Assembly (NCBI RefSeq): GCF_900163695.1
Contig: NZ_FUIC01000029.1
Location: 1 to 56,300 of the forward strand
Reading direction: 5' to 3'
DNA length: 56,300 nt
DNA from: Gulosibacter sp. 10
GTDB taxonomy: Bacteria; Actinomycetota; Actinomycetes; Actinomycetales; Microbacteriaceae
Part shown: one piece after another, positions 1 to 56,300 of the stretch
Numbering within the stretch: the stretch's first letter is position 1
Layout of the letters: every line of letters starts with the position of its first letter
The notes under the pieces: generated by a model
Told to the model about the DNA's origin: nothing
Seen by the model: only the letters and a program-made list of their open reading frames with translations
The model's database searches: none
Position numbers and translations under genes: made by a program

Positions 1-1923
1 ATGCTCCTCGTCGCGGTCGGCCACCGCCTCCACGCAGGCCCGCAGCCAGCGCCGGAACGTGTACGGGTTCGCCCCGACCCACGCGTGGGGCTCCCACTGC
101 CGCCGCGCCGTGTTGTCGAAGGCCACCATCGCGCCGGGGAAGTCGCTCTCGGGGATCCCCTCCCGCAGCCGCCGGATGCCGCTGTCGCACATGTCGGCGT
201 AGCCGAACAGCCCGCCCTGGAACCGCGGCACCACGCTCAGGCCGTCGTGCGAGACCGGCACGTACTCGTGGTTGTGGGGCGGGAAGGCGAGCGCGCCTTG
301 GATGCCCGCCTCGAGGTACGAGCGGTTGAGTCCGTCGAAGTTCGCGCCCACGTCCACCGACATGAGGTGCAGCTCCCCCACGCCCTCCTCGCGGGCGCGC
401 TCGCGCCAGTGCGCGATCACCGAGGGGTAGTCGGGCAGCTGCGCGATGCGGTACACGGCGAGCACCGCCGCACCGTCCACGCGCAGGTAGCGGGGATCGC
501 GCAGCAGCGGCAGCACGTCCTCGATGAACTGCTCCGCGGGCACCTTGTCGTACTCCTGGGCGATGAGCACGTTCTTCGTGTCGCCGTCCCAGCGGCGCGT
601 CCAGTTCTCGTTCGCCCACATGATGCAGAAGGGCTGGTCGAGATCGGATTCGACGAGCCGCTCGATCGGCATCTCCATGAGCTTGTGGCCCGAGAACCAG
701 TAGTAGTAGTACATGAACGCCTCGACGCCGTGCCGCTTCGCGAGCTCGGTCTGGCGCGCACGGATCTCGTCGAGCCGGAGGTCGTAGTAGCCGAGCTCCC
801 CGGGTAGCAGCGGCTGCGGCTGCCCCGCGTAGACGGGCTTCGCCTTCGTCACGTTCGACCACTCGGTGAAGCCCTTGCCCCACCAGGCGTCGTTCTCGGG
901 GAAGGGGTGGAACTGCGGCAGGTAGAAGGCCATCGCCCTCGCGCGCAGCAGCGGCTCCGCGAGCCGCCGGTCGATCTCCTCGGCGGATGCGGCGGGGCCC
1001 GCGAGCGCCGGCCGCTCGAGCATCGAGTAGCCGGCCTCCTTCGCCAGGATGCCGATCATCCGCTCGATCGCGTGCGCGGTGGTCGCATCCACCTGCCCGG
1101 CCTCGGGCTCGAAGTCCGCCTCGTCCACCATGAGCGCCCGCAGACCCTGCAGCAGGAAGCCGCGGATCCAGTAGATGGAGCCGGAGGGGAACTCGAGCGC
1201 GTCCCGGTCGAGGCGGAGCCGCAGGCGGCGCATGAGCTCGCGCACGAAGGGCTCGTCGCCGCCCCAGTGCTCGGGGCCCACGATCGCGTGCTCGGCGGTG
1301 ATCACGCCCGCCCGCGGGTTGTCGAGCAGCTCGGCGAGGATCGCGTCCACGTTCTCGGCGCCGCCGAGCAGGTCGCGGTAGAACCCCTCCTTCCACTCCC
1401 GGCCGGAGCCGGCGAGCGTGTCGTGCCCCTCGCGCCACTCGCTCTTCTTCGTGTGCACCTTGAGGACGATGTCGTAGGGGTCGAGCAGCCCCGCGTTCAC
1501 GATCTGCAGCAGCGGCCAGATATCGCGGCCGTGGTTCGCGACCTCGAGCACGCGCACGTGCTTCGCGCCGCTCGAGCGCAGCGCCTCCGCGTCGAGCGCT
1601 GCGCCCGACGCGTTCGTCACGATCAGGTCGAAGGGGTGCGCGATCGCCCGCAGCTGCTCGCACAGCTCCGCGACCAGCTCGGGATAGTAGACGTGCAGAT
1701 GCACGCCGATGGGCGCCGGCTCGGCGAGCGGCGGGTGGTCGACCCGCCACTTCGCGGGGAACCCGACGAAGTGCGCGCCCGCGCCGCGCTCGAGCCAGGC
1801 CTCGAGGTCGACGCCGGTGCCGGTGGCCCCGGCGGGTGCGGTGCGACCTGCGATGCGGTCGCCGATGATCTCGCGTCCGCGCACCAGTCGGCGCTTGATG
1901 CCTGCTTTCGTGATCCGGCGCAT
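1..1923 (-). CDS. Rhamnan-synthesis F (RgpF) / WbsX (GH99-like) two-domain polysaccharide protein, 3' end outside window
   Basis: Incomplete: 641 codons are present and the frame is still open at the window edge. The N-terminal half (about residues 50-290) is RgpF-like, with the family hallmark LKVHTKKSEWREG followed by a WKEGFYRDLLGG stretch. From about residue 330 the protein is WbsX/glycosyltransferase-associated GH99-like: FYLPQFHPFPEND, WWGKGFTEWSNV and FMYYYYWFSGHKLMEMPIE are typical. Proteins of this type occur in O-antigen and rhamnose-rich wall polysaccharide clusters and act in the cytoplasm on lipid-linked glycan; the exact reaction is not established. The ATG start lies behind an AAAGGACGGG stretch. 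It sits 48 nt downstream of another RgpF-family gene and opposite the wzm/wzt exporter genes, which fits surface-glycan synthesis. Confidence 0.85.
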   Translation of the reverse strand, partial: MRRITKAGIKRRLVRGREIIGDRIAGRTAPAGATGTGVDLEAWLERGAGAHFVGFPAKWRVDHPPLAEPAPIGVHLHVYYPELVAELCEQLRAIAHPFDLIVTNASGAALDAEALRSSGAKHVRVLEVANHGRDIWPLLQIVNAGLLDPYDIVLKVHTKKSEWREGHDTLAGSGREWKEGFYRDLLGGAENVDAILAELLDNPRAGVITAEHAIVGPEHWGGDEPFVRELMRRLRLRLDRDALEFPSGSIYWIRGFLLQGLRALMVDEADFEPEAGQVDATTAHAIERMIGILAKEAGYSMLERPALAGPAASAEEIDRRLAEPLLRARAMAFYLPQFHPFPENDAWWGKGFTEWSNVTKAKPVYAGQPQPLLPGELGYYDLRLDEIRARQTELAKRHGVEAFMYYYYWFSGHKLMEMPIERLVESDLDQPFCIMWANENWTRRWDGDTKNVLIAQEYDKVPAEQFIEDVLPLLRDPRYLRVDGAAVLAVYRIAQLPDYPSVIAHWRERAREEGVGELHLMSVDVGANFDGLNRSYLEAGIQGALAFPPHNHEYVPVSHDGLSVVPRFQGGLFGYADMCDSGIRRLREGIPESDFPGAMVAFDNTARRQWEPHAWVGANPYTFRRWLRACVEAVADRDEEH

Positions 1924-1971
1924 GGTGGCCCGTCCTTTCTCGATTCCGGTCTCGTCGTCGACGGATCCGGG

Positions 1972-2781
1972 CTACAGCCAGTCGGCGATCTCGATGCCGA
2001 ACTCGTCGCGCAGCCGCTGCGGGATGCGATCGCCGTCCGGCACGATCTCGGGTCGGGTGATGAGTTCGCGTTTGATGAACGGGACGCCTTCCCGGAGCAC
2101 CGCGTCCCATCGGGTGATCATGGGATTCGCGTGGTCGGTGCCGACCAGCTGCGGCTCGAGGAGCGCGGTGCCGGCGAAGCCCTCGCCGTAGAGCAGCGCC
2201 GAGAGGCCGAGCTCGTAGCGGCGGATGACCTCGTCCTTGTCCCCCTGGATGCGCACGCCCCGCCAGAACCCCTGGAAGTCGGGCGACTGCAGCACCGCGG
2301 GGGTGAAGCCGAGCACAAAGCTCTGCAGGTGGTCGCGGAACTGCGTGCTGCGCACCATCCCCCACCAGTCCCCGTAGGTCCCCTCGAAGTCGTCGAGCAC
2401 CGCGTCGATGCGGTCGAAGGGGCCGAGCAGGGAGTCGTTGAGCTGCAGCACCCGGTCGGCCTCGAAGAGCTGCGGCTGCGCGAGGTACGCGGCGGCCCAG
2501 CTGCCGAAGTCGTAGCCGATGTTCGGCTTGCGCAGGATCGCCACCCGCTCCGGCGCCTCGCCGGCCCACTCGAGCGGCGCCGGGTCCGGGCACGCGCTGA
2601 CGAGCAGCACGAAGTAGCCGCGGCCGGACACCTGCCGCACGAGCTCGCTGAGCGAGCGCGAGAGGCGCGGATTCAGCGACCACGAGGCGACCACGGCGAC
2701 CCGGTCGGCGTAATACGGCACGCGCAGGTCGTTCTCCCAGCGCAGCTGCGGCTCGAGGGCGTCGTAGAAGAGGCTGCGCAC
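1972..2781 (-). CDS. RgpF-family (rhamnan synthesis protein F) polysaccharide biosynthesis protein
   Basis: 269 residues. The sequence shows the RgpF pattern: an N-terminal VAVVASWSLNP strand, RKPNIGYDFGSWAAA, a long middle with LQLNDSLLGPFDRID, and a WWGMVRSTQF segment. Members are found in rhamnose-glucose or rhamnan polysaccharide clusters and probably act as glycosyltransferases in the cytoplasm (family knowledge). The GTG start has no recognisable ribosome binding site and lies only 3 nt past the TAG of the upstream coiled-coil ORF, in the same frame, so it may be translated by coupling or be the separated C-terminal part of one ancestral protein. Downstream lies the RgpF/WbsX gene, so the two probably share a transcript. 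Confidence 0.75.
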   Translation of the reverse strand: MRSLFYDALEPQLRWENDLRVPYYADRVAVVASWSLNPRLSRSLSELVRQVSGRGYFVLLVSACPDPAPLEWAGEAPERVAILRKPNIGYDFGSWAAAYLAQPQLFEADRVLQLNDSLLGPFDRIDAVLDDFEGTYGDWWGMVRSTQFRDHLQSFVLGFTPAVLQSPDFQGFWRGVRIQGDKDEVIRRYELGLSALLYGEGFAGTALLEPQLVGTDHANPMITRWDAVLREGVPFIKRELITRPEIVPDGDRIPQRLRDEFGIEIADWL

Positions 2782-2784
2782 GCG

Positions 2785-3033
2785 CTACCCGCGCCCGTTC
2801 CGCATCGCGCGCCGCAGGGGCGCCGTCACCTGCCAGGAGCGCGAGTTGCGCAGCTCCTTGAGCTGCTTCGCGAAGTGCTCCGAGGCGGCTTTCTGGGCGG
2901 CGTGGCGCCGCTCGAGCTCGTCGAGGCTCCGCCGCAGCTCGGATGCCTCGAGCCGCGCCGCGCGCAGCTCGCCGCGGAGCCTGCGCACCTCGTCCGCCCC
3001 GTCGGCGGTTTCGACCGATTCGGCCACGGCCAT
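2785..3033 (-). CDS. Short coiled-coil protein, possibly the detached N-terminus of the downstream RgpF protein
   Basis: 82 codons of a heptad-rich, charged helix (ELRAARLEASELRRSLDELE) ending in LRNSRSWQVTAPLRRAM. That ending resembles the linker often found after coiled coils in large actinobacterial glycosyltransferases. It ends in TAG and the RgpF ORF resumes in the same frame after one codon, so an amber mutation may split a fusion. AGGAGG directly touches the ATG at 3033. The GTG two codons later (3027) has a better 6-nt spacing and may be the real start. It is the first gene of a minus-strand unit divergent from wzm. Confidence 0.5.
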   Translation of the reverse strand: MAVAESVETADGADEVRRLRGELRAARLEASELRRSLDELERRHAAQKAASEHFAKQLKELRNSRSWQVTAPLRRAMRNGRG

Positions 3034-3109
3034 CCTCCTGCTCGCCCAACACGTGCCCGCCCGCCGAACGCGGCCGTCGCGGCTGCCAGTCTACGGGCAG
3101 GGGCCTCGG

Positions 3110-3115
3110 TAGACT
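3110..3115 (+). promoter_or_regulatory. Candidate -10 box (TAGACT) for wzm-wzt
   Basis: TAGACT ends 10 nt before the wzm ATG, so transcription would begin only about 4 nt before the start codon. No Shine-Dalgarno sequence is seen there. No convincing -35 hexamer is visible. Confidence 0.4.
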
Positions 3116-3125
3116 CTCATCAGCT

Positions 3126-4067
3126 ATGGAAGAACTCGATGACATTCGGGCCGCGACCCTCGCGCGCAACGCGCGCCTGGCCGCGCTCCCGCTGCAGCAG
3201 ACCGGAACCCGGGGGGCCCTGTTCGTCGGGTTCTTCCACTCGATCCGCGACATCTGGCAGCGGCGCGAGCTGCTGCGGCTGCTCATCGCGCGCGAGGTCA
3301 AGGCCCGGTACAAGGACTCGGTGCTCGGCTTCGCGTGGGGCCTCGTGCGTCCGCTCACGCAGCTGCTCATCTACTACCTCGTGCTCGGGCACTTCCTCGG
3401 GGCCGCGCGGTCGATCCCCGAGTTCGCCGTCTACATCTTCGCCGGCCTCACCATCTACGGCCTCGCGAGCGAGATCCTGCAGGTGATGACCGGCTCGATC
3501 GTCGCGAACGCCGGGCTCGTGAAGAAGGTCTACCTGCCGCGCGAGATCTTCCCGCTCGCGGGCATCGGCTCGGCCGGGTTCAACTTCGCGCTGCAGCTGC
3601 TCATCCTCACCGCCGCGGCGCTGGTCACCGGCACCTTCGTGCTCGGCTGGAACCTGCTGTTCGCGCTCGCCGCGGTCGTGCTCATCCTCATCTACGGACT
3701 CGCGATCGGCCTCGCCCTCTCGGCCATCAACGTGTACCTGCGCGACATGCAGTACCTCATCGAGGTCATCGTCATGCTCATGATGTGGGCCTCCCCCATC
3801 GTCTACTCGTGGCAGTTCGTGGGCGACGCGTTCGTGGAGTTCGGCATCCCCTCCTGGCTGCTCGAGGTGTACCTCGACAACCCGATGACCCTCGCGGTGC
3901 TCGGCTTCCAGGCCGCGTTCTGGGCGCCCGGCGCGGGCGAGGGCGCGATCATGCCCGAGCACCTCGCGCTGCGGATGCTCATCGCCGGCCTCATCGGACT
4001 CGTCCTCGTCTTCCTCGCCCAGCGCATCTTCGCTCGGCTGCAGGGCAACTTCGCGCAGGAGCTCTAG
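3126..4067 (+). CDS. ABC-2 type polysaccharide export permease (Wzm/RfbA-like)
   Basis: 313 residues with about six hydrophobic membrane segments. A cytoplasmic N-terminus contains IAREVKARYKDSVLGFAWGLVRPL, the conserved coupling region of Wzm/TagG permeases. The segment KKVYLPREIFPLAGIGSAGFNF is another hallmark of this family. Together with the overlapping ATPase gene it would form an ABC exporter that flips a finished lipid-linked polysaccharide across the membrane. The ATG at 3126 was chosen because the upstream in-frame stretch lacks membrane-protein character and a -10-like box lies 10 nt before it. Its stop TAG shares one base with the GTG of the next gene, indicating translational coupling. 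Confidence 0.88.
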   Translation: MEELDDIRAATLARNARLAALPLQQTGTRGALFVGFFHSIRDIWQRRELLRLLIAREVKARYKDSVLGFAWGLVRPLTQLLIYYLVLGHFLGAARSIPEFAVYIFAGLTIYGLASEILQVMTGSIVANAGLVKKVYLPREIFPLAGIGSAGFNFALQLLILTAAALVTGTFVLGWNLLFALAAVVLILIYGLAIGLALSAINVYLRDMQYLIEVIVMLMMWASPIVYSWQFVGDAFVEFGIPSWLLEVYLDNPMTLAVLGFQAAFWAPGAGEGAIMPEHLALRMLIAGLIGLVLVFLAQRIFARLQGNFAQEL

Positions 4068-5251
4068 TGACCTCGAACCCCACCGTCATCTCCGTGCAGG
4101 ACGTCTCGAAGCGCTTCGTCATCCGCCAGGACAAGTCGCTCAAGGACCGCATCCTGCACCCCCGCCGCACCGCGCGGTTCGCCGAGAACTTCTGGGCGCT
4201 GCGCGACGTGTCGATCGACATCAACGCCGGCAACACGATCGGCCTCATCGGCCCCAACGGCTCGGGCAAGTCCACGCTGCTGAAGATCGTCGGCGGCATC
4301 CTCGCGCCCTCGAGCGGCCGCGTGCTGCACCGCGGGCGCATCGCCGCCCTCCTCGAGCTCGGCGCGGGCTTCCACCAGGACCTCACGGGCCGCGAGAACA
4401 TCTACCTCAACGCCTCGATCCTCGGGCTCTCGCGCCAGGAGACCGACCGCTACTTCGACGAGATCGTCGCGTTCTCGGGCATCGAGAAGTTCATCGACAC
4501 GCAGGTGAAGTTCTATTCCTCGGGCATGTACGTGCGACTCGCCTTCGCGGTCGCCGTGCACGTCGACCCCGACATCCTGCTCGTGGACGAGGTGCTCGCG
4601 GTCGGCGACGAGGCGTTCCAGCGCAAGTGCCTCGAGCGCATCCGCACCTTCCAGGAGGAGGGGCGCACGATCATCATGGTGACGCACACGCTCTCGCAGA
4701 TCACCGAGTTCTGCACCCGCGCGCTCGTGCTCGGCCACGGCAACGTCGTGTTCGACGGCGACCCGGAGGACGCGGTGGGCGTGCTGCGCTCGGGCTTCGA
4801 CAGCCTCGTCGAGGCGGATGCGTCGAAGGCGCGCCTCGCGGCGATCGGCCGGCGGGCGGGCAGGATCACCGCGGTGCGCCCGGTGCTCGAGGGCGAGCGG
4901 CTCTCCCCCGGCGAGGACCTCGTGGTCGAGGTGGATCTCGAGATCTTCCAGGAGCTCGAGGGCTGGAACGTCGGCCTCAGCATCACGAACGGCCTGCGGC
5001 AGATGGCGCTGATGACCAGCGCCCGCCGCGCGGGGCTGCCGATCTCGAGACTCTCGGAGGGCGCCCGCACGGTGCGCTTCGTGCTGCCCCGGCTCTCGCT
5101 CCCGCACCAGGAGTACACGCTCACCGCCGCCTTCTACGACGACCAGGACGAGGAGGTCTCGCGCCTCGACGACGCCGCGTCCTTCCTCGTCGAGAGCGAC
5201 GAGCGCTCCGTCGGCCTCACCTACTCCCCCGCCTCCGCGACGATCGAATAG
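4067..5251 (+). CDS. ABC transporter ATP-binding protein with C-terminal Wzt-like domain (polysaccharide exporter ATPase)
   Basis: 394 residues. The nucleotide-binding domain has Walker A GPNGSGKST (about residues 62-70), signature YSSGMYVRLAF (about 150) and Walker B ILLVDEVLAVGDEAF (about 168), all typical of Wzt/TagH-type exporters. Residues from about 250 to the end form an additional beta-rich domain (EVDLEIFQELEGWNVGLSI), matching the Wzt C-terminal glycan-recognition module in position and character. The protein would pair with the overlapping permease to energise polysaccharide export. The GTG start overlaps the upstream stop by one base. A glycosyltransferase follows 7 nt later in the same unit. 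Confidence 0.9.
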   Translation: MTSNPTVISVQDVSKRFVIRQDKSLKDRILHPRRTARFAENFWALRDVSIDINAGNTIGLIGPNGSGKSTLLKIVGGILAPSSGRVLHRGRIAALLELGAGFHQDLTGRENIYLNASILGLSRQETDRYFDEIVAFSGIEKFIDTQVKFYSSGMYVRLAFAVAVHVDPDILLVDEVLAVGDEAFQRKCLERIRTFQEEGRTIIMVTHTLSQITEFCTRALVLGHGNVVFDGDPEDAVGVLRSGFDSLVEADASKARLAAIGRRAGRITAVRPVLEGERLSPGEDLVVEVDLEIFQELEGWNVGLSITNGLRQMALMTSARRAGLPISRLSEGARTVRFVLPRLSLPHQEYTLTAAFYDDQDEEVSRLDDAASFLVESDERSVGLTYSPASATIE

Positions 5252-5258
5252 GAATCCC

Positions 5259-6476
5259 GTGACCGCAGCACCGAATCCCGCCGACCGCGGCGACGGCCCC
5301 ATCGTCATGACGCTCATGGTGCGGGACGAGGTCGACGTCGTCGCCGCGATGCTCGAGCACCACCTCGCGCAGGGCGTGGACCTCGTCATCGCCACCGACA
5401 ACGGCTCGGTGGACGGCACGCGCGAGGTGCTCGCCGACTACGAGCGGCTCGGGGTGCTCGAGCTGCACGACGACCCGCGCCACCGCAAGCAGCAGGCGGA
5501 GGTCGTGACAGGCATGGCGCGCCGCGCCGCGCGCGTGCACGGCGCGGCCTGGGTGATCAACGCCGACGCGGACGAGTTCTGGTTCGCGAGCGGCGACCGG
5601 TCGCTCGCGGACGCCCTCCGTGCGGTTCCCGCGGCCGTCGAGAGCTTCGACGTGCCGGTGCGCAACCTCATGGGGCGGCCGGTGCGCGCCGGCGCCGCGC
5701 TGCCGAGCCGCTGCTGGCGGGACGAGCGCGAGGAGGAGGCGCTGCGCGCCGTGGGGCTGCACGCGCATCCCACCCAGAACTGCGTGCACCGCGGCGCCCC
5801 CGACGTCTCGGTGGTGCAGGGCAATCACGCCACGGATCTGCCGCTCGCGGACCCGGCCGACATTCCCGAAGCCGCTCGGCTCGAGGTGCTGCACATGCCG
5901 TACCGCGCGTGGCCCGTGTACGAGAACCGCGTGCGCGTCACCGCCGAGGGGTACCGCGCCTCGGGCCGCACGCCCTCGCCGCGCCACCACGGCATGCGCG
6001 ACGCCCGCTGGCTCGAGGCCGGCGAGCTCGAGCACTTCTTCGTGGCGCGGCACCCGGAGCTCGACGGCGCCGAAACCCTGACGCCCGGCTTCGTGCGCGA
6101 CGTCCGGCTGCAGGAGGAGCTGTCGGGCCTGCTCGCCGACGGCGCCAGGCTGCCGGAGCGGCTGCGCGCGACCTTCGAGCCCGAGCCCGAGTGGTTCGAG
6201 GACGAGGCGGAGCTGCGCTCGCGCAACCGACTCGTGGCCCCGCACATGACCGAGGCCGCCGAGCTGCGCGCCCTGCTCGAGTACCGCACCGGCGAGTTCT
6301 ACCAGCAGCTCGCCGCGACCGAGTCCCTCGAGGCGGAGCGGGAACGGCTCCACGCCCGGGCCGCGAACGCCGAGACGACGGTGGCGGAGCTCAACACCTA
6401 CCTCGCCCGCGCGCAGCGGCACCCCGCAGTCCGCGCCTCGATGCGCGCGTTCCTCGGCAGGCCGCGCAAGCGGTAG
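5259..6476 (+). CDS. Family 2-like glycosyltransferase with C-terminal coiled coil
   Basis: 405 residues. The N-terminal half resembles GT-A fold family 2 enzymes: VMTLMVRDEVDVVAAMLEHH, DNGSVDGTREVL, and a DxD-type metal site in VINADADEFWF (about residues 105-115). This subfamily handles sugar transfer in surface-polysaccharide clusters; donor and acceptor cannot be read from the sequence. Residues about 340-390 form a coiled coil (LAATESLEAERERLHARAANAETTVAEL, interrupted here only by family-typical Ala/Glu runs) and the end is strongly basic (RPRKR), suggesting membrane or partner contact. The GTG start follows AGGAATCCC and is 7 nt after the wzt-like stop. Confidence 0.82.
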   Translation: MTAAPNPADRGDGPIVMTLMVRDEVDVVAAMLEHHLAQGVDLVIATDNGSVDGTREVLADYERLGVLELHDDPRHRKQQAEVVTGMARRAARVHGAAWVINADADEFWFASGDRSLADALRAVPAAVESFDVPVRNLMGRPVRAGAALPSRCWRDEREEEALRAVGLHAHPTQNCVHRGAPDVSVVQGNHATDLPLADPADIPEAARLEVLHMPYRAWPVYENRVRVTAEGYRASGRTPSPRHHGMRDARWLEAGELEHFFVARHPELDGAETLTPGFVRDVRLQEELSGLLADGARLPERLRATFEPEPEWFEDEAELRSRNRLVAPHMTEAAELRALLEYRTGEFYQQLAATESLEAERERLHARAANAETTVAELNTYLARAQRHPAVRASMRAFLGRPRKR

Positions 6477-6545
6477 GCGCCTCCGGTTTCCCGGCCGCGT
6501 CGGCGTCCCCGCGTGCGCCGGCGGCGCCCGCTGTCGCCTGGGGCT

Positions 6546-6616
6546 GCCGTTCCGGATGCGAATAGCCCGCAGAGCCCGGATATCGAGGTCTGCGGGCTAT
6601 TCGCATCCGGAACGGC
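6546..6616. terminator. Perfect 28-bp inverted repeat, probable bidirectional terminator
   Basis: Arms 6546-6573 and 6589-6616 are perfectly complementary around a 15-nt loop. The left arm begins GCCGTTCCGGATGCG. It lies 69 nt after the glycosyltransferase stop and before the promoter of the next unit. There is no U tract, as in many actinobacterial terminators. The arms are unrelated to the 61-bp repeat family elsewhere in the window. Confidence 0.6.
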
Positions 6617-6645
6617 ACCTCGTCGAGGGCACTCCGCCGGAAAAG

Positions 6646-6692
6646 ACTTTCCAACAGGGCAAGTGCTCCGTATGCTTGCCGATATGGAAAGT
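6646..6692 (+). promoter_or_regulatory. Promoter with flanking inverted repeat, leaderless start
   Basis: A TTTCCA hexamer (6648-6653), a 17-nt spacer and TATGCT (6671-6676) place the transcription start at or next to the ATG at 6684. The 8-bp arms ACTTTCCA (6646-6653) and TGGAAAGT (6685-6692) bracket the promoter, so a dimeric regulator bound there would block it. The winged-helix protein encoded second in this unit is a natural candidate (inference). Confidence 0.5.
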
Positions 6693-7166
6693 CACTCGGA
6701 CGAGGAAGGCGGGCGGCGGCCCAGCCCGGAGGACGCCCGCGAGACGCTCGGGCGGCTCGAGGCCGACGGCGCCGAGCTGGCCCGCCGCGCGAGCACGCCG
6801 GGCTGGTACTACCCCGCCGTCGGCGTGCTCGTGGCTCCGGCCGTGGGCGCGCTGTCGCAGCCCGGCCCGGTCTCGATCTTCTTCACGTCGCTCGCCATCT
6901 TCGGGTCGGGGCTGCTCGCCGGGATCCTGCGACGGCGCACCGGCGTCGCGGTGAGCCGCCCCACCGGCCCTCGGAGCCGGAGGGAGTTCGTCCGCCTCGT
7001 CGTCCTCGTGGCGATCGCCTTCGCGGCGGCGCTCGCGATCTCGTTCCTCCCGATATCGGCGTGGTGGGCGGTCCTGCCCGCCGCGCTCGCGCTCGCGGCC
7101 ATCCTGCTCCTCGGACCCCGCTACGACGCCGCGATCGGCGTCGAGATCGCCGGGGGCGCCGCGTGA
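6684..7166 (+). CDS. Membrane protein of unknown function paired with a winged-helix regulator
   Basis: 160 residues. A charged N-terminus of about 45 residues (EDARETLGRLEADGAELARRASTPGWYYP, starting after a soluble head) is followed by four hydrophobic segments: about 46-60, 64-82, 107-125 and 130-148. No known enzyme motif is visible. The ATG at 6684 was chosen because a TATGCT box ends 7 nt before it; an alternative ATG lies at 6672 inside that box. The stop overlaps the GTG of the regulator gene as GTGA, so the two are co-translated. Small membrane protein plus one-domain regulator is a common actinobacterial pairing of unknown role. Confidence 0.65.
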   Translation: MESHSDEEGGRRPSPEDARETLGRLEADGAELARRASTPGWYYPAVGVLVAPAVGALSQPGPVSIFFTSLAIFGSGLLAGILRRRTGVAVSRPTGPRSRREFVRLVVLVAIAFAAALAISFLPISAWWAVLPAALALAAILLLGPRYDAAIGVEIAGGAA

Positions 7167-7486
7167 CCGCGGAGCCAGTCTTCGACGACATCATCCACTC
7201 CCCCGTGCGCCTGCGCATCTGCGGGCTGCTGCGCGCGCCCGAGCAGCTCGAGTTCGCGGCGATCCGGGACACGCTCGGCGTGAGCGACACGACACTCTCG
7301 AAAAACCTCAAAGTGCTGGCCCAGGCGGGTTTCGTGCTCGTCGACAAGGGCCCCTCCCCGAAGCGCGGGGATGCGCGGCGGCTCACCTGGGTGGCGCTCA
7401 CCGGCAAGGGCCGCGGTGCGCTCGAGGGCCACCTCGCGGCGCTCGCGCGGATCGCCGCGGGGACGCCGGGTAGTACCCCGGTCTGA
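7163..7486 (+). CDS. Winged-helix transcriptional regulator (PF13601-like)
   Basis: 107 residues forming a single winged helix-turn-helix: FDDIIHSPVRLRICGLL, then EFAAIRDTLGVSDTTLSKNLKVLAQAG as the recognition region, and a wing with DKGPSPKRGDARRLTWVALT. This matches the short one-domain regulators related to MarR/ArsR that repress their own operon. The GTG start overlaps the stop of the membrane-protein gene (GTGA). The inverted repeat around the promoter at 6646-6692 is a plausible autoregulatory operator (inference). Confidence 0.82.
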   Translation: MTAEPVFDDIIHSPVRLRICGLLRAPEQLEFAAIRDTLGVSDTTLSKNLKVLAQAGFVLVDKGPSPKRGDARRLTWVALTGKGRGALEGHLAALARIAAGTPGSTPV

Positions 7487-7606
7487 GTTCCACCCCTCCT
7501 CCGGTGCCGACCGCCGGTTTCCCAGGCATATCGGCAGGCTGAGGTGGCAGAATCCGGAGCATCGCGGCGCTGTTGCCGCGAGGCCGCACCAGACCCGCAT
7601 CCAGGC

Positions 7607-8845
7607 ATGCCCGTCGCTCCTCGAGGAACCCGCGCTTTGAGTCCCAAACACGCCGCACTCCCGTCGCCCGCCGTGCTTCGACGCCGCAAACTCGCGCGGC
7701 TGTGCCTGGCCGGGGCCATCGTCGCCGCACTCGCGGCGGCTTCGGGCGCCCAGCTGCTCAACCCGTCGGGCGCCCCGGCCGCCATCGAGACCGTCCCGAC
7801 CGCAGCGCCCGAGCCCACGCTGGTGACCGGCCCGGACGCGGAGTCGGAGGCCGGCGGCCTCGACGGCCAGGGCGGGCGCGGCACCCACGACGCCGCGCTC
7901 GAGGGGGCCGGCGGGAGCGGCGCCCCGGGCCTCGCGCCACCGGGCGACCAGCTCTCCGGGGCCGCTTCTCCCCCAGGGCGCTCGGATCAGCTCGTGCAGT
8001 GGCCGCTCACGACGCGCGACCGCAACATCACCTCGTACTTCGGCCCCCGCACCTCCCCGTGCGCGGGCTGCTCCTCCAACCATCGCGGCCTCGACTTCGC
8101 GGGCGCGGTAGGGATGCCCGTCGGCTCGATCGCCGACGGCGTGGTCGTGGACCTCTCGGCCGCCGACCGCGGCGGTCTCGGCGTGCACGTCGTGATCGAG
8201 CATCGGATCGACGGCAAGATCACGCACTCCGTCTACGGGCATCTGCACACCGGTTCCATCACCGTGTCGGTGGGCGAGCGGGTGCAGGCGGGCGAGCGTA
8301 TCGGCTCGCTCGGCAACACCGGCGCCTCCACGGGCCCGCACCTGCACCTCGAGATCATCATCCAGGGCACGCACGTGGACCCGCTCTCGTTCCTGCGCAA
8401 ATACGCCGACGGTCATGACGTGGACATCATCGACCGTCCGCCGGTCGACTGGGCGAAGGATCAGGACCCCGACGCCGAGGGCGAGGGCTGGCAGCCGGAC
8501 GAGGACACGCTCGACGTGGACCCCGACGAGCACGGGAACCCCTCGCCGTCGCCCACCCCGACGCCCGACCCGAGCGAGACCCCCGCCCCGGGCGAGGATC
8601 CCGGTCCGACCGACGGCCCGGGCGAGACGGACTCGCCCGAGGAGACCGATGGCCCCGGAGAATCGCCGCAGCCGACCCCGACCGGCGGTCCCGAGGAGCC
8701 GGGCGAATCCGAGGGCCCGGGCAGCGGCCCCGGCGAGGAGACCTGCGAGGACGAGGCCGGTGCGGACGAGCCCGGCGACGAGACGCAGGACCCCGACTCG
8801 ACCTGCCCGCCGGACGCGGAGGAGCCGGCACCGACGAAGCCCTGA
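7607..8845 (+). CDS. M23-family (LytM-type) metallopeptidase with acidic proline-rich tail
   Basis: About 412 residues. One hydrophobic segment near residues 28-50 is a signal anchor. A low-complexity linker precedes the M23 domain (about residues 130-265). Zinc ligands are visible: NHRGLDF (H159, D163) and GPHLHLE (H245, H247), with the usual GNTGASTGPH lead-in. Such enzymes cleave peptide cross-links in peptidoglycan outside the membrane. The last about 120 residues are Pro/Glu/Asp/Gly-rich and would form an extended wall-spanning tail. The start is uncertain: ATG 7607 is used here, but TTG 7637 has a better site (GAGGA at 7623-7627). Four Cys (two in the domain at CAGC, two in the tail) may form disulfides. 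Confidence 0.85.
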   Translation: MPVAPRGTRALSPKHAALPSPAVLRRRKLARLCLAGAIVAALAAASGAQLLNPSGAPAAIETVPTAAPEPTLVTGPDAESEAGGLDGQGGRGTHDAALEGAGGSGAPGLAPPGDQLSGAASPPGRSDQLVQWPLTTRDRNITSYFGPRTSPCAGCSSNHRGLDFAGAVGMPVGSIADGVVVDLSAADRGGLGVHVVIEHRIDGKITHSVYGHLHTGSITVSVGERVQAGERIGSLGNTGASTGPHLHLEIIIQGTHVDPLSFLRKYADGHDVDIIDRPPVDWAKDQDPDAEGEGWQPDEDTLDVDPDEHGNPSPSPTPTPDPSETPAPGEDPGPTDGPGETDSPEETDGPGESPQPTPTGGPEEPGESEGPGSGPGEETCEDEAGADEPGDETQDPDSTCPPDAEEPAPTKP

Positions 8846-8914
8846 GCCGGACGGCGCCGGGCCCTTCCGACGGGGCCCATCCGGCGGGGTTCGTCCGACG
8901 GGACCCGTCCGGCT
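8845..8914. terminator. Inverted repeat between convergent genes, candidate bidirectional terminator
   Basis: Perfect 10-bp arms AGCCGGACGG (8845-8854) and CCGTCCGGCT (8905-8914) enclose a GC-rich stretch with shorter internal hairpins. It lies between the ends of the convergent M23 peptidase and APH-like kinase genes. Confidence 0.45.
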
Positions 8915-8936
8915 CGGGCGACACGGCTCCCGCCGC

Positions 8937-9884
8937 TCAGGGGCGGTCCGGCACGCCCTCCTCGAGCCAGCCGCGCATCGCGGCGGCGGCCCGGTCCGCG
9001 ATCGCGTGGCCTGGCGGCCGGGTCGCGAGGTCGCTCAGCGCGAACATGTCGAGGATGCGGCCGAGGAAGAGCCAATCGGCCTCGAGCGGCAGCCCCGCAG
9101 GGGGCCGCGCGGCGAATCCCGCCCGGAAGCCCTCGCGGAAGCCGGCCGGGTAGTCCCGCTCGAAACGCAGCATGTTCGCGGCGTCGGCGTACGGGCTACC
9201 CGAGAAGGCGAACTCCCAGTCGAGCACCGCGGCCACCTGCCATGCGCCGGAGCGGCGGGAGATCAGGATGTTCTTGGGATTGGCGTCCGCGTGCACGAGC
9301 CGCGCATGCGCGTCGACCCGGTCGAGCGCGGGGGCGAGCCGCGCGCAGAGCGCTGCCCAGGCCTCCCGCTCCTCCGCCGCGAGACGCTCCGCGGGCGTCC
9401 TCGCCATGCACTGCCGCGCGAACGCCGGCAGCTGCGCCGACCACGGCTCCCCCGCTCCCGGCGCGAGCCCCTCGCCGTCGAAGAATCCGGGCCGGTCGAA
9501 CGAGACCCTCCCGATCCTCGAGATCGTCGACCCGACCTCGGCCCCGAGCGCCGCCGCATCCTCCGGCGCGCAGCGGTCCGCCTCGAGCACCTCGCCCAGC
9601 AGCTCGCCCTCGACGAACTCGAGCACCGTCACGGCCCGGTCGCCGCCGTCGGAGGCCGGCAGGACGCACCGCACCGCGGGGACGGGGATGCCGGCGCGGG
9701 CGGCCTCGCGCATGACGGCCGCCTCCACGAGCGGGGCCTCGCCGCCGCACCGGACGACGACGCGCCCGCCGTCGGCGAGCTCGACGAGGCTCGTCGCATG
9801 CGAGTACCCGCCTGCGAGCGACCGGACCTCGCGCACGGCTGCGCCGGTCGCCGACTCGACCCTCCGGATCTCCTCAGGCGTCAT
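8937..9884 (-). CDS. Aminoglycoside-phosphotransferase-like kinase (APH family)
   Basis: 315 residues with a kinase-like fold. The N-lobe has LAGGYSHATSLVELADGGRVVVR, a hinge at VTVLEFVEGELL, the Brenner catalytic motif HADANPKNIL and the metal-binding LDWEFAFSGSPYAD. Family members phosphorylate small hydroxylated molecules such as aminoglycosides, homoserine or choline; the substrate here cannot be told, and resistance should not be assumed. The ATG start follows AAGGAGAG and overlaps the stop of a 40-residue membrane peptide gene (ATGA). The BCCT carrier upstream suggests a quaternary amine or related solute as one possibility (inference). Confidence 0.8.
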   Translation of the reverse strand: MTPEEIRRVESATGAAVREVRSLAGGYSHATSLVELADGGRVVVRCGGEAPLVEAAVMREAARAGIPVPAVRCVLPASDGGDRAVTVLEFVEGELLGEVLEADRCAPEDAAALGAEVGSTISRIGRVSFDRPGFFDGEGLAPGAGEPWSAQLPAFARQCMARTPAERLAAEEREAWAALCARLAPALDRVDAHARLVHADANPKNILISRRSGAWQVAAVLDWEFAFSGSPYADAANMLRFERDYPAGFREGFRAGFAARPPAGLPLEADWLFLGRILDMFALSDLATRPPGHAIADRAAAAMRGWLEEGVPDRP

Positions 9885-10003
9885 CGGCGCGACTCTCCTT
9901 CCCAGGTGCGGGAGCGGCCGTCGTGCGCGAGGCCGCCCGCGACGAGCAGGATCGCGAGGACGCCGATCTGGATGATCAGCAGCAGCCGTGCGGTCGGGGT
10001 CAT
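9881..10003 (-). CDS. Small 40-residue single-pass membrane peptide
   Basis: Reads MTPTARLLLIIQIGVLAILL, then VAGGLAHDGRSRTWEGESRR: one hydrophobic helix (about residues 6-24) with a charged C-terminus. The TGA overlaps the ATG of the APH-like gene (ATGA), which strongly supports translation. It lies 132 nt downstream of the BCCT carrier gene on the same strand with a repeat-family hairpin between. It could be an accessory subunit of the carrier, as small peptides are for some sodium symporters, but no homolog is recognised. Confidence 0.55.
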   Translation of the reverse strand: MTPTARLLLIIQIGVLAILLVAGGLAHDGRSRTWEGESRR

Positions 10004-10049
10004 CGGCGGTCCGTTCTCGAGCGATGCGGAGACGGTTCACTCCGCAGGA

Positions 10050-10126
10050 CCAGCATGCCGCAGATGCGTCACAGTCCGTCGTTCCGACCGGGCCGGAACG
10101 ACGGACTGCGACGCATCTTGCGGGGC
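10050..10126. repeat. Diverged member of the palindromic repeat family (copy A)
   Basis: A near-perfect hairpin: CCGCAGATGCGTCACAG continues into TCCGTCGTTCCG and is mirrored by CGGAACGACGGA, CTGCGACGCATCTTGCGG. The outer AGATGCGTCRCAG segment matches the repeats at 49.6-51.2 kb. The inner stem has a different sequence but is fully self-complementary. It lies 10 nt past the BCCT stop, where it may act as a terminator or attenuator. Confidence 0.75.
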
Positions 10127-10135
10127 GCCGCCGCG

Positions 10136-12007
10136 CTAGTCCTCGGGGTCCCGCCGCGAGAACATCCCGCGCGTGCGCGAGAGCCGGTAGTCGATGCGGT
10201 CGTCGACGTAGGTCTCGACCTCGGGGCGCTCGCCGATGGTGCTCGCCCACTCGTCGGTGATCCGCTGCGTGACCCGCTCGAGCCGCTCGCGCTGCTCGTC
10301 GCGCTTGCGCACCTTGTCGTCGAGCACCAGGGCTCTCACCGTGGCCCAGCTCATGAGCAGCAGCACCACGCTGAACGGCAGCGCCGTCGCGAGGGCCGCC
10401 GACTGCAGCCCCTGCAATCCGCCCGCCACGAGCAGGCCGATCGCCACGAGGCCCTCGATGAGCGACCACAGCACTCGCGACCAGACCGGCGGGTTGGGGT
10501 GTCCGCCGGAGGCGAGCATGTCGACCACGAGCGAACCGGAGTCGGAGGAGGTGATGAAGAACAGCGCCACGATGATGATGCCGGCGATCGAGAGGATGCT
10601 GCCCATCGGCAGCCCGCCGAGCACCGTGAAGAGCGCCCCCTCGGCGTTCACCTCGCCGTTCTCGACGAGATCGCCCTCGCCGAAGAGCTGGCGGAAGAGC
10701 CCCGCGCCGCCCATCACCGAGAACCAGATGAACCCGACCAGCGCCGGCACGAGCAGCACGCCCGTGATGAACTGGCGCACCGTGCGGCCGCGCGAGATCC
10801 GCGCGATGAAGATGCCGACGAAGGGCGACCAGGAGATCCACCAGCCCCAGTAGAAGATGGTCCACTTCGAGAACCAGCCCTGCGCCTCGTCGGTGCGGTG
10901 GAAGGCGCCGACGTCGAAGGTCATCTGCATGAAGTTCGCGAGGTAGTAGCCGAGCGACTCGGTGAAGTTCTGCAGCAGGAACAGGGTGGGCCCGAGCAGC
11001 AGCACGCTCACGAGCAGCAGCCCGGCGAGCGACAGGTTGATGTTCGAGAGCCACTTGATGCCCGCGCCCAGGCCGCTGACCACCGAGAAGGTCGCGAGGA
11101 AGGTGATCACCGCGATGAGGATCACGAGGATCGTGTTGTCGACGGTGTCGACGATGCCGATGGACTGCATGCCCGACGAGATCTGCTGGACTCCGAGGCC
11201 GAGCGAGGTCGCGATGCCGAAGACGGTGCCGAAGATCGCGAGGATGTCGATGACATCGCCGACCCAGCCCTTGACCCGCTCGCCGAACAGCGGCTCGAGG
11301 GCCCAGCGGATCGAGACGGGGCGGCCCCGGCGGTGGATCGCGTAGCCGACCGCGAGGCCGATCATCGCGTAGATCGCCCACGGGTGCAGGCCCCAGTGGA
11401 TGAAGGTCTGGGCCATCGCGAGCCCCGCGAGCTCCTCCTGGCTGCCGTCCCAGCCGGGCTTCTGCTCGACGGTGGCGTAGGTGACGGGCTCCCCGACGCC
11501 GTAGAAGACGAGGCCGATGCCCATGCCCGCGGCGAAGAGCATCGCGAACCACGAGAGCACGCCGTACTCGGGCCGCTCGTCGTCGCGCCCGAGCCGGATC
11601 TTCCCGAGCGAGGAGGAGGCGATGAAGATCGCCAGCACGATGAAGAGGGCGATGACCAGCATGTAGTACCAGCCGAAGGTCGCGACGATCCAGTCCTGGA
11701 CCGTGATGAATACCTCTCCCGCCACATCCGGCAGGAGGATCGCGAACAGCGCGACGCCGAGCACTACGATGAGCGCCGGCCAGAAGACGCGCGGTGAGAT
11801 CATGCCCTTGCCGATGCGCACGCCGTGACGGCGCAGCTTGGCGACGATCTTCGCGTCCGTGTCGTCGTCGCCGATCTGCACCGCCCGGTGCAGCCGCACC
11901 GTCTCGGGGAGCCCTGACTCATCGACGGCGGCGGCCTGCCCGGGCCCGTTCGATTCGGGCGGCTCGCCGCTCTCGGACGTACTGGAGGTGTGCTCCTGAG
12001 AGCTCAT
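10136..12007 (-). CDS. BCCT-family glycine betaine/choline/carnitine-type transporter
   Basis: 623 residues with twelve predicted membrane helices from about residue 75. BCCT hallmarks are present: MLFAAGMGIGLVFYGVGEP in the sodium/substrate region, FIHWGLHPWAIYA, and the tryptophan-rich box IFYWGWWISWSPFVGIFIAR. Family members import glycine betaine, ectoine, carnitine or choline with sodium for osmoprotection. The N-terminal extension (about 70 residues) is acidic, and the C-terminal tail (RKRDEQRERLERVTQRI onward) is long and charged, as in BetP-like osmosensing carriers. The ATG at 12007 was chosen because the upstream in-frame part is not transporter-like. A four-codon minimal ORF (ATGGGAAAATGA) overlaps this start. 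Confidence 0.92.
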   Translation of the reverse strand: MSSQEHTSSTSESGEPPESNGPGQAAAVDESGLPETVRLHRAVQIGDDDTDAKIVAKLRRHGVRIGKGMISPRVFWPALIVVLGVALFAILLPDVAGEVFITVQDWIVATFGWYYMLVIALFIVLAIFIASSSLGKIRLGRDDERPEYGVLSWFAMLFAAGMGIGLVFYGVGEPVTYATVEQKPGWDGSQEELAGLAMAQTFIHWGLHPWAIYAMIGLAVGYAIHRRGRPVSIRWALEPLFGERVKGWVGDVIDILAIFGTVFGIATSLGLGVQQISSGMQSIGIVDTVDNTILVILIAVITFLATFSVVSGLGAGIKWLSNINLSLAGLLLVSVLLLGPTLFLLQNFTESLGYYLANFMQMTFDVGAFHRTDEAQGWFSKWTIFYWGWWISWSPFVGIFIARISRGRTVRQFITGVLLVPALVGFIWFSVMGGAGLFRQLFGEGDLVENGEVNAEGALFTVLGGLPMGSILSIAGIIIVALFFITSSDSGSLVVDMLASGGHPNPPVWSRVLWSLIEGLVAIGLLVAGGLQGLQSAALATALPFSVVLLLMSWATVRALVLDDKVRKRDEQRERLERVTQRITDEWASTIGERPEVETYVDDRIDYRLSRTRGMFSRRDPED

Positions 12008-12160
12008 TTTCCCATTTTCCGTTCTGTAGATCGGTCGATGTGCATCCAACAGCCTTGCGGAAGCCCCGCCGAAATGGCAAACGCGACGCCGTTTCCGCGC
12101 CCTCGAAGTCGCGGCCCCGCGCGGCTCGGATGCGCTCGGGGACGGATCTGACCGGATGGG

Positions 12161-12166
12161 TATGCT
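12161..12166 (+). promoter_or_regulatory. Candidate -10 box (TATGCT) before a leaderless short ORF
   Basis: TATGCT ends 6 nt before the ATG at 12173. The same box-to-start spacing recurs at several other genes in the window. No clear -35 box is visible. Confidence 0.35.
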
Positions 12167-12172
12167 CGGGGC

Positions 12173-12250
12173 ATGCACCCCAGCGCGCCATCGCCGAGAC
12201 GGGCGCCGATGCGCCCGCTCGTACTCGCCTGCGGGAAGGTCGCCGGGTGA
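12173..12250 (+). CDS. Putative 25-residue leader ORF coupled to the Nudix gene
   Basis: ATG at 12173 opens a short ORF encoding MHPSAPSPRRAPMRPL, then VLACGKVAG. Its TGA (12248-12250) overlaps the GTG start of the Nudix gene. A TATGCT box 6 nt upstream would make it leaderless. It may serve only to deliver ribosomes to the Nudix start; its composition suggests no product function. It is too short for certainty. Confidence 0.35.
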   Translation: MHPSAPSPRRAPMRPLVLACGKVAG

Positions 12251-12660
12251 GCGGCGTCGTCCGCGCGGCGAGCGCGATCATCCTGGACGACCGGCGTCGC
12301 GTGCTGCTCGTCCTCCGCGGCCACGAGCCCGAGCGGGGGCGCTGGTCGGTGCCCGGCGGACGCTGCGAGCCCGGCGAGACGTTCGCGGAGGCCGCCGCGC
12401 GCGAGGCCCTCGAGGAGACCGGCCTGCACGTCGAGATCCACGAGGAGCTGTGGGTCGTACGCATCCCCACCGGCGACGGCCGGACGTTCGAGGTGCACGA
12501 CTTCGCCGCCACGGTGCTGGGCGGGACGCTCCGCCCGGGCGACGACGCCGACGACGCGCGCTGGGCATCCGACGAGGAGCTCGACGCCCTGCCGCTGACC
12601 GAGGACCTCGCCGGCCATCTCCGCCGGGCCGACGTGTTCGGCACCCGCCGGACGAACTGA
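12247..12660 (+). CDS. Nudix hydrolase
   Basis: 137 residues. The Nudix box is complete: GRCEPGE, TFAEAAA, then REALEETGL, matching G-x5-E-x7-R-E-U-x-E-E-x-G-U at about residues 38-60. The protein starts with VVRAASAIILDDRRRVLLVLR and has WSVPGG before the box. Nudix enzymes hydrolyse nucleoside diphosphate derivatives, cleaning up damaged nucleotides or sugar nucleotides; the substrate cannot be predicted here. The GTG start has GGGAAGG about 8 nt upstream and overlaps the stop of a 25-codon leader ORF. Confidence 0.88.
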   Translation: MSGVVRAASAIILDDRRRVLLVLRGHEPERGRWSVPGGRCEPGETFAEAAAREALEETGLHVEIHEELWVVRIPTGDGRTFEVHDFAATVLGGTLRPGDDADDARWASDEELDALPLTEDLAGHLRRADVFGTRRTN

Positions 12661-12776
12661 GCCCATCGGGCCGAGCCCCGGCCCGAGGATCCCCGCCGGA
12701 GCCCGGGGGCTGAGCCCGATCCCGACGTCTCTCCGGCAGCCTTCCGGCGCAATCCGACCCGCTCGATCCGACCGTC

Positions 12777-13154
12777 TCAGCCCGCCGTGCCGGCCCGGCC
12801 GCACTCGCGCTCGATCCAGCGGCAGATCGCCTCCACCACGCGGGCGCGCTCGGCGCCGTCGAGCGCACGGCCCGGCGGGATGCCGTGCCACCGGTGCAGG
12901 CACGTGCGGCAGCACGTGGCGGTCGCGTGCTGGGCGACGAACACCGGGTGCCCGCGGTACGGCGTCTGCCTGCCGTCGTTCGTGGGCTCGGCCGGCGCGA
13001 GCCGCCGCTCGATCAGCTCCGCCGCGTGCCGGCGCATCGTGTCGTGCCCGCGCGTCCGCGCCGTCTCCAGCTCGCGGCCGCGCAGGTGGAATCGGGCGCG
13101 GAACCGCTGGCGTGCGAGCCGCTGGAGCAGCGCGTCGAGATCGTCCGTCATCAT
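12777..13154 (-). CDS. DUF4186 family protein
   Basis: 125 residues matching the DUF4186 pattern: RARFHLRGRELETARTRG, HAAELIERRLAPAEPTNDG, QTPYRGHPVFVAQHATATCC and CLHRWHGIPPGRAL. The paired cysteines CCRTC and several His suggest a metal-binding or redox site, but the family function is unknown. A TACGGT box ends 6 nt before the ATG at 13154 and no ribosome binding site is visible, so the transcript may be leaderless. The second codon is also ATG. The next gene upstream on this strand is the phosphatase, 63 nt away. Confidence 0.85.
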   Translation of the reverse strand: MMTDDLDALLQRLARQRFRARFHLRGRELETARTRGHDTMRRHAAELIERRLAPAEPTNDGRQTPYRGHPVFVAQHATATCCRTCLHRWHGIPPGRALDGAERARVVEAICRWIERECGRAGTAG

Positions 13155-13217
13155 GCCCGCACCGTACCGCCGCCATCGGACATGCCCGCGACGCGCGGCA
13201 TCGGCCGAGCGACGGCA

Positions 13218-14030
13218 TCACTCGATGAGCGACTCGCGGATCCGCTCCTGCGCGTCCGCGTCGATGCCGAGCCCGTCCGAGAAGTAGCCCCTCACGGAGC
13301 CGAAGCGCGCCGTCATCTCGTCGATCGCCGTGCGCAGATAGTCCGGGTCGACGCCGAGCACGGGCTTGAGGATCTCGGGATCGCCGCCGTCCGCGGCGAA
13401 CTGCGCGAAGAGCGCGTCGAACCTCGGCAGCAGGTAGCGGTTCGTGAGCTCGTAGTCGTAGAAGACGTGCTCCTCCTCCGCGCCGAGCAGCATCAGGGTC
13501 GCGGCCGAGGCCCAGCCGGTACGGTCCTTGCCGGTGGTGCAGTGCACCAGCGCGGGGGCGTCCGCCTCGGCCATGCGCAGGAAGAAGGTGCGGTAGGCGC
13601 GCAGCGCGCTGCCGGAGGACACGATCTCCCGGTAGGCGCCGCGGAACATCTCGACGGCCTTGCCGCCGCCGAGCGCCTCGGCGGCGCGGGCGGGATGCTG
13701 CACCACGTCGAGCAGCTCGGCCGGCGCCATCGCCGTCGCCTCCGCGAGCACATCGCAGACCACCGCGGCGGCCCCCTCCGGGAGCCGGTCGGGCGCGGCG
13801 GTGCGCTCGTGCTCGGTGCGCAGGTCGAACACCGTGCGGACCTCGAAGCGTCGCAGCACCTCGGCGTCGGGCGGGGTGAGGCGGTCCAGCGCGACGGAGC
13901 GGTAGAGCCTGCCCGTGCGCACGCGGCCTCCGGAGGCCACCGGGTAGCCGCCGATGTCGCGGAGGTTGGGCAGCGACCGGAGATCGATGAGGATGCCGGG
14001 CTCGGGCTGTTCGTGGGATGCGGTCGTCAT
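13218..14030 (-). CDS. Tyrosine/phosphoinositide-type protein phosphatase (Y_phosphatase3 family)
   Basis: 270 residues. The catalytic P-loop HCTTGKDRTGW fits H-C-x2-G-x-D-R-T-G of the PtpB-like and lipid-phosphatase-like bacterial enzymes. The N-terminus has the family-specific NLRDIGGYPVASGGRVRTGRLYRS, with FDLRTEHER following. The acid in the P-loop (KDR) is typical of the group able to act on phosphotyrosine and phosphoinositides. It is probably cytoplasmic or exported without a signal peptide, since none is seen. A TAGTCT box lies about 95 nt upstream. Confidence 0.9.
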   Translation of the reverse strand: MTTASHEQPEPGILIDLRSLPNLRDIGGYPVASGGRVRTGRLYRSVALDRLTPPDAEVLRRFEVRTVFDLRTEHERTAAPDRLPEGAAAVVCDVLAEATAMAPAELLDVVQHPARAAEALGGGKAVEMFRGAYREIVSSGSALRAYRTFFLRMAEADAPALVHCTTGKDRTGWASAATLMLLGAEEEHVFYDYELTNRYLLPRFDALFAQFAADGGDPEILKPVLGVDPDYLRTAIDEMTARFGSVRGYFSDGLGIDADAQERIRESLIE

Positions 14031-14216
14031 GCGCTGGAGCCTCTCTCGTGTGCGGCGACGGCCCGGCCGTCGCGGGCGCCGATCGCGCGGGTGCGCCGCC
14101 GATCGCGCTTCCTCGGGTCGGCCCAGACTACCGGCGCGGGCTCGTGATTCCGCGGAGCTTCGGCGGCCGCCTCGCCTGCGACGGCGGCGTTGCCCGCGCG
14201 CCCCACGCCCCCTCGC

Positions 14217-15218
14217 TCATCCTCCTGACGCCCCTCCCCGCGCGCCGCTCGAGCCGCCCTCCTCATCCGCGATGAGCCCGAGCAGGACGCTCGCGGGCTG
14301 CTCGGGCCGCTTGAGCGTGATCGCGAACTGCCTGCCGTCGGCCTGCGTGAGGACGAGGCCCGGCCCCTTCCGCAGGATGATCGCCGACCGGCCCGGCATG
14401 ATGCGGAAGCCCCAGCCGCCCCAGTCCATGGGCTCGAGCGTGGCGACCTCGACCTCGACGAGCTGCTCGGCCGCGACGCGCTTCAGCGGGATGCCGAGCA
14501 GCATGGAGGTCACCCGGAATCCGCGCCAGTCGACGGTGACGCGGTAGGCGCAGAACAGCAGCACGAGCAGGAGGCCGGCGAGGTACGGGATGATCGTCCA
14601 TCCCACCGTTCGCAGTCCCCCGTCAAGGATCGCCGGCAGGTAGCTGGGCACGCCGATGGCGAGCGTGAGGACGGCCACCGCCACGAACAGCCAGGAGGAG
14701 ATCGTGCGACTCCAGGCGACGCTCTCCCCCTCGCGCAGTCGCAGCGGCTCGACCCGCTCGGGCTCAGCCACGCCGACGGGCGGCGAGTCGCCCTTGGGCA
14801 GCAGCGCCACCGGCAGCAGGCCGTACAGCGGCGCCACCATGCTGGGGATGATCCACGGCCCGAGCTCGACCGTGTACGGGTCGGCGACGTCGAGCGCCGT
14901 GGCGGTGCTCATGAGCCAGAGGCCCAGCACCAGCGCGACCGTGGATCCGGCCAGACCGCCGATCGCCCGCTGCGTCCACTTGCCCTTGAGCGGCGCGAGC
15001 AGCAGCGCCGTGCCCACCGCCGCCGCGGCCAGCGCGACGCCGAGCAGCCAGGCGAACAGCGTCGCGCCGTCCGTCGCGGAGTCGGCCGGGCCGCTCGCGC
15101 TCCAATGCGAGGGCAGCTCCCGCGGCAGCCGCGAGCGCCACAGCGCCCAGGTGACGGGGATGACCGCGGCGGGCAGCCAGAGCAGGAGGATCGCGAACGT
15201 CTTGCGGGCTGTCCTCAC
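14217..15218 (-). CDS. DUF1648-containing membrane protein co-transcribed with a GntR regulator
   Basis: 333 residues with about seven hydrophobic segments. The N-terminus has LLLWLPAAVIPVTWALW, then LPRELPSHWSASGPAD, the DUF1648 signature also seen in SdpI-like immunity proteins. The C-terminal third is a soluble PH-like region (VDWRGFRVTSMLLGIPLKRV, RIMPGRSAIILRKGPGLVLT). The GTG start overlaps the gntR stop (GTGA), so expression follows that regulator. A role in sensing or resisting envelope stress is possible by analogy with SdpI/YtrA neighbours, but is not shown. Confidence 0.8.
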   Translation of the reverse strand: MRTARKTFAILLLWLPAAVIPVTWALWRSRLPRELPSHWSASGPADSATDGATLFAWLLGVALAAAAVGTALLLAPLKGKWTQRAIGGLAGSTVALVLGLWLMSTATALDVADPYTVELGPWIIPSMVAPLYGLLPVALLPKGDSPPVGVAEPERVEPLRLREGESVAWSRTISSWLFVAVAVLTLAIGVPSYLPAILDGGLRTVGWTIIPYLAGLLLVLLFCAYRVTVDWRGFRVTSMLLGIPLKRVAAEQLVEVEVATLEPMDWGGWGFRIMPGRSAIILRKGPGLVLTQADGRQFAITLKRPEQPASVLLGLIADEEGGSSGARGGASGG

Positions 15219-15577
15219 GCGGTTCCTCCCATCAGCCGGTCGATGCGGGCGTGCACGTCCTGCGGCGAGAGCCCCAGCTTGCGCGCCTCCTCGGCGAGCT
15301 GCATCGCGAGCTCGCCCACGCGCACCGCGAGCGCCCCGGCGTCCTCGCGCACGTAGGCGCCGCGGCCCTGGCGCATCTCGATGAGCTCCTCGTCGCGCAG
15401 CCGCTGATACGCGCGGAGCACGGTGTGCATGTTCACCCGCAGCGAGACCGAGAGCTCCCGTGCAGGGGGCAGCCGCTCGCCCGGAGCGAGATCGCCGGAG
15501 ACGATGGCCGCGCGGATCTGCACGGCGATCTGGTCGGCGAGCGACACCGACGAGCTCTGATCCACTCGGAACAACAT
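15215..15577 (-). CDS. GntR-family transcriptional regulator, YtrA subfamily
   Basis: 120 residues, the usual YtrA-subfamily length. The winged helix covers residues 10-75: SLADQIAVQIRAAIVSGDLAPGERLPPARELSVSLRVNMHTVLRAYQRL, written here across its natural breaks, with RGRGAYVRE closing the wing. A short helical dimerisation tail follows. It lies first in an operon with the DUF1648 membrane gene. A 22-bp imperfect palindrome (15577-15598) overlaps its -10 box and recurs before the CPBP protease gene, so it probably represses both (inference). Confidence 0.9.
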   Translation of the reverse strand: MLFRVDQSSSVSLADQIAVQIRAAIVSGDLAPGERLPPARELSVSLRVNMHTVLRAYQRLRDEELIEMRQGRGAYVREDAGALAVRVGELAMQLAEEARKLGLSPQDVHARIDRLMGGTA

Positions 15578-15598
15578 GTTCTAGATCATATGCGAACA
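15577..15598 (-). promoter_or_regulatory. GntR operator and leaderless promoter of gntR
   Basis: TGTTCTA, 8 nt, GCGAACA on the plus strand. On the minus strand TATGAT (15590-15585) lies 7 nt before the gntR ATG, inside the palindrome. The same layout is found at 17773-17794. Confidence 0.6.
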
Positions 15599-15671
15599 AT
15601 GGCGGGTTCGCCGGTGAAGGGCGGCGCGGGCGATGACGCGGAAGGCGGGCGCCCTCCCATTCCCCGACTCC

Positions 15672-16097
15672 CTATTCCGCCGGCGGCAACTCGTCGGGGT
15701 ACACGATGTCGATCTCGCTGATCGTCTTCGCGAAGTCCTTGCGATTATTGGTGAGGAATCGATCGGCGCCCGAGGATACCGCTGTCGCCAGATGGGCTGC
15801 ATCCGCAGCGCGAAGACCGTAGGACACCGAAAGCGCGAGCGACAACCGCGAGGCGGGACCGTCCAGCGGAACCAGATTGATGCGGCTCAGCAGACTCAGC
15901 AGCGCCCCGGTCTCGTCGGATTCGGGGTCGTCCCGCATCGGTTTCGACAAGACCTCCGGGAGCAGCAGCACCGATCCCACGCCGGCGGTCTCCTCACCGG
16001 CCTCCCGGAACAACGCGGCGACTCGGGAGCCGAGAGGATGCCCCGCAGCTGCGGCGTAGATCAGCACATCGGCGTCGAAGGCAGTCTTCCCCTTCAC
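15672..16097 (-). CDS. PIN-domain toxin (VapC-like) of a type II toxin-antitoxin pair
   Basis: 141 residues. PIN-domain landmarks are visible: FDADVLIYAAAAG near the N-terminus with the first catalytic Asp, LLLPEVLSKP supplying the conserved Glu, LRAADAAHLATAVSSGADRFLTNN supplying the C-terminal acidic residues, and DFAKTI after it. PIN toxins are RNases inhibited by the partner antitoxin. The GTG start overlaps the antitoxin stop (GTGA), the usual antitoxin-first arrangement. No other part of a mobile element accompanies the pair. Confidence 0.82.
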   Translation of the reverse strand: MKGKTAFDADVLIYAAAAGHPLGSRVAALFREAGEETAGVGSVLLLPEVLSKPMRDDPESDETGALLSLLSRINLVPLDGPASRLSLALSVSYGLRAADAAHLATAVSSGADRFLTNNRKDFAKTISEIDIVYPDELPPAE

Positions 16098-16381
16098 CGT
16101 GCGTCGCGATCCGCATGAGCCTGCTCCACGAGCTCCTCCGCTCGCTCTCGCTCGATGACGGGAGCCCGAAGAGGCTCGGCCCGCGCCTGCTCCAGCAGCG
16201 CATCGATGCGATCGGCCCGACCCCAGGCCTCCGAGGCGCGGCGAGCCGCAAGCAGATCCGGGTGCACCAGTACGGCGACCACCCGGCCATGACGCGTGAT
16301 CGCAACCTCTTCGCCCTTCTCGACTCGATCGAGCTGAGCAGGCAACGTCTGCCGTGCGGCGCTGGCGCTGATAGTGGGCAT
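16094..16381 (-). CDS. Phd/YefM-type antitoxin
   Basis: 95 residues. The N-terminus MPTISASAARQTLPAQLDRV and VEKGEEVAITRHGRVVAVLV matches the Phd/YefM DNA-binding fold. The C-terminal part is helical and charged (RAEELVEQAHADRDAR), the region that normally wraps the toxin. ATG 16381 is chosen: a TACAAT box ends 6 nt upstream and a 6-6-6 palindrome overlaps it, giving an autoregulated leaderless promoter. A GTG at 16396 lies inside the operator and is unlikely. Confidence 0.82.
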   Translation of the reverse strand: MPTISASAARQTLPAQLDRVEKGEEVAITRHGRVVAVLVHPDLLAARRASEAWGRADRIDALLEQARAEPLRAPVIERERAEELVEQAHADRDAR

Positions 16382-16387
16382 GGAGAT

Positions 16388-16406
16388 ATTGTACACCTCT
16401 GTACAA
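16388..16406 (-). promoter_or_regulatory. Toxin-antitoxin operator/promoter
   Basis: Perfect palindrome TTGTAC, 6 nt, GTACAA (16389-16406) overlaps the minus-strand -10 TACAAT (16393-16388). This is a typical binding site for the antitoxin or toxin-antitoxin complex. Confidence 0.55.
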
Positions 16407-16434
16407 TCTCACTCCAGAGTTTCCGTCGCCGAGT

Positions 16435-16713
16435 TCAGTCCGTCCGCAACACATCCGCGACGACGTGGATCGCGGTGGCGATGGGCGCGCTCAGCTCGAT
16501 GTCCGAGCCGCGATGCCGGATGGTCATGAGGCCGGTGGTCGTCATGGGCGCCACGACCTTCAGCGCGGAGCCGACCACGATGCCCCGGTCCGCGAGGAAC
16601 CGGAGGATGTCGGGATTCGCGTCCGAGACCCGCACCACCTCGACCTCCTGGCCGGCTCCACAGGCGGTCAGCAGCCGGGCCGGGATCGCGTCGGACCCGC
16701 CGCGGCCGCGCGC
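16435..16713 (-). pseudogene. DtxR/FeoA-like C-terminal domain fragment
   Basis: Encodes only the C-terminal SH3/FeoA-like part of a DtxR-type metalloregulator: GAGQEVEVVRVSDANPDILR, then FLADRGIVVGSALKVVAP and a short beta-rich end. The helix-turn-helix and metal-binding dimer domains are absent. The fragment starts right after the CPBP stop codon and in the same frame. A GTG at 16638 preceded by AGGAGG (5-nt gap) could start a 67-residue standalone protein, so a small functional FeoA-like protein cannot be excluded. Confidence 0.5.
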
Positions 16714-17694
16714 TCACTCGGCCGGCGCCGATTCCGCTGCCGACCTCGGCTCCGGGGCGGGCTCCCGCGCGGGCTTCGGCGCCGGGACGAAGGGCGTGAA
16801 CTTCTTGGCCGCGACGATCACGACGAGGAGGATGGCGGGCACGATCCAGCCGCTCCATCCGGTGATGTTCGCGTGCAGCGGGTCGAACACGCCGTCGCGC
16901 TCGTAGAACACGACGAACAGCGTCGCCGCCGCGTTGAGGCTGCTGTGCGCCAGCGCGGCGGGCCAGACCGACCCGCCCCGCAGCCGGAGCCATCCGAAGA
17001 TGCCGCCGAGGACGATGCAGGAGCCGACCATCGCGAGGACCGCGAGCCATCCCGGCGTGCCCGGATAGTTGTATCCGAGCAGGATGATCGGCGCGTGCCA
17101 CAGCCCCCAGATCGCCCCGGAGAGGAGGATCGCAGGCCACGGCCCGAAGCGCAGCAGCTTCGGCAGCAGCCATCCGCGCCAGCCGATCTCCTCGCCCAGC
17201 GCGGGGAGGATGTTGACGAAGAGGGCGGCGATGAGCACGTTGAGGAACTGGCTCGCGACGAGCACGCCCAGGGGCACGGGCAGGTCGGCCTGCCCGCTCA
17301 GCTCGAGCAGCTGCTGGAATCCGGAGAAGTGGATGAAGTCGGCGGGGAAGAGCCCGAGCCACGAGCCGACCACGAGCGCCGCCAGGGTGAGCAGCACCGG
17401 GAGCACCAGGCCGAGCGCGAGATAGCCGATGAGCCTCCCCGCGGGACGGAGCGGCACGAGCCCCAGCGCCCGCGCCTTGTGCTTGGGCTTCTCGATGAAG
17501 AACACCGTGATGAGCGCGGCCGCCGTCGGCGCGAACATCATCGCCGTCATCAGGGTGCGCGCGTTGGCGGATTGCAGCCCGTCGCCGAACCAGAGCGGCA
17601 GCGCGATGAGCCACGCGAGCGCGAACGCCACCACCACGAACACCGCTATCGGCAGTCCCCCGCTCTTCGCGGCTGCATCAGTCTCGTTCTTCAT
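16714..17694 (-). CDS. CPBP-family intramembrane metalloprotease (Abi/CAAX-like)
   Basis: 326 residues with about eight hydrophobic segments. The catalytic motifs of the CPBP/M79 family are present: GEEIGWRGWLLP (EExxxR), WGLWHAPIIL (FxxxH equivalent) and LAHSSLNAAATL (HxxxN). Such proteins are membrane proteases or bacteriocin-immunity factors. The C-terminal tail (KPAREPAPEPRSAAESAPAE) is Pro/Glu/Ala-rich and unstructured. The ATG at 17694 follows GAGGGAGCGGACG. A 22-bp palindrome matching the gntR operator lies 79 nt upstream, which suggests control by the YtrA-type regulator. Confidence 0.87.
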   Translation of the reverse strand: MKNETDAAAKSGGLPIAVFVVVAFALAWLIALPLWFGDGLQSANARTLMTAMMFAPTAAALITVFFIEKPKHKARALGLVPLRPAGRLIGYLALGLVLPVLLTLAALVVGSWLGLFPADFIHFSGFQQLLELSGQADLPVPLGVLVASQFLNVLIAALFVNILPALGEEIGWRGWLLPKLLRFGPWPAILLSGAIWGLWHAPIILLGYNYPGTPGWLAVLAMVGSCIVLGGIFGWLRLRGGSVWPAALAHSSLNAAATLFVVFYERDGVFDPLHANITGWSGWIVPAILLVVIVAAKKFTPFVPAPKPAREPAPEPRSAAESAPAE

Positions 17695-17772
17695 CGTCCG
17701 CTCCCTCGTCTCGATTTCCTCGGCGCCCGCCGGGCTGCGTGCTCTCGGCCCGCGCCCCGAAGATGATCCTGT

Positions 17773-17794
17773 TGTTCTAGTGTCATATAGAACA
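17773..17794 (-). promoter_or_regulatory. Second GntR (YtrA) operator, before the CPBP gene
   Basis: Perfect arms TGTTCTA and TAGAACA separated by 8 nt. On the minus strand TATGAC (17787-17782) sits in the centre as a -10 box. Left arm and spacing equal those of the operator at 15577-15598. The remaining intergenic sequence (17795-18000) shows no gene. Confidence 0.6.
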
Positions 17795-18000
17795 TTTAGC
17801 GACGCAATTCGTACGACCTTGGAGGAGTCGCCGGCGACGCGGAGCCGCAGATGTGCGCGATCCATCCGCTTCCGCCCCTGCGCGACTCGGACCCTGCCGA
17901 CATCCGCACAGGCGCAGGCGCGAACAGAGGCATGAGCGCCCGGGCGCATCGCGCCGCCGAGAGGTGGATGGGACTTCCTCTCCGCGGCCGCGCCCCGGGC

Positions 18001-18006
18001 TAGGCT
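18001..18006 (+). promoter_or_regulatory. Candidate -10 box (TAGGCT) of a leaderless HAD gene
   Basis: TAGGCT is followed after 6 nt by the ATG of the HAD phosphatase. No Shine-Dalgarno sequence is present. No clear -35 box is visible. Confidence 0.4.
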
Positions 18007-18012
18007 GGCCGC

Positions 18013-18942
18013 ATGGAACTCCCCCAGATCGAATGCTGGCTCACCGACATGGACGGCGTGCTCGTGAGCGAGCAGCAGGCGCTCCCCGGGGCGAAGGAGC
18101 TCATCCAGCAGTGGACCGAGGCCGACGTCCCCTTCCTCGTACTGACCAACAACTCGATCTACACCGCGCGCGATCTCTCCGCGCGGCTGCGCAGCAAGGG
18201 CCTCAACGTGCCCGAGGACCGCATCTGGACCTCAGCGCTCGCCACCGCCGACTTCCTCGCGGGCCAGGTGCCGGGCGGATCCACCTTCGTCGTCGGCGAG
18301 GTGGGGCTGACCACGGCGCTGCACGAGGCCGGCTTCATCATGACCGAGGAGGACCCGGACTTCGTCGTCGTGGGCGAGACCCACAACTACTCCTTCGAGG
18401 CGATCACCAAGGCGATCCGGCTCATCAGCGGCGGCGCACGATTCATCGCCACGAACCCCGACGCCACCGGACCCTCGCCCGAGGGCATCCTGCCCGCCAC
18501 CGGCGCGATCACCTCGCTCATCACGAAGGCGACGGGCGCGGAGCCCTATGTGATCGGCAAGCCGAACCCCATGATGTTCCGCTCCGCGCTGAACAAGATC
18601 GGCGCGCACTCCTCGAACACGGCGATGATCGGCGACCGCATGGACACCGACATCCTCGCCGGCATGGAGGCGGGTCTGCACACGATCCTCGTGATGTCGG
18701 GGATCACGAGCCCCACCGACATCTCGAAGCACCCCTACCGGCCCGACCGGGTGCTCAAGGGCGTGTACGAGCTCGTCGAGCGGCGTGCGGATGACGCGGT
18801 CGAGGTGGGGCGCGATGAGGGGTCGCGCGCAGGGGGTTCTTCGGGTAGGGATTCGCACTCGGAGGATTCGTCCGCGGGTGATTCGTCTACCGGCGATTTG
18901 TCTGCAGGTGATTCGCCTACCGCAGGGCATTCGCCCGCGTAG
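18013..18942 (+). CDS. HAD-superfamily IIA (NagD-like) phosphatase with repetitive C-terminal tail
   Basis: 309 residues. HAD motifs: WLTDMDGVLV (motif I, about residue 12), VLTNNS (motif II), GKPNPMMFRSAL with the motif III Lys and IGDRMDTDILAGMEAG (motif IV). The C2-type cap lies between motifs II and III, as in NagD-like sugar-phosphate or nucleotide phosphatases. The catalytic domain ends near residue 260. The last about 45 residues are Ser/Asp/Gly repeats (GDSS, GDLSAGDSPT) coded by 15-bp tandem DNA repeats, unusual for this family and probably disordered. The start is supported by TAGGCT 6 nt upstream. Confidence 0.88.
   Translation: MELPQIECWLTDMDGVLVSEQQALPGAKELIQQWTEADVPFLVLTNNSIYTARDLSARLRSKGLNVPEDRIWTSALATADFLAGQVPGGSTFVVGEVGLTTALHEAGFIMTEEDPDFVVVGETHNYSFEAITKAIRLISGGARFIATNPDATGPSPEGILPATGAITSLITKATGAEPYVIGKPNPMMFRSALNKIGAHSSNTAMIGDRMDTDILAGMEAGLHTILVMSGITSPTDISKHPYRPDRVLKGVYELVERRADDAVEVGRDEGSRAGGSSGRDSHSEDSSAGDSSTGDLSAGDSPTAGHSPA
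18871..18933 (+). repeat. 15-bp tandem repeat coding the HAD tail
   Basis: Units at 18871-18885, 18886-18900 and 18901-18915 and a longer variant at 18916-18933 follow the pattern TCYRCNGGYGATTYG. The array encodes the S-A/T-G-D-S repeats at the end of the HAD protein and stops just before its TAG. Confidence 0.6.
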
Positions 18943-19988
18943 GGCCGATTCGAGGAGGTCTCGTCTGGCAGGGCGCGTCTGGACGGATCTCGTCCGGGAG
19001 GGGCCTCGTCCGGACGGCCCGGCCGGACCGACCTCGCCTGAACGGAGCGCGGTCGAACCGAGCACGTCCGAACCGAGTACATCCGAAGCGAGCACGTCGG
19101 AGCCCGGCGACACTGAACCCCGCACCTCCGAACCCGGCGAAGATCCCGGCTCAACCGACAACGCGCGTTCGAACGAAGCCGACCGAATGGGCTTCAGCCG
19201 AACGGGTACCGTTCGAACGAACATCGACGGGCCGGGCGACGGACGGGCCGACCGCTCCCGCCGAAGAAAAGACGGTGCGCACCCCGAGCCTAGCGGCGTG
19301 CAGGCCGGCCTGGCAGCTGCGCGCAGGGTGAGGGGACGGCGGGCACGCGCGCCGGGGATGAAGCCGTTTGCTCGCCCCTTCCGGCGATGCTCACGGCGGC
19401 GCCGGTGCCATGATGCTTGACGTGGCTCCGGTGCCGCGATGCTCGACGCAGATCCAGGGCTGCGGGTCGTCGAAAGGCTGGCTCTACGGGTTCATTCGAG
19501 GCATCCGCCTCGCTCCTGCCCACCCTGCCCACCTGACGTGCACAACGCCGCGTCCCCGCCCTTCGGCGACCGAAAGCACGCCAGTCGAACAGTATCGAGC
19601 GGTGATACCGGCAGGCTCACGTGTTTGCAGGAGGGCCGGCGCCGCCACGGGCCGAATCGATGCGTCATGCATGACCCTGCGCCGTACCGGCGCGGCGATG
19701 TCGGTGGCTCGTGGTCTACTGCAGTCATGAACCCGAACACACTGCTGTCTTCCCCGAAACATGCCGGAACACCCGCCGGCAAATGCCCAGGGGACGACTA
19801 CGCGGCCGCGGCTGAACGGCGACTGCTGCGCGGTGATGACTGCACGGTGATGACTGCACGGGCAGGAAAACACGGGATGAAAACCACTGCGGAGTTATCC
19901 ACAACCCGAAGAAAACAGCGACCCGCGTAGTAGAATGAATGCGCGAACACCGCAGGTGAACACACCGCACGAGAAGGAGGTGGGGACG
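18943..19988. other. Long non-coding stretch with decayed minisatellite and a DnaA-box-like site
   Basis: About 1 kb without a convincing gene. 19052-19140 holds degenerate 15-bp units of the type GTCCGAACCGAGCAC, an extension in kind of the repeat in the HAD tail. 19831-19858 is an exact 14-bp tandem duplication (CGGTGATGACTGCA twice). TTATCCACA, a perfect DnaA-box consensus, lies at 19895-19903, and TAGAAT at 19931-19936 may be a -10 box for the DUF222/HNH gene. A 67-codon ORF at 19728-19930 has no supporting signals. Confidence 0.5.
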
Positions 19989-21704
19989 ATGACCACGACT
20001 GACACCGGGGCCGCCGACGCGGCTCGGCGCACGGATGTTCCTACCTCGAGCGGTGGCACTCCTTCTGCTCCTGACGTCCGCAGCAGCACAGGCAACGCCG
20101 GGGATGACCGCCCCCGTCCCAGTACTTTGTCCCGTCCCGTGGGGACCCCGGAACACCTCAAGGGCGGGACCCGTACCCCGGCAGCCATGCACAACCGGCG
20201 GCTACTCCTGGACGCTCTCGGTCACGCGGCGAAACTTCGGGCTTCCGCGGAAGCCCTCGAGACCCAGCTCCTCGCGGCCTCGTACGAGCACTGCCGGCAG
20301 CTCACCGCCGGCCACGGCCCCGACGCGTTCGAGCAAGAGCTGAAGTCGCTCGCGGCGGAGATCGGTGCCACCACCCGCACCAGTGACCGGACCGTGGCGG
20401 CGAAGCTCAATGCGGCACCGGCGTTGGAGGCCCGGTACCCGCGTACCGCGGACGCGTGGGGTCAAGGGTCGATCAGCACCGGGCATGTGCGAGTGATCGA
20501 GTCCTGCGGCGACGGCCTCACCCGTCCCGAGTCGATCCGGGTGTATGAAGAACTCGTGGTCGCGAAAGCCCTGGAAACCACGCCGGGCCGGTTACGGGTC
20601 TATGCGAAGCGCGTGGCGGCGGACCTGGAACCCGAGGAAACCGAGCACCGCCTCCGCCAGGCGCAGGACGAGCGCCGGGTGTGGGTCCAGGACGAGCCGG
20701 ATGGCATGTGCCAGCTTTCCGCACTCCTGCCCGCGGTGGTGGGTGCGGGGATCTTCGACCGGCTCACTCAGACAGCGAAACAGCTCCACGACGCAGACCA
20801 GCACCCGGACGAGGAACGCACCTTCGACCAGACCCGCGCCGACGTGCTCGCCGACCTGCTCCTCACCGGCCAGGTCCCCCCGGACTCCCCGAACCACGTC
20901 GCGAAACCGATCCAGGCCACCGTCGCGATCACTGTGCCCGCGATCTCCCTGATCACTGCAGACCGCGCCACAACGACCCCGACCGCATCGACAGCATCGA
21001 CCATCGATGTGACGACCGAATCAATACCGACATCGACCGTACCCGCCGAGCAGACGGCTGTCGGGGGATCGGTCTCGTTGGCCGCGTTCACGGGCCCTGC
21101 GGAACTCGCCGGCCGCACCCCGATCCCGATCCACACCGCGCTCGAGTTCTGCGGGGACACGGCCACCTGGTACCGGGTGCTTACCGACCCGATCGAGGGC
21201 ACCCCGTTGAGTGCGGAGACCTACCGGCCACCCGCCGCACTCCGCCGACTACTCCAGATCCGAGACGTGACCTGCGTCGCACCCGGCTGCCGCCGGCTCG
21301 CGAAAGACTGCGACATCGACCACACCACCCCCTGGGCCCAAGGCGGCGACACGAAATACGACAACCTCGCGGTGCTGTGCCGCGGGCATCACACCATGCG
21401 CGAAGCCGGCTGGGTACTCGAACAGGACGGCCCCGGACGAACGGTCTGGATCTCCCCGACCGGACAACGATTCGTCGTCTACGAAGACCACGTCGCGCCA
21501 GGACTGAGGACCGCCGGACGACGGCACCACACCGACAAGCAGCATGCCGACCGACACCACGCCGAACCACCGCAGTGCCCGGAGCAGCAACACGCGGAAC
21601 AGAACTCCCGCGATCAACGCCATACAGTGCGCAGCCATATGCGTCGAAACACCAAGGGGCAGCCTGCCCCGGCACCGCCGGGAGACGAGCCGCCGCCCTT
21701 CTAG
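19989..21704 (+). CDS. DUF222 / HNH endonuclease-domain protein
   Basis: 571 residues. The DUF222 region spans about residues 70-290 (RRLLLDALGHAAKLRASAEA to DQTRADVLADLLL). The HNH core lies near residues 430-470: CVAPGCRR, DCDIDHTTPWAQGGDT, DNLAVLCRGHHTMRE. These proteins are abundant in Actinobacteria, often in many copies, and are predicted metal-dependent nucleases of unknown role. The tail is rich in His/Arg/Gln (RRHHTDKQHADRHHAEPP) and disordered. The ATG at 19989 was chosen over 19935 because AAGGAGG lies 8 nt upstream. A DnaA-box-like site is 85 nt upstream. Confidence 0.9.
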   Translation: MTTTDTGAADAARRTDVPTSSGGTPSAPDVRSSTGNAGDDRPRPSTLSRPVGTPEHLKGGTRTPAAMHNRRLLLDALGHAAKLRASAEALETQLLAASYEHCRQLTAGHGPDAFEQELKSLAAEIGATTRTSDRTVAAKLNAAPALEARYPRTADAWGQGSISTGHVRVIESCGDGLTRPESIRVYEELVVAKALETTPGRLRVYAKRVAADLEPEETEHRLRQAQDERRVWVQDEPDGMCQLSALLPAVVGAGIFDRLTQTAKQLHDADQHPDEERTFDQTRADVLADLLLTGQVPPDSPNHVAKPIQATVAITVPAISLITADRATTTPTASTASTIDVTTESIPTSTVPAEQTAVGGSVSLAAFTGPAELAGRTPIPIHTALEFCGDTATWYRVLTDPIEGTPLSAETYRPPAALRRLLQIRDVTCVAPGCRRLAKDCDIDHTTPWAQGGDTKYDNLAVLCRGHHTMREAGWVLEQDGPGRTVWISPTGQRFVVYEDHVAPGLRTAGRRHHTDKQHADRHHAEPPQCPEQQHAEQNSRDQRHTVRSHMRRNTKGQPAPAPPGDEPPPF

Positions 21705-21961
21705 GAACCCACGACGAAACCCTGCTCCGACGGCGACAACAAGCGGAAGGTTCCCGCGCCAACGGCATTCCTCGTGCCCCGACTAACATGGTCCCAAAGG
21801 ATGACGTCCGCCGCGCCAGTCCATAACTTCAGTGTGCTCGTGCTCATCGCACTCATAGGGGCCACGGCTAGCCCGTGCAACCGTCATAGCCGACCGCCAT
21901 AATCGATTTCCACAGCCGCGCGGCGGTTCGACGCCGCCAAGATCAGCCACCTCGCTCCCGG

Positions 21962-22420
21962 CTACCCGTGCTCCCCCTCGAGCGCACGCTTCAGCCAGCG
22001 ATTGCGCTGCAGGATCAACCGCTCCATATAGCTTGTCAGCACCATCCGCTCGACGAGGCGCCCGAGCACACCCAGCGGCGCCGCGAACTCGATCCGGTCG
22101 ATCATCACCGTGGCGTCCCCATCCGGGACGAAGCGATGCTCATGCCACCACCGCGCGAACGGCCCGCGCACCTGCTCGTCGACGAACCGCGTCGGACGCT
22201 CGTACTCGCTGATCACCGAAGTCAACCGGAACGGCAGCCCGAAGTGCCTCGCCCGCCAGGTGACCGTCTCGCCGGGACCGATCTCCCCGCTCGTCACCCC
22301 TGCGACCGCGCGCTCCCCCGACGCCTCCATCGAACCCGTATGCGCGTCGATCGACAGGCTCAACGCGAAGCACCGATCGATCGGGGCCATCACCCTCGTC
22401 TCCAGCAGCAGCGTCGGCAC
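21962..22420 (-). CDS. SRPBCC-family protein (START/polyketide-cyclase-like)
   Basis: 152 residues with the SRPBCC ligand-binding pattern: an N-terminal strand TLLLETRVMAPIDRCFALSL, the GPGETVTWRARHFGLPFRLT beta region, FVDEQVRGPFARWWHEHRF and the C-terminal long helix LVERMVLTSYMERLILQRN. The HEHRF segment is typical of proteins annotated as cell-division-inhibitor-like SRPBCC. The ligand is unknown. The GTG at 22420 is preceded by GGGAGGGG; the in-frame sequence further upstream is repeat-derived and unlikely to be translated with it. It converges with the DUF222/HNH gene across a 257-bp region in which I see no gene. Confidence 0.78.
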   Translation of the reverse strand: MPTLLLETRVMAPIDRCFALSLSIDAHTGSMEASGERAVAGVTSGEIGPGETVTWRARHFGLPFRLTSVISEYERPTRFVDEQVRGPFARWWHEHRFVPDGDATVMIDRIEFAAPLGVLGRLVERMVLTSYMERLILQRNRWLKRALEGEHG

Positions 22421-22487
22421 GCACGCCCCTCCCCTCGCGCTCGAGGCGACGCCCTCCCGGCGCCCACTCCTCCCCGCATCGTACGAC

Positions 22488-22625
22488 CTACCCGAGGCCC
22501 CGGCACCGCCCGCCTCGGAGTACGGAGCCTCCCAGGAATGCGAAGTCGAGCAGGAATACGAAACTACCCAGGAATACAGAACCACCCAGGAATACGAAGC
22601 CGAGCATTCGCGTTGCCCGTGCCAT
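22488..22625 (-). CDS. Possible 45-residue hydrophobic hexapeptide-repeat protein
   Basis: Starts at an ATG that overlaps the divergent LLM gene ATG by two bases, with GAGGAGGG 8 nt upstream. The product begins MARATRMLGFVFLGG and repeats the hexad pattern GxFVFL four to five times, giving one strongly hydrophobic helix, then a basic end (LRGGRCRGLG). It is coded by 18-bp tandem DNA repeats (22515-22604). It could form a small membrane peptide co-transcribed with the SRPBCC gene 67 nt downstream, or be a chance reading of a minisatellite. Confidence 0.35.
   Translation of the reverse strand: MARATRMLGFVFLGGSVFLGSFVFLLDFAFLGGSVLRGGRCRGLG
22515..22604. repeat. Five-unit 18-bp minisatellite
   Basis: Units 22533-22550, 22551-22568, 22569-22586 and 22587-22604 share the plus-strand core CAGGAATACGAA, with a fifth degenerate unit at 22515-22532. 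Being a multiple of three, it stays open in several frames on both strands. Confidence 0.7.
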
Positions 22626-23607
22626 GAAGGTCTCCCTCCTCGATCGTTCGCGAACCCGCGTCGACGCGCCCGAGGGCGAGGCCCTGCACAACACCGTCCG
22701 TCGAGCCCGATCGGCGGAGGCGCTCGGCTACCACCGCTTCTGGGTGGCCGAGCATCACGCCGTCCCCGGCATCGCCTCAGGCTCCCCCGCCGTGCTGCTC
22801 GCCGCCATCGGCGGCGCCACCCGGCGCATCCGCCTCGGCTCCGGCGGCGTGATGCTCCCCCAGCACCGGCCGCTCGTCGTCGCCGAGCAGTTCCGCATGC
22901 TCGAAGCGCTCCACCCCGGACGAATCGACCTCGGCATCGGCCGCTCCCTGGGCTTCACCGCCCCGGTGCGACGGGCCCTCGGCCGGGAACGTGCCCCGCT
23001 CGAGGAGTTCCAGGCCGAGCTCCGCGAGCTGCAGGCCTTCCTCGACGACACGGGCGAGATCACCGCGCGCCCCAGAACCGGCCCCGTGCCGGTCTTCGCG
23101 CTCGCGACCGGCTCCGGCGCCGACGTCGCCGCCCGACTCGGACTGCCGCTCGTCCTGGGCGGTCCGTCCCTGCTCGACCCCGACCTCCCACGACTCCTCG
23201 ACCGATACCGCGAGCGCTTCGTCGCCGCGTCGTCCCCGACCGGCGCTCGATCGCCCTACGTGGTCCTCTCGCTCAGCGTCTTCATCGCCGACAGCGAGGA
23301 CCGCGCCCGCGAACTCGCGCTGCCCGAGGCCTGGGCCATGGCCCGCTCCCGCCAGACCGGCGAGTTCCCGCCGCTCGAATCGCCCGAGCGGATCCGCGCC
23401 CAGCCGTGGTCGCCCCGGGTCCGCGAACGGATGGACCAGCAGCTCGAGCAGGTGCTCGCAGGCGAGGAGGACGCCGTAGCCGACCAGCTGCGGCGACTCG
23501 TCTCGAGGACGGCGGCGGACGAGCTTCTCGCCGCCACCTCCACCTACGACACGGCGGCGCTCCGCGAACTCGACGCCGCGCTCAAGCGGGTCGCCGACGA
23601 CCTGTGA
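22624..23607 (+). CDS. LLM-class (luciferase-like) flavin-dependent oxidoreductase, MsnO8-type
   Basis: 327 residues. Luciferase-like monooxygenase landmarks: ARSAEALGYHRFWVAEHHAV, the SPAVLLAAIGGATRRIRLGSGGVMLPQHRP stretch, AEQFRMLEALHPGRIDLGIGR, and a C-terminal helix bundle. The family uses reduced flavin (FMNH2 or F420) with oxygen on small organic substrates. The MsnO8-type assignment rests on the short length and the AEHHAV and GIGRSLG spacing. It starts at an ATG overlapping the divergent small hydrophobic ORF, and no good ribosome binding site is visible, so a leaderless or weak start is possible. Confidence 0.87.
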   Translation: MKVSLLDRSRTRVDAPEGEALHNTVRRARSAEALGYHRFWVAEHHAVPGIASGSPAVLLAAIGGATRRIRLGSGGVMLPQHRPLVVAEQFRMLEALHPGRIDLGIGRSLGFTAPVRRALGRERAPLEEFQAELRELQAFLDDTGEITARPRTGPVPVFALATGSGADVAARLGLPLVLGGPSLLDPDLPRLLDRYRERFVAASSPTGARSPYVVLSLSVFIADSEDRARELALPEAWAMARSRQTGEFPPLESPERIRAQPWSPRVRERMDQQLEQVLAGEEDAVADQLRRLVSRTAADELLAATSTYDTAALRELDAALKRVADDL

Positions 23608-23692
23608 TCCGGTCGCACGACGGGGCGGAATCGAAGTACCCGGTCCAGCCCGAGCCCGTAGCCGCACCTCCGGCCGCGCCCGCGCCCCGCCG

Positions 23693-24067
23693 CTATTCGG
23701 GGATGCCCGTCTGCTGATAGAGCGCCAGCCGCGGCTGCCCGTCGATGCGCCGGTAGATGCTCGACATCAACCCGACGAACGGCTTCGGCAGGTCGCCTCG
23801 GGTCGCGGATGCCCGATACACCAGCGCCGCGACGTCCTCGCTCATCGGGATCAGGCGCGCGTCCGTGATCTCGAAGGAGTCCCATCCGGGCATCCCGTCG
23901 AGAGTCGCGGCGATCTCGTCCCGCGTCATGGTCGCCCCGTTCACCAGCACGAACAAGCCGTCCCTGGTCATGAGCTCGCCATAGAACGTCCCGCCCAGGG
24001 ACTCGCACAACGATCGCCACCCCGCGTGCTCGAGCGCCAGCAGTCGGTCCAGTTCCAGTTGAGCCAT
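23693..24067 (-). CDS. NTF2-like / DUF4440-type small protein
   Basis: 124 residues of the cystatin-like NTF2 fold: an N-terminal helix LELDRLLALEHAGWRSL, then FYGELMTRDGLFVLVNGATMTRDEI and WDSFEITDARLIPMSEDVAALVYRAS, a pattern shared with DUF4440 and SnoaL-like proteins. Function is unknown; members are often small-ligand binders or orphan hydrolases. It ends 85 nt from the convergent LLM gene. It lies 145 nt downstream of rmlA on the same strand, without obvious functional link. Confidence 0.75.
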   Translation of the reverse strand: MAQLELDRLLALEHAGWRSLCESLGGTFYGELMTRDGLFVLVNGATMTRDEIAATLDGMPGWDSFEITDARLIPMSEDVAALVYRASATRGDLPKPFVGLMSSIYRRIDGQPRLALYQQTGIPE

Positions 24068-24212
24068 GCGCAGATTCTCGCAAGCCCGGGAGCGCGGTCC
24101 GTGGGTATCGCCTGGGCGGCGGCTTCGAACGCGGCGCAGCGCGAGAAGCCCGGATGCGCAGAAGAGCCCGCAGGCGGGTGCCGAGCGCGCAGAGCGAGCC
24201 GCTCCGGAGCCC

Positions 24213-25085
24213 TCAGACCTCCTCGGCCCGCAGCAGCCGCTCGAGGTACTCCCCGTACCCGGACTTGTTGAGCGGCGCCGCGAGTGCCGCGAGCCGCTCG
24301 TCGTCGATCCACCCGGCGCGCCACGCGATCTCCTCGATGCAGCCCACCTTGAGCCCCTGGCGATCCTCGATCACCTTCACGTACTCGGCGGCCTGCATCA
24401 TCGACTCGAAGGTGCCCGTGTCGAGCCACGCAGTGCCGCGGTCGAGCACGTGCACCTGCAGCGTCCCGCGCCGCAGGTACTCGCTGTTCACGGAGGAGAT
24501 CTCGAGCTCGCCGCGCGCCGAGGGCCGCACGCCCTTCGCGATCTCGATCACGTCGTTGTCGTAGAAGTAGAGCCCCGGCACGGCGTAGTGCGACTTGGGG
24601 CGCTGCGGCTTCTCCTCGATCGAGATCGCCCTCATGTCGGCGTCGAACTCGACCACGCCGTAGGCCCGCGGGTTCGCCACCTGGTACGCGAAGATCAGGC
24701 CGCCCTCCACCTCGCCGTGGGAGCGCAGCGAGGAGCCGAGCCCCGTGCCGTGGAAGATGTTGTCGCCGAGCACGAGCGCGACGGAGTCCCCGCCCACGAA
24801 CTCCTCGCCGATGATGAACGCCTGCGCGAGCCCGTCGGGCGACGCCTGCTCGGCGTACTCGATGCGCATCCCGAGCTGCGCGCCGTCGCCGAACAGCGAG
24901 CGGAACTGGTCGTTGTACTCGGGCGTCGTGATGATCAGCACCTCGCGGATGCCCGCCATCATGAGCGTGGACAGCGGATAGTAGATCATCGGCTTGTCGT
25001 AGATCGGCATCAGCTGCTTCGAGATCCCGCGCGTGATCGGCCACAGGCGGGTGCCCGAGCCGCCCGCGAGGATGATGCCCTTCAT
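24213..25085 (-). CDS. rmlA: Glucose-1-phosphate thymidylyltransferase (RmlA)
   Basis: 290 residues, the normal length. The nucleotidyltransferase signature [18 protein letters not shown] is at the N-terminus, followed by [32 protein letters not shown] with the metal-binding Asp and [13 protein letters not shown], all specific to RmlA. The enzyme joins dTTP and glucose 1-phosphate into dTDP-glucose, the first step of dTDP-L-rhamnose synthesis in the cytoplasm. Its ATG overlaps the rmlC stop (ATGA). The partners rmlB and rmlD lie about 28 kb away at 53.5-55.4 kb. Confidence 0.96.
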
Positions 25086-25699
25086 CGCGGGCCCCCGGCG
25101 CCATCCAGCTCGGCGTAGAACGCGAGGCACTCCTCGTAGTCGGGCAGGATGCCGGCGTCCCTCGCCTTGAGCAGGCCCAGCGCCTCGGTGTCCTTCGGCG
25201 AGAGCAGCAGCTCCTCCTCGGGCAGGCCGAAGTCGAGCCCGATGGTCTTGCACAGCGGGTTCACGCCGTGCTCGCGGCCGGGCGCGTAGGTGGCCGAGCA
25301 GAGATAGCTGACGGTAGCGTCGTCCTCGAGCGCGACGAAGCAGTGCCCGAGCCCCTCCGCCACGTAGATCGCGCGGCGGTCGACATCGTCCAGCCGCACC
25401 GAGTCCCACGCTCCGAACGTCGGCGATCCCACGCGGATGTCGACGACGAAGTCGAGCACGGCGCCCCGAGTGCAGGTGACGTACTTCGCCTGGCTCGGCG
25501 GCACGTCGGCGAAGTGGATGCCGCGCACCGTGCCGCGCCGCGACACCGACGTGTTCGCCTGCCTGAGGTCGAGCGGGTGCCCCACCGCCTCCTCGAGCCG
25601 ATCGAACCGGTAGTACTCGAGGAACACCCCTCGGTCATCCGGAAACTGCCGAGGCGTCACTTCGAAGCTTCCAGGAACGGCGAGTTCGCGTATATCCAT
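25082..25699 (-). CDS. rmlC: dTDP-4-dehydrorhamnose 3,5-epimerase (RmlC)
   Basis: 205 residues. RmlC features: [15 protein letters not shown], the catalytic His in [38 protein letters not shown], and [20 protein letters not shown]. It epimerises C3 and C5 of dTDP-4-keto-6-deoxyglucose on the way to dTDP-L-rhamnose. It is the first gene of the rmlC-rmlA unit. A TAGACT box ends 7 nt before the ATG with no ribosome binding site, suggesting a leaderless mRNA. A glycosyltransferase is divergently transcribed 75 nt away. Confidence 0.95.
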
Positions 25700-25706
25700 A
25701 TGGAGG

Positions 25707-25712
25707 AGTCTA
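25707..25712 (-). promoter_or_regulatory. Candidate -10 box (TAGACT) of leaderless rmlC
   Basis: Minus-strand TAGACT is followed after 7 nt by the rmlC ATG. The same box precedes wzm at 3110. Confidence 0.4.
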
Positions 25713-25774
25713 GGAGTAGACCCCTGGATGCCGGGCTACCATAGCCGGATCGACCGTGCCCTTCGAAGGTGGAT

Positions 25775-26716
25775 ATGACCGCTCTCCCGAGAATCCTGGT
25801 GCTGCTCGCGACCCATAACGGCGAGCAGTTCCTCGCCGAACAGCTCGACTCGGTGCTGAATCAGCGCGGCGTCGAGGTCTCGGTCGTGGTCTCGGACGAC
25901 GCCTCGACCGACGGCACCCTCGCCGCGCTCGACCGGTATCGCGGCGACGGGCGGGTCCGCGTGCTCGAGCCCGGCGAGTTCGGCTCCTCCGCCGCCAACT
26001 TCTTCCGCCTCGTGCGCGAGGTGCCGGCCGAGGAGTACGACGCGATCGGCTTCTGCGACCAGGACGACATCTGGATGCCCTGGAAGCTGCAGCGGCACTA
26101 CGAGCTGCTCTCGCTCTCGAACGGGCTCGACGGCCGCGGCCCCTACGCCGGCGTCTCCTCCAACGTCACGGCGGTGCAGCCGGACGGCACCCGGCAGATC
26201 GTCGTGAAGAACCAGCTCCAGCGCCAGTGCGACTACGCCTTCGAGTCCGGCGGCCCCGGCTCGACCTTCCTGCTGCGCCCCGAGGCCTACGAGTTCGTCC
26301 GCGAGCAGCTGCTCGTCCAGAACGGCCCCGCGTCCCTCGCCAACTCCCACGACTGGCTGTTCTACGCGCTCGTGCGCGCGCACGGCTGGCGCTGGTTCAT
26401 CGACGGCGAGTCCTCCGTGGACTACCGACAGCACGGCCGCAACGAGCTCGGCGCGAACGAGGGGCTGCAGCAGAACTGGCGGCGCCTGCGCGGCATCGTC
26501 GCCGGCACGCACCACCAGGACGCGCTGCGCATCATCCTCGCCTGCCGCCCCGTCGCCGCGGGCCGCACCTCGGCGCAGCTCGAATGGCTCTACGAGCGCG
26601 TGGCCGCCTGCAACTTCACCTCGCGGCTGCGGCTCGTCCGGCACATGCACCGGTTCCGACGCCGACGTCGCGACCAGCTCGCGCTGGCCGCGACGCTCGT
26701 CACGGGGCTCTGGTAG
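25775..26716 (+). CDS. Family 2 glycosyltransferase, possible rhamnosyltransferase
   Basis: 313 residues. GT-A family 2 motifs: ILVLLATHNGEQFLAEQLDS, VSDDASTDGTLAAL, the DxD site in FCDQDDIWMPWKL, and GSTFLLRPEAYEF with NSHDWLFYALV further on. This subfamily contains many rhamnosyltransferases of wall glycans, and the divergent rmlC-rmlA unit supports a dTDP-rhamnose donor (inference). The ATG at 25775 follows GAAGG at 5-6 nt; a GTG two codons upstream is less likely. The C-terminus is very basic (RRRRRD) and may sit at the membrane surface. Confidence 0.86.
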   Translation: MTALPRILVLLATHNGEQFLAEQLDSVLNQRGVEVSVVVSDDASTDGTLAALDRYRGDGRVRVLEPGEFGSSAANFFRLVREVPAEEYDAIGFCDQDDIWMPWKLQRHYELLSLSNGLDGRGPYAGVSSNVTAVQPDGTRQIVVKNQLQRQCDYAFESGGPGSTFLLRPEAYEFVREQLLVQNGPASLANSHDWLFYALVRAHGWRWFIDGESSVDYRQHGRNELGANEGLQQNWRRLRGIVAGTHHQDALRIILACRPVAAGRTSAQLEWLYERVAACNFTSRLRLVRHMHRFRRRRRDQLALAATLVTGLW

Positions 26717-26729
26717 CCGAACCGGCCGG

Positions 26730-27860
26730 CTACGCGAGCGCCGGCGAGTCCCAGAGGTCCAGCACCGTGCCGATGCTCCTCTCCTGCGCCGTGCGGTAGA
26801 GCTCGGTCGCCCACGCGACGTCCTCCACCGGCATGCCGCCCACCGAGTAGAGGATGATCTCCTCGTCGTCGCGCCGCGCCGGGATGGCGCCGGTCGCCAC
26901 GTCCGCGATCTCCTCCAGCTTGGACTCGGGCAGCTCGCCCGCCCGCAGCAGGTCGTGGAAGTGCGTGCCCGGGATCCCCAGCAGCTCGTAGGCCTGCGTG
27001 CCGTACTCCTCGGCCCAGGCGTCGTAGAGCCCCCGGGCGTCGAGCACGAGCCGCGCATCGTTCACGATGAAGTCGTCGTCGAAGCGGGCCGCGGCCGGCA
27101 GCAGCAGGAGCGCGCCCGGCTTGAGCGCGGACTTCGGGAAGTAAGGGAAGGCCGGCGAGCCGCCGAAGTCGGTCGTCGTGGCCGCCACCACGATGTCGGC
27201 GCCGTCGACGGCGTCCTCGATGGTCTCGCACGCGATCACCTCGCGCACCTGCGGATGCGTCTCCTTCACGTACTCGACGAAGGCCTGGAGCCCCGCTGTG
27301 CTGCGCCCCTTCACCTTCACGGTGGTGACGCTCGGCCGCAGGGCCAGCGTGGCCGCGAGGGTGGTGCGCCCCATGACGCCCGGCCCGATGATCGCGACGA
27401 CCTCCGCGTCGGCCTTCGCGAGGTGCTTGACGCCCACGCCCGGCACCGCGCCGGTGCGGTAGGCGCTGAGCAGGTTCGCGCTCATCACGGCGAGCGGCGC
27501 GCCGGTGTCGGAGTCGTTCAGGGTGAACAGGTGGATCGAGCGCGGCAGCCCGCGCTTGCGGTTCTCCGCGTTGGAGCCGTACCACTTCACCCCGGTCGTC
27601 CCGAAGCGGCCGCCGAGGTACGCCGGCATCGCCATGAAGCGGCGGTCGGGCCCGTCGGCGGGCATGCCGGGGAACTCGGGCTGCTGCGGGAAGGTGATCA
27701 TCGCGCCGTGGGAGTTGTGGTTCTCGCCGGCCATGATGTAGTCGCCCTTGCGCATGAGCACGAGCGCCTCCTCCATCACGTCGACGCAGCGGGCGATATC
27801 GGTCACCCCCGCCTCGATCATGTCGGGCTCGTTGAGGTAGCGGAAGTCGATTGCGGTCAC
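26730..27860 (-). CDS. Ornithine cyclodeaminase / mu-crystallin family dehydrogenase, resembling tyramine oxidase subunit B
   Basis: 376 residues. The NAD(P)-binding motif IIGPGVMGRTTLAATLAL and the KWYGSN, SANLLSAYRTGAVPGVG substrate-site segments identify the OCD/mu-crystallin family. The protein is longer than classical ornithine cyclodeaminase and resembles a branch labelled tyramine oxidase subunit B in some annotations; that name is unproven. The GTG start follows AAAGGAACT. It lies downstream of glnK and amtB on the same strand and is divergent from an amine-oxidase-like gene, so amine or amino-acid nitrogen use is likely. Confidence 0.82.
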   Translation of the reverse strand: MTAIDFRYLNEPDMIEAGVTDIARCVDVMEEALVLMRKGDYIMAGENHNSHGAMITFPQQPEFPGMPADGPDRRFMAMPAYLGGRFGTTGVKWYGSNAENRKRGLPRSIHLFTLNDSDTGAPLAVMSANLLSAYRTGAVPGVGVKHLAKADAEVVAIIGPGVMGRTTLAATLALRPSVTTVKVKGRSTAGLQAFVEYVKETHPQVREVIACETIEDAVDGADIVVAATTTDFGGSPAFPYFPKSALKPGALLLLPAAARFDDDFIVNDARLVLDARGLYDAWAEEYGTQAYELLGIPGTHFHDLLRAGELPESKLEEIADVATGAIPARRDDEEIILYSVGGMPVEDVAWATELYRTAQERSIGTVLDLWDSPALA

Positions 27861-28002
27861 GGAGAGTTCCTTTCGTCGGGACTCGGTCGGTGGTCGTATG
27901 GGGTATCGGGGATGGACGTCGGACGGGGGTGGCGCAGTCGGCCCCGCCTCGGACACGGCCTGGTCTCGCCTGGCCTGGTCTCGGGCCCGGCCGGGCGCCC
28001 GG

Positions 28003-28350
28003 TCAGATGGCCGCGGCGTCGAGCTCGCCGGTGCGGACGCGGATGGCTCGGAGCACCTCGGTGACCCAGACCTTCCCGTCGCCGAGCTCGCCGTCGCCGC
28101 CCGTGCGCGCGGCGTCGAGGATGGTGCCCAGCGCGAGGTCGAGGCGCTCGTCGTCGACGAGGAGCTCGAGGCGCACCTTCGTGCGGAACTCGACGGAGTA
28201 GGCCTGGCCGCGGTAGAACTCGGTGCGGCCGGCCTGGACCCCGCGCCCCTGCACATCGGTGACGGTGAGGCCGGCGAATCCGGCCTTCTCGAGCGCGGAG
28301 CACACGGTTTCGAGGCGGATGGGCTTGATGACTGCGGTGATGAGCTTCAT
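28003..28350 (-). CDS. glnK: PII nitrogen-regulatory protein (GlnB/GlnK)
   Basis: 115 residues. Typical start MKLITAVIKPIRLETVCSAL and T-loop GRGVQAGRTEFYRGQAYSVE with Tyr51, the residue modified by uridylylation or adenylylation in other PII proteins. The C-terminal RIRTGELDAAAI equivalent reads AIRVRTGELD. A short insertion (ARTGGDGELGDGKVWV instead of the usual ARTGKIGDGKIF) lengthens the loop before the ATP-binding strand. PII trimers sense ATP, ADP and 2-oxoglutarate and block AmtB. The ATG follows AAGGAG. It lies 55 nt after amtB in the same unit; no glnD adenylyltransferase follows. Confidence 0.93.
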   Translation of the reverse strand: MKLITAVIKPIRLETVCSALEKAGFAGLTVTDVQGRGVQAGRTEFYRGQAYSVEFRTKVRLELLVDDERLDLALGTILDAARTGGDGELGDGKVWVTEVLRAIRVRTGELDAAAI

Positions 28351-28405
28351 GGTGTCTCCTTGCTGACGACGGTACGGAAGGCCTTCGGGGATCCGGTCAG
28401 CGCAT

Positions 28406-29644
28406 TCAGAGGATGCGCCCCTCGTAGGCCGACTCCGCGTGCTGCGAGCGGTCGAGCCCCGCGGCCTCGTCCTCGGGCGTCGAGCGGATCGGGACGATCT
28501 TGTTCATGACCCAGGCGATGATGAAGGTCATGACGAACGAGTAGACGAGCGTGACGCCGATCGCCACGAGCTCCTTCCAGATGAGGTTCGGGTCGCCGCC
28601 GAAGAGCACCCCGGTGATCCCCGCGGGCGCCGAGCTCGCCGCGAACAGCACGGCGCAGAGCGCGCCGACGATGCCGGAGATGCCGTGCACCGCGAACACG
28701 TCGAGCGAGTCGTCGATGCGGTGCTTGCGCTTCCAGGTGATCGCCCACGCGGCCGCCATCGAGGCGAGCAGGCCGACGAGCAGCGCGCCCACCGGGTCGA
28801 CCGCATCGGCCACCGGGGTGATGCCCACGAGGCCGGAGATGAGGCCGGTGCCGAGGCCGAGCATCGTGGCGTGGCCGTCGCGGATGCGCTCCACGACCAT
28901 GAAGCCGAGCATGCCGCCGCAGGCCGCCAGCAGCGACGTGAGCACGACGTACTGGGCGAGGAAGTTCGCACCGCCCGCGGTGCCGCCGTTGAAGCCCATC
29001 CAGCCGGTGGCGATGAGCCCGACGCCCACGAGCATGAGCGGCAGGTTGTGGGGCCGCGCGGAGGGGGTGCTCCGGCGCCCGAGCACGAGGGCGAGCGCGA
29101 GGCCGGCAGCACCGGCGTTCATGTGCACCGCGGTGCCGCCCGCGAAGTCGTGCAGGCCGAGCACGTTGCGCATCCAGCCGCCGACGACGCCCGTCTCGGG
29201 ATCCGAGATCGCGAACACCCAGTGCCCCATGGGCGCGTAGACCAGCAGCACCCAGAGCGCCGCGAAGATCAGCCAGGCGCCGAACTTCATCCTGCCCGCG
29301 GCGCCGGAGGAGACCAGCGCCACGCTGATCGCGGCGAAGAGGATGTAGAAGGCGCCCCACAGGGTCGAGCCCGCGCCGTCGTCGGCCATGAAGGCGCTGA
29401 AGAAGGAGTATTCGAACGGGTTGCCGATGATGCCCGCGCCGCCGACCGAGTCGCCGAGCACGAGCCCGTGCCCGACGAGGACGTAGACCACCGCGGTGAC
29501 GGCGAGCGAGCTCATCACCATCAGCATCATGTTGAGGACGTTCCGCCCGTTGAGCATGCCGCCGTAGAGCATCGACAGGCCCGGGAACATGAGCAGGACC
29601 ATGGCGAACGCGGCGAGGATCCAGGCGATATCTGCTGGCTGCAT
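28406..29644 (-). CDS. amtB: Ammonium transporter (AmtB family)
   Basis: 412 residues with eleven predicted helices. Amt hallmarks: FPGLSMLYGGMLNGRNVLNMM at the start, DFAGGTAVHMNAGAAGLALALVLG, GWMGFNGGTAGGANF, and FAVHGISGIVGAL with the twin-His pore residues in the HMN and VHG segments. It forms a trimeric ammonium channel in the membrane, gated by the adjacent PII protein. Start: ATG 29644 is placed 6 nt after AAGGGG; ATG 29650 directly abuts that site and is less likely. The upstream region contains TTGACA and two palindromes. Confidence 0.95.
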   Translation of the reverse strand: MQPADIAWILAAFAMVLLMFPGLSMLYGGMLNGRNVLNMMLMVMSSLAVTAVVYVLVGHGLVLGDSVGGAGIIGNPFEYSFFSAFMADDGAGSTLWGAFYILFAAISVALVSSGAAGRMKFGAWLIFAALWVLLVYAPMGHWVFAISDPETGVVGGWMRNVLGLHDFAGGTAVHMNAGAAGLALALVLGRRSTPSARPHNLPLMLVGVGLIATGWMGFNGGTAGGANFLAQYVVLTSLLAACGGMLGFMVVERIRDGHATMLGLGTGLISGLVGITPVADAVDPVGALLVGLLASMAAAWAITWKRKHRIDDSLDVFAVHGISGIVGALCAVLFAASSAPAGITGVLFGGDPNLIWKELVAIGVTLVYSFVMTFIIAWVMNKIVPIRSTPEDEAAGLDRSQHAESAYEGRIL

Positions 29645-29704
29645 TGTCATCCCCTTGAGGAGTCGTGATGAGGGAACCTCCGAATGGTCACCCTTCATGC
29701 GACA

Positions 29705-29747
29705 AAAGTAACTGGCAGTAGAATCTACTGTCAACTAGAAAGTTCTA
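29705..29747 (-). promoter_or_regulatory. amtB promoter with two palindromes
   Basis: On the minus strand TTGACA (29734-29729) and TACTTT (29710-29705) are 18 nt apart. The perfect palindrome CAGTAGAATCTACTG (29716-29730) fills the spacer and TAGAAAGTTCTA (29736-29747) lies just upstream. They sit in an unusually AT-rich patch between amtB and the solA-like gene and are likely binding sites for a nitrogen regulator. Confidence 0.5.
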
Positions 29748-29815
29748 ATAGCTACCATCAGTGGACAATCGCCCTCGTCATCGGAGCGGTGCGAAGCGCA
29801 GAGGAGACAGCACGC

Positions 29816-30955
29816 ATGCACGCGAAGCCATCGGACGCAGAAGTCGTCGTGATCGGGCTGGGGGCCGCCGGCTCCCACGCCGCCCGGCGGATCGCCGAAA
29901 CGGGCGTCGAGGTCATCGGCCTCGAGGCCGAGCAGCTCCTGCACACCCGCGGCGCCTACGCGGGCGAGAGCCGGCTCTTCCGGGCCGCCTACCACGAGGG
30001 CGCGGAGTACGTGCCGCTGCTGCTCGAGTCGCGCGAGGAGTGGCTCGAGCTGCAGCGAGGGGGATCCCGCGAGATCCTCCGCGAGACGGGCGTGCTCTCG
30101 ATCGGCTCGGCCGCGGCGCCCCAGATGCGCCGGGTACGCGAGTCGCTCCGGCACGCGGGCGTCGCGCACCGCGCGCTCTCGACCGCCGAGCTGCGGGAGC
30201 AGCATCCCCAGCACGGCGGCATCACCGACGAGATCGGCGTGCTCGACCTGCTCGGCGGCGTGCTGCGGCCCGAGGCGGCCGTGGCGGAGCTGCAGCGGCG
30301 GGCGCGCCTCGCGGGCGCCGAGCTGCGCGGCGGGCAGCGGGTCGCCGCCGTCGAGGAGCGCGGGAATCGCGCGATCGTGCGGCTCGGGCACGGCGAGGAG
30401 CTGAGCGCCCGCGTCGCGGTGCTCGCCCCCGGCGTGCACGCGCCCGCCCTGCTGCCGCGGCTCGCGCCGCACCTCGTCATCCGTCCCATCGGCCTCACCT
30501 GGTTCTGCCCCGAGGACGCGGAGGCGTTCTCGCCCGAGCGCTTCCCCGCGTTCATCCGCGACCACGGGAGCACGCACCTCTTCGGCGCCCCGACGCTCGA
30601 CGGCACGCTCGTGAAGGCCGGCTACGACGCGCGGCTCGGCACCATCGCCGATCCCGCCGAGCTCCCCGGCGCGCTCGCCGACGAGCAGCGCGAGGCCGTG
30701 GCCGCCGACGTGCACCGCCTGCTGCCCGGGCTGCCGCCGTACGTGGCCCGCGAATCCGTCCACATGGACCTCTTCACCGCCGACAAGCGCCCCGTCATCG
30801 GTGCGCTCGGCGAGCGGATCGTCGTCGGCATCGGGTTCTCGGGACACGGATTCAAACTCGCACCCGCGGTCGGGAACGCGCTCGCCGACCTCGCGCTCGC
30901 GCGGCCGACCCGGCACGACCTGTCGGCCTTCTCTCCGGACCGGTTCGCGGGCTGA
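29816..30955 (+). CDS. FAD-dependent amine oxidase, SolA/monomeric sarcosine oxidase family
   Basis: 379 residues. The FAD-binding motif is EVVVIGLGAAGSHAARRIA, followed by YAGESRLFRAAYHEGAEYVPLL as in MSOX/N-methyltryptophan oxidase. The C-terminal GIGFSGHGFKLAPAVGN is highly typical. These enzymes oxidise secondary amines such as sarcosine or N-methyl amino acids to aldehyde, amine and peroxide. The Cys that carries FAD covalently in MSOX appears to be His here (SVHMDLFTADKRPVIG). The ATG at 29816 follows GAGGAGAC. Divergence from amtB-glnK suggests nitrogen scavenging. Confidence 0.87.
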   Translation: MHAKPSDAEVVVIGLGAAGSHAARRIAETGVEVIGLEAEQLLHTRGAYAGESRLFRAAYHEGAEYVPLLLESREEWLELQRGGSREILRETGVLSIGSAAAPQMRRVRESLRHAGVAHRALSTAELREQHPQHGGITDEIGVLDLLGGVLRPEAAVAELQRRARLAGAELRGGQRVAAVEERGNRAIVRLGHGEELSARVAVLAPGVHAPALLPRLAPHLVIRPIGLTWFCPEDAEAFSPERFPAFIRDHGSTHLFGAPTLDGTLVKAGYDARLGTIADPAELPGALADEQREAVAADVHRLLPGLPPYVARESVHMDLFTADKRPVIGALGERIVVGIGFSGHGFKLAPAVGNALADLALARPTRHDLSAFSPDRFAG

Positions 30956-30970
30956 GCGCGGCCCGGGCGG

Positions 30971-31098
30971 GCGCAGCCCGTGTTCTCGCACAGATGCATC
31001 GGCACAGCTGCGTCGGCACAGATGCGTCGCAGAATGCGGTTATGCGGGGCCCGGAACCGCGATCTGCGACGCATCTGCGGGATGGGCACGGGCTGCGC
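30971..31098. repeat. Nested palindrome with repeat-family copy B and three 14-bp direct repeats
   Basis: Copy B (about 31018-31078) is the best palindrome of the family: ACAGATGCGTCGCAGA then TGCGGTT, mirrored by AACCGCG, TCTGCGACGCATCTG. Upstream lie three tandem 14-mers, GCACAGATGCATCG (30988), GCACAGCTGCGTCG (31002) and GCACAGATGCGTCG (31016). Outer 12-bp arms GCGCAGCCCGTG (30971-30982) and CACGGGCTGCGC (31087-31098) enclose the whole. It lies between convergent genes, where it may terminate transcription. Confidence 0.7.
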
Positions 31099-31167
31099 GC
31101 GGGCCGTGCCGGCGGATCGGCGGGGCCCGGCGGGCCGGGCCGACGGGGCCGGGCGCAGCCCGCGCGG

Positions 31168-31701
31168 CTACTCCTGCGGGTAGGTGCGTGGCGGGCGGGA
31201 GGCCTCGGTCCAGCGCTCGACCCACTCCGGGGTCCGGCGATCCTCGGGGATGCCGCCGGCGAGCGCGGCCACCTCGGCGACGTCCACGCCGCCGCCCTCC
31301 TCGCGGAGGAACCGGCCGCGCACGATCGCGTGGGCGTACACGGTCTCGCCGATCACGAAGGTCTGCTCGACGTAGAACCACCGCTCGTCCATGCCGATGA
31401 TGCGGGTGCGCAGGTCGAAGCGCTGCCCGAGCTTGAGCGACCTCCGGTACGAGATCGTCTGCCCCGCCACCACCGGATACCAGCCCTCGCGCCGCAGCTT
31501 CGGCCAGAACCCGGAGCGGAACATGAGATCCATGCGCCCCAGGTCCATCATCGTGAGGTACTTGCCGTTGTTCACGTGCCCGAGCAGGTCGAGGTCGGCC
31601 ACCCCCACCCGCAGCGACGTGCGCGCCGTATCCCAGATGCCGAGTCGGCCGCCCCGGCGCCGGCGCAGCCGGAGCAGCAGCAGCCGCAGGTACATGTTCA
31701 T
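31168..31701 (-). CDS. Acyl-CoA thioesterase-like hotdog protein (THEM6-like)
   Basis: 177 residues. A basic, hydrophobic N-terminus (MNMYLRLLLLRLRRRR) may attach it to the membrane. The hotdog-fold core is VADLDLLGHVNNGKYLTMMD, with the 4HBT-type Asp/His and Asn-Asn-Gly triad, followed by YRRSLKLGQRFDLRTRIIG and WFYVEQTFVIGETVYAHAIV. Such proteins hydrolyse acyl-CoA thioesters; the substrate is not predictable. It converges with the SolA-like gene across the nested palindrome and is followed at its 5' side by ugd in the same direction, 113 nt apart. Confidence 0.85.
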   Translation of the reverse strand: MNMYLRLLLLRLRRRRGGRLGIWDTARTSLRVGVADLDLLGHVNNGKYLTMMDLGRMDLMFRSGFWPKLRREGWYPVVAGQTISYRRSLKLGQRFDLRTRIIGMDERWFYVEQTFVIGETVYAHAIVRGRFLREEGGGVDVAEVAALAGGIPEDRRTPEWVERWTEASRPPRTYPQE

Positions 31702-31814
31702 CGGGCGTCCCTCCTCCGCCGGCCGACCGGCCGCGATCCGCGGGCCAGCCTATGCAGTCGCGCCGCCGACGGCCGTCTCCCTTGTGGGTTGGCTACAACG
31801 GATCGCGGTTCCGA

Positions 31815-33161
31815 TCAGCGGCGTCCCATACCGACGTACGTCCAGCCGGCGGCGCGCCAGGTGGCCGCGTCGAGGCAGTTGCGGCCGTCGACGACGAGCG
31901 GATGCGCAACCCGCTCGCGCACCTCGGCCGGGTCCAGCGACCGGAACTGCGGCCACTCGGTGAGCACCATGACGGCGTCCGCGTCGGCCGTCGCCTCCGC
32001 CGCCGAGTCAACGACCTCGCATCCCGTGCCCAGCCTCCGCACCGCGTCGGCCGCCTCGGGATCGGCGATGCGCACCCGCGCGCCCAGGCGCGCCAGCGTG
32101 CGCGCCACGTCGAGGGCCGGGGAGTCACGGATGTCGTCGCTGTCGGGCTTGAACGCGGCGCCGAGCACCGCGATCCGCGCCCCCTCGAGCGGCCCGTCGA
32201 GGCGGGCGCGGAGCAGCTCGATCACCCGCGTGCGCTGGCGCGTGTTCAGCGCGTCGACGTCCCGCAGGAAGTCGAGCGACTCCCCCGCCCCGAGCTCCTC
32301 GGCCCGGGCCGCGAAGGCGCGGATGTCCTTCGGCAGGCAGCCGCCGCCGAAGCCGATGCCGGCGCGCAGGAACTTCCGGCCGATGCGGTCGTCGTGGCCG
32401 ATGGCCTCGGCGAGCGTCGCGACGTCGGCGCCGGTCGCGTCGCACAGCTCGGCCATCGCGTTGATGAACGAGATCTTCGTCGCGAGGAAGGCGTTCGCGG
32501 AGGTCTTCACGAGCTCGGCGGTCGCGTAGTCGGCGACCACCTTCGGCGTCTCGCGCGAGAGCAGCTCCGCGTAGACCTCGTCGAGCGAGCGCTCCGCCCG
32601 CCGCGCGGCCTCCGGATCCGGGTCGAGCCCGTACACGAGGCGGTCCGGGCTGAGGGTGTCCTGCACCGCGAAGCCCTCGCGCAGGAACTCGGGGTTCCAC
32701 GCGAGCCCGATCCCGGCGGGGCGCAGCCGCTCGGCGAGCGCCGCCGCCGTGCCCACCGGCACCGTCGACTTGCCGACCACGAGCGGGCCGTCCTCCCCGG
32801 GCCCCCGCGCAGCGCCTCCGTGCCCCGACAGCGCGGCCAGCAGCGAGTCCGCCGCCGCCTCGATGAATCGCAGATCGGCCGCATCCCCGCCCTCGACCTG
32901 GGGCGTGCCCACGGCGATGAAGTGCACCTCGGCATCCGCGGCCTCGGCGTAGTCGGTGCTGAAGCGCAGCCGCCCGGACTCCACCCCGCGCCGCAGCAGC
33001 TCCGCGAGGCCCGGCTCGAAGAAGGGCGCCCGCCCCGCCGCGAGCGCGGCGATGCGATCGGCGTCCGTGTCGATGCCCACCACCGAGTGGCCGAGCTCCG
33101 CCATGCAGGCCGCGTGCACCGCGCCGAGATAACCGCAGCCGACGACTGAGATCCGCTTCAT
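31815..33161 (-). CDS. ugd: UDP-glucose 6-dehydrogenase
   Basis: 448 residues, full length. N-terminal NAD-binding MKRISVVGCGYLGAVHAACM, then VGTPQ, KSTVPVGTA and NPEFLREGFAV, the catalytic Cys in GIGFGGGCLPKDIRAFA (about residue 275), and the C-terminal FKPDSDDIRDSPALDVA. It oxidises UDP-glucose to UDP-glucuronate, a precursor for acidic surface polysaccharide. The ATG start follows GGAAGACGGAAACG. The five-gene acyltransferase array starts divergently 173 nt away, which suggests that both serve the same envelope glycan (inference). Confidence 0.94.
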   Translation of the reverse strand: MKRISVVGCGYLGAVHAACMAELGHSVVGIDTDADRIAALAAGRAPFFEPGLAELLRRGVESGRLRFSTDYAEAADAEVHFIAVGTPQVEGGDAADLRFIEAAADSLLAALSGHGGAARGPGEDGPLVVGKSTVPVGTAAALAERLRPAGIGLAWNPEFLREGFAVQDTLSPDRLVYGLDPDPEAARRAERSLDEVYAELLSRETPKVVADYATAELVKTSANAFLATKISFINAMAELCDATGADVATLAEAIGHDDRIGRKFLRAGIGFGGGCLPKDIRAFAARAEELGAGESLDFLRDVDALNTRQRTRVIELLRARLDGPLEGARIAVLGAAFKPDSDDIRDSPALDVARTLARLGARVRIADPEAADAVRRLGTGCEVVDSAAEATADADAVMVLTEWPQFRSLDPAEVRERVAHPLVVDGRNCLDAATWRAAGWTYVGMGRR

Positions 33162-33251
33162 ATCGTTTCCGTCTTCCTTCGCACTCGCAGGGCCCGCTCC
33201 GCGGCGGACGCGTCCGGACAGGCAACCGCACCAAATTGAACGGAAGCCAAA

Positions 33252-33281
33252 TCGACGCGCCGGGCTCCGGCCGCGTAGACT
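33252..33281 (+). promoter_or_regulatory. Candidate promoter of the acyltransferase array
   Basis: TCGACG (33252-33257) and TAGACT (33276-33281) are 18 nt apart and precede the first acyltransferase ATG by 53 nt. The same TAGACT box is seen before wzm and rmlC. Confidence 0.35.
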
Positions 33282-33334
33282 GGCACGCTGATCCATGTCA
33301 GGACGCCTGACCCGTACGACCACGAGAGAGGCGG

Positions 33335-35461
33335 ATGGCTACTCCGCGATCGGGTTTCATCCCGGAGATACAGGGGCTGCGCACCATCGCGCTCCTGCTC
33401 GTGGCGACCTTCCACATCTGGTTCGACCGGGTCTCGGGCGGCGTCGATGTGTTCCTCCTCGTCTCAGCCTATCTGCTGACCCGCTCGCTCACCGCGCGGG
33501 CCGAGCGGGGCGTCCGCACCCGGCCCGTCGAGTTCCTCGTGAACAAGTTCGCCCGGCTCCTGCCCGCGGCCGCGACCACGATCGCGCTCGTCGTGCTGGC
33601 CGGGCTCGTGCTCATGCCCCTCGCGATGCGCAGCGGGCTCCTCGGCGACTCCCTCGCAGCGCTGCTCTACGGCGAGAACTTCCGCCTCCAGGCCGCCCAG
33701 GTCGACTACTTCCAGGAGGCCGGATCGGTCGCGAGCCCGCTCCAGCACTTCTGGTCCCTCGCGATCCAGGGCCAGGTCTTCGTGCTCTGGGCCGTGCTGC
33801 ACCTCCTCGGCGAGCTCGCCGCGCGCGCCTGCGGGCGCGACCTGCGCGCGGTGCTCGCCGTCGGCTTCGGCGCGATCTTCGCCGGCTCGCTCGCCTACTC
33901 GGTCTGGCTCACGGACGCGAACCAGACCCTCGCCTACTTCGACACCGGCGCGCGCCTGTGGGAGTTCGCGGCCGGCTCGCTGCTCGCGCTCGCGCATCCG
34001 CTGCTGCGCCTCCCCGCCCGCCTGCGCGCCGGGATGAGCTGGCTCGGCCTCGCGGGCATCCTCACCGGCGGCGTCCTGCTGCCGGTCGAGTCGAGCTTCC
34101 CCGGCTACATCGCGCTGTGGCCGGTGCTCTCCGCCGCGCTCGTCATCCTCGGCGCCGGCACGGGCACTGCGGATTCGCGGCCCGCCGGGGCCGGGAGGCT
34201 GCTGGCCAGGCCCCTGCTCACCACCATCGGCGGCTACACCTACGCGCTCTACCTCGTCCACTGGCCGGTGCTCGTCTTCTACCTGCTCGCCTCCGGCGCG
34301 AGCCGCCCGGGCCCCGTCGCCGGCACGCTGCTGCTCCTCCTCTCCGGCGTGCTCAGCGTGCTCGTCCATCACCTCGTGGAGCGCCCCGTCTCGGCCTTCC
34401 TCGCGCGCCGCCGCGAGCGGGAGCCCGCCCCGGACGGCCGGCTGAAGCCGGCGCGCAGGCCCGTGTCGTCCAGGCCCGCGTCGTCCAGACCTGCGACCCG
34501 GCCCGCGCTCGCGGTCGGCGCGTTCCTCGCGGCCGGCGTCGTGCTCGTCGGCTCCGCGGGCCTCGTCACCGAGCAGCGGCTCCGCGAGGCGGAGGAGAAC
34601 GCGGTGGCGATCGATTACGCGGCGCTGGGCGCCAACTCCGCCGAGACGCTCGACTTCGACCCGGGCCAGGAGCACGCCGCCGCCGGCGACTGGACCCGGC
34701 CCGGCAACGACTGCGCCCCGGACGACCCCTACGCGAGCCACCGCTGCTTCCTCTTCCCCGTCGCCGAGGGCGAGGAGGTCGAGCGCGACATCCTGCTCGT
34801 CGGCAGCTCCCACGCGAACCAGCTCGCCGGCACGCTGCTCGAGACCGTCGCGCGCCAGCCCGACTGGTCCATGCGCACCTACTTCGCCGCGGACTGCCAC
34901 TACGCCTACTCGCAGCAGGCCGACGCCACCGAGGAGTGCATCGGCACGTGGGAGGCCGCGAGCCGCTACGTCGTGGAGCAGCAGCCCGACCTCGTCATCG
35001 TGATCGGCACGCATTCCGAGGCCGCCGGCGACATCCCCGCCGAGGGGCTCGACCTGTGGCTGCAGGACATGCAGTCGCACTCGCCCGACTCCCAGTTCGT
35101 CGCGGTGCGCGACAACCCCCGCTTCGAGGACTCGATGTTCGAGTGCGGCCAGCTGCGCGGCTTCGACGACATCGGCTGCCTGCGCCCCTACCCCGGCGGC
35201 GAGATCGACGAGTGGCGCGAGCACCTCGAGTCGCTCGACGTGACCTGGGCGGACCTCAACGGCGGCATCTGCACGGAGGGCGTGTGCGCCCCCATCCGCG
35301 GCGGCCTGTTCACCTACATGGACACGAACCACCTCACCGACTCGTTCACCCGCTCGCTCTCGCAGCTGCTCGCCGACCAGCTCGTGGAGCGCATCGAGTG
35401 GTGGCCAGTCGACGCGTACGCGGGCGAGTACGATGACCGGATCATCCGCGACCAGACCTAG
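33335..35461 (+). CDS. AT3-SGNH membrane acyltransferase, array member 1
   Basis: 708 residues. The N-terminal acyltransferase-3 (OafA/YrhL) domain has ten or so helices and the R-x10-H motif in QGLRTIALLLVATFHIW (about residues 12-27), then VSGGVDVFLLVSAYLLTRSL and HFWSLAIQGQVFVLW. A final helix leads to an extracytoplasmic SGNH hydrolase-like domain with block I LVGSSHANQ (about 490) and the terminal D/H block MDTNHLTDSF (about 663). Such fusions acylate, usually acetylate, cell-surface glycans. Members 1-3 are more like each other than like 4-5. The ATG follows GAGAGAGG; member 2 begins 7 nt after the stop. Confidence 0.9.
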   Translation: MATPRSGFIPEIQGLRTIALLLVATFHIWFDRVSGGVDVFLLVSAYLLTRSLTARAERGVRTRPVEFLVNKFARLLPAAATTIALVVLAGLVLMPLAMRSGLLGDSLAALLYGENFRLQAAQVDYFQEAGSVASPLQHFWSLAIQGQVFVLWAVLHLLGELAARACGRDLRAVLAVGFGAIFAGSLAYSVWLTDANQTLAYFDTGARLWEFAAGSLLALAHPLLRLPARLRAGMSWLGLAGILTGGVLLPVESSFPGYIALWPVLSAALVILGAGTGTADSRPAGAGRLLARPLLTTIGGYTYALYLVHWPVLVFYLLASGASRPGPVAGTLLLLLSGVLSVLVHHLVERPVSAFLARRREREPAPDGRLKPARRPVSSRPASSRPATRPALAVGAFLAAGVVLVGSAGLVTEQRLREAEENAVAIDYAALGANSAETLDFDPGQEHAAAGDWTRPGNDCAPDDPYASHRCFLFPVAEGEEVERDILLVGSSHANQLAGTLLETVARQPDWSMRTYFAADCHYAYSQQADATEECIGTWEAASRYVVEQQPDLVIVIGTHSEAAGDIPAEGLDLWLQDMQSHSPDSQFVAVRDNPRFEDSMFECGQLRGFDDIGCLRPYPGGEIDEWREHLESLDVTWADLNGGICTEGVCAPIRGGLFTYMDTNHLTDSFTRSLSQLLADQLVERIEWWPVDAYAGEYDDRIIRDQT

Positions 35462-35468
35462 GAGCCCG

Positions 35469-37613
35469 ATGACGCGCGCCGAACGACGCAGCATCGAACG
35501 CCCGGGCGCGGCCCCGCGGCCTGCGGCCGGCGACGCCCCGTCGGGGTTCATCCCCGAGATCCAGGGGCTGCGGACCGTCGCGCTGCTCATGGTCGCGACC
35601 TTCCACATCTGGTTCGGCAAGGTCTCGGGCGGCGTGGACATCTTCCTGCTCGTCTCGGCCTACCTGATGACCCGCTCGCTCACCGCGCGCAGCGAGCGCG
35701 GCGCACTCACCCGGCCGGTCTCGTACCTCATCCGCAAGTTCTCGCGGCTGCTGCCCGCCGCCGTGGCCGCCATCGCGCTCACGCTCGTGGCGGTGTTCGC
35801 GCTCATGCCGCCGAACCTGTGGCAGGGCTCGCTCAGCGACGCGGTGCACTCGCTCTTCTACGTGGAGAACCTGCGGCTGCAGGACGCCGCCGTCAACTAC
35901 TTCGACGCCGACCACTCCTCCGCGAGCCCCTTCCAGCACTTCTGGTCGCTCTCGGTGCAGGGGCAGGTCTTCATCCTCTTCGCCCTGCTGCACCTCGTCG
36001 GCGACCTCCTCGCCCGCGCGCTCAAGCGGCCCGTGCGCGGGGTGCTGCTCGGGATGTTCGGGCTCGTCGCGGTCGGCTCCTTCGCCTACTCGGTGTGGCT
36101 CACCGATCAGAACCAGGCCTACGCCTACTTCGACACGGGTGCGCGCCTATGGGAGTTCGCGGTGGGCTCGCTGCTCGCGCTCGTGCATCCGCGGCTGCGG
36201 CTCCCGGCCGCCTTCCGCGCCTGGGCCTCGTGGATCGGCGTGGCCGCGATGCTCGCGTGCGGCTTCGTGCTGCCCGTCGAGTCGAGCTTCCCCGGCTGGG
36301 CCGCGCTGTGGCCGGTCGCGGCGGCGGCGCTCGTGATCATCTCGGCCGGCGAGCCGACCCGGCGGGGCGCGGACCGGGTGCTCGCCCACGGCGTGCTCAA
36401 CACGCTCGGCGGCTACACCTACGCGCTCTACCTCACCCACTGGCCCGTGCTCGTACTCTTCCTGTGGCTCTCCGGCACCGAGCAGGCGAACTGGTGGCAG
36501 GGGCTGCTCGTGCTCGCCGCCTCCGGCGCGCTGAGCCTGCTCATCGCCCGCGGCGTCGAGCAGCCCATGGCGGCCTGGCTGCGGCGGGACCGCCCCGCGA
36601 AGCCGCGCTGGCTGCCGCAGGTCGGCTGGCGCAGCCCCCTCGCCGTGCTCCTCAGCGCGGGCCTCGTGCTCGGCCTCGCGGGCGCGGGCGGGGCCGTGCT
36701 GCAGCAGCGGCTCGAGCAGGACGCCGCCTCGGCGGAGGGGCTCGCCCTCTCCGAGCTCGGCGCCAACGCGGACCCCGCGCGGCCGATCGTCTCCGAGCCG
36801 GTGCCGGCGCAGAGCCTCGTCGAGGACGACTGGGTCTCCCCGGGGCCGGACTGCGGCGCGAACGATCCCTACCGCACCCCGCTCTGCTACGAGATCCCGG
36901 CCGTCGACGGCGAGGCCGAGCACTCGATCTACGCGATCGGCAGCTCCCACTCCACCCAGTTCAACGGCACGCTGCTCGAGGCCGTGAACCGGCACCCCGA
37001 GTGGTCCTTCCGCTCGCAGGTCTCCCCCGGCTGCTACTACACGACCCGCCACGACGTGGGCGCCGGATGCGCCGAGCTGTGGGACCGGGCGGCCGAGTAC
37101 ATCGCCGAGGAGCAGCCCGACCTCGTCGTGCTGTTCGGCACGCAGACCTATCACGAGTTCGAGCTCACCCAGCCCGACCTCATCGAATGGATCGAGGCCG
37201 GCACGGCCGCCTCGCCCGGCACCCGGTTCGTCGTCGTCCGCGACAACCCGCGCGTGCCGTTCTCCCCCTTCGAGTGCGCCTCGATGCACGGCTACGACAG
37301 CGAGGAGTGCGTCTTCCGCTACGAGACGAGCACCGACCCCGGCTACATCACCGCGATCGAGGAGACCGGCGCGATCTGGGTGGATCTCAACGACTCCATC
37401 TGCCCCGGCCGCGAATGCCGGCCCTCGCGCGGGGGCATCGTGACCTACCTCGACGACAGCCACCTCACCGGCACCTACGCCCGCTCGCTCGCGCAGAAGT
37501 TCACGAACGCGATCGCCGACGAGGTCGAGTGGTGGCCCGAGCGGGTCTACGAGGAGGGCGAGTACGTGGACCGCGCGGGCAACCACGACGTGCTCGAGGA
37601 CCTCAACAAGTAG
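35469..37613 (+). CDS. AT3-SGNH membrane acyltransferase, array member 2
   Basis: 714 residues, same two-domain architecture as member 1. R-x10-H motif in IQGLRTVALLMVATFHIW; HFWSLSVQGQVFILF in the membrane domain; SGNH block I IGSSHSTQ (about residue 491), the RDNPR motif and the terminal LDDSHLTGTY (about 660). The C-terminal domain has an ICPGRECRP Cys pair likely to form a disulfide outside the cell. The ATG at 35469 follows AGGAG with a 4-nt gap; an upstream ATG at 35433 overlaps member 1 and is less likely. Substrate is unknown. Confidence 0.9.
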   Translation: MTRAERRSIERPGAAPRPAAGDAPSGFIPEIQGLRTVALLMVATFHIWFGKVSGGVDIFLLVSAYLMTRSLTARSERGALTRPVSYLIRKFSRLLPAAVAAIALTLVAVFALMPPNLWQGSLSDAVHSLFYVENLRLQDAAVNYFDADHSSASPFQHFWSLSVQGQVFILFALLHLVGDLLARALKRPVRGVLLGMFGLVAVGSFAYSVWLTDQNQAYAYFDTGARLWEFAVGSLLALVHPRLRLPAAFRAWASWIGVAAMLACGFVLPVESSFPGWAALWPVAAAALVIISAGEPTRRGADRVLAHGVLNTLGGYTYALYLTHWPVLVLFLWLSGTEQANWWQGLLVLAASGALSLLIARGVEQPMAAWLRRDRPAKPRWLPQVGWRSPLAVLLSAGLVLGLAGAGGAVLQQRLEQDAASAEGLALSELGANADPARPIVSEPVPAQSLVEDDWVSPGPDCGANDPYRTPLCYEIPAVDGEAEHSIYAIGSSHSTQFNGTLLEAVNRHPEWSFRSQVSPGCYYTTRHDVGAGCAELWDRAAEYIAEEQPDLVVLFGTQTYHEFELTQPDLIEWIEAGTAASPGTRFVVVRDNPRVPFSPFECASMHGYDSEECVFRYETSTDPGYITAIEETGAIWVDLNDSICPGRECRPSRGGIVTYLDDSHLTGTYARSLAQKFTNAIADEVEWWPERVYEEGEYVDRAGNHDVLEDLNK

Positions 37614-37622
37614 CCCGCGGCC

Positions 37623-39788
37623 ATGAGCAGTCCGACCGCGAACGGCGCGAAGACCGGCTACCTGCCCGAGGTGCAGGGGCTGCGCACCGTCGCGCTCGGT
37701 CTGGTCGCCGTCTTCCACGTCTGGTTCGGCCGGGTCTCGGGCGGCGTGGACGTGTTCTTCGTCGTCTCCGCCTACCTCATGACGCGCTCGCTCGCGGCGC
37801 GCGCCGAGGCGGGGCGCATCACGCGGCCTGTCGAGCATCTGCTCGGCAAGTTCGCGCGGCTGCTGCCCGCGGCGGCCGCCGCGATCGTGCTCATCCTGCT
37901 CGCCGTGTGCCTGCTCGAGCCCGTGCCGCTGTGGGAGCAGCACCTCGAGGCCGCGCGGGCCTCGCTGCTCTACGTCGAGAACCGCGAGCTGCAGCTCGCC
38001 TCGGCCGACTACCTCGACCCCGGCCCCGCCGGCCCGAGCCCCTTCCAGCACTTCTGGTCGCTCTCGGTGCAGGGCCAGGCCTTCGTCGTGTGGGCGCTGC
38101 TGCACTGCCTCGGCGACCTCGCGGCGAGAGTCCTCGGCCTGCCCGTGCGCCGCGTGCTGCTCGGCGTCTTCGCGCTCATCGGCGCCCTCTCATTCGGCTA
38201 CGCCCTGCACCTCGTCGCCGTGGACCAGTCGTTCGCGTACTTCGACACCGCCGCGCGGCTGTGGGAGTTCGCGGCCGGCTCGCTGCTCGCGCTCGCGCAG
38301 CACCGGCTGCGCCTGCCCGCCGCGCTGCGGGCGGGATGCGGCTGGCTCGGCCTGCTCGCGATCCTCGCGTGCGGCTTCGCGCTGCCCGTCGAGTCGAGCT
38401 TTCCCGGCTGGGCCGCGCTGTGGCCCGTGCTCGCCTCGCTGCTCGTGATCCTCGCGGCCGCGGCGCCCGGCGCTCCGCCGACGGGGGCGGGGCGGCTGCT
38501 CGCGCATCCGCTGCTCGCCGCGGCCGGCCGGTACACGTACGCGCTCTACCTGCTGCACTGGCCGGTGCTCGTGCTCTCGCTCTCGGCCCTCGGGATCGAC
38601 CGCGCCGACTGGCTGCTCGGCACCGCCGTCCTCGTCGTCTCGGCCCTGCTCTCGGTGCTCCTCGCCCGCGGCGTCGAGCAGCCCGTGCTGCGATGGCTGC
38701 GGCGGACCCGGCACGACGCCGCGACCGGGCGCGGCGGCGGGCGGCGCGGGGCGGCGGGGCTCCGCGGGATGCTCCGCGCCTTCCTCCGCCGCAATCGGCG
38801 GCCGGGCATCGCCGTCCTGCTGCTGCTCGCGATGGGATTCGGGGCGGTCGGCGCCGCGGGCGGGATCGGGCAGGCGCGGCTCGACGGGGTGCGGGCCGAG
38901 TACGCGGCGCTCGACATCCCCTCCCTCGGGGCGAACGCCGCGGGCGGGGCCGCGAGCGCCGACCCGCCCGCCGAGCTCCTCGACTACGTGCGCAAGGACA
39001 CCTCCGTGCCGGGCGAGCGCTGCGCGGAGGGCGCCCCGCACGCCGCCGAGCTGTGCTTCGACCTGCCCCCGCTGGACGGCGCCGAGCCCGACCGCACGAT
39101 CCTCGCGCTCGGCAACTCGCACTCGATCCAGTTCAACGGCGCCCTGCTCGAGGCGGTCGAGCGGCAGCCGACCTGGGCGCTGCACACCCGCGGCGCGTGG
39201 TCCTGCACGATCGAGACCGCGCAGGAGCGGGGCGGCGCCTGCGTCGAGCTGTGGCCGACCGCGCTCGACTGGATCGAGGAGCACCGCCCCGACGCGGTCG
39301 TGCTGTTCGGCACGCAGTCCACGCTCACGCAGGAGCTGTCGCAGTGGGGACTGCTCGAGTGGATCGAGGAGGCGCGCGAGCGCTCGCCGGGAACCGAGTT
39401 CGTGGCGGTGCGCGACAATCCGCGCTTCGACCGCGATCCGGCCGCCTGCGCCGGCGAGTTCGGCCCCTTCGCGAGCGGCTGCCTCGAGGCGCCCGTGGAC
39501 GCGCTCGACCCCGAGTTCGTGGCGGCGCTCGAGGCCGCCGGCGTGATCTGGGTGGACCTGCAGGACGCGATCTGCCCGGACGGCGTGTGCGCGCCCGCGC
39601 AGGGCGGTCTGTGGGTGTTCCAGGACGACAACCACCTCACCGACACGTACGCGCGCTCCCTCGCCCAGCGGTTCGCCGAGCAGGTGCATCCCCGCCTCGA
39701 GTGGTGGCCCGAGGAGGTCTACTCGAGCGGCGAGCTCGTCGACCGCTCGCCGCCCGGGGACATCCTCGAGCACACGGAGGAGGACTAG
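37623..39788 (+). CDS. AT3-SGNH membrane acyltransferase, array member 3
   Basis: 721 residues. R-x10-H in VQGLRTVALGLVAVFHVW, then VSGGVDVFFVVSAYLMTRSL and HFWSLSVQGQAFVVW. The loop between membrane and SGNH domains is Arg/Gly-rich. SGNH block I is LGNSHSIQ (about residue 497), with RDNPRF and the ending QDDNHLTDTY (about 667). The Cys pair ICPDGVC is conserved. It starts 9 nt after member 2. The ATG lacks a strong ribosome binding site, so coupled translation is likely. Confidence 0.9.
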   Translation: MSSPTANGAKTGYLPEVQGLRTVALGLVAVFHVWFGRVSGGVDVFFVVSAYLMTRSLAARAEAGRITRPVEHLLGKFARLLPAAAAAIVLILLAVCLLEPVPLWEQHLEAARASLLYVENRELQLASADYLDPGPAGPSPFQHFWSLSVQGQAFVVWALLHCLGDLAARVLGLPVRRVLLGVFALIGALSFGYALHLVAVDQSFAYFDTAARLWEFAAGSLLALAQHRLRLPAALRAGCGWLGLLAILACGFALPVESSFPGWAALWPVLASLLVILAAAAPGAPPTGAGRLLAHPLLAAAGRYTYALYLLHWPVLVLSLSALGIDRADWLLGTAVLVVSALLSVLLARGVEQPVLRWLRRTRHDAATGRGGGRRGAAGLRGMLRAFLRRNRRPGIAVLLLLAMGFGAVGAAGGIGQARLDGVRAEYAALDIPSLGANAAGGAASADPPAELLDYVRKDTSVPGERCAEGAPHAAELCFDLPPLDGAEPDRTILALGNSHSIQFNGALLEAVERQPTWALHTRGAWSCTIETAQERGGACVELWPTALDWIEEHRPDAVVLFGTQSTLTQELSQWGLLEWIEEARERSPGTEFVAVRDNPRFDRDPAACAGEFGPFASGCLEAPVDALDPEFVAALEAAGVIWVDLQDAICPDGVCAPAQGGLWVFQDDNHLTDTYARSLAQRFAEQVHPRLEWWPEEVYSSGELVDRSPPGDILEHTEED

Positions 39789-39816
39789 CGCGCACCGCGC
39801 TCCGGACGCCGGTAGC

Positions 39817-42042
39817 ATGGCCGGGCTCATCGGTAGCATGGCCCGAGGCCGGGCGAGGAAGGCGAAGACGCGCGTGGAGAAGGTGGCGAAACCCGGGTTC
39901 ATCCCCGAGGTGCAGGGGCTGCGCACCCTCGCGCTGCTGCTCGTCGTCGTATTCCACATCTGGTTCGCCCGGGTCTCGGGCGGCGTGGACGTGTTCCTCT
40001 TCGTGTCGGCCTTCCTGCTCACCAGGTCGCTCACCGCCTCCTCCGAGGCCGGCCGGGCGCCCGAGTTCGGGCGCGCGGTGCTGCGGCGCTTCGCGCGGCT
40101 CATGCCCGTCGCGGTGGTCGTGATCGCCGCGACCCTCCTCGCCGTGTGGCTGTTCCTGCCGCGGCACACGTGGGGCGCCGTCAACTGGGACGCCTTCTAC
40201 TCGGTCCTGTACGTCGAGAACTGGCGGCTCATCCTCGAGCAGGTCGACTACTACGGCGGCACGGACGCGGCCGCGAACCCCTTCCAGCACTTCTGGTCGC
40301 TCTCGGTGCAGGGGCAGATCTTCATCCTCTGGCCGCTCGTGCACCTGCTGGGCTTCCACCTCGCCCGGCGGCTCCGGCGCGGCGTGCGCGGGGTGCTCAT
40401 CGGACTGTTCGGCGCCGTGTTCGCCACCTCCTTCGCGTGGTCGGTCTGGTACACCGCGGTCGATCAGCGCGCCGCGTACTTCGACACCGGGGCTCGGGCC
40501 TGGGAGTTCGCGGCCGGCTCGCTGCTCGCCCTCGTCCTGCCCTCCCTCCGCATCGGGCCGGCGCTGCGGCTGCTCCTCGGCTGGCTGGGCGTCGCGATGC
40601 TCGTGACCTGCGGCTTCGTGCTGCCCGTCGAGTCCACCTTCCCCGGGTTCGCCGCCCTGTGGCCCGTCGCGGCAGGCGCCCTCGTGATCCTCGCCGCGGG
40701 CGCCCCCACCCGGTTCGGCGCCGACCGGCTGCTCACGCGCCGCTGGTTCGGCGGGCTCGGCCAGTACAGCTACGCGCTCTACCTCGCCCACTGGCCCGTG
40801 CTCGTGCTCTACGAGCGGCTCGCGCGCATCGACGAGCCCTCGCTGCTCGACGGCCTGTGGATCATGGCGATCTCCGCCGCCGCGAGCGTCCTGCTCGTGC
40901 ACCTCGTCGAGCGGCCCGCGGCGCGGGCGCTCGGCAGGCACGTGCCGACGCGGCCGGGCGGTCGGGATGCGGCGCATCCGAGCAAACGGGGTGCTGCGCA
41001 TCCGAGCGGACGGAGCCCCGGGGCGCTCCGGCCGCCGCGCCGCCGGGACACCGCGGCGGCCACCGTCGTGGTCTGCCTCGCGGGCGGGCTCGTCGCGGCG
41101 GGCGGCAGCGAGCTCGCCCGCTGGGGGCTCTCCACCGCCGCGACCCAGCGCACCGAGCAGGTGCTGCTCGGCGAATCCGCGGTGGACGCGCATCTGCCGG
41201 CCACCGAGCGCGCCCCGATCGAGCTCGGGATCGGCGCCGAGGGACCGGAGCTCGACCCCGTCGACGACCCCTATCCCGGGGCGCGCGCCATGGAGTACGA
41301 GTGGTCGAGCGCGGGCTCGCCCTGCGCGGACCACCTCCCCCCGCCCGACACCCCCGGCTTCTGCTTCGAGACCGAATCGGGCGCCGCGGACGCCGGCACC
41401 GTGCTGTTCGTCGGCAACTCCCACGCGCAGCAGTTCTCGGCCATCGGCTACCAGACCGCCGCGCTCTCGGGGCGGCTCGACGTGCGGCTGCAGTCCTCCC
41501 CGGGCTGCGGCCTGCGCGAGGGCGACCTCGAGGCCGAGGGGCCGTGCGGCGAGACCTGGCGCGCGGCGCTCGGCTACATCGGGGCGGAGCGGCCCGAGTT
41601 CGTCGTGGTCGTGGGCACGATGTCGGCCGTGGCGGGCGAGGACGAGCCCATGACCGGCGTGCCCGGATGGATCGAGCGGGTGCGGGACGCCTCGCCCGAA
41701 ACGGCGGTGATCGTGCTCCGCGACAACGCCCGCTTCGAGAGCGCGCCGTACGAGTGCGGCGTCGAGCACGGCTGGGACTCGCCCGAGTGCGAGGCGCCCG
41801 TCGCGCCGCCCGTGGACCCCGCGTTCGTCGCCGAGATCGAGGCCGCCGGCGGGGTCTGGGCGGACCTGACCGAGCACATCTGCCCCGAGGGCGTGTGCCG
41901 CCCGCAGGTGGGCGAGGTCGCGGTCTGGTTCGACGACGACCACCTCACCGCCACCTTCGTGAAGACCCTCGCGCAGCACTTCGCCGACGCGATCGCCGAG
42001 CGCGTGCCGGAGTGGCCCGCGGAGCTCTACGCGCGGCCGTAG
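39817..42042 (+). CDS. AT3-SGNH membrane acyltransferase, array member 4
   Basis: 741 residues. R-x10-H in VQGLRTLALLLVVVFHIW; HFWSLSVQGQIFILWP; SGNH block I VGNSHAQQ (about residue 532) and DDDHLTATF (about 705). With member 5 it forms a second subgroup: both have longer linkers, YYGG/YYAG before the SVQGQ segment, and the ending HLTAT(F/Y)VKTL. The start is ambiguous: ATGs at 39817 and 39838 lie in a duplicated CGGTAGCATGGCC and neither has a clear ribosome binding site. The linker carries a short direct repeat (GCGCATCCGAGC twice, about 40972-41010). Confidence 0.88.
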   Translation: MAGLIGSMARGRARKAKTRVEKVAKPGFIPEVQGLRTLALLLVVVFHIWFARVSGGVDVFLFVSAFLLTRSLTASSEAGRAPEFGRAVLRRFARLMPVAVVVIAATLLAVWLFLPRHTWGAVNWDAFYSVLYVENWRLILEQVDYYGGTDAAANPFQHFWSLSVQGQIFILWPLVHLLGFHLARRLRRGVRGVLIGLFGAVFATSFAWSVWYTAVDQRAAYFDTGARAWEFAAGSLLALVLPSLRIGPALRLLLGWLGVAMLVTCGFVLPVESTFPGFAALWPVAAGALVILAAGAPTRFGADRLLTRRWFGGLGQYSYALYLAHWPVLVLYERLARIDEPSLLDGLWIMAISAAASVLLVHLVERPAARALGRHVPTRPGGRDAAHPSKRGAAHPSGRSPGALRPPRRRDTAAATVVVCLAGGLVAAGGSELARWGLSTAATQRTEQVLLGESAVDAHLPATERAPIELGIGAEGPELDPVDDPYPGARAMEYEWSSAGSPCADHLPPPDTPGFCFETESGAADAGTVLFVGNSHAQQFSAIGYQTAALSGRLDVRLQSSPGCGLREGDLEAEGPCGETWRAALGYIGAERPEFVVVVGTMSAVAGEDEPMTGVPGWIERVRDASPETAVIVLRDNARFESAPYECGVEHGWDSPECEAPVAPPVDPAFVAEIEAAGGVWADLTEHICPEGVCRPQVGEVAVWFDDDHLTATFVKTLAQHFADAIAERVPEWPAELYARP

Positions 42043-42165
42043 CGGACGGCGCCCGCCCGCCCTCGCGGCCATCCCGCGAGCGGTCGACTGGGCCGCGCGA
42101 GCGACCTACACTTATCCGGGTCCGGATCGGGGCCGACGCCCCGATGCCAGGTCCGAACGAGGAAG

Positions 42166-44406
42166 GTGGCGAGCCGGTTGGAGCACGTGGCGTCCCCGCC
42201 GTCCCGGCGCGGCACCGGCGCGCACCGCGCCCGGCGCCCCGCGCCGAGGCTCGGGTTCATCCCGGAGGTCCAGGGGCTGCGCACCCTCGCGCTGCTGCTC
42301 GTCGTCGTCTTCCACATCTGGTTCGGGCGGGTCTCGGGCGGCGTCGATGTCTTCCTCCTCGTCTCCGCCTTCCTGCTCACCCGCTCCCTCGCCGCGGCCT
42401 CCGAGGCCGGCGCGCGGCCCGCGCCCCTGCGCACGATCCTGCAGCGCTTTGCCCGGCTCCTGCCGGTCGCCGCCGCCGTGATCGTGCTGACCCTGCTCGC
42501 CGCCTGGCTGCTCGTGCCCAGGCACCTCTGGGGCGATACGAACTGGGATGCGCTCGCCGCGCTGTTCTACGTCGAGAACTGGCGGCTCATCCTCGAGAAC
42601 GTCGACTACTACGCGGGCGGGGACGCGGCATCGAGCCTGTTCCAGCACTTCTGGTCGCTCTCGGTGCAGGGGCAGATCTTCATCCTCTGGCCGTTCCTGC
42701 ACCTGCTCGGATACGGGATCGCCCGCCGCCTCGGCCGCGGCGTGCGCGGGGTGCTCATCGCGCTGTTCGGCGCCGTGTTCGCCGTCTCCTTCGCGTGGTC
42801 GGTCTGGCTCACGGCGGCCGATCAGCAGGTGGCCTACTTCGAGACCGGGGCGCGGGCCTGGGAGTTCGCGGCCGGATCGCTGCTCGCGCTCGTGCTGCCG
42901 GCGCTGCGCCTCGGCCCCGCGCTGCGGGCCCTCCTCGGCTGGCTCGGCGTCGCGATGCTCGTGGCCTGCGGCTTCGTGCTGCCCGTCGAATCCACCTTCC
43001 CCGGCTTCGCCGCGCTCTGGCCCGTCGCGGCCGCCGCGCTCGTGATCGCCGCGGCCGGCGCCCCGACCCGCCTCGGCGCCGACCGGCTGCTCACCCGCCG
43101 CTGGTTCGGCGGGCTCGGGCACTACAGCTACGCGCTGTACCTCGTGCACTGGCCGGTGCTCATCCTCTACCGCCGGCTCGGCGGGCTCGAGGAGGTGCCG
43201 CTGCTCGACGGCCTGTGGATCATGGCGATCTCCGCCGCGGCGAGCGCGCTGCTCGTGCACCTCGTCGAGCGGCCCGCGGCGCGCGCGGTCGGCCGGCGCG
43301 TCCCCGGATTCGTGCGCGCGGGGCCGCTGCGGCGCACCCCGCTCCTGCGCCCCGCCCGCCGCTTCGCGGCCGCGCTGCGCTCCCCGCGCATCCGCTCCAC
43401 CCCCGCCGCGACCGTCGCGGTGTGCCTCGTGGCCGCCGGCCTGGTGGCGGGCGGCGGCGAGCTCGTGCGCTCGCAGCTCGCGGCCGCCGAGGCCGGCCAT
43501 GCCCAGGATGCGCTGAGCGGCGGCACCCCGGCGCCCTCCCCCGAGCCGACCGAGGAGGATCGCAGCCCGGGCTGGGACCCGATCACGATCGAGGTCGGGG
43601 CCGAGGCGCCCGGGCTCCCGTCCGTCGCGGATCCGCTGCCGGGCGCCGGGTCGATCGAGTACGAGTGGGCCGGCGAGGGCGCCGAATGCGCCGAGTACGA
43701 CACGCCCCCGGGCACGGACGGCGTGTGCTTCGAATCCCTCGGGGCCGGGCCGGATGCGCCCACGGCGCTGTTCGTCGGCAACTCGCACACGCAGCAGTTC
43801 GCGGCGATCGGCTACCGCACCGCCGAGATCTCGGAGTCGCTGAACGTGCGGCTGCAGGCGGGGCCGGGATGCCCGCTGCGCGACGGCGACCTCGAGGCGG
43901 ACGACGCGTGCGGCAAGACCTGGCGCGCGGCGCTCGACTACATCGCGAACGAGCGACCAGAGTTCGTCGTGCTCGTGGGCACGATGTCCGCCGCGGGCGA
44001 GGCGGACGAGCCCATGACGGGCGCGCCCGAGTGGATCGAGCAGGCGCTCGAGTCCTCGCCCGGCACCTCGGTGATCGTGCTGCGCGACTCCCCGCGCTTC
44101 GAGACGGCGCCGTACGAGTGCGGCCTCGCGAACGGCTGGGACGCGAGCGCCTGCGAGGTGCCCGCGCCGCCGGCAGTCGACCCGGGGTTCATCGCGGAGG
44201 TCGAGGCCGCGGGCGGCACCTGGACCGACCTCTCCGAGCACATCTGCCCCGACGGTGTCTGCCGCCCGCAGGTCGGCGGCGTCGTGGTGTGGTTCGACGA
44301 GAACCACCTCACCGCCACCTACGTGAAGACCCTCGTGCAGCACTTCGCCGACGCCGTCGCCGAGGACGTGCCGGACTGGCCGGCGGAGCTGTACGCGCGG
44401 CCCTAG
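42166..44406 (+). CDS. AT3-SGNH membrane acyltransferase, array member 5
   Basis: 746 residues from the GTG at 42166; a TTG at 42178 with better spacing to GAGGAAGG is an alternative. R-x10-H in VQGLRTLALLLVVVFHIW; HFWSLSVQGQIFILWP nearly identical to member 4; SGNH block I VGNSHTQQ (about residue 536) and DENHLTATY (about 711). The RDSPRF motif differs from RDNxRF of members 1-4. The 123-nt gap before it is the longest in the array and includes TACACT as a possible -10 box, so it may have its own promoter. It converges with the ABC permease gene 17 nt away. Confidence 0.9.
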   Translation: MASRLEHVASPPSRRGTGAHRARRPAPRLGFIPEVQGLRTLALLLVVVFHIWFGRVSGGVDVFLLVSAFLLTRSLAAASEAGARPAPLRTILQRFARLLPVAAAVIVLTLLAAWLLVPRHLWGDTNWDALAALFYVENWRLILENVDYYAGGDAASSLFQHFWSLSVQGQIFILWPFLHLLGYGIARRLGRGVRGVLIALFGAVFAVSFAWSVWLTAADQQVAYFETGARAWEFAAGSLLALVLPALRLGPALRALLGWLGVAMLVACGFVLPVESTFPGFAALWPVAAAALVIAAAGAPTRLGADRLLTRRWFGGLGHYSYALYLVHWPVLILYRRLGGLEEVPLLDGLWIMAISAAASALLVHLVERPAARAVGRRVPGFVRAGPLRRTPLLRPARRFAAALRSPRIRSTPAATVAVCLVAAGLVAGGGELVRSQLAAAEAGHAQDALSGGTPAPSPEPTEEDRSPGWDPITIEVGAEAPGLPSVADPLPGAGSIEYEWAGEGAECAEYDTPPGTDGVCFESLGAGPDAPTALFVGNSHTQQFAAIGYRTAEISESLNVRLQAGPGCPLRDGDLEADDACGKTWRAALDYIANERPEFVVLVGTMSAAGEADEPMTGAPEWIEQALESSPGTSVIVLRDSPRFETAPYECGLANGWDASACEVPAPPAVDPGFIAEVEAAGGTWTDLSEHICPDGVCRPQVGGVVVWFDENHLTATYVKTLVQHFADAVAEDVPDWPAELYARP

Positions 44407-44423
44407 CTGCGGGCGGCCCCGTC

Positions 44424-45787
44424 TCACTCCCCCGCGAGCCGGCGCGCGAGCGGCTCCCGGAGCCGCCCCAGCACCGGCAGCACGGTGGCGGCGAGCGTCA
44501 GGACGAGGCCGAGGCCAACGAGCAGCGCGGGCTGCAGCAGCTCGAAGCTCGGCGCCACGCCGCCCGGCACGAGCGGGCGCATCCCCTCGGCGAGGATCCA
44601 GCCGGTCGCGAGGATCACCCCGCCGGCGAGCAGCGCCGCGGTGGCCACGTGCATCGAGGCCTGCAGCGCCGCGATCCGCACGATCATGCCCCGCCCCGCG
44701 CCCGCGGCGTCGAGGAGCGCCTGCTCGCGCCCGCTCGACCGGTTGCTCATGAAGATCACCACGGCCGCGCCGACCACGCCGAGGGCCACGGGGCCGCCCA
44801 GGAGCACGAGCACCTCGTTCGGGGCGAGATTCGCGTCGCCGTCGAGCGCGTTCCCCATCGTCTGCACACTCGTGAACAGGCCGCCGTACATCGCGGCGCC
44901 CACGAAGAGCGGCGTGACCGCGGCTGTGCTCCGACGAAGGTGGTACCGGGCCTGATGCCGCGCGAGCATCCAGCTCCCCGACCACCGGGCCGGCACGATC
45001 CCCGTCCACGCCCGCAGCAGCAGCGGGTACAGCAGCGGCGCCATCGCCACGACCGCCGTCGCGAGCACCGGCGCGAGCAGCGGGCCGATGTTGAAGATCA
45101 GCTGCAGCCGGCCCTCCGGGTCGGGCTCGCCTCCCCGCAGCCGCGCGGCGAGGATCGAGTGCACGAACCAGGCGGCCCCCGCCGGCACCAGCACCGCGAA
45201 CGCCCATCGGATCGCCCCGGCGCCCCGCGGCTCCGCCTCGCTCCCGCCCAGGGCGGCGAGCGGCGAGACCCGCCCCGCCGCGATCGCCGCGGCACCGCCG
45301 CCGAGCAGCACGAGCGCGGCGGCCCCCGCGATCGAGGCGATCGCCGTCGGGGCGCCCGCGAGCACCGCCACCCCGTCGAGATCCTCCCCGAGCAGCAGGT
45401 GCCAGGACGGCGACATCAGGCCCCGCACGGCGAGGAGGCCCGCGCAGCCGCCGAGGAGCCCCGCGACGAGCAGCTGCACCAGCACCACCGCGGTCACCCG
45501 CCCCGGCGTCGCCCCCGCGAGCTGCCAGCGCGCGTAATCCGCCCGGGCGAGTCGCACGGCGAGCCGCGAGACGGAGGCCGTCACCGCCACCGCCGCGAGG
45601 CCGCCGAAGACGAACATGACCGCGGCGATGCTCGACAGCGATTCCGCCAGCACCTCGTCCGCCACCGCCGCGCCGGTCTCGAGCGCGCTCGCCGGCAGGC
45701 CGATCGCGACGGCCGCCACCGCGGCGACCAGCAGCAGGCCCGCCCACGTCCGGAGCCCCGCGACCGCCTCCGCGGCCACCAGCCGGA

Positions 45788-45791
<4 letters not shown>
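44424..45791 (-). CDS. FtsX-type ABC transporter permease
   Basis: 455 residues with about ten hydrophobic segments and a large duplicated FtsX-like layout: a first block at residues about 1-200 (ARWQLAGATPGRVTAVVLVQLLVAG) and a second at about 290-450 (LLDAAGAGRGMIVRIAALQASMHV). FtsX/MacB-like permeases couple ATP hydrolysis to envelope processes or peptide and lipoprotein export rather than classical import. The ATG overlaps the stop of the ATPase gene (ATGA), so the two are made together. The nearby divergent two-component system suggests control by an envelope or antimicrobial signal (inference). Confidence 0.82.
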
Positions 45792-46660
<869 letters not shown>

Positions 46661-46717
46661 GCCCCCAGCGAACCCGACCGGCGGCTCCCCGTCGGCGGAG
46701 CCCGGGCCACTCCGCGG

Positions 46718-46733
46718 GTAGAGCCAGGTCTAC
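46718..46733. promoter_or_regulatory. Candidate operator between the ABC transporter and the two-component genes
   Basis: GTAGA, 6 nt, TCTAC forms a short perfect palindrome midway in the divergent intergenic region. It could be the response-regulator site. Confidence 0.35.
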
Positions 46734-46772
46734 TCTTGCGGTCCGGAGCGGGACCGGGGCGCCGCCGCCTCC

Positions 46773-46778
46773 TAGGGT
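46773..46778 (+). promoter_or_regulatory. Candidate -10 box (TAGGGT) of a leaderless kinase gene
   Basis: TAGGGT is followed after 6 nt by the histidine kinase ATG. No ribosome binding site is visible. Confidence 0.4.
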
Positions 46779-46784
46779 GGGGGT

Positions 46785-48080
46785 ATGCCCGCGCGAGTCC
46801 AGCCCTCCGACACGTGGCGCCGGATCGCGGTGCCGCCGTGGCGGTTCCTCCTCGGCGGCGCGCCCTGGCGGGCGCTCGCCTATCTGGTCCTCAGCGCAGC
46901 CGTGGCGGTGCTCTTCGCGCCCCTTGCGATCGCCACGTTCCTCATCATCCCCCTCTGGGGCATCCTGCTCGGCGCGCTCGAGCGGCACCGCGGCAGGATG
47001 CTCGGGTTCCCCGCGGTGCCCAGCGGGCACGTGCCCGTGCCGCGGGAGGAGCGCGGCCACTGGCTGGGCATCCGGATGACGGAGGCCGCCACCTGGCGCG
47101 AGACGACCGTGCTGCTCGTCGACATCGTGGCGGGGGCGGCGGCCGTCGTGCTGCTCTTCTTCCAGACGGTATTCCTCATCGTGCCCATCGGCCTCGCCGT
47201 CATCGCGTCGGGCGAGGAGCGCGAGGTCACGGTCTTCGGCGACCTCGGCCTGCGGGTCGGCCCGGAGAACTGGTGGGCGCCGCTGCTGCTCGTGCCGCCG
47301 CTCCTCGCCGTCTACGCCTATACGAACGCCCTGCTCGCCCTCGGCCAGGCCTCGCTCGTCCACTGGATACTCGCGCCGCGGGGCGACGAGCTCGAGCAGC
47401 GGATCGCGCAGCTGGCCCGCTCGCGCGCGGCGATCGTCGCGGCCCACGAGGAGGAGCGCCGGCGCATGGAGCGCGATCTGCACGACGGGGCGCAGCAGGA
47501 GCTGGTGGGCGTCGCCGCCGCGCTCGGCGTGCTCGAGCTCGAGCTGATCTCACTCGATGCGGACACCGCCGGGGCGAGGTCCGCGCTCGACCTCGCCCGG
47601 GCCCGCACCGAGCAGGCGCTCGCCTCCCTGCGCGCGACCGTGCACGGCATCCGCCCCGCGGTGCTCGCCGATCGGGGGCTCAGCGCGGCGATCGAGGAGC
47701 TCGCGGTGCGGGCGCCCCTCCCCGCCGAGTTCCGGGGCGGCGAGCTCGAACGGCTCGACCCGGCCGTCGAGAGCGCGGCCTACTTCTTCGTCGCCGAGGC
47801 GATCACGAACGCCGCTAAGCACAGCGGCGCCGAACGGGTCGTCATCACGGCCTCGGGCGGGGAGCGCGTCCGGATCGACGTGGCCGACGACGGCCGCGGC
47901 GGCGCCGACCCCGCCCGCGGCACCGGGCTGATCGGGCTCCGCGAGCGCATCGACGCGGTCGGCGGCGAGCTGCGCATCTCGAGCCCCGCCGGCGGGCCCA
48001 CCGCGCTGTCGATCGAGGTCCCGGCCGGCGGGCCGGCCCGGGCGGAGGAGTCCGCGGATGCGAATCCTGCTCGCCGATGA
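46785..48080 (+). CDS. NarL-class sensor histidine kinase
   Basis: 431 residues. Four hydrophobic segments in the first 200 residues form the membrane sensor with no large extracellular domain, as in intramembrane-sensing kinases. HisKA_3 dimerisation/phosphorylation helix EEERRRMERDLHDGAQQEL carries His233. The ATPase domain has FFVAEAITNAAKHSGAERV (N box), VADDGRGGADP (G1) and GTGLIGLRERIDAVGG (G2). It would phosphorylate the overlapping response regulator. The leaderless-type start and the divergent FtsX-type ABC transporter suggest an envelope-stress module. Confidence 0.9.
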   Translation: MPARVQPSDTWRRIAVPPWRFLLGGAPWRALAYLVLSAAVAVLFAPLAIATFLIIPLWGILLGALERHRGRMLGFPAVPSGHVPVPREERGHWLGIRMTEAATWRETTVLLVDIVAGAAAVVLLFFQTVFLIVPIGLAVIASGEEREVTVFGDLGLRVGPENWWAPLLLVPPLLAVYAYTNALLALGQASLVHWILAPRGDELEQRIAQLARSRAAIVAAHEEERRRMERDLHDGAQQELVGVAAALGVLELELISLDADTAGARSALDLARARTEQALASLRATVHGIRPAVLADRGLSAAIEELAVRAPLPAEFRGGELERLDPAVESAAYFFVAEAITNAAKHSGAERVVITASGGERVRIDVADDGRGGADPARGTGLIGLRERIDAVGGELRISSPAGGPTALSIEVPAGGPARAEESADANPARR

Positions 48081-48714
48081 CGCGACGCTGCTGCGCGAGT
48101 CGCTCATCATGCTGATCGAGCGGCTCGGACACGAGATCGTGGCGACCGCGGAGGATGCGCCCGGGCTGCTCGACCGCTACGGCGCCCTCGCCGCGGAGGA
48201 GCGACCCGACCTCGTCGTCACGGACGTGCGGATGCCGCCCGGGGACGGCGACGACGGGCTGCGGGCGGCCCTGCGCATCCGCGCGGCGAATCCGCGCCAG
48301 CCGGTCCTCGTGCTCTCGCAGTACCTCGGCGACCGGTCGGCCCGCGAGCTGCTCACGCTGCCCGAGGGGGCCGTGGGATACCTGCTCAAGGAGCGCGTGG
48401 GGCGCATCGCCGACTTCGACCGCGCGATGCGCTCCATCGCGGCCGGCGGCACCGTCATCGACCCGGAGGTCACCCGGCACCTGCTGCACGCGCCCGCGCC
48501 CGGCCCGCTCGACGCGCTGACCGCTCGGGAGCGGGAGGTGCTCGAGCTCATGGCCGAGGGCGCCGCCAACCACGAGATCGAGGAGCGGCTGCACCTCAGC
48601 CCCGCGACCGTGCGCAAGCACGTAGGCAATATCTTCACGGGGCTCGGTCTGCCGCCGAGCGAGGAGAACCGGCGCGTGCGCGCCATCCTCCTCTACCTCG
48701 AGCACCGGCGGTGA
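48058..48714 (+). CDS. LuxR/NarL-family response regulator
   Basis: 218 residues. Receiver domain: MRILLADDATLLRESL, phosphoacceptor Asp56 in LVVTDVRMPP, and VLSQYL and YLLKERVG with the conserved Thr/Ser-to-Lys switch residues. The C-terminal LuxR helix-turn-helix is LTAREREVLELMAEGAANHE, IEERLHLSPATVRKHVGNIF. Its ATG lies 23 nt inside the kinase gene, indicating tight coupling. The likely target is the divergent ABC transporter, whose intergenic region holds a short palindrome at 46718-46733. Confidence 0.92.
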   Translation: MRILLADDATLLRESLIMLIERLGHEIVATAEDAPGLLDRYGALAAEERPDLVVTDVRMPPGDGDDGLRAALRIRAANPRQPVLVLSQYLGDRSARELLTLPEGAVGYLLKERVGRIADFDRAMRSIAAGGTVIDPEVTRHLLHAPAPGPLDALTAREREVLELMAEGAANHEIEERLHLSPATVRKHVGNIFTGLGLPPSEENRRVRAILLYLEHRR

Positions 48715-48717
48715 CCG

Positions 48718-49524
48718 CTATCCGCCCAGCAGCTCCCCCACCTTGTGGCGGTTCCACACCGAGAACGTCGTGCCGTTCTTCATCGTGCGGTGCTTCGCCC
48801 ATCCGGCCTCGACCGCGGCCTCGCTCGCGAGCGAGCCGTCGCGCAGCCCCGCCTCCGTCAGCCGGCGGCCGACCTGCTGCGCCGTGAGCCCGTGGGCCTT
48901 GCCGATCTCCGTCATCGTCTGCCACGCGCCCGAGGCCTTGCGCTGCGGCTTCTCGCCGGTCGCGCCGTCCTTCGCCGCGCCCGTCTTCCCGGCGCCGCTC
49001 TTGCCCGCGCCGGCAGACCTGCCGCCGGGCTGCCTCGCGGCGGCGGCCGCCGAGGCCTCGGCCACGTCCTCGATCACGCCCGTCTGCTCGCCGAACCCCG
49101 GATCCGTGGCCGCGTTCGCGTACTGGTCCGCGAGCGAGTTGAGCGGCGCGCTGTTGCTCGCGTCGTGGGCGCGCACCCATTCGAAGGTCACCGGCGCGCT
49201 CGACCGGCGGGCCGCCACGAGGTCGATGATCTCGTAGATGAGCTCCTGGTTCTTCTTGTCCTTGACGCCCTTGCGGCGCCAGTTCGGCCCCCAGGTCGTG
49301 ACGCAGTTGATCGCGTACTGCGAGTCGCTCAGCACCCGCAGCGGCCGGTCCGGATTCGCCTCGATCGCGAGCTTGATCGCGGTGAGCTCGCCGATGTTGT
49401 TCGTGCCGTGGCCGAGGTGCTTCGCCTGCCAGCGGCCGTCCTCCGCGACCCAGGCGCTGCCGGTCGGGCCGGGGTTCTTGGGCGCGGCCCCGCCGTCGGT
49501 GCCGATAGTCAGAATGTCGTTCAT
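48718..49524 (-). CDS. rnhA: RNase HI with a C-terminal extension
   Basis: 268 residues. The RNase H domain covers residues 1-150. Active-site acids are visible: Asp10 (GTDGGAAPKNPGPTG), Glu46 (NIGELTAI), Asp67 (LSDSQYAIN) and Asp133 (LNSLADQYAN) with His120. It degrades RNA in RNA-DNA hybrids. After a Gly/Ala/Lys linker (about 155-195) comes an added domain of about 70 residues (WQTMTEIGKAHGLTAQQVGR) with helix-turn-helix character, unusual for RNase HI. A TAGGGT box ends 8 nt before the ATG. It converges with the response-regulator gene, only 3 nt between stops. The repeat island begins just upstream of its start. Confidence 0.88.
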   Translation of the reverse strand: MNDILTIGTDGGAAPKNPGPTGSAWVAEDGRWQAKHLGHGTNNIGELTAIKLAIEANPDRPLRVLSDSQYAINCVTTWGPNWRRKGVKDKKNQELIYEIIDLVAARRSSAPVTFEWVRAHDASNSAPLNSLADQYANAATDPGFGEQTGVIEDVAEASAAAAARQPGGRSAGAGKSGAGKTGAAKDGATGEKPQRKASGAWQTMTEIGKAHGLTAQQVGRRLTEAGLRDGSLASEAAVEAGWAKHRTMKNGTTFSVWNRHKVGELLGG

Positions 49525-49532
49525 CACCCAGA

Positions 49533-49538
49533 ACCCTA
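49533..49538 (-). promoter_or_regulatory. Candidate -10 box (TAGGGT) of leaderless rnhA
   Basis: Minus-strand TAGGGT is followed after 8 nt by the rnhA ATG. The same box sequence precedes the histidine kinase gene. Confidence 0.35.
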
Positions 49539-49566
49539 CGGCCAAACCGGCACGGGCCGCGCGTCC

Positions 49567-49622
49567 CCCGTCCGGCGCCGGCGAATCCCCGGTGCCCGTC
49601 CGGCGTCCACGGATCCCCGGTG
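49567..49622. repeat. Two 28-bp direct repeats upstream of rnhA
   Basis: Units 49567-49594 and 49595-49622 share CCCGTCCGGCG at the start and ATCCCCGGTG at the end, and a third copy begins at 49623. They border the palindromic repeat cluster. Confidence 0.6.
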
Positions 49623-49648
49623 CCCGCGCTGTGTTCGTGACGCTGGGC

Positions 49649-49709
49649 ACAGATGCGTCACAGAATGCGGTTTTGAACATCGAATAACCACACTCTTCGA
49701 CGCATCTGT
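49649..49709. repeat. 61-bp palindromic repeat, copy C
   Basis: Layout 11-6-8-11-8-6-11: outer arms ACAGATGCGTC and GACGCATCTGT are perfect inverts. Inner arms TGCGGTTT and TAACCACA are weakened by substitutions. Confidence 0.8.
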
Positions 49710-49759
49710 CGCCGCCGGGTCCAGCTGGGTCCAGCTGGGGCCGCGTGCCGGCTCGACAT

Positions 49760-49804
49760 CCAGACGGCACCGGCTCGGCAGCCGAACGGATCCCACACGG
49801 CACC
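49760..49804. repeat. 45-bp segmental duplicate S1, first copy
   Basis: Nearly identical (one substitution seen) to 51024-51068. It starts CCAGACGGCACCGGCTCGGC and links copies C and D. Confidence 0.75.
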
Positions 49805-49829
49805 CGAACGGGGCCCGATCTTGCTCTCC

Positions 49830-49890
49830 ACAGATGCGTCACAGAATGCGGTTACGAACACCGGATAACCGCACTCTTCGACGCATCTGT
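49830..49890. repeat. 61-bp palindromic repeat, copy D
   Basis: Outer arms ACAGATGCGTC/GACGCATCTGT and inner arms TGCGGTTA/TAACCGCA are both perfect inverts. The 90 bp 49801-49890 align without gaps to 50896-50985. Confidence 0.85.
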
Positions 49891-49991
49891 TGCCGAGCCA
49901 TCACCCCGAACGCAGCTCCGGACAGGTTGCCCGGGGCCGCGCGTCAGTCCGATGTTGAACGGATTCCTCGATTCGACCAGCTCCTCCCGAA

Positions 49992-50051
49992 TCAGATGCG
50001 TCGCAAAGTGCGGTTTTCATAACGAATAACCGCGTTCTGCGACCGATCTGT
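49992..50051. repeat. 60-bp palindromic repeat, copy E
   Basis: Outer arm TCAGATGCGTC and a changed right arm GACCGATCTGT; inner arms TGCGGTTT and TAACCGCG; right middle TTCTGC retains the ancestral complement of GCAGAA. It lies 152 bp before the start of the 50204 gene. Confidence 0.75.
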
Positions 50052-50203
50052 GGCTAGCGGCAGGCCTCGAGGTGGCCCGCTGCACGGTGTGCCCGGTGAA
50101 CTCTCCGGTACTGCGCAGCCCCGAAGCCACCCGGCTCTCACGATCGACGCTTGAATGGAAGAAAGACGTCCGCCTGCAAGAAATCGAGTACAGGAGCATT
50201 CCG

Positions 50204-50659
50204 ATGCCTATCCCCGAAATAGAATCGACTGAGGAATGGGACATGATTCGACGCGTTCGAGTCGGTACGAGCGAGTTTCGGTGGTTTCTTGCCAGCGAAC
50301 CCGATCTCCCCGAATCGCTCTACTGGGCGCTCCTCGCCAGCCAAGACGATGAGGCCGTGAGTGTCTTGGCGGGAAACTCGGACGCACCCAGGGCGCTGCT
50401 CGAGACGATCGCGCGCTGCGACCCCCTCAACGGCCTTACCGCTCGTCATAATCCCCGCGTCTCCCCCGAGGTGAAGAACCCCACCCGGATCGGGGACCAC
50501 AGTTACGAGTCCATCGATCAGTACCTGATCGATATGGACGCCACCGAGGAGCAATGGGCTGCCTTGCGGCATCTCTACGAGCACAGTCCACATCCCGGCG
50601 GGGTCCTGCTGGAGGAGGCCTGGGAGTCGATCGCCGGTCCATCGGATACACGTCCATAG
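50204..50659 (+). CDS. Hypothetical protein, possibly with LRV-like helical repeats
   Basis: 151 residues, acidic, no signal peptide. Two stretches, VLAGNSDAPRALLETIARCD and ARHNPRVSPEV, resemble the leucine-rich-variant repeat that begins with Val-x-x-Asn and Pro-x-x-Leu-Leu. Its function is not recognised. ATG 50204 has AGGAG 7 nt upstream. The gene is visibly less GC-rich than its neighbours, lies alone between palindromic repeat copies E and F, and is closed by a 15-bp inverted repeat, suggesting acquisition by transfer. Confidence 0.6.
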   Translation: MPIPEIESTEEWDMIRRVRVGTSEFRWFLASEPDLPESLYWALLASQDDEAVSVLAGNSDAPRALLETIARCDPLNGLTARHNPRVSPEVKNPTRIGDHSYESIDQYLIDMDATEEQWAALRHLYEHSPHPGGVLLEEAWESIAGPSDTRP

Positions 50660-50674
50660 CTTCATGCGACGTCT

Positions 50675-50709
50675 CCTGTCGTGAGTGATATCGGATCACT
50701 CACGACAGG
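50675..50709. terminator. Perfect 15-bp inverted repeat after the 50204 gene
   Basis: CCTGTCGTGAGTGAT, a 5-nt loop and ATCACTCACGACAGG. The hairpin begins 15 nt after the stop codon and has no U tract. Confidence 0.65.
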
Positions 50710-50796
50710 TGGCCTTCGCACCGGGAAATCGTTGAGGCAGTAGCAGTCCTTACAGGCCGCCCCGCGCGGCATCGTGGAGAATCCGTCGGCATTCCC

Positions 50797-50857
50797 ACAG
50801 ACGCGTCGCAGATCGCGATTACGGGTGCCGGATAACCGCACTCATCGACGCATCTGT
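50797..50857. repeat. 61-bp palindromic repeat, copy F
   Basis: ACAGACGCGTC against GACGCATCTGT (one substitution in the outer arm), GCAGAT as left middle, and a degraded left inner arm CGCGATTA against TAACCGCA. Confidence 0.75.
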
Positions 50858-50924
50858 CCCCAGCCACTACCGGGCCCCGGCCAGTACTAGAACGACACCC
50901 GAACGAGGTCCGACCTTGCTCTCC

Positions 50925-50985
50925 AAAGATGCGTCACGAAATGCGGTTACGGACGCCGGATAACCGCACTCATCGACGCATCTGT
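50925..50985. repeat. 61-bp palindromic repeat, copy G
   Basis: AAAGATGCGTC against GACGCATCTGT, inner arms TGCGGTTA and TAACCGCA perfect. It is preceded by a duplicate of the sequence upstream of copy D. Confidence 0.8.
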
Positions 50986-51023
50986 CGCCACCGGATCCAG
51001 CGGGGCCGGTACCAGCCCGACAC

Positions 51024-51068
51024 CCAGACGGCACCGGCTCGGCAGCCGAACGGATCCCGCACGGCACC
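51024..51068. repeat. 45-bp segmental duplicate S1, second copy
   Basis: Matches 49760-49804. Here it lies after a palindromic repeat that is preceded by S2, so module order is permuted relative to the first locus. Confidence 0.75.
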
Positions 51069-51096
51069 GGACAAGGCCCGGGCCCGCCCCACACAC

Positions 51097-51157
51097 ACAG
51101 ATGCGTCAGAGAACGCGGTTATGGACACTGCATAACGGCATTCTGCGACGCATCTGT
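51097..51157. repeat. 61-bp palindromic repeat, copy H
   Basis: Outer arms perfect (ACAGATGCGTC, GACGCATCTGT); inner arms CGCGGTTA and TAACGGCA; right middle TTCTGC as in copy E. It lies 77 nt beyond the stop of the glycosyltransferase fusion gene. Confidence 0.8.
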
Positions 51158-51233
51158 AGTCGCGCCGCCGGCCGCGCGAGCCGCAACCGCCGAGCCGCAA
51201 GCCACGAGCCGCGCGCGAGTCGCGAGTCCGGGG

Positions 51234-53408
51234 CTAGCGGTAGGCCTCGAGGTGGAGCTCCGCGCAGCGCGCCCAGGTGAACTTCCCGGCCCTGCGCAGC
51301 CCAGCGGCAGCCCGGCGCTCGCGCAGGTCGGGCCGCTCCGCCAGGCGGCGCAGCGCCGCCTCGATCGACGCCGCCTCGGGCTCGCAGTATTCGGCCGCGT
51401 CCCCCGCCACCTCGGGCAGCGCCGAGAGCCGGGTCGCCACGACGGGCGCCCCGCAGGCCATCGCCTCGAGCACGGGCAGCCCGAACCCCTCCGCGATCGA
51501 GGGGTAGCAGAAGGCCACCGCCCCGCCGAGCAGCGCGCGCAGCTCCTCGAGCGGCAGATAGCCGAGCTCCCGCACCTTCGAATCCGCGCGGCCCGCCTCG
51601 CGGTCGAGCTCGGCAGCCGCATCCGCGTCCCACCCCCGCGCGCCCGAGACGAGCAGCAGCGGCGCATCCGGATCCGCCTTGCACAGCGCCCGATGCGCGC
51701 GCACCAGCTCGCCCACGCGCTTGCGGGGCTCGATCGTGCCGAGGAACGCGATCCAGGGCGCCTCGCCGAGCCCGTGCCGCTTGCGGAACGCCTCCACCTC
51801 CGCCGCCTCCGGGCGTCGGAACACCTCCCGGTCCACACCGTGGTGCGCCACGAGGATGGGGCGGGCAGGCCTGCCCGCGTAGCGCTCGATCTCGCGCGCC
51901 GTCGCCGCGGAGGGCGCGACGAGGCGCACGTTCGCGCGCGTGCCGCGGCGGATCCACCACGCGAAGAAGCGCCGCTTGAGCCCGGTGTGCGCCTCGGGAT
52001 CGCTGAAGAACGTGGCGTCGTGCACCGTCACGACGCGGCGCACCCCCGCCGCGAGCGGGAACGTGTAGTGCGGGGAGTGGATCGCGGCCGCGCCGACCGA
52101 ACTCGCGAGCCGCAGCAGCCCCGTCTGCTCCCACAGGAAGCGCAAACCCCGCCTGCCGATCCACCCCGGCGCGAGGTGCAGCTCGGCGTGCGGCGCCAGC
52201 GCGCGGAAATGCGCTTCGTGCTCGCGCCGCAGCACGATCCGCGGCCGTCCGCCGAGCTCCTCGATCCCCGCCGCGAGGCCCTCGAGGTAGCGGCCCACCC
52301 CGCCCAGCTGGGGCGGCAGCGAGGTGAAGTCGAGCAGCACCGGCAGCCGGCCGCCGTCAGCGCGGGAGGCGCCCCCGGAGACCCCGCGGGAGGCGCCGCG
52401 CGTCGTGTCCTCGTGCGCCGCCCGCCGCTGCGCCGCGAGCCGCCGCGCGCCCCGCAGCCCGGCCAGCGCGCCCCGGATGCGCGCCCGTGCCGCCTCACGC
52501 GCATCCGCGTCGCCGCGCGCACGGAGGAACGATACCCCCGCCCTCGCCGCCGAGAGCGCCGTACGGGTCGTCGCCGTGAGCCGCATCGCGAATGGCCCGT
52601 TGCGCAGCGCGCACCACAGCCGGTTGCGCGTGTTCCACTCGATGAACCTCGCGCTCGCGGTGCCGGAGGAGCCCGCGTGCCGATGCACCGAGACGGCCTC
52701 GGCCGCGTAGACCACCGTCCAGCCGGCCTCGCGCAGCCGCCACGAGAGATCCGTGTCCTCGTAATACATGAAGTAGCGCTCGTCGAACCCGCCGAGCGGC
52801 GCCACGGCCGCGGCGCGGAGCGCGCAGGCGCCGCCGTGGATGCCGAACACCGCCCGCGGGAACTCCGTGCCGACCGGCGCGAGCCAGCCGCGGTCGCGCC
52901 CGTTGCCGCTGCGCGTCACCTGATTGCCCGTCGAGTTGAGCAGCTCCACGCCGCCCTCCTCGACCCGCCGCCAGCGCTCCCCGTCGTGGCCGACGAATCC
53001 GCCCTCCGCGTCCCGTTCGAAGCGTCCGGCGAGGCGGACCTGCGCCGTCGCCGCCCCCGCCCCGGGCGAGGCGTCGAGCGCGTCCGCGAGCCCGGCGACG
53101 AAGCCCTGCTCGTAGATCGCGTCCTGGTTGCACAGCACGTAGGCGTCGGCCCGGGCGAAGGCCATGCCGCGGTTGGCGGCGGTCCCGTACCCGAGGTTCT
53201 CGCCGAGCTCGAGCACCGCCGCGCCCTCGGCCCGGCAGCGCGGCACGGTGTCGTCGGCCGAGCCGTTGTCGACCACGAGCACCGACAGCGCGCGGTCCGG
53301 CACCGACTGCCGCACGAGCGACCGCACCGCCAGCGCGGCCTCCTCCCCGCCGTTCCAGGTCACGACGATCGCGAGCAGGCTTCGGATCGGTTCGGGATTC
53401 TGCTTCAT
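51234..53408 (-). CDS. Bifunctional GT2-GT4 glycosyltransferase fusion
   Basis: 724 residues with two glycosyltransferase domains. The N-terminal GT2 (about 1-300) has LLAIVVTWNGGEEAALAVRS, VDNGSADDTVPRC, the metal site region CNQDAIYEQG and YYEDTDLSWRLREAGW. After an Ala/Arg-rich linker (about 300-350) the GT4 (about 355-724) begins DFTSLPPQLGGVGRYLEGLA and contains FLGTIEPRKRVGEL and the E-x7-E donor site EGFGLPVLEAM. The fusion could add two consecutive sugars. The ATG at 53408 was chosen because the upstream in-frame part lacks domain character. The gene is divergent from rmlB, supporting use of dTDP-rhamnose by at least one domain (inference). Confidence 0.9.
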   Translation of the reverse strand: MKQNPEPIRSLLAIVVTWNGGEEAALAVRSLVRQSVPDRALSVLVVDNGSADDTVPRCRAEGAAVLELGENLGYGTAANRGMAFARADAYVLCNQDAIYEQGFVAGLADALDASPGAGAATAQVRLAGRFERDAEGGFVGHDGERWRRVEEGGVELLNSTGNQVTRSGNGRDRGWLAPVGTEFPRAVFGIHGGACALRAAAVAPLGGFDERYFMYYEDTDLSWRLREAGWTVVYAAEAVSVHRHAGSSGTASARFIEWNTRNRLWCALRNGPFAMRLTATTRTALSAARAGVSFLRARGDADAREAARARIRGALAGLRGARRLAAQRRAAHEDTTRGASRGVSGGASRADGGRLPVLLDFTSLPPQLGGVGRYLEGLAAGIEELGGRPRIVLRREHEAHFRALAPHAELHLAPGWIGRRGLRFLWEQTGLLRLASSVGAAAIHSPHYTFPLAAGVRRVVTVHDATFFSDPEAHTGLKRRFFAWWIRRGTRANVRLVAPSAATAREIERYAGRPARPILVAHHGVDREVFRRPEAAEVEAFRKRHGLGEAPWIAFLGTIEPRKRVGELVRAHRALCKADPDAPLLLVSGARGWDADAAAELDREAGRADSKVRELGYLPLEELRALLGGAVAFCYPSIAEGFGLPVLEAMACGAPVVATRLSALPEVAGDAAEYCEPEAASIEAALRRLAERPDLRERRAAAGLRRAGKFTWARCAELHLEAYR

Positions 53409-53500
53409 GGTCCCCCAAGCTACCGGGATTCGCAGCCGGTCTTGGGTAGGCTTGGCGGCGAACATCAGCGGCGCGCACCCAGGTCTCTGCAGGGAGCTTC

Positions 53501-54496
53501 ATGAAACTTCTCGTCACCGGCGGCGCCGGCTTCATCGGCTCGAACTTCGTTCGCCGCGCCATCCGCGATGAGTTGCCCGGCATCGAGGGCGCCGAGATCC
53601 TCGTGCTCGACGCGCTGACCTACTCGGGCGTGCGCGCGAACCTCGCGCCGGTCGAGGACGACCCGCGCTTCGAGTTCGTCCACGGCGACATCCGCGACGA
53701 GCGCCTACTCGACGAGCTCTTCCCCCGCGTGGACGGGGTCGTGCACTTCGCCGCCGAGTCGCACGTCGACCGCTCGGTGCTCGACTCCGGCGTCTTCGTC
53801 GAGACCAACGTGCTCGGCACCCAGCGCCTGCTCGACGCCTCGCTGCGCCACGGCGTCGAGCGCTTCGTGCACGTCTCCACCGACGAGGTGTACGGCTCGA
53901 TCGAGGAGGGCGAATGGGACGAGCGGTTCCCCCTCGAGCCCAACTCCCCCTACGCCGCGTCGAAGGCCGGCAGCGACCTCCTCGCCCGCAGCTACCACCG
54001 CACGCACGGCCTGAACCTCTCGATCACGCGCTGCTCGAACAACTACGGCCCGTACCACTTCCCCGAGAAGCTCATCCCGCTGTTCACCACGAACCTGCTC
54101 GACGGCAGGCGGGTACCCCTGTACGGCACGGGCGAGAACGTGCGCGACTGGCTGCACGTCGACGACCACTGCCGCGGCATCGCGCTGGTCTACGCCGGCG
54201 GCCGCCCCGGCGAGGTCTACAACATCGGCGGCGGCACCCAGCTCACGAACGTCGAGATCACCGAGCGCATCCTCGAGCTCACGGGCCACGACTGGTCCGC
54301 CGTGGAGCACGTCGCCGACCGCAAGGGCCACGACCTGCGCTACTGCGTGAACATCGACAAGATCGCCGAGGAGCTGGGGTACGAGCCGCAGGTGCCCTTC
54401 GACGCCGGCCTCGCGGAGGTCGTGCAGTGGTACCGCGACCGCCGCGACTGGTGGGAGCCCCTCAAGGAGCGCGCCGCATTGGACTCGGCGCGATGA
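53501..54496 (+). CDS. rmlB: dTDP-glucose 4,6-dehydratase (RmlB)
   Basis: 331 residues. Extended SDR motifs: NAD-binding VTGGAGFIGSNFVRR, HFAAESHVDRSV, VSTDEVYGSIEEG, and the YAASKAGSDLL YxxxK pair, with CSNNYGPYHFPEKLIPLF specific to RmlB. It converts dTDP-glucose to dTDP-4-keto-6-deoxyglucose. The ATG follows GGAG. The stop overlaps the rmlD start (ATGA). It is separated from rmlC-rmlA by about 28 kb in this window. Confidence 0.96.
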   Translation: MKLLVTGGAGFIGSNFVRRAIRDELPGIEGAEILVLDALTYSGVRANLAPVEDDPRFEFVHGDIRDERLLDELFPRVDGVVHFAAESHVDRSVLDSGVFVETNVLGTQRLLDASLRHGVERFVHVSTDEVYGSIEEGEWDERFPLEPNSPYAASKAGSDLLARSYHRTHGLNLSITRCSNNYGPYHFPEKLIPLFTTNLLDGRRVPLYGTGENVRDWLHVDDHCRGIALVYAGGRPGEVYNIGGGTQLTNVEITERILELTGHDWSAVEHVADRKGHDLRYCVNIDKIAEELGYEPQVPFDAGLAEVVQWYRDRRDWWEPLKERAALDSAR

Positions 54497-55365
54497 GCGC
54501 CTTCCTCATCACCGGCGCCGGCGGGATGCTCGGCCAGGACCTGCGGCGCGCGCTCGAGCCGCGCGCCGCGGCCGGCGACACCGTGGACGCGCGCACCCGG
54601 CAGGAGCTCGACATCACCGACCCCGAGGCCGTGGCCGCCGCGCTCGAGGGCGTGGACGTGGTCTTCAACGCCGCCGCGTACACCGCGGTGGACCGGGCCG
54701 AGGAGGACGAGGAGGCCGCGTTCGCGATCAACGCGAGGGGCGTGGCGGTGCTCGCCGAGGCCGCCGCGCGCACCGGCGCCCGGCTCATCCACTTCTCGAC
54801 CGACTACGTGTTCCAGGGCGACGCGCACGAGCCCTACCGCGAGGACGCGCCGCGCGACCCGCTCAACGCCTACGGCCGCAGCAAGGCCGCGGGCGAGGAG
54901 GCGGCGCTCGCCGCGCACCCCGAAGGCACGTGCATCCTGCGCACCGCCTGGCTCTACGGCGCGGGCGGCCCGAACTTCGCGAAGACGATGGTGGGGCTCG
55001 CCGAGTCGCGCCCCGAGGTCGCCGTGGTGGACGACCAGCTCGGGCAGCCGACCTACACGCGCGACCTCGCCGAGCAGGCGGTGCGGCTCGCGGAGGCGGG
55101 CGGCCCGGCCGGCGTCTACCACGCCACGAACGCGGGCGAGACCACCTGGTTCGGCTTCGCGCGCGAGATCTTCCGGCTCGCGGGGCACGACCCCGAGCGC
55201 GTCGCCCCCACCGATTCCTCCGCCTTCGCTCGGCCCGCCGCGCGCCCCGCCTATTCGGTGCTCGGCCACGACGCCTGGAGCCGCGCTGGTCTGTCCCCGA
55301 TGCGCGACTGGCGCGAGGCCCTCGAAGCCGCGGCGGCAGATGGAGTGCTCGTCTCATCATGGTGA
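54493..55365 (+). CDS. rmlD: dTDP-4-dehydrorhamnose reductase (RmlD)
   Basis: 290 residues. RmlD features: FLITGAGGMLGQDLRRAL, VVFNAAAYTAVDRAEED, FSTDYVFQGD, YGRSKAAGEEA with the YxxxK pair, and LRTAWLYGAGGPNFAKTM. It performs the last step, NADPH-dependent reduction to dTDP-L-rhamnose. It is coupled to rmlB by ATGA and overlaps the next glycosyltransferase gene by 7 nt, indicating one transcript for the three. Confidence 0.95.
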   Translation: MSAFLITGAGGMLGQDLRRALEPRAAAGDTVDARTRQELDITDPEAVAAALEGVDVVFNAAAYTAVDRAEEDEEAAFAINARGVAVLAEAAARTGARLIHFSTDYVFQGDAHEPYREDAPRDPLNAYGRSKAAGEEAALAAHPEGTCILRTAWLYGAGGPNFAKTMVGLAESRPEVAVVDDQLGQPTYTRDLAEQAVRLAEAGGPAGVYHATNAGETTWFGFAREIFRLAGHDPERVAPTDSSAFARPAARPAYSVLGHDAWSRAGLSPMRDWREALEAAAADGVLVSSW

Positions 55366-56300
55366 CCCTCAACTTCTTCCTCGACCAGCTGCTCGGCGAC
55401 GTGCCCGGCGGCATCGGCCGCTACGCCGAGAACCTCGCGCGCGAGGTCATCCGCCGCGCCCCCGCGGGATGCGAGGTGGCGGGGCTCGTCTCGCAGATCC
55501 CCTCCGAGGAGGAGCAGCGGCTCTACGACCGCTTCCCCGGCATCGCCCACATCGAGACCTCGAAGCTCAGCCGCAAGGCGCTCTCGAAGGCCTGGCAGCA
55601 CGGCTTCCTCACCGGCGTGTTCGGCGGCGGGCTCTTCCACGCGCCGAGCCTGTTCGCGCCGCTGCGCGACCCGTCGAGCGGCGACGCGCACCAGACCGTC
55701 GTGACGGTGCACGACACCGTGCCCTGGCGGCATCCCGACACCCTCACCCCCAACGGTGTGCGCTGGCACAAGGCGCAGCTCAAGCGCGCCTGGCAGTACG
55801 CGGATGCGGTGGTCACCCCCACGCACGCGGTGGCCGAGCAGGTGGCCGAGCTCTACGACTTCGGCGACCGGCTGCGCGTGATCCCCGGCGCCGCCTCCCC
55901 CGACCTGCGGGTACCCGCCGACGAGGCCCGCCGGGCGGAGATCGAGATGCGCCTCAACCTGCCGGGCGAGTTCATCCTCGCGGTCGGCACCCTCGAGCCC
56001 CGCAAGGGCCTCGACCGCCTCATCCGGGCGCTCGCGCAGCCGCAGCTCGCCGGTGCCGTGCTCGTGCACGCCGGCCCGGACGGCTGGGGCGAGGTGGACC
56101 TCGACGCCCTGTGCGCCGAGGCCGGCGTCGAGCGCTACCGGGTGCGCGGCCTCGGCTACCTCACGGACGAGGAGCTGGCCGTCGTGCTCGACCGCGCCAC
56201 GGTGTTCTGCATGCCCTCGCTCGACGAGGGCTTCGGGCTGCCGGTGCTCGAGGCGTTCCGCGCCGGGACCCCCGTCGTGCACACGGATGTGCCGGCGCTC
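55359..56300 (+). CDS. Family 4 glycosyltransferase, 3' end outside window
   Basis: 314 codons are present and the frame is open at the window edge. The N-terminus has LLGDVPGGIGRYAENLAREV, typical of GT4 enzymes acting in rhamnose-containing glycan clusters, followed by VTVHDTVPWRHPD, LAVGTLEPRKGLDRLIRAL and the donor-site motif DEGFGLPVLEAF (E-x7-E). It starts within the end of rmlD (7-nt overlap). Its position directly after rmlBD suggests a rhamnosyltransferase or a mannosyl/galactosyl enzyme in the same wall-glycan pathway (inference). Confidence 0.88.
   Translation, partial: MVTLNFFLDQLLGDVPGGIGRYAENLAREVIRRAPAGCEVAGLVSQIPSEEEQRLYDRFPGIAHIETSKLSRKALSKAWQHGFLTGVFGGGLFHAPSLFAPLRDPSSGDAHQTVVTVHDTVPWRHPDTLTPNGVRWHKAQLKRAWQYADAVVTPTHAVAEQVAELYDFGDRLRVIPGAASPDLRVPADEARRAEIEMRLNLPGEFILAVGTLEPRKGLDRLIRALAQPQLAGAVLVHAGPDGWGEVDLDALCAEAGVERYRVRGLGYLTDEELAVVLDRATVFCMPSLDEGFGLPVLEAFRAGTPVVHTDVPAL

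Follow-up and report, generated by a model that had tools for sequence, protein, structure and literature searches.

What are the palindromes of about 61 bp that recur between 49.6 and 51.2 kb of this DNA, and what could have dispersed and kept them? The window (the whole stretch that was analysed, 56,300 nt) is contig C45 of genome G000, which comprises 3.65 Mb in 55 contigs. From its letters, the sequence-only reading had picked out six copies with shared arms and, in five of them, a constant 11-6-8-11-8-6-11 layout, had placed further members near 10.1 and 31.05 kb, and had weighed a REP-like or transposase-less (MITE-like) element, a structured RNA and a terminator family, recognising no named one. 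All six starting positions were correct and both outlying members were found, giving the window eight palindromes of 60-61 bp, seven of them 61 bp long (Table 1). The layout held in the five 61-bp cluster copies; the copy at 49992 is one base short and has mismatches in both arms.

Table 1. Palindromes of the family in the window.
Feature	Position	Strand	Details
Copy 1 of the 49.6-51.2 kb cluster	49649..49709	.	61 bp; RNA fold z -6.5
Copy 2 of the cluster	49830..49890	.	61 bp; RNA fold z -8.7
Copy 3 of the cluster, degenerate	49992..50051	.	60 bp; 43-44 bits; RNA fold z -5.2
Copy 4 of the cluster, imperfect inner arms	50797..50857	.	61 bp; RNA fold z -2.2, 6 of 200 shuffles fold equally well
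Copy 5 of the cluster	50925..50985	.	61 bp; RNA fold z -4.9
Copy 6 of the cluster	51097..51157	.	61 bp; RNA fold z -7.2; 76 nt past the stop codon of gene 51234-53408(-), which encodes a glycosyltransferase
Solitary palindrome	31018..31078	.	between convergent genes 29816-30955(+) and 31168-31701(-); RNA fold z -8.1
Solitary palindrome	10060..10120	.	15 nt past the stop codon of the BCCT transporter gene 10136-12007(-); RNA fold z -8.8

Searching the whole genome for the spaced arms (AGATGCGTC-N(30-50)-GACGCATCT) returned 38 occurrences per strand, all 57 nt long with the same spacing, and none for the reversed control pattern, so the family is not a product of chance. A covariance model (R1) built from 48 copies placed at least 76 palindromes in G000 (150 strand-matches scored of 2137 candidates), unevenly spread over the contigs, with 22 on C38, 15 on C33, 10 on C12, eight in the window and one to five on each of ten more. 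Inward from the nearly invariant 11-bp outer arms (ACAGATGCGTC/GACGCATCTGT) lie a variable block, a conserved G, GTT and then a variable loop. Rfam 15 gave no match above its gathering threshold in eight loci, and positions 48000-52000 of the window yielded only mir-50, at 23 of 43 bits.

The sequence-only reading would have counted itself refuted if the genome had no further copies and relatives shared none. The exact G000 arms were absent from all 59 other genomes searched, which goes part of the way towards that, but relatives carry palindromes in which this layout comes with different arms. R1 had matches at E 0.01 in 5 of 11 congeneric genomes; those of G007 (36 strand-matches) and G008 (13) are 60-61-bp palindromes, and the R1 places in G005 and G001 are 37-bp hairpins. 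Two other congeners, G003 and G009 (200 kb each), showed hairpins of an ordinary kind, none of which formed a repeated family by eye. A search of G008 that allowed three mismatches in the outer arms gave 18 places, none with more than one, and the inner stem carries compensated changes. The G008 stems also extend into their flanks, by a mean of 3.9 bp against 1.3 in shuffled flanks (20 copies) with letters that vary by site, which would fit palindromes lodged inside older hairpins; G000 stems have no such extension (0.56 against 0.69). Further afield, G199, which belongs to another family, contains a repeated palindrome type of its own, about 62 bp long, two of the three copies coming from stretches picked for matches to a second model, R2. 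This model rewards any perfect 61-bp palindrome, and its weak matches in distant genera are therefore no proof of homology. Four exact-pattern matches from a scan of named genomes, in Ruegeria, WS1, Microscilla and Clostridiaceae, were set aside on account of inner parts unlike those of the family.

The palindrome positions of G000, G007, G008 and G139 have almost no orthologous neighbours in common, which fits mobility and, equally, turnover without mobility. In G005, a gap whose neighbours flank two palindromes in G000 contains a hairpin of 37 bp that shares the outer arms, an arrangement at most suggestive of a cassette. Two more families occur in G008: the second, also dispersed, consists of 73-75-bp palindromes in which changes are compensated (GGACGAACGGCGAGATTTTGGGGG..., at L186:9063-9135, L186:14713-14785 and L190:7919-7993), and the third of palindromes of 62 bp (L184, L195).

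The sequence-only reading had advised looking for a RAYT/Y1 transposase or another enzyme with matching ends. A likely partner of the second kind was found, of a type that it had not foreseen. Genes lying between neighbouring palindromes (11 places) included one protein family in three genomes with differing arms, G000, G007 and G292, the discovery-set proteins being 33-39% identical to the G000 member. The enzyme, of about 300 amino acids, is predicted to be a DUF559/MTES_1575-like endonuclease with a Vsr-like PD-(D/E)XK fold. Its G000 gene is located elsewhere in the genome, outside the window, and at E 1e-4 neither the window nor the sequence pieces around the other dispersed copies contained a homolog. 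On C38, where this gene occupies 123665-124576 on the minus strand, three tandem palindromes stand on one side of it (123160-123526) and one on the other (124764).

Among 20 homologs, Pfam matches at E 0.01 were to MTES_1575 (PF18741) in nine and to DUF559 (PF04480) in five; one homolog among the scores examined passed the Pfam cut-off itself (L198, DUF559, 23.9 against 20.6 bits). The G000 protein matched no Pfam family at 0.01, so the nuclease call rests on its homologs. Against the PDB, the first three proteins matched PvuRts1I (E 2e-5) and the set of 20 matched the endonuclease-like 3hrl (6e-4), PvuRts1I (0.024) and the "mobile intron protein" 3r3p (0.044). E193, D225, G239 and D252 are invariant in the 20 homologs and Y237 and H242 nearly so, residues with a putative catalytic role. 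Order-wide sampling of 119 genomes found the nuclease family in 101 of them; a single scan of viral contigs for the enzyme found none.

Homologs were then tested regardless of their flanks, a pass being a hairpin on both sides with sequences matching each other at a local score of at least 18, within a flank span of 580 nt in the first search and 780 nt in the order-wide and class-wide searches. The three discovery loci were not counted as tests. In the first search (30 loci of 48 listed matches), matching palindromes bracketed 7 of 30 loci including the discovery set, and 4 of the 27 others, one of these four lying in G199. The order-wide search, covering the best 30 loci, mostly one per genome, of 101 genomes with a match, gave 14 of 30 including G000's own, or 13 of 29 others; one of these 29, L287, coincides with L255, which had earlier turned out to have no pair. 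Class-wide, where the best 30 loci (22 new), again mostly one per genome, came from 112 genomes with a match, 7 of 20 were bracketed, after two loci cut by contig ends, in which the same palindrome was probably counted twice (L322, L335), had been dropped from 9 of 22. Control genes of similar length were bracketed by a matching pair in 0 of 517 cases (8 with hairpins on both sides) and, with the wider span, in 0 of 561 (12 with hairpins on both sides), the best control score being 14; both controls include the 400-kb own-genome stretch described below.

More than half of the homologs lack such a pair: 23 of 30 loci of the first search, 16 of 30 order-wide and 13 of 20 class-wide, including the other two homologs in G000, one of them cut by a contig end. 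Two further loci matched by eye (L263, L265) scored 14 and 13, under the threshold, and were excluded. Among the seven bracketed loci of the first search, two genes are broken, one by two stop codons (L236) and one split over two frames (L243). The bracket arms vary between genomes, and left and right agree within a passing locus, as the test demands. GATCATG occurs in the outer arm of six class-wide brackets (L319, L320, L322, L323, L324 and L326), a possible hint of a wider consensus.

The dispersed copies resemble the bracket of their own genome. Over 17 copies from five genomes, mean scores with the own bracket were 35.0 (G000), 42.0 (G007), 40.7 (G292), 38.3 (G199) and 39.0 (G059), against 6.3-14.3 with the brackets of other genomes. 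When these 17 and the copy at 49992 were compared individually, all 18 scored best with the bracket of their own genome, at 28-46 against 9-23 for the brackets of other genomes; the margin was narrowest for the copy at 10060 (28 against 23). At the level of sequence, this genome-by-genome match separates a cognate system from a gene that sits between two terminators.

One orthologous gap, convergent and lying between DUF503 and a PurL-like gene (AIR-synthase domains) in genus g32, offers a view of the same arrangement across genomes. The 30 loci covered, from 40 genomes with a match, include 20 that hold the endonuclease gene, 17 of these with palindromes detected on both sides; in the others, one side fell under the threshold (L304, L311) or was cut by a contig end (L301). 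A single palindrome without the gene occupies six loci, belonging by eye to two other families. The remaining loci have a decayed palindrome (L318), a different insert, about 0.95 kb long and lacking a hairpin (L294, L312), or no detectable PurL-like end (L317). Gene-end hairpins and putative palindrome-endonuclease-palindrome (P-E-P) units alternate at this gap; since the single palindromes belong, by eye, to families other than that of the gene's bracket, it displays alternative occupants and no clean before-and-after. Agreement between left and right palindromes across 18 gap loci was 34.4 within and 30.1 between genomes (p 0.0002, uncorrected for phylogeny, and with one row, L302, in which the wrong right-hand hairpin was taken and kept). 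The inner type was the same on both sides in 14, different in one and mixed in three, and the two palindromes of one unit thus appear to tend to change together.

We consider the likeliest account to be a selfish unit whose nuclease recognises its own palindrome. In this reading, to which we assign a probability of roughly 0.6, a mobile P-E-P unit underlies the family, the palindromes being its dispersed version without the gene, and the enzyme is cognate to its own palindrome. In its favour stand the two-sided brackets in part of the homologs, the match of bracket and dispersed copies genome by genome, the gene-end position and the covariation in solitary copies. The full unit would consist of the endonuclease gene between two palindromes, which would also occur alone; the enzyme would recognise the dyad-symmetric arms, or an extruded hairpin, and cut, and repair would copy the palindrome, sometimes with the gene, to a new site. 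Similar cut-and-repair copying has been proposed for homing endonucleases and for REP-RAYT systems. Most surviving copies would be those beyond a stop codon or in a convergent gap, places in which a stable hairpin may be harmless or useful as a two-way terminator. Inner-stem pairing would then be selected at gene ends, and the outer arms would be held by enzyme recognition. Recognition and mobility are the weak steps of this account. Counting against it, no insertion event was seen, solitary copies show no target duplication, more homologs than not lack a matching pair, two bracketed genes are broken, and pairing is no better near stop codons than away from them; the arrays, moreover, keep the arms and not the pairing, which terminator function alone does not explain.

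The palindromes could instead be plain bidirectional terminators with a common sequence acquired by local duplication and gene conversion, the endonuclease gene merely lying between two of them, an explanation we regard as unlikely, although their position in the genome speaks for it. With genes called by a codon model trained on the window, none of the 76 palindromes overlapped a predicted gene, bearing out the claim that the repeats lie always outside genes (the control sequence is 82% coding). The own-genome control consists of 400 kb from stretches without a listed element and served for genes and hairpins, not for element absence. Seventy-five copies fall in 49 gaps, 23 convergent, 21 tandem and five divergent (44 of 49 convergent or tandem), compared with 26, 85 and 44 among the 155 gaps of 61 bp or more in the control; the convergent enrichment (23/49 against 26/155) has a binomial p of 9e-7 and a Fisher p of 4e-5. 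A facing stop codon exists for 67 copies, at most 20 nt away in 16 and at most 100 nt away in 33, the other nine copies having none, and a stable hairpin just past a stop codon describes part of the copies. RNA hairpins are strong (29 pairs round a 3-nt loop, -59.4 kcal/mol, in copy L022), ordinary unrelated hairpins occupy the same niche elsewhere, and the g32 gap keeps a palindrome of some family in most species.

These observations support a dispersed, extragenic, structured repeat family with REP-like behaviour at gene ends. The proposal of a terminator family fits as regards gene-end position and fails as regards the U-tract: none of 53 ends has five or more T in 10 nt (T 0.106 against a background of 0.143). 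Pairing is also independent of distance to the stop codon (23.4 of 27 positions both near and far, divided at 60 nt). Terminator function, moreover, would not require the 11-bp arms to be invariant, the length to be fixed at 61 bp or the sequence to be identical to the pair that flanks one gene family, and matching hairpins bracket none of the 561 other genes.

In a second alternative the endonuclease serves host defence or regulation and binds to the palindromes, which act as operators at its own gene and as dispersed sequestering or guiding sites elsewhere. Dyad-symmetric, invariant arms at a fixed spacing would suit a protein dimer, and the weak relation to PvuRts1I, a restriction enzyme, points the same way. 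The contrast between solitary and array copies bears on it both ways. Mean pairing over the first 27 positions was 23.0 in 45 solitary copies and 19.8 in 31 array copies, a set that includes the window cluster. In the variable block (positions 12-18), 88% of cells pair in the solitary copies compared with 69% when arms are swapped (0 of 300 swaps as high), whereas the array copies showed no covariation (57% against 60%). The statement that some copies keep a paired middle block was correct in that the pairing exists, but it understates the pairing found across the genome. Spacers could be aligned in two arrays, with identities of 63% and 70%, against 95% and 93% for the outer arms. Because the array spacers diverged while the arms were kept, and because the solitary copies covary, it seems to be sequence that is conserved in the outer arms and pairing that is conserved in the inner stem of solitary copies. 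Conservation of the arms in arrays that lost pairing is as expected of binding sites, but the hairpin-like covariation of the inner bases is not; operators would be expected upstream, yet the pair brackets the gene, and PADLOC defence families gave no match for three members. We judge this alternative distinctly improbable. The covariation might also arise without selection, if templated repair within quasi-palindromes, a known bacterial process, copied one arm onto the other; as a full explanation this is very improbable, since it leaves the invariant outer arms, the position and the endonuclease unexplained and the array copies uncorrected, although it can coexist with the P-E-P reading.

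Equally little probability attaches to a classical non-autonomous transposon, either the MITE of a DDE transposase or the REP of a RAYT, for all that the elements are short, dispersed and extragenic with inverted ends. The RAYT/Y1 partner suggested by the sequence-only reading was not encountered: Y1_Tnp (PF01797) was found in 0 of 11 congeneric genomes and in 5 of 14 control-ring genomes. Nor did solitary copies show the duplication expected of a target-duplicating MITE, the mean matching flank of 45 such copies being 0.33 against 0.46 in shuffled flanks. Array copies (31) gave 0.61 against 0.33 (p 0.034) and G008 copies (20) 0.40 against 0.16 (p 0.056), in both cases with no consistent length.

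Passages of PMC2817692 and PMC3733652 describe REPs as extragenic palindromes in many copies at convergent or unidirectional gene ends, and RAYT genes as flanked by REPs that match the dispersed ones. The G000 system resembles these REPtrons in its many extragenic gene-end palindromes and in a bracketed gene whose flanks match dispersed copies. Unlike them, it has a PD-(D/E)XK-like partner, with no Y1/HUH enzyme found, and its palindromes are 60-61 bp long with arms that pair to the end or nearly so, where REPs are 20-40 bp with an unpaired GTAG/CGTC end tag; the G000 arms are symmetric, which leaves the element no head or tail. It behaves like REP-RAYT but fails three tested defining features, namely enzyme, size and tag. 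The word Actinobacteria is absent from the main text of both papers. CGTC-tagged REPs (Di Nocera 2013) are described in parts of PMC3733652 as palindromes reported without a transposase, in which CGTC is an unpaired end tag beside an 8-9-bp stem. In G000, by contrast, CGTC lies inside the paired outer arm, and relatives of the same layout have GGTC or other letters.

Three further systems invite comparison. One comprises Vsr-like (EDxHD) homing endonucleases and cassettes of an endonuclease with a short piece of DNA, such as the bypass element of phage T4 gene 60; the present unit shares with them a weakly similar nuclease domain (the 3r3p match) and short noncoding DNA beside an endonuclease gene. 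It differs in that neither an intron nor an intein is involved, palindromes stand on the two sides of the gene and many gene-less copies occur at gene ends. Inverted pairs of DNA uptake sequences act as terminators at gene ends, and the palindromes are likewise inverted pairs at gene ends. Uptake sequences were rejected on the lack of enrichment of single half-sites, a half-site 10-mer occurring 123 times inside elements and eight times outside (184-kb blocks), with six occurrences in 400 kb elsewhere. Integron attC sites (RYYYAAC/GTTRRRY cores, IntI integrase) were set aside on the polarity of their core sites.

If the P-E-P reading holds, dispersed palindromes would gain a partner enzyme in genomes where no RAYT was found, and every endonuclease paralog would be expected to recognise the palindrome of its own unit but not that of a neighbour. 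The reading would also account for the origin of some gene-end hairpins of these high-GC bacteria, and a role would be suggested for a nuclease family whose best-scoring Pfam relatives include one of unknown function. A bolder proposal is that Vsr-like PD-(D/E)XK enzymes mobilise near-perfect palindromes of about 60 bp, alone or as P-E-P units, in an unprecedented form of transposition or homing with gene-end hairpins as targets, in many lineages across the host class that each have their own arms, and that host terminators are partly domesticated selfish DNA; we put this forward tentatively, as possible with the odds somewhat against it. Titles and abstracts from a full-text literature search, to whose scope subscription papers mostly did not belong, contained nothing on DUF559 or Vsr-like genes flanked by palindromic repeats.

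Several smaller features accompany the palindromes of the window and its genome. Directly right of copy 3, at 50047-50142, the 3' end of the glycosyltransferase gene (51227-51323) recurs in degraded form (76-77%), and a 70-bp spacer is repeated at 49738-49807 and 51002-51071 (87%); the cluster seems to have grown by segmental duplication. Partial outer-arm copies of 14 bp abut full palindromes, as ACAGATGCATCGGC ACAGCTGCGTCGGC before the one at 31018 (30990-31017) and as AGCGACGCATCCGC after one on C49 (C49:72233-72246), and these could be products of repair or slippage. A different, perfect hairpin with 15-bp arms and a 5-nt loop stands at 50675-50709, after the small ORF 50204-50659(+), whose protein has a sub-threshold DUF2336 match only. 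A second hairpin family repeated in G000, CCGCCGGGAACCCCGCGA..., was seen in two copies (L103:5183, L118:3866).
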